NCBI GenBank assembly: GCA_016193365.1
Contig: JACPSI010000064.1
Span: 1 to 41,042 of the forward strand
Direction: 5' to 3'
Length of the DNA stretch: 41,042 nt
From: Ignavibacteriales bacterium
GTDB lineage: Bacteria > Bacteroidota > Ignavibacteria > UBA10030
In this document: one piece after another, positions 1 through 41,042 of the stretch
How the letters are laid out: each line of letters opens with the position of its first letter
How positions within the stretch are numbered: the first letter of the stretch is position 1
The notes under the pieces: generated by a model
The model's input: the letters and a program-made list of their open reading frames with translations, nothing else
Databases searched by the model: none
Told to the model about the DNA's origin: nothing
Program-made: the position numbers and the translations under genes

Positions 1-911
1 GCAACAAAGCCGCGGAAGTGGTCGATCCGCACAATGTCAAAAAGCTGAAACATCGATCGAAACCTCTCTACCCACCATGCGTAGCCGTTCTTTTTCATCA
101 CATCCCATCGGTAAAGCGGATTTCCCCATCGCTGTCCGGTTTTGCTAAAATAATCCGGCGGCACTCCCGCAACGACAGTCGGTTTCAGCACGTCGTCAAG
201 ATAAAAAGATTCTGGGTGTGACCACACATCCGCGCTGTTGTGCGCTACAAAAATAGGAATATCGCCAACAAGTTTGACACCGCGCTCGTTCGCATATTTC
301 TTCAAGTTATTCCACTGCCTCACGAACGACCACTGAATAAACTTATGCAAAAGAACCAAATTCTTGAGTTCGGCGGCGCCTTTCTGAATGGCCCCGGGAT
401 CTCGTCGTGCAACAGAACTCTCCCATCGATTCCAACCAACGCCGTCAAATTCTTCATGAAAAGCCATGAACAAGGCGTACTCGTCCAGCCATTGTGCGTT
501 GGACTGACAAAATGAATCAAATTCAGCGCGATCGTGCGCCACGCTTTGTGCGCAAAACCTATCAGCCGCTTTTTGAAGCTTTTCCATCCGGAAACTCGTG
601 ACCGCGTCATAATCAACGCGATTCTTGGGAAACGAAACTCCTTCATTCAGTTCACTCTTGGTAAGCCAGCCGCGGGAGACGAGCTCTTGAAGGTCAACCA
701 ACAACGGACTTCCTGCAAAAGCGGAAAAGCTCATGTAGGGCGAATTTCCCATACCCACAGGGCCCACGGGTAACATTTGCCAGATTCTCTGGCCTGCATT
801 GACAAGCCAGTCGACAAAATGATATGCAGCAGACCCCAGGTCGCCGATCCCATACTCCCCTGGAAGAGATGTGGGATGTAAGAGGATCCCGCTGCTTCGT
901 TCAAACCTCAT
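1..911 (-). CDS. malQ: 4-alpha-glucanotransferase (amylomaltase, GH77), C-terminus outside window
   Basis: Translating the minus strand from the ATG at 911 gives 303 codons open to the window edge. The product is a family GH77 4-alpha-glucanotransferase, which transfers maltooligosaccharide units between alpha-1,4-glucans in cytoplasmic glycogen/maltodextrin metabolism. The N-terminus (RSSGILLHPTSLPGEYGIGD, then QMLPVGPVGMGNSPYMSFSAFA) is characteristic, followed by DIPIFVAHNSADVW, GVPPDYFSKTGQRWGNPLYRW and VRIDHFRGF. The Asp of RIDHFRGF is the family nucleophile; the acid/base Glu and third Asp lie beyond the edge. The start overlaps the stop of the upstream pseudouridine synthase gene as ATGA, so translation is probably coupled. 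It appears to be the last gene visible in the HNH-trpS-scpA-scpB-rluB run. The family is certain; the true length (usually about 500 residues) cannot be seen. Confidence 0.95.
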   Translation of the reverse strand, partial: MRFERSSGILLHPTSLPGEYGIGDLGSAAYHFVDWLVNAGQRIWQMLPVGPVGMGNSPYMSFSAFAGSPLLVDLQELVSRGWLTKSELNEGVSFPKNRVDYDAVTSFRMEKLQKAADRFCAQSVAHDRAEFDSFCQSNAQWLDEYALFMAFHEEFDGVGWNRWESSVARRDPGAIQKGAAELKNLVLLHKFIQWSFVRQWNNLKKYANERGVKLVGDIPIFVAHNSADVWSHPESFYLDDVLKPTVVAGVPPDYFSKTGQRWGNPLYRWDVMKKNGYAWWVERFRSMFQLFDIVRIDHFRGFV

Positions 912-1669
912 AACATTCTTTCTGCCAAATCTCGTAAATGTGAGACTTCACGGTTTGTCATGTAACGCCACCTGCCTCTTTGAAGCCCCGCCTGAGTAAT
1001 GCCGGAAAACGAAATCCTCTCCAGTTGTTTCACGTCATAGCCAAGCACTTCAAAGATTCGGCGTACCTCTCGGTTGCGGCCTTCTCGTAAAGCAATGAGT
1101 ACTTTTATTCTTCCCGAACCTCTGATCGCTTCTGCCCTCAGTGCCCTGGCAATCCCGTCGGAAAGCTTTACACCCCGTCTCAGTAACCCGATGTGCTCGT
1201 CCGTGACGGGCTTATTCAACGCTACACGATAGACCTTCTCTGCTTCAAACCGGGGATGCATGAGTTTGTTTGCAAGTTCGCCGTCATTGGTCAGAATAAG
1301 GACTCCCGTGGTGTTTCTATCCAGCCGTCCGACGGGAAAAATGCGCTCCTTGAGGCGCACATAGTCCATCACCGTGGTCCTCCCCTTCTCGTCGCTTACC
1401 GTGGTGATACAATCTTTTGGCTTGTTCAAGATGATATACACGTTCCTTTTCGCAGGGACTATGCGTTTCCCGTTGACTGTGATGAGGTCCTTTGAGGGGT
1501 AAACACGAATACCCAGTTCATGAACGGTGCGGCCGTTTATTTTCACGGCACCGGAGAGAATCAATTCGTCATTTTTTCGCCTCGAGCCCACCCCCGCCAT
1601 TGCGAGGAATTTGTTCAGCCGAAGAGCTTCCTGATGAACGATTGAATCTTCTCTTTCCAGTTGTGCCAT
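908..1669 (-). CDS. rluB: RluB/RsuA-family 16S/23S rRNA pseudouridine synthase
   Basis: A 253-residue protein that should convert a specific uridine in ribosomal RNA to pseudouridine. An S4 RNA-binding domain occupies about residues 17-65 (LRLNKFLAMAGVGSRRKNDE, ILSGAVKINGR). The catalytic domain follows with VGRLDRNTTGVLILTNDG, in which Asp117 is the catalytic aspartate, and the late motif EGRNREVRRIFEVLGY. Placement directly after scpA-scpB is the common arrangement for RluB. The only ATG that keeps the S4 domain intact is at 1669, which overlaps the end of scpB by 55 bp; no clear Shine-Dalgarno sequence precedes it, so a rarer start closer to the scpB stop is possible. The basic tail is short. 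RluB rather than RsuA or RluE is chosen from gene context, not from a specificity residue. Confidence 0.93.
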   Translation of the reverse strand: MAQLEREDSIVHQEALRLNKFLAMAGVGSRRKNDELILSGAVKINGRTVHELGIRVYPSKDLITVNGKRIVPAKRNVYIILNKPKDCITTVSDEKGRTTVMDYVRLKERIFPVGRLDRNTTGVLILTNDGELANKLMHPRFEAEKVYRVALNKPVTDEHIGLLRRGVKLSDGIARALRAEAIRGSGRIKVLIALREGRNREVRRIFEVLGYDVKQLERISFSGITQAGLQRGRWRYMTNREVSHLRDLAERML

Positions 1670-2874
1670 GCGGATTTGTGTTCCGGTTGGATTGAAGGAG
1701 GTTGCAGGATCTCCTCCTGATTTGACAAGGCGGGAATAGCCTCAGCTGGCTTTACTGAGCCCTCTTGCTTATCGCTTTTAGTCTCAACGGGTTCTTCTTG
1801 AATTCCCCCTAGAGGATCAATCGTTTGCGCCTCTGAAACCGGTGGAGAAGTTAGCTCAAGCGGCATCAACTCCCGGGGGACCTGATCTTTATCATTCACT
1901 TGAGATTCCACTCCATTGTGAGCGGATTCATCAGGCTGCGGGAGTGCAGACCGGACCGGGTAGGCCTCACCATCCGTTGAATCTTGTCTGCGCTCTTCTA
2001 GTACATTGTCTGAGGTATCAGCCGGTTCATTCTGAGGGCCTGTGATCTCCTGAGGAAACTCGATTCTCTCCTGAATGGACTTGTCTGTGGCTGATTCATC
2101 GGCGTCCGGCTTTCTGATTTCTTTTTGTTTGTTCCTTTGTACGATTTTTACTTCGCCATCCAATTCCGGCCTTCGCTTGGGAATATGAGGCAGCCTCGAC
2201 TTGAAATCCTCATCTTCCTTTTTCATCTCTGCTGCGCCTGCCTGAGCTTCGAGCATTCTTCGTTCAGTTTCGAACTGGCTTTCGCCGAGAATTTCTTCAA
2301 TTTCCCGCGGCCTCGGTAAGTCAGTTATTTCATTAAGGCCAAAATGTTTCAGAAACTCCTTTGTCGTGCCGTACAATAAGGGCCGTCCGGGCGTCGGGGC
2401 CCTTCCGACAATTGTTACAAGGTCTTTTTCAAGAAGCGTCGCAAGAACATAATCGCAATTGACACCGCGGATTGATTCTATTTCGGGCCGGGAGATAGGC
2501 TGCTTGTATGCAACGATCGCTAGAGTCTCCGTGCTCGACTGGGATAGCTTTCTTCGCGCTTGCTCTTTGTAAAGCTTCCCGAGCCATTCTGCATACTGCG
2601 ATAACGTCGCAAACTGGAAGCCGCCTGCAATCGCAACGATACGATACGGCTTGTCATCACGCTGGAACTCCTCATTCAAGTCGGCAAGGATCGCACGTAT
2701 CTCTTCCGCATCGATTGTCCGGTCCTCATTCTCACCGCCTTGCTGTTCATAGATTGCTTTTATCTGTTTTACAGTGAGCGGCTCTTTAGCCGCAAAAATA
2801 AGCGCCTCAACAAGTCGTTTCACCGTCGACGGCACCTGGAGGACTCTTATCTCTTGTGTCGTGGTTTCTGCCAT
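1615..2874 (-). CDS. scpB: Segregation and condensation protein B with long acidic C-terminal extension
   Basis: ScpB is the kite subunit of the Smc-ScpAB condensin that organises and segregates the chromosome. Residues up to about 200 form the usual paired winged-helix core (VKRLVEALIFAAKEPLTVKQ, ETLAIVAYKQPISRPEIESI, RGVNCDYVLATLLEKDLV, GRPLLYGTTKEFLKHFGL). The protein then continues for about 220 residues rich in E, D, P, Q and S, and ends in a cationic, aromatic segment (AWHNWKEKIQSFIRKLFG) that could form an amphipathic helix. Normal ScpB proteins are about 170-220 residues, so the tail doubles the length. The start is set at the ATG at 2874, one base after the scpA stop; an in-frame GTG at 2886 would overlap scpA. 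Core function is secure, tail function unknown. Confidence 0.94.
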   Translation of the reverse strand: MAETTTQEIRVLQVPSTVKRLVEALIFAAKEPLTVKQIKAIYEQQGGENEDRTIDAEEIRAILADLNEEFQRDDKPYRIVAIAGGFQFATLSQYAEWLGKLYKEQARRKLSQSSTETLAIVAYKQPISRPEIESIRGVNCDYVLATLLEKDLVTIVGRAPTPGRPLLYGTTKEFLKHFGLNEITDLPRPREIEEILGESQFETERRMLEAQAGAAEMKKEDEDFKSRLPHIPKRRPELDGEVKIVQRNKQKEIRKPDADESATDKSIQERIEFPQEITGPQNEPADTSDNVLEERRQDSTDGEAYPVRSALPQPDESAHNGVESQVNDKDQVPRELMPLELTSPPVSEAQTIDPLGGIQEEPVETKSDKQEGSVKPAEAIPALSNQEEILQPPSIQPEHKSAWHNWKEKIQSFIRKLFG

Positions 2875-2875
2875 G

Positions 2876-3592
2876 TTAGTTGACACTCCGCATAATGGAA
2901 ACTTCGCCGAAGGGTTCCGCCTGACGAAGAATGAGTTTCCTGGACCGGATGAGCTCCAACAATGCGATAAAGGTAACGACGATATAGATCTTCTCTGTCA
3001 TGTCTTTAATCAAGTCGTAAAACGTCGCTTCGGACCTGCGTGAAAAAAAATCCGTGATGTACTCAATCTGCTGGTCGATGCTTACATTGAGCTTCAGGAT
3101 TTCGTGAACGAATTTCTTCGGCATTCGATCCATTGCAAACTTGAACGAAGCGATGAGGTCAAATAGCGTAACATCACTCATCAAATCCTCGTCCGTTTCA
3201 TCGACCGATGTGCGCTCATCTGAATTGTAATAACCTCGCGGGAATATTCTTTTCTGCTCATCCTCTTGCTTCGACATCTCAAGAGCGACCTCCTTAAACC
3301 TTTTGTAATCGACCAGCCGTTTGACGAGATTCGCTCGTGGATCCTCCTCTTCTTCCTCACCGGGCTCAGGAGGCAGCAACATTTTTACTTTGATTTGCAT
3401 AAGCTCCGCAGCGACAACGACAAAATCTCCTGCAACTTCCAAATCAAGCTCGCGCATGAAATGAAGGTACCCCATGAATTCTTTTGTGATCCGCGCAATG
3501 GGGATGTTGTAGATATCCAGTTCATCCCGTTTGATGAAAAATAACAAGAGGTCGAGCGGCCCTTCGAAGTCTTGAAGTTTGACGCTATACAT
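2876..3592 (-). CDS. scpA: Segregation and condensation protein A (kleisin)
   Basis: ScpA is the kleisin that bridges Smc heads and binds the ScpB dimer. The 238-residue product has the classic N-terminal signature (VKLQDFEGPLDLLLFFIKRD, ELDIYNIPIARITKEFMGYL), the helical AAELMQIKVKMLLPPEPGEE segment that ends the Smc-neck-binding part, an acidic linker around residues 75-85, and a C-terminal winged helix (FYDLIKDMTEKIYIVVTFIA, LLELIRSRKLILRQAEPFGE). Length is typical. It is one base from scpB and 51 bp downstream of trpS on the same strand, so it is probably cotranscribed with both. Confidence 0.96.
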   Translation of the reverse strand: MYSVKLQDFEGPLDLLLFFIKRDELDIYNIPIARITKEFMGYLHFMRELDLEVAGDFVVVAAELMQIKVKMLLPPEPGEEEEEDPRANLVKRLVDYKRFKEVALEMSKQEDEQKRIFPRGYYNSDERTSVDETDEDLMSDVTLFDLIASFKFAMDRMPKKFVHEILKLNVSIDQQIEYITDFFSRRSEATFYDLIKDMTEKIYIVVTFIALLELIRSRKLILRQAEPFGEVSIMRSVN

Positions 3593-3643
3593 TTGTTATT
3601 CTTTCGACAAAGGTGAGTGCAATGTTGGAACCGGTTTTCATCC

Positions 3644-4627
3644 TCAACCGATTCCCATCGCTGAACGTACTTCCGCCATCGTCTGCTGCGCTACCATTCT
3701 CGCCCTCTTCTCGCCCTGCTCCAGAGTGCCTTTCACCTGGTCAAGGTGTTTTTCGTAAAAAGCTCTCTTTTCTCTCATGGGAGAGAGGGCTTCGATCACA
3801 TGGTTTGCGCAATTCAGTTTGCAATCGACACATCCGAGTGCGCCGCTTTCACAGCCCTTCCGAATTTCAGGGACTTCCGCCGAATTAAACTTGTTGTGGT
3901 AGGCAAAGACCAGGCAGATATCGGGCCTGCCCGGGTCACCTTTCCGTACTTTTTGCGGGTCTGTCACCGCAGATTTCATTTTTGTCTTGATCGCCTCCGG
4001 CAAATCTGAGAGCAAAATCGTATTACCGAGAGATTTACTCATGCGTTTACCGTCTAGACCCGGCAAGCGGGCAAACTTGGTTATCTTCCCCTCCGGTTCT
4101 GGAAAAACGCGCCTATATTGAGTGTTGAATCTCCTCGCTATCTCCCGCGTTATCTCAATGTGGGGAATCTGGTCTTCTCCCACAGGTACAACGTCACCCT
4201 TATACAGCAAAATGTCCCCCGCCTGCAATACCGGATAACCCAGGTGGCCGTAGCTCACATTCTCCAGCTCAAGGTCACGTACCTGCTCCTTCAACGTCGG
4301 ATTGCGTTCCAGCCTCGCGGTCGTTATAAGCATGGAGAAAATGAGATGCAGTTCCGTATGTTCCTTGATTTGCGATTGACGGAACATCGGGCTGAGCTCA
4401 GGATCAAGGCCCGCCGACAACCAATCCACGAGCATATCGAGCGAGTTTTGCTCAATGTCCTTCGTGTCAGGGTTTGTTGTAAGAGCGTGGTAATCAGCTA
4501 TCAAGTGATAGTTTTGATACTCCTTTTGAAGCCCGACCCAATTTTCCAATGCTCCCACAAGGTGTCCCAGATGGAGCTTCCCTGTGGGACGCATGCCGCT
4601 GAGAATCACTTTTTTTCGTTGACTCAA
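3644..4627 (-). CDS. trpS: Tryptophanyl-tRNA synthetase with a probable [4Fe-4S] site
   Basis: A 327-residue class Ic aminoacyl-tRNA synthetase that charges tRNA-Trp. The HIGH-type motif is PTGKLHLGHLVG (residues 14-25) and the KMSKS motif is GKRMSKSLGN (193-202). GEDQIPHIEITREIARRFN is typical of bacterial TrpRS. In the C-terminal region there are cysteines at 238, 259, 266 and 269 (C-x20-C-x6-C-x2-C, plus C273), closely matching the C-x22-C-x6-C-x2-C motif that binds an iron-sulfur cluster in Thermotoga maritima TrpRS; most well-studied TrpRS lack it. The gene lies 54 bp after the HNH gene and 51 bp before scpA in the same direction. Enzyme identity is firm; the cluster is inferred from the spacing. 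Confidence 0.97.
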   Translation of the reverse strand: MSQRKKVILSGMRPTGKLHLGHLVGALENWVGLQKEYQNYHLIADYHALTTNPDTKDIEQNSLDMLVDWLSAGLDPELSPMFRQSQIKEHTELHLIFSMLITTARLERNPTLKEQVRDLELENVSYGHLGYPVLQAGDILLYKGDVVPVGEDQIPHIEITREIARRFNTQYRRVFPEPEGKITKFARLPGLDGKRMSKSLGNTILLSDLPEAIKTKMKSAVTDPQKVRKGDPGRPDICLVFAYHNKFNSAEVPEIRKGCESGALGCVDCKLNCANHVIEALSPMREKRAFYEKHLDQVKGTLEQGEKRARMVAQQTMAEVRSAMGIG

Positions 4628-4681
4628 TACGGGACTTTGGAACTCCTTTCAACAATCTGATAACGGAAACCCGCCACCAAA

Positions 4682-5185
4682 CTAATTCATAAACAGATAA
4701 GGCTTCCAATGTTCATCGACCGTTCCCACGAAGTGCCGGATGAACATGACATGATTGGGGCGAATGGGCTTCCGTTGCAAGGTCATATGCGCTTCGGAGG
4801 GAGTTCGGTCTCCTTTCCTGTTGTTGCAGTTTATGCAGGCGCACACAAGATTCTCCCAGCTATCAAGGCCCCCGCGGGCCCTGGGAACAATATGGTCCAC
4901 TGTCAGCGCAACTTCTGACTTCCCGCAGTATTGACAACGGTGGCTGTCGCGGCGGAGGATGTTCTTTCGTGAAAGAACAATCTTCTTGTAAGGGACTCGA
5001 ACGTAGACGGAGAGGCGAACGATGCTCGGGAATGGCATCGCTAATGTAACAGAGTGGAGAAATCTTCCTTCACATGAGGCGATCAATTCTGCTTTGCCGA
5101 GATACAGGAGCACAACCGCTTTTTTTACGTTGCACACACTGAGGGGCTCGTAGTTGTGGTTCAGGACGAGCACCTTACGATTCAT
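4682..5185 (-). CDS. HNH endonuclease family protein
   Basis: A 167-residue protein with an N-terminal segment (MNRKVLVLNHNYEPLSVCNV) seen in a widespread family of stand-alone HNH proteins, then a complete HNH nuclease module: two zinc-type cysteines in CQYCGKS, the catalytic LTVDHIVPRARGG, Asn in WENLV, and ACINCNNRKGDRTP. All metal- and zinc-binding positions look intact, so an active nuclease is expected. The biological role of these single-gene HNH proteins is not established; no intron, restriction or phage context is seen. It is the first gene after a promoter-like sequence and precedes trpS. A strong AGGAGG lies 46 bp upstream of the ATG and may serve a small upstream frame rather than this gene, whose own SD is weak (CGGA). 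Confidence 0.9.
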   Translation of the reverse strand: MNRKVLVLNHNYEPLSVCNVKKAVVLLYLGKAELIASCEGRFLHSVTLAMPFPSIVRLSVYVRVPYKKIVLSRKNILRRDSHRCQYCGKSEVALTVDHIVPRARGGLDSWENLVCACINCNNRKGDRTPSEAHMTLQRKPIRPNHVMFIRHFVGTVDEHWKPYLFMN

Positions 5186-5234
5186 TTTTCCGTTTGAACC
5201 GACGGCTTCGTAATGCGCACTGAAGACGGCAACA

Positions 5235-5240
5235 CCTCCT
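5235..5240 (-). promoter_or_regulatory. Strong Shine-Dalgarno far upstream of the HNH gene
   Basis: A perfect AGGAGG lies about 50 nt before the HNH start codon. Two bases after it begins a 16-codon TTG frame (5232 to 5182) whose TGA overlaps the HNH ATG as ATGA. This suggests a short coupled leader peptide, although a 2-nt SD spacing is poor. Confidence 0.3.
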
Positions 5241-5300
5241 CACAAAGTTAGAGCAATGAGCTCAATTCTTTCTTGAACGTTGACGGTTTTTTCTCTGAAA

Positions 5301-5329
5301 AATATAGCGGAATTCATAGAAAGAGTCAA
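5301..5329 (-). promoter_or_regulatory. Sigma-70-type promoter for the HNH-trpS-scpAB-rluB-malQ run
   Basis: On the minus strand TTGACT (5329-5324) and TATATT (5306-5301) are separated by exactly 17 bases, a near-consensus housekeeping promoter. The -35 box contains the aroC TGA stop codon. The remaining 5186-5300 holds the untranslated leader of the HNH gene. Confidence 0.6.
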
Positions 5330-6510
5330 TATTTGGGCTTCTTTTTCTTATAACGCGACCTTATTTCCTGTACTGAGTCTCCCCCAAATTTCTCTAAAAA
5401 TGCATTAGCCACCACGGGAGCAATCACAGCTTCACCGATGACGGAACAGGCCGGCACGGCGCACACATCAGATCTTTCGTACCGTGCGTCCACGACTTTC
5501 TTCGTTTTCAAGTCAACAGATTTCAAAGGATGAGCGAGAGTTGATATCGGCTTCATAGCCGCATGGAGGATGATTGTTTGGCCATTGGTAATGCCACCCT
5601 CCAACCCTCCCGCCCTGTTTGTCTTGCGCGCGATGACGGTATTTTTCACCGAGAAGGCGTCGTGAACGTAAGAGCCAAACTTCTGGGCATTTGCGAACCC
5701 GTCTCCAATCTCGACTCCCTTAACGGCATGGATTGACATCAGGGCTTGCGCAAGCTGGCCGTCGAGTTTTCTGTCATACTGAACGTAGCTTCCAAGCCCT
5801 ATCGGAACTCCCGTGACAAGGACTTCAAAGATTCCGCCTAGCGTGTCGCCGAGCTTCTTGCTCTTTCGTATTTCGGCTATCGCCTTTTCTTCCGTCGTTT
5901 TATCAAGCATGCGCACTTGAGATTCGTCCGCTTTTTCTGCCACCTTGTAAGCCCCGCACGATGCTCGTGTAAATCTACTTATGGCCCGATCGACTTTTAT
6001 TCGGTCTTTTGTTAGAGCATTCCCAATGCTGAGGACATGACTTCCGACAAAAATGCCGAACTCTTCCAGGAGTTTTCGCACAATGGTACAGCAAGCAACT
6101 CGCATTGCGGTCTCCCGCGCACTCGCGCGCTCGATCGCGTTACGCACATCGTCAAATCCGTATTTTACATAACCAACGTAATCCGCATGGCCGGGTCTTG
6201 GGATCGTAACTTTCTCAATTCCTGAGTCATCCCCGTCGACGGCCATCTTCTCAAGCCAGTTCTGCGAATCCTTGTTTCGAATCATCAGTGCCACCGGCGA
6301 CCCAATCGTTTTTCCAAACCTCACCCCGGAAAGAATTTCAACCTGGTCAGATTCAATCCTCATCCTTCCGCCACGACCGTATCCCTGCTGCCGTCGCCGC
6401 AACTGATGGTTAACATAATCAGCCGAAATGTTTAGGCCGGCCGGAATTCCCTCGATAATCCCGATCAGGCCCTTCCCATGGGATTCACCGGACGTTAAGT
6501 ATCGTATCAA
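5326..6510 (-). CDS. aroC: Chorismate synthase
   Basis: Catalyses the last shikimate-pathway step, 5-enolpyruvylshikimate-3-phosphate to chorismate, using reduced FMN. Family signatures are present from the first residues: IRYLTSGESHGKGLIGIIEG, then RRQQGYGRGGRMRIESDQVE, GSPVALMIRNKDSQNW, PRPGHADYVGYVKYGF with RNAIERASARETAMRVA, and SVKNTVIARKTNRAGGLEGG. The frame stays open upstream to 6774, but that extension crosses the terminator and htrA; the real start is most likely the TTG at 6510, preceded by AGAGG eight bases upstream and giving 394 residues, the normal length. The C-terminus is lysine-rich. The next gene downstream has its own promoter overlapping this stop codon. Confidence 0.96.
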   Translation of the reverse strand: MIRYLTSGESHGKGLIGIIEGIPAGLNISADYVNHQLRRRQQGYGRGGRMRIESDQVEILSGVRFGKTIGSPVALMIRNKDSQNWLEKMAVDGDDSGIEKVTIPRPGHADYVGYVKYGFDDVRNAIERASARETAMRVACCTIVRKLLEEFGIFVGSHVLSIGNALTKDRIKVDRAISRFTRASCGAYKVAEKADESQVRMLDKTTEEKAIAEIRKSKKLGDTLGGIFEVLVTGVPIGLGSYVQYDRKLDGQLAQALMSIHAVKGVEIGDGFANAQKFGSYVHDAFSVKNTVIARKTNRAGGLEGGITNGQTIILHAAMKPISTLAHPLKSVDLKTKKVVDARYERSDVCAVPACSVIGEAVIAPVVANAFLEKFGGDSVQEIRSRYKKKKPKY

Positions 6511-6588
6511 TGCTGACGCCTCTTTTGTGGTGTGTTTAACAATTAAGCGAAAAATCACAGGAGTTTCAATCACTCGAATCGCTTGAAC

Positions 6589-6623
6589 AAAAAAGGGCAC
6601 ATCCTCTTTCCAGGACGTGCCCT
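6589..6623 (-). terminator. Rho-independent terminator after htrA
   Basis: Minus-strand stem AGGGCACGTCCT / AGGATGTGCCCT (12 bp with one G-U pair, loop GGAAAG) followed by TTTTTTG. It lies just past the htrA stop and before the aroC start, separating the two transcription units. Confidence 0.88.
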
Positions 6624-6649
6624 GTTGTTGAAGCGGGTAATTATTGTGA

Positions 6650-8188
6650 TTACTTCGGCATTTCGATGGCGACGAATCGAGTTCTTTTGTCCTGCCCTTT
6701 AACACGGAGCATGACGGCGTCACCCGGCTTGAGCTTCTCCACTTCGGATTTGAATTCCTCAGCAGTTTCAACATCTTTATCTCCCAGAGCTACGATGACG
6801 TCTCCCTTTTGCAGTCCCCGATCCTGGGCGGTGCTCAGCATTTCCACATCGTCAACCAGAACACCTTTTTCAATGTCGTATTGTTGTCTGATTTTCGGAT
6901 CAAGAGACCGGACGGCTATTCCCAATTCTTCCACCTTGATCCTTTTGGAGGCGGTGTTTTCATTGGATTCAGGTGTCCGCCTGATCCTCTCACGAGCGGG
7001 AACGATCTCCTCTTCGTCTTCTCGGGGCTTTAAAGTCACTTTTTTCTCGATTGATCTTTTCTTTCGCCAAACCTTCAGCACGACAGTTTCTCCGGGGTAG
7101 TGACTTGCCACAAGAGTCTGGAGTTGGTTGGCGGTGTTGACTTCCTTGCCGTCGACGGACAATACGATGTCACCGGCTTCAAGGCCGGCATCTTCACCAG
7201 CGCTTCCTGCGTTCACATCCTCGACAAAGACACCTTGAGCTTTGTCTAGCCCCTGGGCCTTGGCTATGGTCGCATCTACCGACCGTATCCGGACACCGAT
7301 ATAGCCCCTTCGAACTGTGCCATATTTGATGACGTCGTTAGCTACTTTTTTGGCGAGGTTTATAGGAATGGCAAAGCTGTAGCCTTGATATCTGGCGTTC
7401 GTCGTTGCGATAGCGGTGTTAATGCCGACAACTTCTCCTCTAATATTAACAAGCGCTCCGCCGCTGTTCCCTGGATTCACAGCCGCGTCAGTCTGAATAA
7501 AGTTCTCTATTGCGTAGCCTGAGTTGTTATCCTCGATGATTCGAAGGGGCCTGCCCAAAGCGCTCACTATACCCTGCGTTACTGTGGATGTCAGTCCGAG
7601 AGGGTTACCGATGGCGAAAACAATGTGACCAACATCCACTTCGTCGGAGTTGCCCAGGCTTGCGACCGGGAGGTTGTTTTCTTCAATCTTAATCACCGCC
7701 AGGTCCGTCAGATTATCCTTGCCAATTAATTTTCCTCTGAATTCACGCGTGTCGGAGAGGCGAACTTTGATTCCGTCGGATTTCGCGTTGTCGACGACAT
7801 GGTTGTTCGTAAGAATGTACCCGTTCGACGCGATGATGACTCCGGAACCTGCGCCCATTTCCGGCATCCGTTTCGGAGACTCAAACCTGAAATCCGGAAA
7901 GAAATGAAAGAATCTCTGGGTTTCATCCTCATCCGACCTGGTCTGCGGTTTTGACTCCACAGTAATGTACACCACGGTCGGTGTGACTTCTTTTGAAATG
8001 TTGTGGAAGGCCTCGTTCAGTGCGAGTAACGTTGCGTTTGATTTTATCGGCGGACTGCTTGCGCCGAGATTGACGTCTTCTCCGGCAAACGAAGCTCCGA
8101 CGCCCTTAAAACTCGAAACCAGAACGACGCCGAAAATAATACCGAGCCCTATGAGCAACACGGCGGTTATGACAGATCTGAAAGACAT
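6650..8188 (-). CDS. htrA: HtrA/DegP-family periplasmic serine protease
   Basis: A 512-residue envelope quality-control protease. An N-terminal hydrophobic segment (about residues 7-26) acts as signal peptide or anchor. The trypsin-like domain carries the full triad: His130 in LTNNHVVDN, Asp162 in NLTDLAVIKI and Ser242 in NPGNSGGALV. Two PDZ domains follow (about 295-375 with GYIGVRIRSVD, and about 420-505 with LGIAVRSLDPK), separated by a charged linker. The recO 3' end supplies AGGAGG 11 bases before this ATG, indicating coupling to recO. It is the last gene of its operon, closed by the terminator at 6589-6623. Confidence 0.95.
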   Translation of the reverse strand: MSFRSVITAVLLIGLGIIFGVVLVSSFKGVGASFAGEDVNLGASSPPIKSNATLLALNEAFHNISKEVTPTVVYITVESKPQTRSDEDETQRFFHFFPDFRFESPKRMPEMGAGSGVIIASNGYILTNNHVVDNAKSDGIKVRLSDTREFRGKLIGKDNLTDLAVIKIEENNLPVASLGNSDEVDVGHIVFAIGNPLGLTSTVTQGIVSALGRPLRIIEDNNSGYAIENFIQTDAAVNPGNSGGALVNIRGEVVGINTAIATTNARYQGYSFAIPINLAKKVANDVIKYGTVRRGYIGVRIRSVDATIAKAQGLDKAQGVFVEDVNAGSAGEDAGLEAGDIVLSVDGKEVNTANQLQTLVASHYPGETVVLKVWRKKRSIEKKVTLKPREDEEEIVPARERIRRTPESNENTASKRIKVEELGIAVRSLDPKIRQQYDIEKGVLVDDVEMLSTAQDRGLQKGDVIVALGDKDVETAEEFKSEVEKLKPGDAVMLRVKGQDKRTRFVAIEMPK

Positions 8189-8195
8189 AAGAAGT

Positions 8196-9005
8196 TTATC
8201 CTCCTTTTACCTCTTCGAAGAGTTTTTGAAATACTTCTGTTGATTTCAATGGCTTTAGGTCTTCAAAATGATGACGTAAATACAAACGCAAAGTTTCGTC
8301 AATTTCGTTCCCGGTGGCGTCATCGTACTCAATCGACGGGATCAATTCAAGCCGTTTTTCCTGAAAACTTCGGAGCACGCGAAACACTTCCATGGAGGAC
8401 TTCCGACCTTCAATCGACATCCGTCCACCAGGCAACGGGGGAAGCTGCAGGCACTCGGGACAGACGACGGCTCCTTGAGGTATTTTGAATACTCCGACAG
8501 CTTTTCGGTCGAACCTACCCAGGGTTGTTCCGCAGCTGAGGCATGTCTCGAGGGAAGGTCCAAACCCAAGTCGGGATGCCATTTGAACCTCGAATGCGAG
8601 AAGAATCGACTGGAAATTCTTGTCGCTTTTGTCGAGCACCCCAAGGCAATCGACGACGAGTGAGAACAAAGCGGAATTCTCTTCCTCATCATGAGTGACT
8701 CTTTCCAGAAGTTCAACCATGGCCAGCCCTACCGACATGCGTTCCATTGCTACATGCACGTTCTTGTATTGGTCCAGAATATCGCACTGAGATATCAAAT
8801 GAAGGTCTTTATTCGGTTTCTTGTACAGAACCAAGGAAACCAGGCTCATCGGTTCAAGCGCGGCGCCGAACTTGCTTTTTGTTTCCCGAGCCCCCTTCGC
8901 CACTGCTTTTAACTTGCCGAAAGTTCGTGAATAAAAAGTCACGATTTTGCTCGTGTCACGGAACTTCATCGACTTAAGAACGATTGCTGCGGTCTTTGTA
9001 ATCAT
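8196..9005 (-). CDS. recO: DNA repair protein RecO
   Basis: RecO works with RecF and RecR to load RecA at ssDNA gaps. The N-terminal OB-fold is recognisable (TKTAAIVLKSMKFRDTSKIV, TFYSRTFGKLKAVAKGAR), followed by the helical domain and a four-cysteine zinc motif (CLSCG ... CPEC). The start is set at the ATG at 9005, one base after the mtnA stop, giving 269 residues, about normal; the longer in-frame extension would run inside mtnA. It sits between mtnA and htrA with almost no spacing, so coexpression is expected. Confidence 0.92.
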   Translation of the reverse strand: MITKTAAIVLKSMKFRDTSKIVTFYSRTFGKLKAVAKGARETKSKFGAALEPMSLVSLVLYKKPNKDLHLISQCDILDQYKNVHVAMERMSVGLAMVELLERVTHDEEENSALFSLVVDCLGVLDKSDKNFQSILLAFEVQMASRLGFGPSLETCLSCGTTLGRFDRKAVGVFKIPQGAVVCPECLQLPPLPGGRMSIEGRKSSMEVFRVLRSFQEKRLELIPSIEYDDATGNEIDETLRLYLRHHFEDLKPLKSTEVFQKLFEEVKGG

Positions 9006-9006
9006 C

Positions 9007-10071
9007 TCACGCAGTCTCGGAACTGACATCGATCGGATCACGCCGAAGCTCGTCGAAGGCGCGTTCATAAGGAGAACGAAGAATTCCTCTTTCGGTGATT
9101 ATTGCAGAAACAAGCGATCCTGGAGTCACGTCAAAAGCGGGTGAATAAACTTTTGTGCCGGGCGGCGCGATACGTGTTCCGTTCACTTCCAGCATTTCCC
9201 TTGCATTCCGCTCTTCAATGGGAAAGTTTTTCCCGTCTTCCAATTTAAAATCGACCGTGGATGTCGGAGCCGCAACATACAAAGGCAGAGAGTGATAGCT
9301 CGCCAGGACGGCAAGGTTATAGGTCCCAACTTTGTTTGCCACATCGCCGTTGAGCGCTATTCTGTCTGCACCTGTGATGACGGCATGAATCATCGCTTTC
9401 TTCATCAGAAATGCAGCCGTGTTGTCTGCAACGAGTGTTGAGGGAATTCCGAGTTTGCCGAGCTCCCACGCGGTCAGCCGTGCGCCCTGGAAAAGAGGAC
9501 GCGTTTCGTCAATATAGACGTGTTTCAATTTCGCTTGTTCCCACAATGTCGAAATTATGCTTTGAGCCGTGCCGCGACCACCAGTTGCGAGGCTGCCTGT
9601 GTTACAATGCGTCAGGATCACAGCTCCCGAGGGCATCAAGGAAGAACCCAGTTCTCCAATCCGATCACACATGGCAGCATCCTCCTCGTGAATCCTCATT
9701 GCTTCGGCCAAAAGCGCTATCGCAAGTAATTCAGACGACTTATCACTGGAGCTTTCAAGTATTCTGCGCTGTCTATTGAGAGCCCAAAACAAGTTCACTG
9801 CCGTCGGTCGCGTTGATGAGAACAGCTGAATGACTTTTTGAAGTGCAGAGCGGCTGTGCGAATACGGAGTCGAAATCAGTGCATGCGCCGCCAGAGCAAT
9901 TCCGTAGGCGGCCGCAATCCCTATGAGAGGCGCCCCTCGGATGGATAATCTTCGAATCGCCTCTGCTACGACTTCAGGATCGTCGGTTTCGACGTATTTT
10001 TCCTCCAACGGGAGCCTCGTTTGATCCAAAAATCGGATCTTGTTGTTTCTCCATTCGATCGACTTGATCAA
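9007..10071 (-). CDS. mtnA: S-methyl-5-thioribose-1-phosphate isomerase
   Basis: MtnA isomerises methylthioribose-1-phosphate to the ribulose form in methionine salvage. Signatures: RLSIRGAPLIGIAAAYGIAL, the catalytic-Cys motif ILTHCNTGSLATGG, ETRPLFQGARLTAWEL, the catalytic-Asp region GADRIALNGDVANKVGTYNL, and a C-terminus typical of the eIF2B-like fold. Length (354) is normal. The start is TTG at 10071, directly abutting the TAG stop of the PfkB kinase gene. The fold is shared with ribose-1,5-bisphosphate isomerase, but the motifs fit MtnA better. No mtnB, mtnC or mtnP is visible here. Confidence 0.93.
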   Translation of the reverse strand: MIKSIEWRNNKIRFLDQTRLPLEEKYVETDDPEVVAEAIRRLSIRGAPLIGIAAAYGIALAAHALISTPYSHSRSALQKVIQLFSSTRPTAVNLFWALNRQRRILESSSDKSSELLAIALLAEAMRIHEEDAAMCDRIGELGSSLMPSGAVILTHCNTGSLATGGRGTAQSIISTLWEQAKLKHVYIDETRPLFQGARLTAWELGKLGIPSTLVADNTAAFLMKKAMIHAVITGADRIALNGDVANKVGTYNLAVLASYHSLPLYVAAPTSTVDFKLEDGKNFPIEERNAREMLEVNGTRIAPPGTKVYSPAFDVTPGSLVSAIITERGILRSPYERAFDELRRDPIDVSSETA

Positions 10072-10989
10072 CTACCGCCCCTCGTCAAACCGTGATAGCT
10101 CCATAAACGACCTATACCTGTCCTGAATTTTCAATTTGGTGAGATCTCGAAGTCCGTCAACGCTGAATTTTTCCACACAAAAGGAAGCAAGCGAACTGCC
10201 GTAAATCACTGCCCGTTTGAGATTCTCATTCGAGAGATCGTCGGTCTTCGAAAGCCAACCCGCAAACCCGCCCGCGAAGGCATCTCCCGCTCCCGTCGGA
10301 TCATAGATATTCTCCAATGGGTATGCGGGTGCCGAGAAGATCGTGTCCTCTGTAACGAGCACCGCCCCATGCTCACCCTTTTTGACAATGACAACCTTTG
10401 GGCCAAGGGCGATAATTTTTTTTGCAGCCTTTATCAGGTTCGGCTCATTCGTCAGCAAACGAGCTTCGGACTCATTAACGACAATTGCATCCATCACCTT
10501 CATGGTGTCTCTGAGCTCGTTTGGCTTGGTCTGAATCCAATAATTCATGGTATCGCCTATCACGAACCTCGGTTTTTGGATTTGTTCGAGTACCTGACGC
10601 TGCAGAACGGGGTCGATATTGCCAAGACAGACGTACGCAGTTTTCTTATAGCTGACGGGAATAATCGGCTTGAATTGTTCAAACGCATTCAGGTGTGTAA
10701 ACAATGTGTCCCTTGCGTTCAAGTCGTAATGATATCTGCCGCCCCAACGGAATGTCTTACCCTCCTCAACCACCTGAAGGCCTTCAAGGTCAACGTCTCG
10801 TTCCTCCAGAAATTCAATGTGCTCTTTCGAAAAATCTCCGCCCACAACTCCGACAAGCCGTATTGGCGCCGTAAAAAAACTTGCCGCGGTCGAGATATAA
10901 ACGGCGGAACCGCCCAACGCATCGTCGACTTTTCCAAAGGGTGTTTCGACGGAATCCAGCGCGACAGAACCTACGACGAGTAAACTCAA
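10072..10989 (-). CDS. PfkB-family sugar/nucleoside kinase
   Basis: A 305-residue ribokinase-like kinase. The N-terminal glycine motif is LGGSAVYISTAASFF and the C-terminal signature DPTGAGDAFAGGFAGWL carries the catalytic Asp and anion hole; VVNESEARLLTNE is the usual central motif. It starts with TTG at 10989 behind AGAGGAAG and ends exactly where mtnA begins. Its substrate cannot be read from the sequence. The tight pairing with mtnA makes a nucleoside or (methylthio)ribose-type substrate an attractive inference, but PfkB members are promiscuous in context. Confidence 0.88.
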   Translation of the reverse strand: MSLLVVGSVALDSVETPFGKVDDALGGSAVYISTAASFFTAPIRLVGVVGGDFSKEHIEFLEERDVDLEGLQVVEEGKTFRWGGRYHYDLNARDTLFTHLNAFEQFKPIIPVSYKKTAYVCLGNIDPVLQRQVLEQIQKPRFVIGDTMNYWIQTKPNELRDTMKVMDAIVVNESEARLLTNEPNLIKAAKKIIALGPKVVIVKKGEHGAVLVTEDTIFSAPAYPLENIYDPTGAGDAFAGGFAGWLSKTDDLSNENLKRAVIYGSSLASFCVEKFSVDGLRDLTKLKIQDRYRSFMELSRFDEGR

Positions 10990-11001
10990 TGTTCTTCCTC
11001 T

Positions 11002-11475
11002 CTATAATTCAACAGGTTTGAATTCCAGAAGCTCGGCTGCCTTCTTCCCTCCGACAATGTACTCGTGCACGATCTCAAGCCCTTTTTTTTGACCCGGCCA
11101 GACAAGAGTTTCTTTTGCTTCAGTGTATTCCAGCCACACGTAAGATTGATGCTCACGAGAGAGGATAATGGTGAAGCCGTCACACTCCGCGGCAAATAGA
11201 ACGGTGTGATGGATTTTGTCTTCAGAAGCCACATAAAACGAGTTTACGTGTGGCACCGTCCAGAATCGTTTTGGAACCAATCCTGTTTCCTCTCTGAGTT
11301 CTCTCAGCCCTGCGTCCGGAGCACGTTCTCCCCTCTCAATTGTTCCCGTCACAAACTGCCAGATACCAGGATAGATCGTATCTTCGTTGGCTCTCCTCAA
11401 GAGCAGATATTGTGGTACTCTGTCGGCGAATCTAAAACCGCAGATTTCCACAATCCTCGCAACAACTTCAGGCAT
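11002..11475 (-). CDS. NUDIX hydrolase
   Basis: A 157-residue NUDIX pyrophosphohydrolase. The full Nudix box is present: GTIERGERAPDAGLRELREE followed by TGL (G-x5-E-x7-REUxEExGU). The N-terminal part (RVPQYLLLRRANEDTIYPGI, WQFVTG) resembles MutT/dATP-pyrophosphohydrolase-type members, but the substrate cannot be assigned. The ATG at 11475 overlaps the stop of the pseudouridine synthase gene by 8 bp, and the PfkB gene starts 12 bp after its end. Confidence 0.88.
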   Translation of the reverse strand: MPEVVARIVEICGFRFADRVPQYLLLRRANEDTIYPGIWQFVTGTIERGERAPDAGLRELREETGLVPKRFWTVPHVNSFYVASEDKIHHTVLFAAECDGFTIILSREHQSYVWLEYTEAKETLVWPGQKKGLEIVHEYIVGGKKAAELLEFKPVEL

Positions 11476-12274
11476 GGTGACGATCCTTATGCTGTTGCCT
11501 TCGGCGTCTTTCTGAACGACGGGAAGCGGAACGGCGGTTTCTCATCAAGTCCCTCAACGACGATATTTCTTCTTTTGACAAATCTCTTTTTTTGCCTTCC
11601 TTCATGCTTCCTAGCGCCAACGGACCATGCGAAGTTCGTTTGAGCTCAAGAACAACATAGCCAATTGCTTCAAACATTTTACGAACCTGCTTGTTCTTGC
11701 CTTCCGAAACGGATATTTCAACCTGCGTTGGGCTCACGAGTTTTGCCTTTATGGCTTTTGCCATCTAAGGCTTTCCGTCAACAAGAATCTGAACGCCTTT
11801 TGTCAACTCGGTGACGTGGTTCTTTGATACAGGAAAGTTCAGTGTCGCGAGATAACTCTTCTCCACTCCCGATCTGGGACTCGTAAGAAAATCGGCAAGC
11901 TGATGGTCATTCGTTAACAACAGCAAACCCGTCGTGTCCTTGTCAAGTCGGCCTACCGGGATCAACGCGTCCGTATCATCTCCCAGGACATCATAGATCG
12001 TACTTCCACCTCGTTCATTCACTCGCGTTGTTGTAACGCCTTTGGGCTTATGGAAAAGAACGTACCGATCTTCCATGGGTTTTTGTTTTTTTCCTTCCAA
12101 CTCTATCCTGTCCTCCAGAAGGTTGACCCATCGATGCGGATTCAGTTCCCGATTTCCGTTCACTCTGACTTTACCCTCAATAATGCTCTGATAAGCTTGC
12201 GAGCGGGACGCGATACCCAGTTTCGACAACGCACGGGGAAGAGTAACACGATGTAGAGCGTGCGAGGTTTTCAC
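11468..12274 (-). pseudogene. RsuA/RluB-type pseudouridine synthase interrupted by an in-frame amber codon
   Basis: Two adjacent frames in the same phase together make one pseudouridine synthase of about 268 residues. The first (12274-11765, 169 residues) has the S4 domain (LPRALSKLGIASRSQAYQSI) and catalytic domain with Asp111 in VGRLDKDTTGLLLLTND, and ends VQILVDGKP followed by TAG at 11767-11765. The second starts immediately (ATG 11764) with MAKAIKAKLVSPTQVEISVS and carries the conserved EGKNKQVRKMFEAIGYVVLE motif. Homologues run through this point uninterrupted. Either one base change (or a sequencing error) has broken the gene, or the halves are made separately through the TAGATG stop-start junction. 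It is a paralogue of the intact synthase at 908-1669, which may have relaxed selection on it. Confidence 0.8.
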
Positions 12275-12329
12275 GGGTTTTCAGTATCCTTCAGAGCTGA
12301 ATTTTCATAATTGTAGAGCCGACCTGCAT

Positions 12330-12929
12330 CTACACAATCCAACGAATCGCCACAAAGCCAAGGACCAACAAGACTACGAAACCAAGACTTAAAGCTTCAA
12401 AGTATTTGTCGATAAAGGCCTTTATACCGACACCAAACCAGTAAAAAAGCGACGCAACGAGAAAGAATCGTCCGCCCCTGCCCAAGATCGATGCATACAC
12501 CAAAGTCGCAAGCGGGACCTGGAATGCCCCGGCCGCTATGGTGAAGACCTTGTAGGGTATTGGTGTGAAGCCGGCGATTGCGATGGCGCTGAATGCGTTA
12601 TCATTATAGAGTTCCTGAACTCTCAGATAGTGTTCGTGTAATCCGTAGAAATCGATAATCGAACGACCGACCAAATCAAATAACTCAAGCCCGATCCAGA
12701 AACCAAGCATGCCTCCCAGCACGGAACCGACAGTACAAATGAGAGCATACCTGAAGGATCTTTTCGGAATTGACACTGCCAGAGCGATCAGCAGCACGTC
12801 TGGCGGGATGGGGAAAAAAGATGACTCTATGAATGCAATGCCAAAGAGCGACCAACCTGCGCCAGGCTTATGCGCGAAGCCTTCAACCCAGGCTTTGAGC
12901 CTTCGAAGCCAGAGGAAAATTATTCGCAA
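12330..12929 (-). CDS. DedA/VTT-domain membrane protein (YqaA-like)
   Basis: A 199-residue polytopic inner-membrane protein. ESSFFPIPPDVLLIALAVS and the later FTPIPYKVFTIAAGAFQVPL are the paired re-entrant-loop motifs of the SNARE-associated/VTT (DedA) superfamily; about five hydrophobic segments are visible. Members are linked to lipid scrambling or undecaprenyl-phosphate recycling, but this YqaA-like branch has no firm substrate. The start is taken as TTG at 12929 with AGG eight bases upstream. The 12275-12329 gap to the next gene holds only weak 5-bp inverted repeats. Confidence 0.82.
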   Translation of the reverse strand: MRIIFLWLRRLKAWVEGFAHKPGAGWSLFGIAFIESSFFPIPPDVLLIALAVSIPKRSFRYALICTVGSVLGGMLGFWIGLELFDLVGRSIIDFYGLHEHYLRVQELYNDNAFSAIAIAGFTPIPYKVFTIAAGAFQVPLATLVYASILGRGGRFFLVASLFYWFGVGIKAFIDKYFEALSLGFVVLLVLGFVAIRWIV

Positions 12930-12998
12930 TGATGAACCTGCCGCCGTTCCATGTTGTCCATGAAATATAAGTCGATTTTGGAAGAAATGGAAAGGAGG

Positions 12999-13937
12999 TC
13001 AATTGTCCCCGAGTCCGGGAATTCCCTGTGTGCTTTTTGCTGCCTTCACGGCCCTTCGGATGGCAACTGCAGTCAAGTGCGCGGCAATCTCGGCAACCAA
13101 GTCGAAATCGACCTGCAGTGAACCCCAGGATAGTGCAAAACTGACGTCACCGTCATAAGAGGTATGTACAGGAAGGATCGCACGAGCCATTCCATCGTGC
13201 ATCCTCTGACATACCCGATGCAATTCGATTTTGCTGAGGTTTGCGTTTGTTGCGGAGACAACGAGCGTGGTGTTTGCTCTCTCCAAAACTTTTCCCCGCG
13301 CAAACACGCGGACGGGATCTTGATCGCCATAAAAACCCCCACGCGATGACCTGGCACCAGCAAGTATCTTTCCGCCTTCATCAACGATGTCACCAACGGC
13401 ATTCACGACAGCCACCGCGCCCACAACAAGGTCGCCAACTGTTTTGGATGCCGACCCAAACCCTCCTTTCATCCAGTACTCCATCCCCTTCCACTTGCCA
13501 ACGGTTGCCCCGGTGCCCGCTCCCACATTTCCTTCCGGTAACGCTCCACTGGAAGCATTCTGACATGCCTTGTAACCCGCCTCTGGATCAGGTCGCTTCA
13601 TGCCGTTCCCCACATTCAAGTCGAAAACCACGGCCGCAGGAACAATTGGCACTTTCACCCAGGGCGTCTCATAACCCACGTTGTGCTCCTCTAACCATCT
13701 CATCACGCCGTCGGTGGCAGCAAGTCCGAAGGCGCTCCCTCCCGTCAGCAGAACTGCGTGAACTTCCTGCATCGTTTTGTCCGGTGCGAGAAGCGCGAGC
13801 TCGCGACTGCCCGGCGAGCTTCCACGGACTTCGCAACTCGCCCGTGTTTTTGGCGGACAAAGGACTACTGTGCAGCCCGTCAAACCGTCCAGATCTGTAT
13901 AATGTCCAACCTTGAATCCGGGAACGGAGGTGAGCAT
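12999..13937 (-). CDS. P1-family peptidase (DmpA-like, Ntn-type)
   Basis: A 312-residue member of the S58/P1 family, which includes L-aminopeptidase D-amidase/esterase DmpA. Recognisable segments are GFKVGHYTDLDGLTGCTVVL, VLLTGGSAFGLAATDGVMRW, NVGAGTGATVGKWKG, and ANTTLVVSATNANLSKIELH, which holds the region of autoproteolysis and the nucleophile. The family self-cleaves to alpha and beta chains and removes N-terminal residues from small peptides; the natural substrate is unknown. There is no signal peptide, so it is probably cytoplasmic. It lies 3 bp after the TrmH-type methyltransferase gene. Confidence 0.9.
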   Translation of the reverse strand: MLTSVPGFKVGHYTDLDGLTGCTVVLCPPKTRASCEVRGSSPGSRELALLAPDKTMQEVHAVLLTGGSAFGLAATDGVMRWLEEHNVGYETPWVKVPIVPAAVVFDLNVGNGMKRPDPEAGYKACQNASSGALPEGNVGAGTGATVGKWKGMEYWMKGGFGSASKTVGDLVVGAVAVVNAVGDIVDEGGKILAGARSSRGGFYGDQDPVRVFARGKVLERANTTLVVSATNANLSKIELHRVCQRMHDGMARAILPVHTSYDGDVSFALSWGSLQVDFDLVAEIAAHLTAVAIRRAVKAAKSTQGIPGLGDN

Positions 13938-13940
13938 TGT

Positions 13941-14726
13941 TTATGGTTCAGAATTTCTTAAATGGGCCAAAATGATCCCGCATGCAACGCCAACATTCAG
14001 GGACTCTGCTTTTCCAAACCTTGGTATTTTGATAATGATATCGGCGATATCTTTCGCTTGCTTTCCAATCCCTCTTGCCTCGCTTCCTAAAACAATAGCC
14101 ATCTTCGGTTTGCGTTCCAAAAATGCGTAGTCAGTCTTGCTTTCGGAAGCAGTTGCCGCGATGAAAAAGCCATTCTTCTTCAGCATCTCAAGTGATTCGC
14201 CCAGGTCGACATCTTCAACAACAGGGAGGTGAAAAATTGACCCCGCCGTAGAACGGACAACTTTTTCATTGTAGAGTTCGACGCTTCCTTTTCCGAGCAG
14301 CGCGGCATCGACGCCAAACCAATCTGCCGTCCGGAGAATGGATCCAAGATTTCCCGGATCCGCGATGCCGTCGGTAACAACGAGTACGCGTGGGCGTCCT
14401 TTGATTAACTGTGAAGGGTCATACTTCTTTTGATGGACGAGAGCTATGATTCCTTGAGCGTGAACAGTGTCGGAGATTTGCCGGAGTTCGATCTCATTTA
14501 TTTCTTTGAGGGTAACCCGGCGGTCCTGGAGTTGCTGAAGAATGGCTCGATAATCGGGGCTCTCAACGTACTTTGAAAGAACCGCCGCAAGCTCGATCTT
14601 GAAGGCCGAGTTCAGGGCGTCTTTCACTGCCCGCCAGCCTTCGACGAGAAATTTCTTTTCTTCGTCGCGAAACTTTTTCTGGGAAAGCGAGCGGAGGTAC
14701 TTAAGTTCAGACCTGGATAAACGCAC
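13941..14726 (-). CDS. TrmH/SpoU-family RNA 2'-O-ribose methyltransferase
   Basis: A 261-residue SPOUT methyltransferase with an N-terminal substrate-binding domain (LVEGWRAVKDALNS) and all three knot motifs: DPGNLGSILRTADWFGVDAA (motif 1), AIVLGSEARGIG (motif 2) and IKIPRFGKAESLNVGVACGI (motif 3). These enzymes methylate ribose in rRNA or tRNA using SAM. The domain order resembles the RlmB/TsnR-like branch, but the target nucleotide cannot be told. It is the first gene after a 102-bp gap (14727-14828), in which I see no convincing terminator. Confidence 0.9.
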   Translation of the reverse strand: MRLSRSELKYLRSLSQKKFRDEEKKFLVEGWRAVKDALNSAFKIELAAVLSKYVESPDYRAILQQLQDRRVTLKEINEIELRQISDTVHAQGIIALVHQKKYDPSQLIKGRPRVLVVTDGIADPGNLGSILRTADWFGVDAALLGKGSVELYNEKVVRSTAGSIFHLPVVEDVDLGESLEMLKKNGFFIAATASESKTDYAFLERKPKMAIVLGSEARGIGKQAKDIADIIIKIPRFGKAESLNVGVACGIILAHLRNSEP

Positions 14727-14828
14727 GCAGCAATATAGATAAAAGAAAATTAAAGGACGAGGGCGTCAGACCGGAGATATGAAGTTCTTTTGTTCAGAAT
14801 TTATGATTGAGGAACTCTCCGTGCGTTC

Positions 14829-16736
14829 TCACTTCACCAAAATCATTTTCTTCGTGCTGATGAAGTCTTTTCTTTCCAGGCCTTCGACGGGGTGAGCCTC
14901 GAGTTTCACAAGGTAGACTCCGCTCGGCAATCGTTCCGCCTTGAACGTGGTCTCATAAATGCCCGTGTCCTTCTCCTCAGCAACCAATTCCTGGACAAGC
15001 TCGCCGAGCATGTTCCAAACAGTGAGCTTGACAAAACTTCGCTCAGGAATCGTATACCGGATGGACGTCACCGGATTAAAGGGATTGGGATAATTGTGTT
15101 CAAGAGAAAATGACTTCGACGCAAGGCTTGTGCTTTCTTTTGGTGGAGTTGCCCCGGACGTACGGAACGGTAATGATTCGGCTGCCACAACCGCCGACCC
15201 ATCACTTACGGAAAGCACAACTGAATAACGCGAAGCTGGCCGAAGTCTTGAACGCACATTCAATGAAAGCGATGAATCACGAATTCCGCTTATCGTTGTG
15301 TCGAGGAATTCACCTTTCAGCTGCAACGTATAACTGAGGGTATCGTCAGTATCCACGTCGAAAGACCTGCGCCATGTGAACACAACCGGCCTTCCATTGT
15401 TCACGTTCACGGTATCGCCGGGCGCAGGTCTTACCAGATGTGGAGGCGTCGGCAGTCGATTAACGTTGGCGACATGAATGAACATTTTTCGGTCGGACTC
15501 AAGAGAATCATCCTGAACCCTCACAGTAATTTCATGATCTCCTGCCTGCTGATAGGTCGGTTTCCATAAGAAGTATCCTTGCGGAGAAAGGACAGCTCCG
15601 TGAGGGGCGGAAACAAGTGAAAACGTCACGTCGTTTCCATCTGGATCAATGGCGGCTATTTGAAAGTTCAGATTCTCTTCCTCATCCACGGATGTGTCTG
15701 GTGCAGAGTTCGTGAATACGGGCGGCCTGTTGACGTTGAGTACAGTGACCCTCGATGTTCTCGAAGCGCCGGCGTTATGTTCATCCAGTACGGAAAGAGT
15801 AAAGATATACTCCCCTGTTTGTTCGAAAGTTGGCGTCCATTCAAAAAACCCTTCAACAGAGTCAAAGACTGCACCCGCAGGAATTCGAGTTTGGGAAAAT
15901 CGGATATGGTCTTCATCGGGATCGTTCGCGCGTACGTGAAATCTTAAGGTCTGACCCTCACGGATAACGGTATCAGGGAGAATGTTCGTGAAGAGAGGCG
16001 GCCTGTTCACGTTTGTCACCGTGATGTACGCCGCCTTTGAAACGGCGACATCGTAACGGTCTTCGGCCGTAAAAACAATTTCGTGAACACCAGCATCTCC
16101 AAATCCAGGCCTCCACGTGAGTAAGCCTGTAATGCTGTCCATCCTTGCCGATGGCGGACCCTTGACCAACCTGAAGAGAATGGTGTCGCCGTCCAGGTCA
16201 ATGGCAACGGGGCGGTAACGAAGAAGCTGATTTTCGTTGACTGTCGTGTCGGGAATTAGGCGGCGAAGTTGCGGGATATGATTACGGAAAATCTCTGCCG
16301 TCACGTTCGGAGCAGGAAAGGGAAGCTCTGTTCCCTTGAAGACGACAGGGGCCACGCTACGTGCAAAAAAAGAATCCCTTGACGACAGCACAACGCGAAA
16401 AAGAATTCTCTCATCTTCTTCAAAGCCATCGGTGGTCGAAAGCCGGGCTCCGAATTTCCCTTTGTATGGGTCGTAGAGAGATATCGTTTTCGCGACCGAC
16501 GAATCTGAATGCAGGATTCGGATGAGGGCTGTCGAAGGAAGTACGCTTCCCGCTGAGCGGATGCTGCCGTCGACAACCATCCGTTTCGTTTGTGCGTTAA
16601 GATTGGGAACGAAAACAAGGTTGGAGAGAAATAAAGAAAGGTAGCCAACTGCTTTTACCCGGGCCCTTACATGTAGACACACGACGAGGGTCGAGCACAA
16701 CTCCTGCCTCAAAGGTTTTTTAAGAAAACGGAGCAA
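14829..16736 (-). CDS. T9SS-secreted protein with three cadherin/Ig-like repeats
   Basis: About 635 residues. The N-terminus is hydrophobic and ends NLVFVPNLNAQ, consistent with a Sec signal peptide; the TTG at 16736 is only the furthest start and a later one is possible. After about 100 residues of unknown fold come three roughly 90-residue repeats, each with DPDxDxxxFS, WxPTxxQxG and ending NVNRPPxFTN (about residues 150-425): putative Ig/cadherin-like modules with Ca-binding-type aspartates. An FN3-like domain (about 430-525) follows. The C-terminal 90 residues are a type A T9SS sorting domain (LEHNYPNPFNPVTSIRYTIP ... SGVYLVKLEA ... KKMILVK). It should be exported to the outer membrane surface or medium; no enzymatic domain is seen. 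Confidence 0.85.
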   Translation of the reverse strand: MLRFLKKPLRQELCSTLVVCLHVRARVKAVGYLSLFLSNLVFVPNLNAQTKRMVVDGSIRSAGSVLPSTALIRILHSDSSVAKTISLYDPYKGKFGARLSTTDGFEEDERILFRVVLSSRDSFFARSVAPVVFKGTELPFPAPNVTAEIFRNHIPQLRRLIPDTTVNENQLLRYRPVAIDLDGDTILFRLVKGPPSARMDSITGLLTWRPGFGDAGVHEIVFTAEDRYDVAVSKAAYITVTNVNRPPLFTNILPDTVIREGQTLRFHVRANDPDEDHIRFSQTRIPAGAVFDSVEGFFEWTPTFEQTGEYIFTLSVLDEHNAGASRTSRVTVLNVNRPPVFTNSAPDTSVDEEENLNFQIAAIDPDGNDVTFSLVSAPHGAVLSPQGYFLWKPTYQQAGDHEITVRVQDDSLESDRKMFIHVANVNRLPTPPHLVRPAPGDTVNVNNGRPVVFTWRRSFDVDTDDTLSYTLQLKGEFLDTTISGIRDSSLSLNVRSRLRPASRYSVVLSVSDGSAVVAAESLPFRTSGATPPKESTSLASKSFSLEHNYPNPFNPVTSIRYTIPERSFVKLTVWNMLGELVQELVAEEKDTGIYETTFKAERLPSGVYLVKLEAHPVEGLERKDFISTKKMILVK

Positions 16737-16841
16737 ATGAGCTCCCCTGAAGCTTTAACAATTAGTCGATATTCTAAGCCTTGCTTAGTGTGAATTTCTA
16801 CAGTATTAAAGCATTTTGGCAGACCAAAAGCAAATCCTTAA

Positions 16842-16863
16842 GGGAATGCTTCGCAAGCATCCC
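16842..16863. repeat. Hairpin between mutA and the T9SS protein gene
   Basis: GGGAATGCTT and AAGCATCCC can pair with one bulged base around a 3-nt loop. No T-run follows on the minus strand, so it is a weak candidate for an mRNA 3' end of the mutase gene. The remainder of 16737-16886 shows no gene. Confidence 0.4.
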
Positions 16864-16886
16864 AATGAGACCTTCCCGCAGTGGAT

Positions 16887-18542
16887 TTAAGGCGCCTTCT
16901 TCTGACCATCGAATTCTCCCCACTCGGCTCTTAGCGCATCTGAGATCTCGCCGATTGTGGCGTACTCCTCAACGGCGTTCAGGATCTCAGGGATAACATT
17001 TTTGTCTGTTTTGGCGCTTTCTCGAAGTATCTTCAAAGCCTTCAAGACCATATCATTATTTCGTCTTGCTTTGATTCTGTTCAACCGTTCTACCTGCTTC
17101 ACACGCAAGCTTTCGTCGATTCTCATGATCTCGACCGGTGTTTCTTCATTTTCACCGAACTCATTCATGCCCACGATGATCTTCTCCTTCGCCTCAATGG
17201 CTTTTTGGTACCGATAGGCGCTTTCAGAGATTTCCTTCTGGAAAAATTCCTGTTCAAGTGCTTTGATCGCCCCGCCCATCTTGTCCACCTGGTTGATATA
17301 ACGCCAGACTCTTTGCTCGATCTCATCCGTTAGCTTCTCAAGAAAGTATGACCCTGCCAGCGGATCGACGGTGTCGGCAATACCGGATTCATGTGCGATA
17401 ATCTGCTGCGTCCGCAGAGCGAGACGGGCTGCCTCCTCAGTCGGCAATGCGAGCGCCTCGTCGCGGGAATTTGTGTGCAGTGACTGACACCCGCCAAGAG
17501 CTGCGGCCAGCGCTTGAATGGTCACGCGCACGACATTGTTGTCGATTTGCTGGGCTGTGAGCGTGGCGCCGGCGGTTTGGGCGTGAAACCGAAGTTTCAT
17601 CGTCTCACTCTTCTTCGCGCCAAATCTCTCTTTCATGATTTTCGCCCATACCCTTCGAGCTGCACGGAATTTGCCGATTTCTTCGAAAAAGTTGTTATGT
17701 GCGTTGAAGAAAAATGATATCTGGCTGCCAAACGTGTCGACCTCCAATCCCCGTTGCACCGCCGCTTCGACATAGGCGATCGCATTTGACAACGTAAATG
17801 CCAGTTCTTGAACGGCCGTAGCTCCCGCCTCACGAATATGGTAGCCGCTGACTGAAATCGCATTCCACCTGGGAAGCTCCTTTGAACACCACTCGAAGAT
17901 ATCCGTTACGAGACGAATCGCCGGGCCCGGCGGATAAATGTGCGTTCCCCGGGCGATGTATTCCTTGAGAATATCGTTTTGCACCGTTCCGGAAATCTTC
18001 CGCAGGTTGGCCTCCTGTTTTTTGGCGACGGCAACATACATACAAAGAAGAATTGCGGCTGTGGCATTGATCGTCATCGATGTTGTGATATCTTGCAGCT
18101 TAATGCCGTCAAAAAGAGTTTCCATGTCTGCGAGGGTATCGATCGCAACTCCAACTTTTCCGACCTCCCCCTCAGCCATAGGGTGGTCGGAATCGTAACC
18201 CATTTGCGTCGGAAGGTCAAACGCAACAGACAAGCCCGTCGTGCCATGCTCGCTCAGATAGCGGTAGCGCTTGTTCGATTCCTCCGCCGTGCCAAAGCCG
18301 GCGTATTGACGCATTGTCCAGAATTTTTGACGATACATGCCCGGGTAAATTCCGCGTGTGAAAGGGAATTCTCCTGGGAAGCCGATGTCCTCCTCGTCGC
18401 TACGATCTCCTTGCGTGTAGAGAGGCTGAATTACGATTCCGGAATCAGTCTCGAACTTATCCTGACGCTCTCCCCGAGATTTGGCAGCCTCAAAAGTGTC
18501 TTTTTTCCAGCGTTCAAATTGGTCGTGAGAAGTGGGTTTCAT
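16887..18542 (-). CDS. mutA: Methylmalonyl-CoA mutase, catalytic (large) subunit
   Basis: A 551-residue protein matching the substrate-binding TIM-barrel half of methylmalonyl-CoA mutase (succinyl-CoA/methylmalonyl-CoA interconversion, propionate metabolism). Visible signatures are [112 protein letters not shown] and [20 protein letters not shown]. There is no C-terminal cobalamin-binding domain (no DxHxxG), so a separate small B12-binding subunit must be encoded elsewhere. The length fits the free-standing alpha subunit type. It lies 83 bp downstream of comEC. Confidence 0.94.
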
Positions 18543-18625
18543 GGGGTAACCAGCATGTTGGTGAGTATCGTTGTGCGGCGTGTGAGAAGTTACAGAAGAT
18601 GCTCTGGAATTTCAACTGCTGTCGT

Positions 18626-21028
18626 CTATCGCCAATTCACGTGTCTCCATTGAGTACCGTCAGATTCCAGAATAATGGCGCCTTTTTGATCTGTGCGAAG
18701 AACGTTTGATCCAAGGGAGGAGAGTCGATGCATAACTTCACTCGAAGGATGACGGAATTTGTTTTTTACTCCGACCGATACCAGCGAGAATTGCGGCGAG
18801 ATAGTTCTCACGAATTCTTCGCCTGAGCTTGTAACACTTCCGTGATGGCCGGCTTTCAACACCTGGCTCGAAAGGAATCCTTCAAACCTTCGAATAAGCT
18901 TCTCCTCCGTTTCCAACTCTGCGTCTCCTGTGAGAAGCACTGAGGTCGTTCCATACACGACCTTTAACACGAGTGAAGAGTTGTTCTCATTCGAAGAACT
19001 ATCCTCGGGAAGTCGGGGATGAAGTATGTATATTCTCGTCGATGCATCGAGCATGAGTTGCATACCCGAACTCTGTCTTAGTGTGGTTATACCCAATTGC
19101 TGAGCATACATTATCCACTGTCTGTATGAACCTGAATCAGGAGAGGACATGCCCTCCACGATGTTGCCAACGTTAAAGTGTTTAATGATTGCAGAAATTC
19201 CTCCATAGTGGTCGGCATGCGGATGAGATATAAGCAGGGCATCGAGGGATCTAATTCCATGTCTCTTTAAGAACGGAACCACCACGGCTTCTCCTGCGTC
19301 ATACCGCAACGATGTCGGCCCGGCGTCGATGAGCATTCTTTTGTCATTCGGAAACTCGATGAGCACCGCATCTCCCTGTCCAACATCTAACATGGTCATC
19401 CGGAGTTTGCCGCGCTCGTTTCCGAAGGCCTCCGCATAAATAAAAAAATTCGCCACGACCAACGGAACTATCATCGCAATTTTGAGCACCGATTTGTTCT
19501 TCGGGTTGAACATAGCAGCGAGGAAGAGAAAATACAATACGGCAGCTGGGAGCGACATCCCCGACGTTTCGATGTAAGCCAACGGCACGGAAGCAGCCGC
19601 CTTCACAAATCCGAGCAGAAACGCAACAAGAAGGTCGTTCAGGGCTGCATAAGATTCAGCGACGAAATCACTCAGAGTCGAGAAAACGACGACTGTAAAA
19701 CCAAGTACCGTGTTGATGCCGCTGAGGGGCACAACAACAAGGTTCGCCAACAAAGAGATGAGAGAAATTTTTCCAAAGTAATATGCGCTGAAAGGCAACG
19801 TCCCCAGCTGGGCGGCAAGCGAAACGGCAAACAATTTCAGGACAAAGTCTATTCCCTTCACCTCCTCCAGCCAATCTGGAATTTTCTCGATAAGCCGGCT
19901 GAGAATCGGATAGAAATACACTATGGAAAACACCGCGGCAAAGGAAAGCTGGAAGCCCACATCGAACAGGTAATTGGTATCCCAGAGCAGGAGGATCACT
20001 CCTGAAGCGCTCAGTGAGTTGTAAATGTCCGTCTTCCTCTCAATGGACATGCCAACGAGAATAACGATGGCCATGATGGTCGCCCGCATGACGGATGGAC
20101 TCATTCCCGTGATAACCATGTAGAAAAGCAACCCCAGGATTGCCGCCACCGTCACTGTTCTCTTGGAGAAACGAAAGAAACCAAAGAACGAATAGAACAT
20201 CAGAGCTACGACTGCCACATTCGACCCTGAGACCGCCAGGATATGTATCGTCCCCGTGTCCATGAATGATTGTTTCATTTCCAGCGAAATATCTTCCCGA
20301 TAGCCGAGAGCAACGCCTTTGATAAAACTTGCGTGTTCCTGCGTATGGAATCGGTCGATAATTCTTAGGAGAAACTTTTGCGTTCGGGCAACAAGCTTTT
20401 GAAACGAGAAATTACCCGTATTCACCACTCTCAGGACCGCGTCCTTCTCAATCCCAAGAACGCCATGGATATCATTCAGCTCCAGATATCTGCCGTAGTC
20501 AAACTCTCCTGGATTTCGCGGGCGCGGCATACGCTTGAGAAATCCGTCGAACGCAATCAAAGCGCCAAACTCGAGACTGTCCAAAATGGGCGTCGTGACA
20601 GATTTCCTTGCCATGACGAGGAACCGGCGTTCAAGCTGCTGAAGCCCTCCTTTTTCCCTGTGCAGAAAGGACGACTTTATCATGAACCGATGAAATTCTC
20701 CCTGTGGAATCAGGCCGCCGTCTATAACACCGAGGACAACCACCGGTTCTTCGAAACCAACAGGTTCAATGATTTTCGCCTGAACGCGCTCACGATGGAA
20801 TTGATGAAGTGTAAATCCGAGGGCAATGACGCTCGCATGCAGCCCAACAGAGGCCATGCGACGATATTTTGTCCGCAAACTCGATACGAGGGTAATCAAA
20901 TAAATTCCAATCGTGAGCTGAAACACCAAACCGCTTGCCAACTCCGTTACATGGGCAAGGAGAATTCCCAAAACCAGCAGCGCCATCAGACGGACGGCGG
21001 GCCTTCGTGAGAATATCGGCTCACTCAT
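18626..21028 (-). CDS. comEC: ComEC/Rec2 competence DNA-uptake channel
   Basis: An 800-residue membrane protein. Two to three N-terminal helices and a DUF4131-like soluble region precede the Competence domain (KGVALGYREDISLEMKQSFM, HILAVSGSNVAVVALMF) with multiple transmembrane segments. A C-terminal metallo-beta-lactamase fold from about residue 540 (MLDVGQGDAVLIEFPNDKRM, HPHADHYGG at about 600, LKAGHHGSVTSS) is the proposed nuclease that degrades one DNA strand. All metal-binding motifs look intact. The ATG at 21028 overlaps the upstream gene's stop by 8 bp. Implies natural transformation capability, though pilus and comEA genes are not in view. Confidence 0.94.
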   Translation of the reverse strand: MSEPIFSRRPAVRLMALLVLGILLAHVTELASGLVFQLTIGIYLITLVSSLRTKYRRMASVGLHASVIALGFTLHQFHRERVQAKIIEPVGFEEPVVVLGVIDGGLIPQGEFHRFMIKSSFLHREKGGLQQLERRFLVMARKSVTTPILDSLEFGALIAFDGFLKRMPRPRNPGEFDYGRYLELNDIHGVLGIEKDAVLRVVNTGNFSFQKLVARTQKFLLRIIDRFHTQEHASFIKGVALGYREDISLEMKQSFMDTGTIHILAVSGSNVAVVALMFYSFFGFFRFSKRTVTVAAILGLLFYMVITGMSPSVMRATIMAIVILVGMSIERKTDIYNSLSASGVILLLWDTNYLFDVGFQLSFAAVFSIVYFYPILSRLIEKIPDWLEEVKGIDFVLKLFAVSLAAQLGTLPFSAYYFGKISLISLLANLVVVPLSGINTVLGFTVVVFSTLSDFVAESYAALNDLLVAFLLGFVKAAASVPLAYIETSGMSLPAAVLYFLFLAAMFNPKNKSVLKIAMIVPLVVANFFIYAEAFGNERGKLRMTMLDVGQGDAVLIEFPNDKRMLIDAGPTSLRYDAGEAVVVPFLKRHGIRSLDALLISHPHADHYGGISAIIKHFNVGNIVEGMSSPDSGSYRQWIMYAQQLGITTLRQSSGMQLMLDASTRIYILHPRLPEDSSSNENNSSLVLKVVYGTTSVLLTGDAELETEEKLIRRFEGFLSSQVLKAGHHGSVTSSGEEFVRTISPQFSLVSVGVKNKFRHPSSEVMHRLSSLGSNVLRTDQKGAIILESDGTQWRHVNWR

Positions 21029-21944
21029 GGTCTAAGAGTATCGAGAGAATAGCCGGAGAAATATGCGTGAGATTTTTCACGTTCGAGAGAAACTGACGGC
21101 GCTTCTTGCCGATGGCAATACAAGGGACCTGATTCCTTGTGTGTGATTTCGTCGAAAGATCCTCCAGGTTACCGTGGTCGCTGATCATCACAAGAAGCGA
21201 ATTCTCAAAATCGAAACGGGAAAGAACTCCACCAAGAAATTGATCGAATTTTTCAAGTGTCTCTACTCCAAATTCCATTTTCTGACTATGTCCAGCATGG
21301 TCTGTCAGCCAGTACTCAAAGAGCGTGAAATCATACTGCTCTGCAATGCCCCAGAAATGGCGGCCCGCTTCTTCCGCTGAAATCGGATTGACGTCGCGGT
21401 GACCCAGGTCCGACCATTTTTCTCTTGTCAGCTCTGCCGAAACGGCTTCGTTCTTTTTCAATGATTCGGCTGTGCGTAACGGAACTCCCGCCATCATGCA
21501 AGAGAGCGTGGTCACCGTCAGCCTTCGTGTTCCTGAATTCGTGTAGTCGAAGAATCTCTGTGGAAAAGCATTGGCAAACGACACGGTTTTCTTTAGGTCT
21601 TTGAGTCGACGAAAAATATTCCTGCCTTCGATGATCGGCCTTAAGGACGAGGGTGGAAAGGGCCCAAAATGTCTTCCAAAAACTTTCGGCCCGTTGACGC
21701 CTGTGAAAATCGCTGTCTGGCCCGTCCCGCTCTGTGGAAGCCCGGAAACTCCGAGCGTTGCATTCACGGGAATGCAGTCCGCTACATTTCCTTTGAAGGA
21801 TTTTCGTCCCCGATGAGGAAGGTCACCTCCGAGGATAGATTGAATGTTGGGAAGTTTGGCTGCAAAGAAGGGGTTGACCGTCGAATTTTTTTTTCCAATG
21901 CCGACGCCGTCGAGGAAGAGGAGGAGAACACGCACAGTGTGCAA
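21021..21944 (-). CDS. Metalloenzyme-superfamily protein (phosphomutase/alkaline-phosphatase fold)
   Basis: A 307-residue protein of the alkaline phosphatase/phosphopentomutase/cofactor-independent phosphoglycerate mutase superfamily. Metal-ligand motifs seen are FLDGVGIG at the N-terminus, the ASP/Thr-type QSGTGQTAIFTGVNGP, LTDHAGHSQ, SDHGNLEDLSTKSHTRNQVP. The chain is shorter than iPGM (about 510) and lacks its large inserted domain; it is a compact form found in several Bacteroidota and thermophiles whose substrate is not established. It lies 5 bp after dtd and overlaps comEC by 8 bp. Confidence 0.82.
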   Translation of the reverse strand: MHTVRVLLLFLDGVGIGKKNSTVNPFFAAKLPNIQSILGGDLPHRGRKSFKGNVADCIPVNATLGVSGLPQSGTGQTAIFTGVNGPKVFGRHFGPFPPSSLRPIIEGRNIFRRLKDLKKTVSFANAFPQRFFDYTNSGTRRLTVTTLSCMMAGVPLRTAESLKKNEAVSAELTREKWSDLGHRDVNPISAEEAGRHFWGIAEQYDFTLFEYWLTDHAGHSQKMEFGVETLEKFDQFLGGVLSRFDFENSLLVMISDHGNLEDLSTKSHTRNQVPCIAIGKKRRQFLSNVKNLTHISPAILSILLDHE

Positions 21945-21949
21945 GGCTA

Positions 21950-22423
21950 TTATGTTGGAGAGTCGGCTTGAGAGGAAAGCTTACTCTCGAGCGTTATTGT
22001 CACAGGCCCATCATTCACCAGCTCCACGTCCATCATCTCCCGAAAAACGCCCGAAGCCACTTTCTCTTTTCCAAGGAGATGCGTGAGTTCATCGACAAAG
22101 TGGTGATAGAGTTTTTCGGCGACTTCGGGTGGTGCAGCCTGTGTATAATTTGGCCTGGTTCCTTTTCGCGTGTCCGCGTAGACCGTAAACTGAGAAACAA
22201 CCATTGCTGATCCCTGCACATCGCGAACCGAAAGATTCATTTTTCCCTGAGCGTCATCGAATACTCTCAGCGAAGCGCATCGTTCAGCCAGGTACTTGGC
22301 ATCATTCGGAATGTCTCCGTTTTTCACTCCGAGGAAAATGAGGATTCCTTTCTCGATGGAACTATGCACCTCTCCCTGAATCCGGACGGAACAATGTCGG
22401 ACGCGCTGAAGCACTGCACGCAT
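21950..22423 (-). CDS. dtd: D-aminoacyl-tRNA deacylase
   Basis: DTD removes mischarged D-amino acids and glycine from tRNA. The 157-residue protein has both active-site motifs: SQFTVYADTRKGTRPNYTQA (SQFTL-type) and NDGPVTITLES, where the Gly-cisPro pair gives chiral rejection. The N-terminus MRAVLQRVRHCSVRIQGEV is standard. Length is slightly longer than the usual 145 because of a short polar tail. It sits 10 bp downstream of prmC. Confidence 0.95.
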   Translation of the reverse strand: MRAVLQRVRHCSVRIQGEVHSSIEKGILIFLGVKNGDIPNDAKYLAERCASLRVFDDAQGKMNLSVRDVQGSAMVVSQFTVYADTRKGTRPNYTQAAPPEVAEKLYHHFVDELTHLLGKEKVASGVFREMMDVELVNDGPVTITLESKLSSQADSPT

Positions 22424-22433
22424 GGAGAATCAG

Positions 22434-23351
22434 CTAGTTTGAAAAGGAAGGGTTTCGTGATTTGGCACGACGGCTACCGATCACCACCCTATCGGTACCC
22501 TGGAGGTCTTGCACCACAGAAATATCTTCAAACGCGTTTTGAGACATCAACTCTGCAACTTCTCCCGCACACCCGTCTCCAGCTTCAACGAGAGCCAACC
22601 CTTTGTCGACCAGCAAATACGGCGAGAGCTCAAATATCCTACGATAAAACTCAAACCCGTCGTGGGAATCTGTTGTGGCGCTTCTTGGCTCATAGTCCTT
22701 TACCTCCGGACGAAGCGTTTCCCATTCATCGGGGGCAACATAGGGGGGATTGCTGACGAGAATATCGAATCGGCGTAGCAGGAGTTGGTCCAACGGCTCG
22801 AAAATATCCATTTCTTTCAGGTCGATCACCGGCTGAAGGCCATGTTCCTCGATGTTCTTGCGCGCAACGTCCAGAGCAGCTGCGCTGTTATCAACACTCG
22901 TGACGCGAACGTTTTTGAGATATTTCCCAAGAGCGATGGCGATGTTGCCGCTTCCCGTCCCGAGGTCGAGGATATGAATCTTGCTCCCGCCCTGAATGTT
23001 ATTGCACGCCATGATGGTTTGTTCTACCAGCGTCTCGGTCTCCGGCCTGGGAATGAGCACCCGAGCATCAACTTTCATCTGTAAGCCCATGAAGCTCGTC
23101 ACTCCAAGTATATACTGGACCGGTTCGTGTCTCAACCGGCGCTCATACAAGACGCGGAACTGTTCCATCTCCGCTTGCGTGACAGACTTATCGAAGTTTG
23201 TGTAAAGCTCTATGCGCTGGCAGCGAAGGGCGTGTGAAAGGAGTAACTCTACATTCAATCTCGCTTCATCAAAGCCTCTTTTCTGCAAGAGAGAAATGGC
23301 AGACTTCATCAGTCCCCTGACGGTCCAGATGCGATCTTGCTCTTCTGTCAT
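22434..23351 (-). CDS. prmC: Release factor glutamine methyltransferase
   Basis: PrmC (HemK) methylates the GGQ glutamine of RF1/RF2. The product has the N-terminal helical domain (TVRGLMKSAISLLQKRGFDE), PVQYILGVTSFMGLQMKVD, RVLIPRPETETLVE, the SAM motif ILDLGTGSGNIAIALGK, and the catalytic FDILVSNPPYVAP. The start is set at the ATG at 23351 (305 residues), 10 bp after the upstream gene; a longer in-frame extension would run inside that gene and has no match to the family. Confidence 0.94.
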   Translation of the reverse strand: MTEEQDRIWTVRGLMKSAISLLQKRGFDEARLNVELLLSHALRCQRIELYTNFDKSVTQAEMEQFRVLYERRLRHEPVQYILGVTSFMGLQMKVDARVLIPRPETETLVEQTIMACNNIQGGSKIHILDLGTGSGNIAIALGKYLKNVRVTSVDNSAAALDVARKNIEEHGLQPVIDLKEMDIFEPLDQLLLRRFDILVSNPPYVAPDEWETLRPEVKDYEPRSATTDSHDGFEFYRRIFELSPYLLVDKGLALVEAGDGCAGEVAELMSQNAFEDISVVQDLQGTDRVVIGSRRAKSRNPSFSN

Positions 23352-23361
23352 AAGAAAACTC

Positions 23362-23886
23362 TCAGCGGGATTTTCTGAGTGTTTTTCGCGTGGAGCGTTT
23401 GCGATGGGCGGATGGTAATCCGTTGCGTGGATGATTTTTGGAGGCGTGCTTCGTCTTTCCTTCGGCAATCTGACTTGAACGTTGTGAAAGCGTATCCGAA
23501 AAGACTTTTGTCAAGCCGTGCGAGACTGGAAGGTCACTCTCGTCTTCAGTCTCAGGCTCCTCGACATCAAACTCGCCGGCAAACTTCACCTTTCGGAGCT
23601 TTACGCGGTCTTCACCAAAAAAACCAAGACTTTCGAGTTCAAGCTCTTCCACATCTCGGTCATTATGCGGGAGTGTAACCGTCTCGACGATGCTTTCATG
23701 GGCAGGGACAAATTCAAACCGGGTATCTGCTTCCAACATCGTGGTAAAATCTGCTATGGAAGGTACTTCGAACCTTTGCTGTTTGGAGTGTTTCACAACC
23801 TCGTGCCATACGGTTTTTACCGGCACGATGACTTCTTTGTGGGCGGCGAGGACTCTTTCGGCTTCGGAGAGACAACGCTCGTACAT
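23362..23886 (-). CDS. Unknown protein with possible winged-helix N-terminus and basic tail
   Basis: A 174-residue protein I do not recognise. ATG at 23886 has GGAG seven bases upstream. The first 60 residues (AERVLAAHKEVIVPVKTVWH, EVVKHSKQQRFEVPSIADFT, TMLEADTRFEFVP) look like an HTH of the kind found in HARE-HTH or RNA polymerase delta-type domains, by pattern only. An acidic middle (ELELESLGFFGE, EEPETEDESD) leads to a strongly basic tail ending HRKRSTRKTLRKSR. This acidic-then-basic layout suggests nucleic acid binding. It lies 48 bp after the MFS gene and 10 bp before prmC, so it is expressed with translation-related genes. Confidence 0.6.
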   Translation of the reverse strand: MYERCLSEAERVLAAHKEVIVPVKTVWHEVVKHSKQQRFEVPSIADFTTMLEADTRFEFVPAHESIVETVTLPHNDRDVEELELESLGFFGEDRVKLRKVKFAGEFDVEEPETEDESDLPVSHGLTKVFSDTLSQRSSQIAEGKTKHASKNHPRNGLPSAHRKRSTRKTLRKSR

Positions 23887-23934
23887 GCAGAAACTCCAAA
23901 CGTGGTGGTTAAAGAAGCTCGGAAGAATGTAAAA

Positions 23935-25182
23935 CTATTTCGAGGAAAGCGCAAGTTTTGACGGACGCGGATCCGACGTCGCTTGCAACACCAGGAGGCC
24001 AGCTCCCGTGAACACGACACCGGAAAGGAAGACGGCGTCATACCCAACCTGCTCGACTGCCCAACCTCCAAGAAGACTGAATGCGTACCAGGGCGCCAAC
24101 CAGGCGTTCATGAAGCCGACATACATCGGCCTCTCATTTACCGGCGCGCAATCCACTGCGAAATTGTACCTCGTCATCATTTCAAGGCTGAGATTGATCC
24201 CCACCAAAATGAAGACAGGAAAAAAATACACGAGGCTTGAACTCAAGAAAGCAACGAGGGACGCAAGCCCAACGACAGCCCCGCATATCAGCAATACGAA
24301 CCGATGGCCATAACGGTCCGCAAGCATACCGAGGGATACACCGCTGACGATCTGGGTAATGACAATGGTCAATGTGAACCACCCTACATATGATTCGCTG
24401 ACTGAAAACCTGCTCATAGCTGCACTGAGAAAGAACCCCACCGGAGTAAGCCCAATCGTCAAAAGCGCAGATGAAAAAAGAAATCTTCTGAAAGTTCGGT
24501 TGTTTTTGAGAATTGACATGATCCGGTGAAACATATCCGTCAAAGGGGATCCAAGTTCAACCTGAGATTCCTCCGATTCCACAAGTCTTTTTTGCAAAAA
24601 AAGCGAAATGAACTGGAAACAGAACACGACCACAATGACTGCCGAATAATTAAACGGGAATGCCCATGTTGCCAGGAAGAAGGTAAGGAGGGAACCATTG
24701 ACCAGCCCAAGAAGCGCGCCAAAAGAAGTGCGTAAACCCATGAGTTTTCCCCGATCCTTGTCTTTTGTCGTTTTTGCTACGAGGTCGAACCATGCGGGGG
24801 ATGCAATACCGGAGATAACCTGATTCAGCGTAAAAATAACGATGAGTAAGACCAGCGCACCGCGTGGATAATCCTGGCCAAACACAGCAATGGCAATAGC
24901 CAGAAGTAATATGAATCCTCGCTGTATGAAACCGAAAAATATAACAGTTGGTTTGCGATAAGCCTTCGTTCTTACAAAATGCGGGGACAGTACCTGGGGC
25001 AACAGGAATGCAAGATACACCATGACCGGGAACGCCCCAACGACAACGTTATTTCCGCCCAGTTTTAAGATCAGAGCGGGAAAGAAAACCGGTGCATAGA
25101 GTATCGAATGTGTGCTGAGATAGAGGCCTCCTTCGAGCAGGTGAAACCGGAAGTTCTTTTTATATGTTGTCGTTGAATCCAT
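23935..25182 (-). CDS. MFS transporter
   Basis: A 415-residue major facilitator superfamily permease with about 12 hydrophobic segments and a central charged loop (about residues 205-225). Loop motifs include TTKDKDRGKLMGLRTSFGAL and the A-like motif GMLADRYGHRFVLL. It falls in the general drug/metabolite-exporter-like group; the substrate is unknown. The ATG at 25182 is only about 12 nt beyond the T-run of an intrinsic terminator and has no SD sequence, so expression probably depends on read-through from the receiver-domain gene. Confidence 0.85.
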   Translation of the reverse strand: MDSTTTYKKNFRFHLLEGGLYLSTHSILYAPVFFPALILKLGGNNVVVGAFPVMVYLAFLLPQVLSPHFVRTKAYRKPTVIFFGFIQRGFILLLAIAIAVFGQDYPRGALVLLIVIFTLNQVISGIASPAWFDLVAKTTKDKDRGKLMGLRTSFGALLGLVNGSLLTFFLATWAFPFNYSAVIVVVFCFQFISLFLQKRLVESEESQVELGSPLTDMFHRIMSILKNNRTFRRFLFSSALLTIGLTPVGFFLSAAMSRFSVSESYVGWFTLTIVITQIVSGVSLGMLADRYGHRFVLLICGAVVGLASLVAFLSSSLVYFFPVFILVGINLSLEMMTRYNFAVDCAPVNERPMYVGFMNAWLAPWYAFSLLGGWAVEQVGYDAVFLSGVVFTGAGLLVLQATSDPRPSKLALSSK

Positions 25183-25192
25183 CGTTAAGGCA

Positions 25193-25222
25193 CAAAAAAA
25201 AGGTCACCTGAGGCGACCTTTA
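25193..25222 (-). terminator. Intrinsic terminator just before the MFS start
   Basis: Minus-strand stem AAGGTCGCC / GGTGACCTT (9 bp with one G-U pair, loop TCA) followed by eight T. It ends the receiver-domain transcript, but lies immediately upstream of the MFS start codon. Confidence 0.88.
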
Positions 25223-25228
25223 CTTAGG

Positions 25229-25280
25229 AAGAAGCAACGCTTCTTAAAGAAAAATCACAAGCAGAAGCGTCGCATCTGCT
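25229..25280 (-). promoter_or_regulatory. Tandem and alternative hairpins upstream of the terminator
   Basis: On the minus strand AGCAGATGCGACGCTTCTGCT (25280-25260, split here as AGCAGA..TCTGCT arms) and AAGAAGC-GTT-GCTTCTT (25245-25229) each form a hairpin. The segments GCGACGCTTCT and AGAAGCGTTGC can instead pair with each other over 11 bp (one G-U), excluding both. The GCGAC of the first hairpin is also complementary to GTCGC in the terminator's 5' arm. This arrangement is attenuator-like. Confidence 0.4.
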
Positions 25281-25290
25281 TTTCACAAGT

Positions 25291-25698
25291 TTATTTCTTT
25301 TTCATCTTGTCGGCGAAAAGTGAAGCCACATTTTCTATATCATAGCCCACCTTGGGCAGGTAAACTCCCCCAAATTTTTCGACCATCGCTTTTAACGTAT
25401 CGTATGCATCCGCGCTGCAGAAAAAAACCGGTGTCGACTTGTTCGGCCCTTCCTTTTTGGCAAGTTGCAACAGTGCGATTCCGGGAAGATGTCCCTTGAG
25501 GCTGGTATCCTTGAAATCATTATCGAGGATAATCAGGTTAAACGTTTCACCCTTGATTTTTTGCCATGTTTCAACACTTGTGGCGGTCTCGACAATGGCG
25601 ATTTCATCCTCCAGAATAGCCGTGGCCACTTCGAGGGCAAACCCATGGGATTTCCGTTGTCCTTCGTCGTCGTCCGCAACCAGGACTTTATAGGGCAT
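25291..25698 (-). CDS. Stand-alone response-regulator receiver domain
   Basis: A 135-residue CheY-like protein without an output domain. The acidic pocket is DDDE (residues 9-12), the phospho-acceptor Asp59 sits in LIILDNDF, the Thr/Ser switch in PVFFCSADA and the conserved Lys in YLPKVG. There is an insertion (KDTSLKGHLPG) after the phosphorylation site. No histidine kinase is nearby, so the partner is unknown. The gene is followed by hairpins and a terminator before the MFS gene. Confidence 0.88.
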   Translation of the reverse strand: MPYKVLVADDDEGQRKSHGFALEVATAILEDEIAIVETATSVETWQKIKGETFNLIILDNDFKDTSLKGHLPGIALLQLAKKEGPNKSTPVFFCSADAYDTLKAMVEKFGGVYLPKVGYDIENVASLFADKMKKK

Positions 25699-25749
25699 TG
25701 ATATGTCGTTCTTTCAGCTGACTTCTGCTTTTGCTTTAATCAAACGAAG

Positions 25750-25757
25750 CAAACTTA
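25750..25757 (-). promoter_or_regulatory. Possible Bacteroidota-type -7 box for the receiver gene
   Basis: TAAGTTTG on the minus strand fits TAnnTTTG, with TTG-rich sequence about 20 bases upstream. It lies 52 bp before the receiver start in the 104-bp gap after the amidohydrolase. Single short match; tentative. Confidence 0.25.
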
Positions 25758-25802
25758 CAAATAATTGAATGCAAAAACAACATCGAATATTCTACGCAGC
25801 CT

Positions 25803-27575
25803 TCAATCTTGAGCAGCCGCAGTAGACTGCTTTCGGTTGTACACAGCCTTTCCGCCCACGACAGTAAGTTCAACCTTTGTTGTCAGCAATTCCCTTGGCG
25901 GAACTGTCATGATGTCATCGGAGAACACGACAAAGTCGGCGAGCTTTCCCGATTCGATTGAACCTTTTTCCTTTTCCTGAAATTCAGCATACGCTGCCCA
26001 CGCAGTAAAACTCCTAACAGCTTCTTCCCTCGTCATCCTCTGATCACCGTACCAGCCATCCGAAAATGCATGCGCGTCAGTTATGCCGTCGTGTGACAAC
26101 TGGAAAAAGTTCTGAACGTCCACCGCAGATGAGGGTCGCCGTTCATGATCCTGACGCGTCACCGCCGAATAAATTCCATACAAGGGATTGGGATGTTCCA
26201 CAGGGAAATCGGAACCACCCGGTATGATAACTCCCGTTTCCAGCAGCGAGCGCCATGCATAGGCGCCGCGAACTCGCTTCGTCCCTAACCGGGCCTCAGC
26301 CCAATACATGTCCGAAGTGCAATGCGTCGGTTGCATACTTGGAATCACGCTAAGTTTCTTGAAGCGGGGGATGTCGTCGGCGCTGAGCACCTGGGCATGC
26401 TCAATACGAAGGCGGTGGTCTGCGACTGGATTCTCCTTGAGGGCGTCCTCGTACACATTCAGCACAATGTTGTTTCCGCGATCTCCTATTGCATGAACGC
26501 ACACCTGGAAACCATGTTTCAAGGCATCGTCGACTGCCTTCCGAAGCTCCAGTTCCGATGAAACAGTTAATCCCCTGTTCCCCGGGTCGTCACTGTATGG
26601 TTGAATCAAAGCTGCACCGCGAGACCCCAAAGCACCGTCTATGTAGAGCTTGATCGCTCTGACGCTGAGTTGATGATCGCCATAATTCACAAGCGAACCA
26701 TTCTTGAGGAAGTAGTCCCAGGTTTCGCCCGTTCCGCCAATAGCTGCATAAACCCTCAAGGGAAACTGATGCATATCGATTGCTCTTTTATACAACTCGA
26801 TCTCGCTAGAATCCACTCCCATATCATGCACACTCGTGATACCGTATTGCAGACATTCGTCAACCGCGAGTGAGAGCGCATCAACAGATTCTTTTCTCGA
26901 CAACGGCGGGAGGTGTTTTGCGACGAGTTCCATAGCGGCGTCGATAAAAACGCCGGTAGGATTGCCTTTCAAATCCCGAATGATCCTTCCCCCAGACGGG
27001 TCCTTTGTGGTTTTCGTAATGCGGGCAATTTTCATCGCTTCTTTGTTGACCCAACAGGCGTGGCCGTCGATGCGCGTCAGAAACACAGGATTATTCGGTG
27101 AGAATTTGTCGAGTGAGCGGTGTGTGGGAAACCTTCTGGGCGTCCAAAGGTTCTGGTCCCACCCCCTTCCCCTGATCCATTGCCCTTTTTGTGACCTGCT
27201 GACACGGGCACGTATCCGTCCGGCTGCTTCCGTTTCCGAGGAGGCACCTGAGACATCCACTGTCATTCTCGCAATTCCAAGCGAAAGGAGATGAGCATGG
27301 GCATCGATGAACCCGGGAAGGATGGTTTTGCCCGCCAAATCGACGGTCAACTTTGCTTTAAATCTCCGTTCAACGGAGCTTCGCGAACCGACACCAACAA
27401 TTCTCCCTTGACGTACGGCGATCGCTTCTTCAATATCATTGTCATCGTTCATCGTGTAAACCGTTGAGTTCACAAAAATGGTGTCAACTTCTTCTGGAAA
27501 AAATAAATACCAGACGACAGAAACAACGATGAAGAGAAGCGACGCAACAAGAAGTATTCTCAGAAGTCTGTCCAT
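25803..27575 (-). CDS. YtcJ-like amidohydrolase, membrane anchored
   Basis: A 590-residue amidohydrolase-superfamily (Amidohydro_3) protein. An N-terminal transmembrane segment (LLRILLVASLLFIVVSVVWY) is followed by the domain start VDTIFVNSTVYTMNDDND. Metal-ligand motifs are GFIDAHAHLLSLG, the lysine-region IKLYIDGALGSRGAAL, VCVHAIGDRGN, RIEHAQVLS and GSDFPVEHPNPLYGIYSAVT. The anchor suggests action at the outer face of the inner membrane. Substrate unknown; members hydrolyse amides or cyclic amidine-type bonds. It is 5 bp after the sodium symporter gene, implying that uptake and hydrolysis are linked. Confidence 0.9.
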   Translation of the reverse strand: MDRLLRILLVASLLFIVVSVVWYLFFPEEVDTIFVNSTVYTMNDDNDIEEAIAVRQGRIVGVGSRSSVERRFKAKLTVDLAGKTILPGFIDAHAHLLSLGIARMTVDVSGASSETEAAGRIRARVSRSQKGQWIRGRGWDQNLWTPRRFPTHRSLDKFSPNNPVFLTRIDGHACWVNKEAMKIARITKTTKDPSGGRIIRDLKGNPTGVFIDAAMELVAKHLPPLSRKESVDALSLAVDECLQYGITSVHDMGVDSSEIELYKRAIDMHQFPLRVYAAIGGTGETWDYFLKNGSLVNYGDHQLSVRAIKLYIDGALGSRGAALIQPYSDDPGNRGLTVSSELELRKAVDDALKHGFQVCVHAIGDRGNNIVLNVYEDALKENPVADHRLRIEHAQVLSADDIPRFKKLSVIPSMQPTHCTSDMYWAEARLGTKRVRGAYAWRSLLETGVIIPGGSDFPVEHPNPLYGIYSAVTRQDHERRPSSAVDVQNFFQLSHDGITDAHAFSDGWYGDQRMTREEAVRSFTAWAAYAEFQEKEKGSIESGKLADFVVFSDDIMTVPPRELLTTKVELTVVGGKAVYNRKQSTAAAQD

Positions 27576-27580
27576 GCGCT

Positions 27581-29338
27581 TTACTCCACCAATTCCTTAA
27601 ACCCCCGCTTCGATAAATCCCAGTAAATGACACCGGCGGCAACAAGTCCCACAGCAATAAAGAGGGCCGCAGAACCGATATCCCCCAAAATGAACTTACC
27701 GATTCCAAAAAGCATGGCGTACACGAGCACGATTCCCGCAATCCAGTCAATAAATAACTTCGAATATCCAGAGTCACCCTTGATTTCGGGGAGAAGCTTC
27801 TCAATCGGCCGCCATCCGAATCCCCCCGGATGAACCCTTCGATAGAAATTCTTCAACGTTTTTTCATCAGTGGGTTTCGTCAAAAACGTAACGGCCAGCC
27901 AAACCACTGTCGTGACGCCGACGATAGAGAATAGCGAAACGGGAAACTCAACGCCTTGAGATTTGATGACCGCGTACACCAAAAGGGGCGTGATCATGGC
28001 AGTGATTTCACTCCATGCATTGACCCGCCACCAGAACCACCGAAGTATCAGAACCAGTCCCAACCCAGCCCCGGCTTCGATGATGAATGCCCAGGCACCC
28101 GAGATTGTGTCAAGAATCAACGTGATAACGACGGAACACAACATCACAACGATTGTGGTCAACCGTGAAACAAGGACGAGGTTTTTCTCTCCAGCCTGAG
28201 GTTTGACGAAACGTTTGTAGAAATCGTTGATTACGTATGAAGTTCCCCAGTTCAGTTGCGTCGCAATTGTTGACATGTACGCAGCAAAAAACGAGGCAAC
28301 GAGCATTCCCTTAAGCCCCGCCGGGAGAAAGTCCCTCATTGCATAGACATAACCGAGACGCTTGTCCGCCGCATCGAGATCCGGATACAAAATAAGCGTC
28401 GCCAGGCCAACCAGGATCCATGGCCAAGGACGGACACAATAATGCGCAACGGTAAACCAAAGAGTCGCAAAAAGGGAGTGTTTCTCATCCTTGGCCGACA
28501 TCATGCGCTGGGCAATGTAGCCGCCGCCCCCCGGCTCCGCACCGGGATACCATGCCGACCACCACTGAATACCGACAAAAGCAAGAAAAGCCGCCACGGT
28601 GATTGCCAGCGCTCCCCCAACGCTTTCTGCCGACGCTTCACTACCAATCGTGGGAAGAAACTGGAGGGACCAGCCGGGAAGTTTTTCCGTCAGACCGGAA
28701 ATGCCTCCAATTTGCGGCAGTCCCAGAACAACGAATGCAAGGACGATCGTCCCTGTCATTGCAAGAACAAATTGAAAAGCATCCGTCACAGCCACGCCCC
28801 ACAAACCTGATAACGCAGAGTAGACGGCAGTAACAGCGAGTGCCAGCGCAACGTAAAGGAGAACCTGATCGCGGGGAATGCCAAACATTCCTTCGAGAAT
28901 CGAGGCCATGGCCAGGTTGACCCACCCCATGATGACGCAATTCATGAAGATGCCCAGATATAAAGAACGAAATCCGCGCAAGAATGCTGCTGCCTTTCCT
29001 GAGTATCTTAGCTCCACCAATTCAACATCCGTCATAATCCCGGCTCGTCTCCACAACCGTGCAAAGAAGAAGACCGTCAGCATGCCTCCGAAAACAAAAT
29101 TCCACCAGATCCAGTTGCCGGCGATACCGTTCTTCGCCACCAATTCCGTTATTGCGAGGGGCGTATCTGCGGCAAATGTCGTGGCAACCATGGATGTCCC
29201 CGCAAGCCACCAGGGTAGATTTCTTCCCGAAAGAAAAAATTCCTGAATGTTGCTTCCCGCCCGCTTCGTGTAATAAATTCCAATGCCAGCGCTCCCTGCG
29301 AAATAGAGAACAACAATCAACCAGTCAATGATGTCCAT
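27581..29338 (-). CDS. Sodium:solute symporter family protein
   Basis: A polytopic SSS-family transporter of 585 residues with about 13-14 hydrophobic segments. It begins DIIDWLIVVLYFAGSAGIGI, with the typical FFLSGRNLPWWLAGTSMVAT in the second segment and the later AAYMSTIATQLNWGTSYVIN, which holds SSS sodium-site residues. The ATG at 29338 has AGGA seven bases upstream and is preferred over the TTG at 29344. Substrates of the family include sugars, amino acids and organic anions; this one is unassigned. It is coupled to the amidohydrolase and divergent from the alpha-mannosidase. Confidence 0.9.
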   Translation of the reverse strand: MDIIDWLIVVLYFAGSAGIGIYYTKRAGSNIQEFFLSGRNLPWWLAGTSMVATTFAADTPLAITELVAKNGIAGNWIWWNFVFGGMLTVFFFARLWRRAGIMTDVELVELRYSGKAAAFLRGFRSLYLGIFMNCVIMGWVNLAMASILEGMFGIPRDQVLLYVALALAVTAVYSALSGLWGVAVTDAFQFVLAMTGTIVLAFVVLGLPQIGGISGLTEKLPGWSLQFLPTIGSEASAESVGGALAITVAAFLAFVGIQWWSAWYPGAEPGGGGYIAQRMMSAKDEKHSLFATLWFTVAHYCVRPWPWILVGLATLILYPDLDAADKRLGYVYAMRDFLPAGLKGMLVASFFAAYMSTIATQLNWGTSYVINDFYKRFVKPQAGEKNLVLVSRLTTIVVMLCSVVITLILDTISGAWAFIIEAGAGLGLVLILRWFWWRVNAWSEITAMITPLLVYAVIKSQGVEFPVSLFSIVGVTTVVWLAVTFLTKPTDEKTLKNFYRRVHPGGFGWRPIEKLLPEIKGDSGYSKLFIDWIAGIVLVYAMLFGIGKFILGDIGSAALFIAVGLVAAGVIYWDLSKRGFKELVE

Positions 29339-29433
29339 TGTCAATTCCTGAAGAAGAGTGCATAACGGAGAATTGTGAGAAAGGCTTCAGAGAAATCAGA
29401 AAGTTTGAATCGGGGGCGAGGAGATTGAAGCAC

Positions 29434-29462
29434 AATGTAGTCGAAGTGGCGTGGAATTGCAA
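29434..29462 (-). promoter_or_regulatory. Candidate promoter for the symporter-amidohydrolase pair
   Basis: TTGCAA and TACATT lie 17 bases apart on the minus strand, about 95 bp before the symporter start. Each box matches consensus at four of six positions. The rest of the 29345-29546 intergenic stretch shows no gene. Confidence 0.3.
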
Positions 29463-29546
29463 ACAAAATGATGATGGCCCCTGGAAAAGATCCGGTTGCT
29501 CCACCATTTCCCCAAAGGTTCGAGAATGAAAGCCTAAACGGCACTG

Positions 29547-29640
29547 ACCGTCTCACTTCGTTATTAAGACCCCTCTTGAATTCTCCCCTATAACGGGGAT
29601 TCATTCAAGAATAGGGGAGAAAAAAATTGAGTGAGACGGT
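29547..29640 (+). promoter_or_regulatory. Nested and mutually exclusive inverted repeats over the alpha-mannosidase start
   Basis: Three perfect inverted repeats overlap the leader: ACCGTCTCACT (29547-29557) with AGTGAGACGGT (29630-29640, inside codons 2-5); TTCTCCCCTAT (29581-29591) with ATAGGGGAGAA (29611-29621, containing the SD GGGGAG); and TCTTGAAT (29574-29581) with ATTCAAGA (29603-29610), continued inward by TCCCC/GGGGA. The second and third cannot form together. One hides the ribosome binding site and the other frees it. Confidence 0.6.
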
Positions 29641-32600
29641 TGCTCATTTCAATAAGAATGCCTATTTTCCACCGCACCTTTTCAAAAATTCGACAAAATC
29701 CGCAAAAATGGCAGTCGATCTCCTCGACCAAATTCTCCCCCACATAAAAAACGCCATCTATCCGCTTCGCCTGAGCCTGCAGGATTGGAGACTGAAAGAC
29801 GCCGACGTTCCCGGAGCACACAGCGCTTCCCTACGAGACCATTCGTGGGCGGTAACGCAAATACCGTTTCAATGGCTTGGAGATAAAAAGACCTATTGGT
29901 TTCGGAAAGAAATCCGCGTACCTGAGGAATTCACCGGAAAACAACTTGCCCTCCTGCTTGAATTCCAGGAAGCGCTCCTGTTTATCAACGGGAAGCCATA
30001 CCACGGACTCGGTGACCATCACAAAGAGGTGTTTCTTACAGACAAGTCGAGAACGAACGAGACGTTTCTTCTTGCGATTCAAGCGTTCAGTGGACGAAAA
30101 CGCGGCGTGAACACCTTCAACAACGCGGAACTTGTCGTCGTGAACCGGACAGCGAGGGCGTTGTACAACGGACTGACAACGATCCGTGAACTGGACAGAA
30201 TCGTCGGTCACAGTACACCGGAATCCAAGGAGCTTCGTGAGCTTATCCGTCGTACGCTGATTTTTCTCAAATACTTTAAGCCGGAAGGCGAAGAATATCC
30301 CAACGCGATCGCCCGGGCTCAAAAATTCCTCATCAGCACGCTTGAAACGGAATTCAAGACGAGCCTGCCCGGAATCGTACACCTTGTACCTCATTCGCAT
30401 GTTGATATTGCCTGGTTGTGGAGGCCGAGCGAAACGGCATACAAGGCAGCCAGAGTCCAGAGCACTGTTCTTCGGCTTATGGAAGAGTTTCCCGAATGCA
30501 GGTTTACTCAAAGCCAGGCCCTGCTCTCTGAACTGACGAGGAAGGCTTTTCCGGATATTTTCAAGCAAGTGAAGCAACGAATTCTCGAGGGCAGGTGGGA
30601 AGCTGTCAGCCCGCTTTGGGTTGAACAGGACTACAACATTCCCGGCGGCGAAGCTCTCATACGGAACATTCTTCTGGGAAAACGGTATTTCAAAAATGAA
30701 TTAGAAACCGATTCAACCGTTGCCTGGCTCCCGGATTCACTCGGATTTGCCTGGTCATTGCCGCAGATTTTGAAAAAATCCGGCATTACTTCTCTCCTGA
30801 CAACGAAACTTCTTCGCAACGACACAACAGTCTTCCCCCATAGCTCTTTCTGGTGGCAAGGAATCGACGGAACGAGAATCCTCGTTCACATCCCTCCTGC
30901 CGGTCTCGACAGTACGCTGAGCCCAAAAGACATCAGAAAGTCATGGGAGAATTTTCTTGAAAAAGATTCAAACCCCGCGACGCTCCAGACATTCGGCTAT
31001 TCGAATGAAGGAGGTGGAATCAACGCCGAACAACTGGAAAGTTCGGTGTTGTTAAAGACCATCACAGGCCTTCCCGCATCGCTCATTTCAAGTGCGAAGG
31101 AATTCTTTTCCCAGGCCGAGCAACAAGGTGAAAACCTCCCTGCCTGGAACGATGAGCTTTATGTTGAAAGGCATCGCGGCACCTATACTACTCAAGCCTT
31201 CATCAAAAAAGAAAGCCGGTATGGCGAACGCCTTCTTTACAACGCCGAGCTGTTTGCCACTCTTGCCATGGTGTACGGAAAATCACCGGCCCAGAGAAAA
31301 TATCCGAGTGAAAATCTGAAATTCGCGTGGAAAACTCTCCTGCGCAATCAATATCATGAAATCCTTAGCGGAACATCTATCGCCGAGGTATACGAGGAAG
31401 CGAGAAAGGATTTTGAGGAGGTCAGGAATGTTACTTCACGCGTGATCGACCGTGCGGCTCATTCCTTCATTCACTCTGCTAAAAGTTCGAAGGAATTCAC
31501 TTTCGTTGTTTTCAACACGCTTCCAGCAGAACGAAGCGAGTACGCTGAGATTTCCGTAAAATCCAACGAAAAGAATTTTAGTGTTCACGACGGACAAGGC
31601 CAAGCTGTTCAGCATCAGGTTCTCGAACGCAACCGTGGCGTAGTGCGGATACTCTGTTATGTTCCTAAAATTCCTCCATTTTCAACAATGTCCCTGACTG
31701 TGCGGCCCATAGAAGAAAAACCCGAGTATGTTCGTCCGTGGAAAACTTCGGACCGGATTCTTGAAACGCCGCTGTTCAAAGTTCGGCTTGATAAAAAAGG
31801 CGCTTTGAGTTCTGTGTACGACAAAATGTTGCGCCGTGAGCTCATTGAACGAGGCAAAAGAGGAAATCTTTTTCAGGCTTTTCAAGACACTCCGGAACAA
31901 GCCGATGTCTGGGAACTTGACCAGAGTTATGAAAGGCAAAAACTTGACATTTTTCACCTTAAGAACAGCCGCTTCGTTGAGATGGGGCCATTAAGAGCAA
32001 GGATCAGGCTTGACCTTCGTTCTCCGAACGGCTCATCCATCACTCAGGATATTCTTCTTTATCATCAGCTGAGGCGGATAGATTTTCAGACGCGTGTGAA
32101 TTGGCGGGAACGCCGCACGTTGCTGAAGGTCGCGTTTCCTCTGAATATCAAGACAAATGTCGCCACCTACGACATACAATTCGGCTCCATCAAGCGGAAC
32201 ACAAAACCGAAGTTAGATGCAGACGCAGCAAAATTCGAAGTGCCGGCCCAGCAGTGGGCGGATTTGTCCGAGCAAAAGCTGGGAGTGAGTTTACTCAACG
32301 ACTGTAAGTATGGTTACGATGCAAGAGCGAATGTCCTGCGGCTTTCGCTTATCCGGTCGCCGTTCTATCCTCATCCGAATGAACCATGGCGGCTGAGCGA
32401 CGACAAATGTACCGACCAGGGAGAGCATCAGTTTACGTATTCGCTTTATCCCCATCCGGGTGACTGGAAAAAGGGCGAGACTGTCCTCCAGGCCCGAATG
32501 TTGAATAACTCTGTGGTGCTGTTTGCGAATGCCGCAGCCACAAAAGAACGTGTTCCGTTGGCGATTTCGAAGAGGAATGTTCAACTGAGTTCATTGAAGA

Positions 32601-32827
32601 AGGCTGAGGATAGCGACGACTTGATTCTCAGGCTCTACGAATGTCATGGGGAAACCACGGATTGCTCTGTTGCCTTCGATTTTGTTGTTAAAACCGCCGA
32701 GGAGTGCGACCTGTTAGAGAATCCGTTGAAGGGTTTGAAGCTCTCAAAAGGCAGGATGGCTCTCAAATTCCAGCCTTTCGAGATAAAGACGTTGAAGCTG
32801 GGGTTGCGAAAAAAAATAACTTTGTAG
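29627..32827 (+). CDS. Alpha-mannosidase, glycoside hydrolase family 38
   Basis: A 1066-residue GH38 enzyme releasing alpha-linked mannose. After an N-terminal beta-sandwich (about 1-230) comes the catalytic domain: LVPHSHVDIAWLWRPSETAY with zinc-binding His and Asp, then VAWLPDSLGFAWSLPQILKK with the nucleophile Asp, FWWQGIDGTRILVHIPP, and ERHRGTYTTQAFIKKESRYG with a further zinc His. The helical middle domain (LRNQYHEILSGTSIAEVYEE) and C-terminal beta-sandwich follow. No signal peptide is seen, so it should be cytoplasmic. The start is TTG at 29627, behind GGGGAG seven bases upstream; the leader is unusually structured. It is the first plus-strand gene in the window, divergent from the symporter. 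The exact linkage specificity is unknown. Confidence 0.92.
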   Translation: MSETVAHFNKNAYFPPHLFKNSTKSAKMAVDLLDQILPHIKNAIYPLRLSLQDWRLKDADVPGAHSASLRDHSWAVTQIPFQWLGDKKTYWFRKEIRVPEEFTGKQLALLLEFQEALLFINGKPYHGLGDHHKEVFLTDKSRTNETFLLAIQAFSGRKRGVNTFNNAELVVVNRTARALYNGLTTIRELDRIVGHSTPESKELRELIRRTLIFLKYFKPEGEEYPNAIARAQKFLISTLETEFKTSLPGIVHLVPHSHVDIAWLWRPSETAYKAARVQSTVLRLMEEFPECRFTQSQALLSELTRKAFPDIFKQVKQRILEGRWEAVSPLWVEQDYNIPGGEALIRNILLGKRYFKNELETDSTVAWLPDSLGFAWSLPQILKKSGITSLLTTKLLRNDTTVFPHSSFWWQGIDGTRILVHIPPAGLDSTLSPKDIRKSWENFLEKDSNPATLQTFGYSNEGGGINAEQLESSVLLKTITGLPASLISSAKEFFSQAEQQGENLPAWNDELYVERHRGTYTTQAFIKKESRYGERLLYNAELFATLAMVYGKSPAQRKYPSENLKFAWKTLLRNQYHEILSGTSIAEVYEEARKDFEEVRNVTSRVIDRAAHSFIHSAKSSKEFTFVVFNTLPAERSEYAEISVKSNEKNFSVHDGQGQAVQHQVLERNRGVVRILCYVPKIPPFSTMSLTVRPIEEKPEYVRPWKTSDRILETPLFKVRLDKKGALSSVYDKMLRRELIERGKRGNLFQAFQDTPEQADVWELDQSYERQKLDIFHLKNSRFVEMGPLRARIRLDLRSPNGSSITQDILLYHQLRRIDFQTRVNWRERRTLLKVAFPLNIKTNVATYDIQFGSIKRNTKPKLDADAAKFEVPAQQWADLSEQKLGVSLLNDCKYGYDARANVLRLSLIRSPFYPHPNEPWRLSDDKCTDQGEHQFTYSLYPHPGDWKKGETVLQARMLNNSVVLFANAAATKERVPLAISKRNVQLSSLKKAEDSDDLILRLYECHGETTDCSVAFDFVVKTAEECDLLENPLKGLKLSKGRMALKFQPFEIKTLKLGLRKKITL

Positions 32828-32832
32828 GAGGC

Positions 32833-32848
32833 ACGTTCGATTGAACGT
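32833..32848 (+). repeat. Short palindrome after the alpha-mannosidase gene
   Basis: ACGTTC-GATT-GAACGT forms a 6-bp stem directly past the stop codon. No T-run follows; possible 3' end hairpin only. Confidence 0.35.
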
Positions 32849-32889
32849 CCTATACACTCAATCCCGGAGATGAACCCCGGCACGAATGT

Positions 32890-32934
32890 GACGGGCTCCA
32901 TCAACTAAGCTTAATCCCTGCGATGGAGTCCGTC
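32890..32934. repeat. REP-like hairpin upstream of the transposase
   Basis: GACGGGCTCCATC (32890-32902) and GATGGAGTCCGTC (32922-32934) are inverted copies matching at 12 of 13 positions around a 19-nt loop. They end 8 bp before the transposase ATG and belong to the 13-bp family GRYGGAGYCCRTC also found downstream. Confidence 0.75.
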
Positions 32935-32942
32935 GTATAGCG

Positions 32943-33506
32943 ATGGAAGTCTTCCCGGATCAATATTACCACCTCTATAACCGCTCCAACAATTCAGAGA
33001 TAATCTTCAAGTCCCCAAAAGCGTACCGCCTCTTTTTAAAGAAATACAGAAAGCATATTGAAGAATTTGCCGACACGATTGGATTTTGTCTGATGCCGAC
33101 ACATTTTCACTTCCTTATTTACACAAAGTCCCCGGAAGTCGAAAGACTGACACAAAACATCGGCATCCTTCTAAGTTCATATACCAAAGCAATGAACGTC
33201 ATTCACAAACGCCATGGGAGTATGTTCCAACGGCACACGAAAGCCAAGCATGTTAACGACGATGATTATCTGATCACTTTGCTCACTTACATCCATCAGA
33301 ACCCGGTGCGAGCTGGCTTGGTCAAGAAACTCGAAGATTGGGAATTCTCAAGCTATCGCCTCTTTACGGGTCAGAGTCCGGTCGAGGACTCAGACATGCC
33401 GTTGATAAGGAGAGATGTCATAACAAACCACTTCTCTTCAATCGCAGAATTCGAAACGTATTCAGAGGCCCTTCTTCAAGCGGTGAAGAAAGAGTATTGG
33501 GTGTGA
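32943..33506 (+). CDS. REP-associated Y1 transposase (RAYT, IS200-like)
   Basis: A 187-residue protein of the Y1/HUH (Transposase_17) family. It has the N-terminal YYHLYNRSNNSEIIFK, the metal-binding HUH-type motif GFCLMPTHFHFLIYTKSP, the catalytic-tyrosine helix region ILLSSYTKAMNVIHKRHGSM, FQRHTKAKHV, and YIHQNPVRAGLVKKLEDWEF. These features mark RAYTs, which are domesticated single-copy transposases linked to REP palindromes rather than classical IS200 elements. The flanking REP-like palindromes on both sides support that. The start region itself (CGATGGAAGTC) resembles half a repeat unit. It looks intact. Confidence 0.9.
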   Translation: MEVFPDQYYHLYNRSNNSEIIFKSPKAYRLFLKKYRKHIEEFADTIGFCLMPTHFHFLIYTKSPEVERLTQNIGILLSSYTKAMNVIHKRHGSMFQRHTKAKHVNDDDYLITLLTYIHQNPVRAGLVKKLEDWEFSSYRLFTGQSPVEDSDMPLIRRDVITNHFSSIAEFETYSEALLQAVKKEYWV

Positions 33507-33539
33507 CTAGCGGGACCAACAATTAAGCCGTAAACTCCC

Positions 33540-33615
33540 GACGGAGTCCATCATCAATTCAAGCCAGTAAGATGGACTCCACCTCAAAGAAAAAGCTTCG
33601 TCGGTGGAGCCCATC
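33540..33615. repeat. REP-like cluster downstream of the transposase
   Basis: Three units of the 13-bp family lie in alternating orientation: GACGGAGTCCATC (33540-33552), GATGGACTCCACC (33571-33583, reverse) and GGTGGAGCCCATC (33603-33615). Neighbouring units can pair as hairpins at 11-12 of 13 positions, as in bacterial BIME/REP doublets. Confidence 0.75.
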
Positions 33616-33620
33616 GCATA

Positions 33621-33677
33621 TTACCTTAAGAACATCCTTTTCACGTTCGTAGCCCGCCTCCTTCGTCCCGCCGAATT
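33621..33677 (-). pseudogene. Decayed fragment of a T9SS sorting-domain C-terminus
   Basis: The minus strand reads (F)GGTKEAGY and, after an apparent 2-base deletion, TNVKRMFLR followed by TAA. This copies the end of the neighbouring sorting domains (SGGTKESVYGSMKRMMLLR). Only the last 19 or so codons survive, out of frame, between the REP cluster and the beta-barrel gene. Confidence 0.55.
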
Positions 33678-33694
33678 GTTCGGGGATCGCGAAG

Positions 33695-34387
33695 CTAGAG
33701 TATCACTCCCACCAGCAACTGAAAAATTGACGCGGGAATGTCGAAGGTCCCTTCCGTCTCATACGTTGACGTGAAGCCTGGGCCGCTCTCAACTGTTGTG
33801 ATCTTGAGCTTATATGACGGCTGACCCGTAAAATAACGAGCCGTTACGTTCACTCTCTCTCCAAATATCAGACCTGCACCGAGACCGTATGCAAAGGCTG
33901 AAGCCGATACCGATGGCGACGTAGTGCTAGAGCCTCCTTGAGTCGCGTTCACATCCGGGCTTGTCCCGAAGACGATGCCCACCTGGCCTGACAGCGACAA
34001 AGAGATTGTCGGAGAAACAACTGTGGTGAATCTCAATCCAGTTACGGGCCAGATGGTCGTCCAAGTGCCGAGGTTTCCACTTACCGAACCCGAGTTTCCG
34101 AATGCCGACTTGATGTAGTCCTCGCTCAAACCGTTGAAAGAAAACATTGCGCTGCTCCACCACGACAGCACGGGAGCAATAGGCACTCCGAGTTCTGCAC
34201 CGAATGCAAATCCCAGATTTGCACCTCCGGCTTTCACATTGTAGTAATCCTTGGCGGCAAAATCACTGACGGGAATCGCCAAACCGCCAAAGAATCCAAT
34301 ATTGAATTTCCGGGGTGTTGGCTGATCTTGTGCCATGCTTGTGCGAGAAATGAGGAGGCCTGCCAGCAACAGAAGGGTGATTCGCAT
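33695..34387 (-). CDS. Outer-membrane beta-barrel protein
   Basis: A 230-residue exported protein. The start is set at the ATG at 34387 with AGGAG eight bases upstream; it gives a clean signal peptide (MRITLLLLAGLLISRTSMAQ). The mature part is built of short alternating strands rich in Gly and aromatic residues (FNIGFFGGLAIPVSDFA, LGFAFGAELGVPI, ISLSLSGQVGIVFG, FAYGLGAGLIFGERVNVTAR) and ends in a hydrophobic strand FQLLVGVIL, as in porin-like small barrels. No enzyme motif. Similar to generic porin-family/OmpA-barrel proteins; function unknown. Confidence 0.75.
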   Translation of the reverse strand: MRITLLLLAGLLISRTSMAQDQPTPRKFNIGFFGGLAIPVSDFAAKDYYNVKAGGANLGFAFGAELGVPIAPVLSWWSSAMFSFNGLSEDYIKSAFGNSGSVSGNLGTWTTIWPVTGLRFTTVVSPTISLSLSGQVGIVFGTSPDVNATQGGSSTTSPSVSASAFAYGLGAGLIFGERVNVTARYFTGQPSYKLKITTVESGPGFTSTYETEGTFDIPASIFQLLVGVIL

Positions 34388-34476
34388 GAACCAAGCTCCT
34401 TTCGTGGATAATGAAGGTGACATCAGTGTTAGCCGCGCTAAGACCAGAAGCGAGGCATCCGCCTACGTTCGGTCTG

Positions 34477-34494
34477 CGTCAATCTTTATTGACG
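34477..34494. repeat. Palindrome upstream of the beta-barrel gene
   Basis: CGTCAAT-CTTT-ATTGACG is a perfect 7-bp inverted repeat about 90 bp before the barrel start. It could be an operator or the mRNA 3' end of the next gene. The rest of 34388-34561 shows no gene. Confidence 0.35.
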
Positions 34495-34561
34495 TTCCTA
34501 ACTTGGCGTCGCAATAAGGATCGCGCCAATCCAAACGGGTACGCGCTGCCAGGGACCAGCT

Positions 34562-34865
34562 CTACCGCAGCAACATCATCCTTTTCATACTGCCGTAAAC
34601 CGATTCCTTTGTCCCCCCGCTCACAACAATTCTGTAGAAATATGCACCTGTCGTCAAATTCCGGCCATCCAGTTTCGCTTCGTAGAATCCAGTCCCCTGC
34701 TGGCCATCAACAAGTGTAGCTACCTCCTGTCCCAACAGGTTATAGACTTTGAGCGACACGCTATACAATGACGAGTTGTTTGGCAATGAAAACCTGATAA
34801 CCGTCTCAGGATTGAACGGGTTCGGATAGTTTTGATAAAGATCAAACTCTGACGGCACTGATCGA
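34562..34865 (-). repeat. Sorting-domain cassette, copy 1 (copy 2 at 36005-36300)
   Basis: The DNA for the sorting domain of this gene and that of the gene starting right of 36005 align along their length with roughly four in five bases equal by eye, including the stretch encoding NLLGQEVA and YQNYPNPFNPETVIR. Confidence 0.7.
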
Positions 34866-35857
34866 AGCTGTTCTTCCGCGATCGTAACGCTCGGCTGTAG
34901 GAACCATGATGTCGCTGTCGGGTCGGTTTTGAGAAAATTCAACAGCAGGTCAGCAACCTTTTGGCGCCCGCTCGTTGACGGATGTGTCCCATCGCTCTGG
35001 AAATCGGTGCACTGCCAGATCAGCCCGTCGATTCTTTGTATCATCCCGTCTGCCCATAGATAAGGACCCCACGCCAGCCATGGCGCCTGAGGATTTGACC
35101 CGGTTGCCGCCAGGGTGGAATCCCCGTTGACCTGTTTTTCAATAAGCCACTTGACGGCAAACCCGGATTCATACGCGTAGGGTTCAGGGTTCAGCGTTGT
35201 CGACGCGTATCCTCCGTAGATTCTACTGGAATAGTATGCGATTTTGATATTCGGAAATTTGACTTTCAAAATGCGCGCAATCGATTCATAGTTTCCTTGC
35301 AGCATTTGTGCGTGCACTGGAAATGCTTGCGTCGGACCGGCGTTGGCTTCTTTCACCCACGCCACCAGAACTTGTTGGCCCGTTACTCCTGCTGCCGCAA
35401 GTCGCTGCTCAACAACCGTCCAGAAGTTGGCATTCGGGTCTGAAATGGCGGAGGCCGTTTGTCCTCCCTGCGCACCATCGACAATAAAAAGCTGTGGATT
35501 CTTTACGGGGTCAGCATTCGCTATCGCAAGGAATGTCGAGAATTCCTGGGTGGTATTCGACATCCCAATCGAAACCAATACAATTTTCCCATTAGCAAGG
35601 TCCTCAGCACCGCTTGAGTTTAGAGGTTTGATTTGCTGCGCAAGCGCGCGGCCAACGGAGTCGTGAGTCGCGGGACGCTGGTTTTGTCCGTTCGGATACA
35701 ATCCTCCTGAATAGCCTTTATACAGACCCGTCCCAAGTTCGGCGAGGGGGGTAAACCCTACGGATGTATTCGAACAGTTTTGCCGTGCAAGGAGCGCATC
35801 GCACTGCAGTAAGGCAACAACCGTAAGAACAGTACGCGACAGTATACCCTGCTTCAT
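34562..35857 (-). CDS. T9SS-secreted SGNH-hydrolase-like protein
   Basis: A 431-residue protein with a signal peptide (about residues 1-25, ending LLARQ). Residues 90-310 look like an SGNH/GDSL-type esterase: Ser100 in VSIGMSNTTQEF takes the block I place, GAQGGQ (128-133) block II, WVKEANAG block III and SDGTHPSTSGRQ with Asp289 and His292 block V. The classical GDS is not conserved, so the assignment is tentative. The C-terminal 90 residues are a T9SS type A domain (YQNYPNPFNPETVIRFSLPN ... SMKRMMLLR), nearly the same as in the next gene. It should act outside the cell, possibly removing acyl groups from polysaccharides. Confidence 0.75.
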   Translation of the reverse strand: MKQGILSRTVLTVVALLQCDALLARQNCSNTSVGFTPLAELGTGLYKGYSGGLYPNGQNQRPATHDSVGRALAQQIKPLNSSGAEDLANGKIVLVSIGMSNTTQEFSTFLAIANADPVKNPQLFIVDGAQGGQTASAISDPNANFWTVVEQRLAAAGVTGQQVLVAWVKEANAGPTQAFPVHAQMLQGNYESIARILKVKFPNIKIAYYSSRIYGGYASTTLNPEPYAYESGFAVKWLIEKQVNGDSTLAATGSNPQAPWLAWGPYLWADGMIQRIDGLIWQCTDFQSDGTHPSTSGRQKVADLLLNFLKTDPTATSWFLQPSVTIAEEQLRSVPSEFDLYQNYPNPFNPETVIRFSLPNNSSLYSVSLKVYNLLGQEVATLVDGQQGTGFYEAKLDGRNLTTGAYFYRIVVSGGTKESVYGSMKRMMLLR

Positions 35858-35968
35858 TTTTCATCCATTTCTCATGGTGAAGATACGAAAGAAGATGTGC
35901 GTGAGAAAATTGCTAATGAATCATGAATGCAGAAGTTGTGCTGCAGCTCCAACGAGGGCTTGAAAGGA

Positions 35969-35986
35969 GTGAGAATCGAGTTTCTC
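35969..35986. repeat. Short hairpin between the two T9SS genes
   Basis: TGAGAA-TCGAGT-TTCTCA is a 6-bp perfect stem just past the stop of the large gene. No T-run; it may mark the transcript end. The remainder of 35858-36004 contains no gene. Confidence 0.35.
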
Positions 35987-36004
35987 ATTTCGGAATTAGC
36001 ATAT

Positions 36005-39000
36005 TCATTTCATCAGCATCATCCGCTTCACGCTTGTGTAACTCGATTCTTTTGACTCACCCGAAACCACAAACCGGTAGAAGTACGCACCTGTCGTGAG
36101 ATTCCTTCCCTCGTGTTTTGCTTCATAAAATCCAGAACTCTGCTCAGCCTCGACAAGCCTCGCCACCTCCTGCCCCAACAGGTTGTAGACCTTTAATGAT
36201 ACCTTATAAACAAAGGATGCGTTTGGCAACGAGTACCTGATAACCGTCTCGGGGTTAAACGGGTTTGGATAGTTTTGATACAAGGCAAACTCTTTCGGGA
36301 CAAGGTCGATCCCGTTGTTGTGTTTCTTCGCAAATTCAAGGCTGCCGACAATCAGTCGAAAATTCCTCTGTCCTTTGAATGTGTTGACTTCCAATCTTGA
36401 CTCCGCATTCAACCGGTGTGGCATTTTCGTGTCGAGGTCGAGCAGATGAACTTCAGATGGCGCATCGCTTAGACCTTCAAAGAACAATTTGACTTTCGCA
36501 TTCTCGTCTGGTGTTATGAGCTTGAAGTCCCACACATAGCCCTCCTCTCCAACGCCTCTGAAATCATGAGTCAGGACTCCTTCATCATTCGTGAATGAAA
36601 GAAGCACTGAGCGGTCACCCACTAACGGATGCTCAAACATGTCAAACTCATCCGCTCCGCTCACAGCGCCCTCAGCTAAGCCAATGACATTCTCGTCATC
36701 CGGCAAGCCGCCGTCGAGTCTTCTCGCCTTCAGCCTCATAGACCATGTTATTTTTTTCGAGGTTGTACCATATGCTTTCGCTATGTTACCATCAGGAAAA
36801 GCTGCCGAACCCGGCCGGTCGGTAATGTTGAATCGAAGTGTGGATGGCGTGTTAATATTAATAACAATGCCTTCCCAAGCTTTCAAGTTTGGCGGATTTG
36901 ACCTCCAGCCGTCCTTCGGCGTTTCCGTGTCATTTTCACCAACGAATTCCCACATCGTGTATGAGCCATTGTCGACGGACAGGCTTTCGATTGGCACGGT
37001 GAAATTGAAGGGATTCCCGATGAAGTTGTAGCCGGCGAGTAAAGGAATCCCTGTTTTGGCGTAATCCTCTGCTTTCGGAATACTTCCAGAACCCACTTTT
37101 ACAACCGCTCCCGATTTTAGAATGAGAAGGAATGCTCGTCCTGGAGTAATAACGGTATCATTTGAGAACGTCGGATATTCGTCGAAATCGTTGCGGGCAT
37201 TGTTTAGCTTGAAGAACCGCCACACTTTCTGGTCGTATGCACCCAGTCCTGTTTTTGTTTCGAAGACATCGTCGGGTCTTTTGTTGTCCAGGTTTAACGG
37301 CACAGAGAACATGCGGTACGCCAGTTGCGCGTCATTCCCGCTGGGCAGTGATCCGACACTGGGTTGAGTCACGTTGTTGCCGCTTGCGTCTGTCCTGGGG
37401 TTCGAAGCTTGAGTAATACGAATTTGGACAGAGTGCGTGGGCGTATAGCTCTTATTGCCCGCACTGTCCTCAGCCACAATTCGGTAATCAACCCCGAAAT
37501 TCTTGTTATCCGAGAGGAATGGTTCAGGAATCAAAGCTGTCCCACCATTCGGGCTCAAATATTCCTGAGATTGTGAGGAAATCCAGTTTGTGCCCGCTCT
37601 CCGGTATTCGAGTCGCAAGGACTCGACTCCTGATGTCAGATCGCTCGCAGTTGCAGAAATACCTATCGATTGAGGGCTGCCCGTATTGAACGGATCTACA
37701 TTGATACTGTCGTCACTGACAGTCGGCTTAACATTATCAAATTTTGCAATTACAGAGACTGCCGAAGCCGGATTTTTGTTGCCCGCGCCATCTGCCAGAT
37801 AAAAATAGATTGAGGTTGTTCCTTGCGACACAGAAATCGGAAAAGATGATCCAGAAATATTGGTCTCTATCCCCGGAGTTCCAGATGTTGGAATCGAGTT
37901 TAATCGATACCATGCTTTCGCAATGCCAGAAGGGTCGCTTGGATTCGTCCACGAGATTGTAAAGCTAGGAGAATTTGACCAAGTGTTGGGGTTAATCGTT
38001 GGATTGATGGGCGAACCCGGAGCCGTGACATCACCTGAGGCAGATGTTGTCACATTGATCGTGCCGGAATTCGTGCTCGTCCCCGAAGCGTTGTAGGCTC
38101 TCACGCGATAGTAGTAGTTGGTACTCTGTGACAAGCCCGTAACGTTGCTGCTGACAACGTTCCCAACGTCGAGATCTTGGTAACCACTGATATAGCTTGC
38201 GAACGAACTACTTATAGACACGTCCAAACGATAACCGGTTGCTGTGCCGACACTACTCCAATTTGCCGTGAAACTGGTTTGGGCGACGTTCGTAGCCGAT
38301 TGTGCCGTCGGCGCAGAAGGAGCAGACCCTCCTCCAGATCCCGTCGTCGCGCTCGCGGCATAACTCATTGCACTCTCAAACCCTGTAGAATCCACGGCGG
38401 AGATGCGATAAAAATAGGTAGTCGTTGGATTCAACCCTGAATTCTGAAATGACGCTGAAGTCGACGAGTCCTGCACAGTTACGTTTGTTGAATCTGCACC
38501 TCGATAAATTTTATATCTCATCAATGGCACCATTCCTCCGCCGTTTTGCCAACTGAGGTTAATGGTCGTTCCACTAACCGAAGCGGAAAGGTTCCTTGGC
38601 GGAAGCTGAAGGTTGAACTGGTTTGGTGAGCGGGCGATGTTGGAGATGCGGACTTCATCCACCTGGCCACGATAGTAATCGAGCGTACCACGCGCCCCAA
38701 CGATCAAATCCATCGTAGTGGAATTCAGAGTTCCAGTGATCGGCGCGGCACCTCGCAGTACCCCGTCAACGTAAATGTATGCGGTCGCCCCGCTGACGAC
38801 GCCCGCCAGATGATGCCATTGCTGAACGTCGAAGCTGTTCGGCGCTATAGCATCAACAAACGCCGACCCATAAGGATTGAGCGCCAGTCTGAAGGTTGCT
38901 CTTGCCTTAGATCCGGATTCCGGAGAGACCATGAGACTGAACGCCTCATCATTCGAAACGCCATAGGAAACATTGGAGGGGAAAGGATTGTAGTTCACCC

Positions 39001-41042
39001 ATGCCTCAACTGTAAACCCCGATCCGGGATTGAATTGACCATTCTGAGGTATCAGGATTCGATCGGGATCGCCGTTGAAGTTCCTCGCCTTCCCAAACCT
39101 TCCGTCCACAATCGTCGTCCCGCTCGCTGTGCCGTTGTTGCTGTAGCTGCTCGCATCGCTTACCGTTGAGCCGCTGGGTTCGTTCATGTGGAGAAGGAGA
39201 ACGGTGTTGGCGTCATTAGTGTACTCGCCAAGTAATGGCGGGAGCTGCGGAATGGCAGCGACTTCGTTCGAATACGTGCTCACATTATTACTTTGGTCAA
39301 CTGCGGTAGCGCGGAAGTAGTAGGTGATCCCGTTTGTTAGTGCTGTCACCGTTAATGTTGTTTCCGGCCCCGCTGTGGAAGAAACGATCGTTGTTGGACC
39401 TGGTGAAGTGTCGCCATAAATATCGTACTTATACAAATCTGTCTCCACGGGGGCAATCGTATCTGAGGTCTCGAAAGAAAACACGACGGAATATGCGCTC
39501 GTACCCCCGGAATTCTTTGCATTGACGCGCCAATAGTAGGTTGTGCCGGTCGAGAGGTTCGAAACAGCTCTGACACTATCCACAACCGTCGAATCATTCA
39601 CGATGAGACCTGAGAGAAAATTTGCAGCAGTTGCGAGCTGGACTCGATACGAAGTAGCGTCAAGTGAGCGGTTCCACGTGAGTGTCACATCGGTTGGAAC
39701 TGCTGGCGAAAGACTATTCAACGGAGAGACGAGTACAGGAACCGAAGGGGGCGAGTGATAGTACGGAACATTCAATCGATAGATCGTGAACTGGTCATCC
39801 GGCGCGTACCACAATGATTGCCCGTCCCAGGCGACCGACGCAAATGATCCCGGAGTCGGACTGATCCCAAGGGTGGAAAGATCAAATTGATAGAGGGCTG
39901 TGCCGGTCGTGGAGTATTTGAAAATGTCGTTTCCCCCTTCGGCCGATGTGCCCACCCAAAGGTTCACGCCGTCGTACGATAGTCCCGTTGGATGACCGAA
40001 GATAGCGCTCGTGCTAAAATCCAGAACCTTACTTCCATCCTTCCGATGTTTATGGAGGACGCTGAAGTTGTAGTCTCCAACCCAGAAGAATTTTCCGTCC
40101 CATTCTAGCCCGCTATTTGCCCAATAATAAGCATCAAGGGAGTCCACTCTATTGCCAACACTATCCACTTTCACGTGGTCAAACGGGGTGCCAACCGCTC
40201 CGTCACCTATCCACAATCCTGTTCCATCCCACGACAGGTCGTTATCCGGGAATCCAGAGACAGCGAATGAAGAAAGAACTGTTCCGGACGTGTCCAGCTT
40301 GTAGACATTCTTCAGATTGTCGATCATCCAAAGGTTTCGGCCATTCCAGGCAAGACCCGTCGGGCGACTTCCCGGAGAAGTGAACGAATTTCTAATGGAG
40401 ATTGACGAGAAAGACGGAGGAAGCGATGTGCTAAACATGAAAACGGAGGAATAATTGCTCCAACCCGATGTATTTCCTCCCCTGACGCGCCAATAGTGCG
40501 TACGATTGTTTTGCAGAGGTCCAACCTGCCTCGACGTCGTCGTAATCGTTGTGTCATCGAAGACAGTCGTCGAAAACGTTGGGCTTTGTGAAACCTGCAA
40601 ATGATATTTTATTGCGCCCGTTGAAGCATTCCATGTAAGTGTTGGTCGAGTGTTTTGATTGACGGCGCTATCTGCTGGTGAAGCAAGAATAGGAATCGGC
40701 GGTTCGCCGGTAATGGTTGCAGAAGCGGCATAACTCGTGGCGCCTTCAAAACCTGTGGAATCAACGGCGCTGACTCTGTAGAAATACGTGGCCTCGGCTA
40801 ATCCTGAATTCGCGTATGACGTCGAAGTGGTGGAATCAATGAGTGAGAGCGTCGTGGAATCAGCGCCACGATAAATCCTGTATCTCATCAGCGGCACTGC
40901 ACCGCCGCCGTTTTGCCAGTTGAGATTTATCGTTGTTCCGGATGGTGTGGCAACAAGATTGACCGGCGGAAGCTGGAGGTTGAACTCGCTTGGCGACCGG
41001 GCGATGTTGGAGATGCGGATTTCATCGATGAGACCAGAGATG
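36005..41042 (-). CDS. Very large modular T9SS-secreted surface protein, N-terminus outside window
   Basis: The frame is open to the right edge; 1630 residues follow the internal GTG at 40897 and about 48 more precede it, so the true start is not visible. Module order (numbered from 40897): end of a LamG domain (before 1), FN3 (1-62), FN3-like (65-158), five repeats of the form GLxWDGxxLWxGD (178-375), FN3-like (385-477), a shortened FN3 (478-550), LamG (555-765), FN3 (766-850), FN3 (855-945), Ig-like segments with CHU-type sequences (945-1190), a long domain without clear family (1190-1530), and a T9SS type A sorting domain (YQNYPNPFNPETVIRYSLPN ... SVKRMMLMK, last 90). LamG and FN3 suggest glycan or adhesion roles; no catalytic domain is evident. 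Confidence 0.85.
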   Translation of the reverse strand, partial: ISGLIDEIRISNIARSPSEFNLQLPPVNLVATPSGTTINLNWQNGGGAVPLMRYRIYRGADSTTLSLIDSTTSTSYANSGLAEATYFYRVSAVDSTGFEGATSYAASATITGEPPIPILASPADSAVNQNTRPTLTWNASTGAIKYHLQVSQSPTFSTTVFDDTTITTTSRQVGPLQNNRTHYWRVRGGNTSGWSNYSSVFMFSTSLPPSFSSISIRNSFTSPGSRPTGLAWNGRNLWMIDNLKNVYKLDTSGTVLSSFAVSGFPDNDLSWDGTGLWIGDGAVGTPFDHVKVDSVGNRVDSLDAYYWANSGLEWDGKFFWVGDYNFSVLHKHRKDGSKVLDFSTSAIFGHPTGLSYDGVNLWVGTSAEGGNDIFKYSTTGTALYQFDLSTLGISPTPGSFASVAWDGQSLWYAPDDQFTIYRLNVPYYHSPPSVPVLVSPLNSLSPAVPTDVTLTWNRSLDATSYRVQLATAANFLSGLIVNDSTVVDSVRAVSNLSTGTTYYWRVNAKNSGGTSAYSVVFSFETSDTIAPVETDLYKYDIYGDTSPGPTTIVSSTAGPETTLTVTALTNGITYYFRATAVDQSNNVSTYSNEVAAIPQLPPLLGEYTNDANTVLLLHMNEPSGSTVSDASSYSNNGTASGTTIVDGRFGKARNFNGDPDRILIPQNGQFNPGSGFTVEAWVNYNPFPSNVSYGVSNDEAFSLMVSPESGSKARATFRLALNPYGSAFVDAIAPNSFDVQQWHHLAGVVSGATAYIYVDGVLRGAAPITGTLNSTTMDLIVGARGTLDYYRGQVDEVRISNIARSPNQFNLQLPPRNLSASVSGTTINLSWQNGGGMVPLMRYKIYRGADSTNVTVQDSSTSASFQNSGLNPTTTYFYRISAVDSTGFESAMSYAASATTGSGGGSAPSAPTAQSATNVAQTSFTANWSSVGTATGYRLDVSISSSFASYISGYQDLDVGNVVSSNVTGLSQSTNYYYRVRAYNASGTSTNSGTINVTTSASGDVTAPGSPINPTINPNTWSNSPSFTISWTNPSDPSGIAKAWYRLNSIPTSGTPGIETNISGSSFPISVSQGTTSIYFYLADGAGNKNPASAVSVIAKFDNVKPTVSDDSINVDPFNTGSPQSIGISATASDLTSGVESLRLEYRRAGTNWISSQSQEYLSPNGGTALIPEPFLSDNKNFGVDYRIVAEDSAGNKSYTPTHSVQIRITQASNPRTDASGNNVTQPSVGSLPSGNDAQLAYRMFSVPLNLDNKRPDDVFETKTGLGAYDQKVWRFFKLNNARNDFDEYPTFSNDTVITPGRAFLLILKSGAVVKVGSGSIPKAEDYAKTGIPLLAGYNFIGNPFNFTVPIESLSVDNGSYTMWEFVGENDTETPKDGWRSNPPNLKAWEGIVININTPSTLRFNITDRPGSAAFPDGNIAKAYGTTSKKITWSMRLKARRLDGGLPDDENVIGLAEGAVSGADEFDMFEHPLVGDRSVLLSFTNDEGVLTHDFRGVGEEGYVWDFKLITPDENAKVKLFFEGLSDAPSEVHLLDLDTKMPHRLNAESRLEVNTFKGQRNFRLIVGSLEFAKKHNNGIDLVPKEFALYQNYPNPFNPETVIRYSLPNASFVYKVSLKVYNLLGQEVARLVEAEQSSGFYEAKHEGRNLTTGAYFYRFVVSGESKESSYTSVKRMMLMK
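38340..38690 (-). repeat. LamG-FN3 boundary duplication, copy 1 (copy 2 at 40707-41042)
   Basis: The segment encoding VDEVRISNIARSPNQFNLQL through PLMRYKIYRGADST and AVDSTGFESAMSYAASAT recurs 2367 bp to the right (789 codons), with most bases identical. This shows that the protein is built on a long internal repeat. Confidence 0.75.

Follow-up and report, generated by a model that had tools for sequence, protein, structure and literature searches.

Organization of the locus

The window, i.e. the whole stretch of 41,042 nucleotides that was analysed, represents a single contig out of the 167 that make up a draft genome of 3.16 million bases. The genes of interest lie on the minus strand, where an amidohydrolase gene is followed by a gene for a stand-alone receiver domain of 135 aa (positions 25291–25698), a gap of 108 nt, a gene for an MFS transporter of 415 aa (23935–25182) and a gene of 174 aa (23362–23886). 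The receiver matches the Pfam family Response_reg with an E-value of 1.4e-5 and a score of 25.7 bits, under the gathering cut-off of 30.2, and the transporter matches MFS_1 with an E-value of 1.1e-21. For the 174-aa protein, searches of Pfam and NCBIfam at E 0.001 gave zero matches.

The receiver gene is present in 29 of the 32 genomes of the family (Ignavibacteriales), and the nearest named records encoding it are genomes from metagenomes, carrying the labels Ignavibacteriales, Ignavibacteriae, Bacteroidetes and others of this group. Its product is 80–97% identical across the 28 other family genomes, as against only 38–79% for the neighbouring MFS proteins. Directly behind the receiver gene, 18 of the 29 genomes carry an MFS gene; G023, one of the 18, has stops within the MFS frame. 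In the remaining 11, tblastn (E 0.001) finds no MFS match over roughly 1.5 kb downstream of the receiver gene, and these are referred to here as genomes without MFS. In four genomes of another family, with receivers that are 54–58% identical, a search at E 0.001 of the 1.4 to 2.5 kb around the receiver gene (in G073, less than 600 nt on the downstream side) yielded no MFS homologue. The MFS gene is under purifying selection, with a dN/dS of about 0.06–0.14 in all five pairs of relatives, including G028/G026 (dN 0.05, dS 0.34) and G000/G001 (dN 0.14, dS 2.3, the latter near saturation).

The receiver gene is preceded by a predicted promoter, TTGTTT-N17-TAAGTT (25752–25780, minus strand). Its general form, TTGT(T/A/G)T-N17-TAnnnT, is the best site before the receiver gene in all 29 family genomes, at 29–53 nt from the start and with a spacing of 17 throughout, though 16–18 was permitted, these figures being given without a shuffle control. 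The sequence GAAAAnTTTG is often observed ahead of the -10 hexamer of this promoter.

A second promoter-like box, TTGCGC-N17-TACATT (23926–23954, minus strand), belongs to the 174-aa gene and contains the MFS stop codon. This box reads CTTGCGCTTTCCTC...TACATT, and its first 14 bases are found within 3 mismatches in 25 of the 29 genomes, i.e. in 14 of the 18 with MFS and in all 11 without; 26 genomes passed, of which G015 was removed as a chance match inside the MFS gene, and G014, G002 and G007, which have no box, contain little or no sequence beyond the MFS gene. Of the 13 genomes in which its position could be measured, 8, window included, have the MFS stop codon within the box, and the other five have it 7–44 nt before the first base of the box. 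Conservation of the box (CTTGCGCTTTCCTCgAAATAgTTTTACATT, 23926–23955, minus strand) extends well past the two hexamers, both with and without MFS, and in 8 of the 13 measured genomes the same bases encode the MFS C-terminus KLALSSK plus the stop. A wider class of such boxes was considered and rejected, as the box has a single copy in the genome even at 3 mismatches.

An intrinsic terminator ahead of the MFS gene

Within the 108-nt gap, a hairpin at 25199–25221 (minus strand) is followed by a T8 tract at 25194–25201, which overlaps the three outer A-U pairs of the stem. The stem (AAAGGTCGCC/GGTGACCTTT) consists of 10 pairs, 7 of them up to the last G-C pair, and closes a 3-nt loop; the complete element (25221–25194) ends 11 nt before the MFS ATG. 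The initial annotation had described a terminator of 9 pairs abutting the MFS start at about 12 nt, which is close to these measurements, and the arrangement is real. The element has the features of an intrinsic terminator, with a GC-rich stem, a U tract directly after it and a position soon past a stop codon.

By itself the loose terminator scan performs no better than chance (6 found against 5.6 expected in 4 kb), and the terminator is credible because it is conserved in relatives, rather than from its scan score. The gap folds at -36.7 kcal/mol (z = -4.94), and none of 200 shuffles is equally stable, while the plus strand of the region folds only weakly better than its shuffles (z -1.66). 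In the folding calculation, 9 of the 10 terminator pairs form with a probability of 0.94–1.0 and the outermost with 0.73. Rfam gave zero matches at gathering score over the whole window. The top match among the 20 listed in a sub-threshold search of the gap (E up to 5) is L20_leader, with 23.2 bits against a cut-off of 58.7 and an E-value of 0.01; it was taken as chance.

The proximity of terminator and start codon was compared with a genome sample of 381,042 bases, comprising the window and 17 stretches of 20 kb, with ORFs and starts assigned mechanically. Only 8 of 233 tandem gene pairs have a strong terminator between them, with 19–81 nt from terminator to nearest start, and in 3 of these 8, window included, a start codon lies at most 22 nt from the terminator. 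The geometry is uncommon in this genome, though not unique.

Conservation of the terminator in related genomes

Among the 18 genomes with MFS, all but G012 and G002 have a hairpin with a T tract after the receiver gene (16 genomes); among the 11 without MFS, all but G013 and G017 have one (9 genomes). The automatic scan alone gives 16 of 18 and 6 of 11, respectively, the hairpin of G013, one of the 6, being a different one; those of G016, G025, G009 and G027 were added by eye and have in part poorer tails. The hairpin starts at +69 after the receiver stop codon in the window, and at +21 to +34 in the 24 other genomes that have it.

The 25 hairpins give 24 distinct rows, as those of G008 and G024 are identical. 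Compensatory changes support the terminator stem: both sides have changed in 7 of the 10 pairs, and 31 such cells are observed against 10.7 in shuffles, a number reached in 0 of 500. Across the 24 rows 89.5% of the cells pair, dropping to 31–53% when the strands are slid, although the rows were chosen as hairpins because they pair, which makes the score lean towards structure.

Since 9 of the 11 genomes without MFS retain the terminator, it is assigned to the 3′ end of the receiver gene itself and is not MFS-specific. From these comparisons, the hairpin before the MFS gene would most likely be the ordinary, conserved terminator of the upstream receiver gene. Between the two groups of genomes, in which species are not independent and hairpins were hand-picked, T tracts are better before MFS than without it (median T score 4.76 versus 3.41, p = 0.002), whereas stems are weaker (-10.3 versus -13.2 kcal/mol, p = 0.0002).

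The upstream hairpins are a dispersed repeat

Upstream of the terminator, the two palindromes at 25261–25279 and 25229–25245 (minus strand) can each form a hairpin or engage in an 11-bp pairing with each other, and folding bears out both arrangements of the initial annotation. The stretch that contains them matches three other places of the same genome (C121, C63 and C77) at 79–83% in BLAST, and further pairs of the core GAAGCGNCGCTTC are present at C35, C113, C165 and C127, in the last of which the second copy has 2 mismatches. Paired palindromes thus occur at 8 places in the genome, i.e. the window and 7 others; with up to one mismatch the core itself is found at 31 places, against 11 for the reversed pattern. 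No ORF of at least 80 aa overlaps 3 of the 8 paired copies, and the other 5 are touched by possibly spurious ORFs.

In the gap between the receiver and MFS genes of 28 relatives (the sister species and 27 others), taken as the 140 nt after the receiver gene where MFS is absent, no core was found with fewer than 4 mismatches, compared with 1 mismatch here. The genome of the sister species, which is 88% complete, contains no exact core, and an exact core occurs one or more times in 19 of the 32 family genomes, so that single cores are not special to the genome of the window. The sequence comparisons indicate that the upstream hairpins are a repeat which, among the genomes compared, occupies this spot in this genome only.

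Some copies have features of their own. At L111 (553–640) and L113 (460–545) a different hairpin (GATTGCTT...AAGCAATC) lies between the palindromes, which gives these copies a mosaic-like appearance. At L003 (1501–1556) a copy fills almost the entire space between two genes whose translations resemble those of lysA and asd, beside an SD-like stretch of the asd-like gene. A link of the repeat to a RAYT-type transposase gene was considered and rejected: the genome has 8 Y1_Tnp matches, 7 of them above the cut-off, and no core with up to one mismatch is present in the stretches examined around them.

The initial annotation had proposed that the upstream hairpins, or the long pairing between them, open and close the terminator and so control the MFS gene by attenuation in response to a signal. 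Alternative pairings are available, and none of the shuffles folds as well as the gap, but two near-identical palindromes necessarily pair with themselves and with each other, and the 11-bp alternative therefore needs no function. The long pairing between the palindromes is the preferred one (13.6 expected pairs), and the terminator is formed in both alternative states, at -36.7 and -33.8 kcal/mol. The noted match between GCGAC of the first hairpin and GTCGC of the terminator arm is present, but at equilibrium its pairing probability is about 0, against 0.73–1.0 for the terminator pairs, and the terminator-breaking state obtained by forcing it lies at -21.4 kcal/mol, about 15 kcal/mol worse. 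Moreover, the hairpin pair is absent from the gap in all 28 other receiver-bearing family genomes, which hence have no conserved alternative structures there, while the terminator is retained in 9 of the 11 genomes where no MFS gene follows. The initial annotation had itself named absence of the hairpins from close relatives as grounds for rejecting its proposal, and this is what the 28 genomes show. Control of the MFS gene by competing hairpins is highly improbable on this evidence. Nor is the idea of an unnamed RNA element supported: the gap most likely contains an ordinary terminator plus a repeat, and nothing points convincingly to a novel RNA switch. No described leader family of Rfam matches at gathering score.

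Expression of the MFS gene

The distance from the last G-C pair of the hairpin to the MFS start is 12–26 nt in all but one of the 16 hairpin-bearing genomes with MFS, the exception being G005 with 68 nt; start codons were picked by eye and are GTG or TTG in G012, G019, G006, G014 and G004. In the window no sigma-70-like consensus site was found between the terminator and the MFS ATG. The median anti-SD energy is -1.4 kcal/mol for the MFS gene (18 genomes), -7.8 for the next gene (measured in 24 of the 29 genomes, with the start in G009 probably misplaced) and -3.5 for the receiver gene (29); the difference between MFS and next gene has p = 4e-5. Three genomes, G028, G030 and G008, have the strongest values for MFS (-3.5 to -3.6), equal to the receiver median. 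In the genome sample, an SD-like match of at least 4 occurs in 32% of 324 ORFs at the longest start and in 82% at any of the first 8 starts; by the former measure, the absence of an SD is not rare.

Promoters before the MFS gene were sought in the 18 genomes with a matrix made from 54 sites of the two conserved boxes, which scores only sites resembling these two known promoters. Nothing near the known sites was found: the best scores are -2.3 to 9.5, against a median of 16.0 for the known sites, on which the matrix was itself trained and which include one poor site at -1.9. The highest score, 9.5, is that of a moderate promoter-like site in G002 which is matched by 4 of 100 shuffles; for the remaining 17 genomes, between 18 and 98 of 100 shuffles score as well as the best site. 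In these scans the MFS gene shows no recognisable promoter and little or no SD, in agreement with the earlier remark that the terminator leaves no room for either.

These results bear on the question of how the MFS gene is transcribed. A promoter overlapping the terminator could start transcription directly at the ATG or only a few bases from it and yield a leaderless mRNA, as the weak or absent SD (with the difference of its anti-SD energy to that of the next gene) and the short space after the terminator, which leaves no room for a longer leader, would allow. Yet no best promoter-like site stands out at a leaderless distance in any genome. The sites nearest to the MFS start (at 11 nt in G015, 18 in G007 and 19 in G005, and overlapping the start in G006, G026 and G028) are no better than 44 to 98 of 100 shuffles, and the sequence from hairpin to ATG appears, on reading, dissimilar between genera. 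A leaderless transcript is unlikely in view of this.

Alternatively, the terminator might only insulate, with the MFS gene transcribed from its own promoter within the receiver ORF and the terminator forming part of the MFS leader. The site in G002, a genome without the terminator, ends 97 nt before the MFS start and would suit such an arrangement, but the scan, which covered the last 100 nt before the receiver stop, yielded no comparable site in the 17 other genomes. In hairpin-bearing genomes, moreover, a transcript of this kind would still cross the same terminator and need read-through too, and we regard this arrangement as very unlikely. A promoter of an unrecognised type for the MFS gene is possible.

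The simplest source of MFS mRNA, and the likeliest one that we infer from the sequences, would be read-through from the receiver promoter. In G012 and G002, which have no terminator, the MFS gene starts 39 and 46 nt past the receiver stop, a short and terminator-free spacing that fits co-transcription of the two genes. As a counterpoint, the better T tracts before MFS would be unexpected if much read-through were wanted, while the weaker stems would point the opposite way. Of the original proposal that read-through from the receiver gene feeds the MFS gene, the route itself stands as the likeliest one, given the terminator, the lack of a promoter or SD and the conserved geometry, whereas its control by competing hairpins does not. 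None of the evidence examined ties receiver signalling to read-through.

Taken together, the locus probably contains a one-gene unit with its own terminator, an MFS gene that is packed behind it and transcribed by read-through, and a REP-like repeat as the upstream hairpins. The receiver unit would consist of promoter, receiver gene and closing intrinsic terminator. The MFS gene follows right behind this terminator and ends at or in the promoter-like box of the next gene; it is thus enclosed by a complete unit on one side and by the box of the following unit on the other. A fraction of the receiver transcripts would read through into the MFS gene, translation of which would begin at the start 12–26 nt past the hairpin. 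The two upstream hairpins would be a copy of a short, REP-like paired palindrome, for which conservation suggests no role. It is conceivable, though doubtful, that the terminator doubles family-wide as the 5′ leader of a promoterless and SD-less MFS gene, in which case read-through would set the dose and the hairpin with its U tract would serve as a ribosome entry signal. The locus poses a small, testable question, i.e. how a conserved transporter gene that has no recognisable promoter and little SD, and is boxed between a terminator and the promoter-like box of the next gene, is expressed.

Comparison with known systems

REP and BIME repeats are short imperfect palindromes that occur in close pairs and in several copies per genome. 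The repeat described here similarly consists of paired short imperfect palindromes in multiple copies in the genome of the window. Unlike these repeats it has only 8 paired places, which is few by REP standards, and no core in the stretches around Y1-transposase matches. The locus illustrates that an ordinary terminator and an inserted repeat can mimic an RNA switch.

None of the publications found in a literature search treats this locus, as judged mostly from titles and the openings of abstracts. Two described systems are comparable with respect to read-through. In the ABC importers of cellulolytic Clostridia, internal intrinsic terminators set the gene ratios within operons (PMC9045158). 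These genes encode parts of one importer, and transcripts were measured, whereas in the present case the U tract is good, the genes are without known joint function and the arrangement is deduced from sequence alone. In both cases, a stem-loop with a U tract separates a leading gene from a co-oriented transporter gene behind it, and expression of the downstream gene would need read-through (PMC9045158). For vtrB of Vibrio parahaemolyticus, read-through of an intrinsic terminator feeds the next gene (PMC10971746). In that system experiments have shown a regulator's feedback loop, whereas here read-through is predicted and no feedback is known; as with vtrB, the MFS gene would receive read-through transcription from the upstream unit whose terminator it follows (PMC10971746). 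Read-through past an intrinsic terminator is thus already known elsewhere (PMC9045158, PMC10971746).
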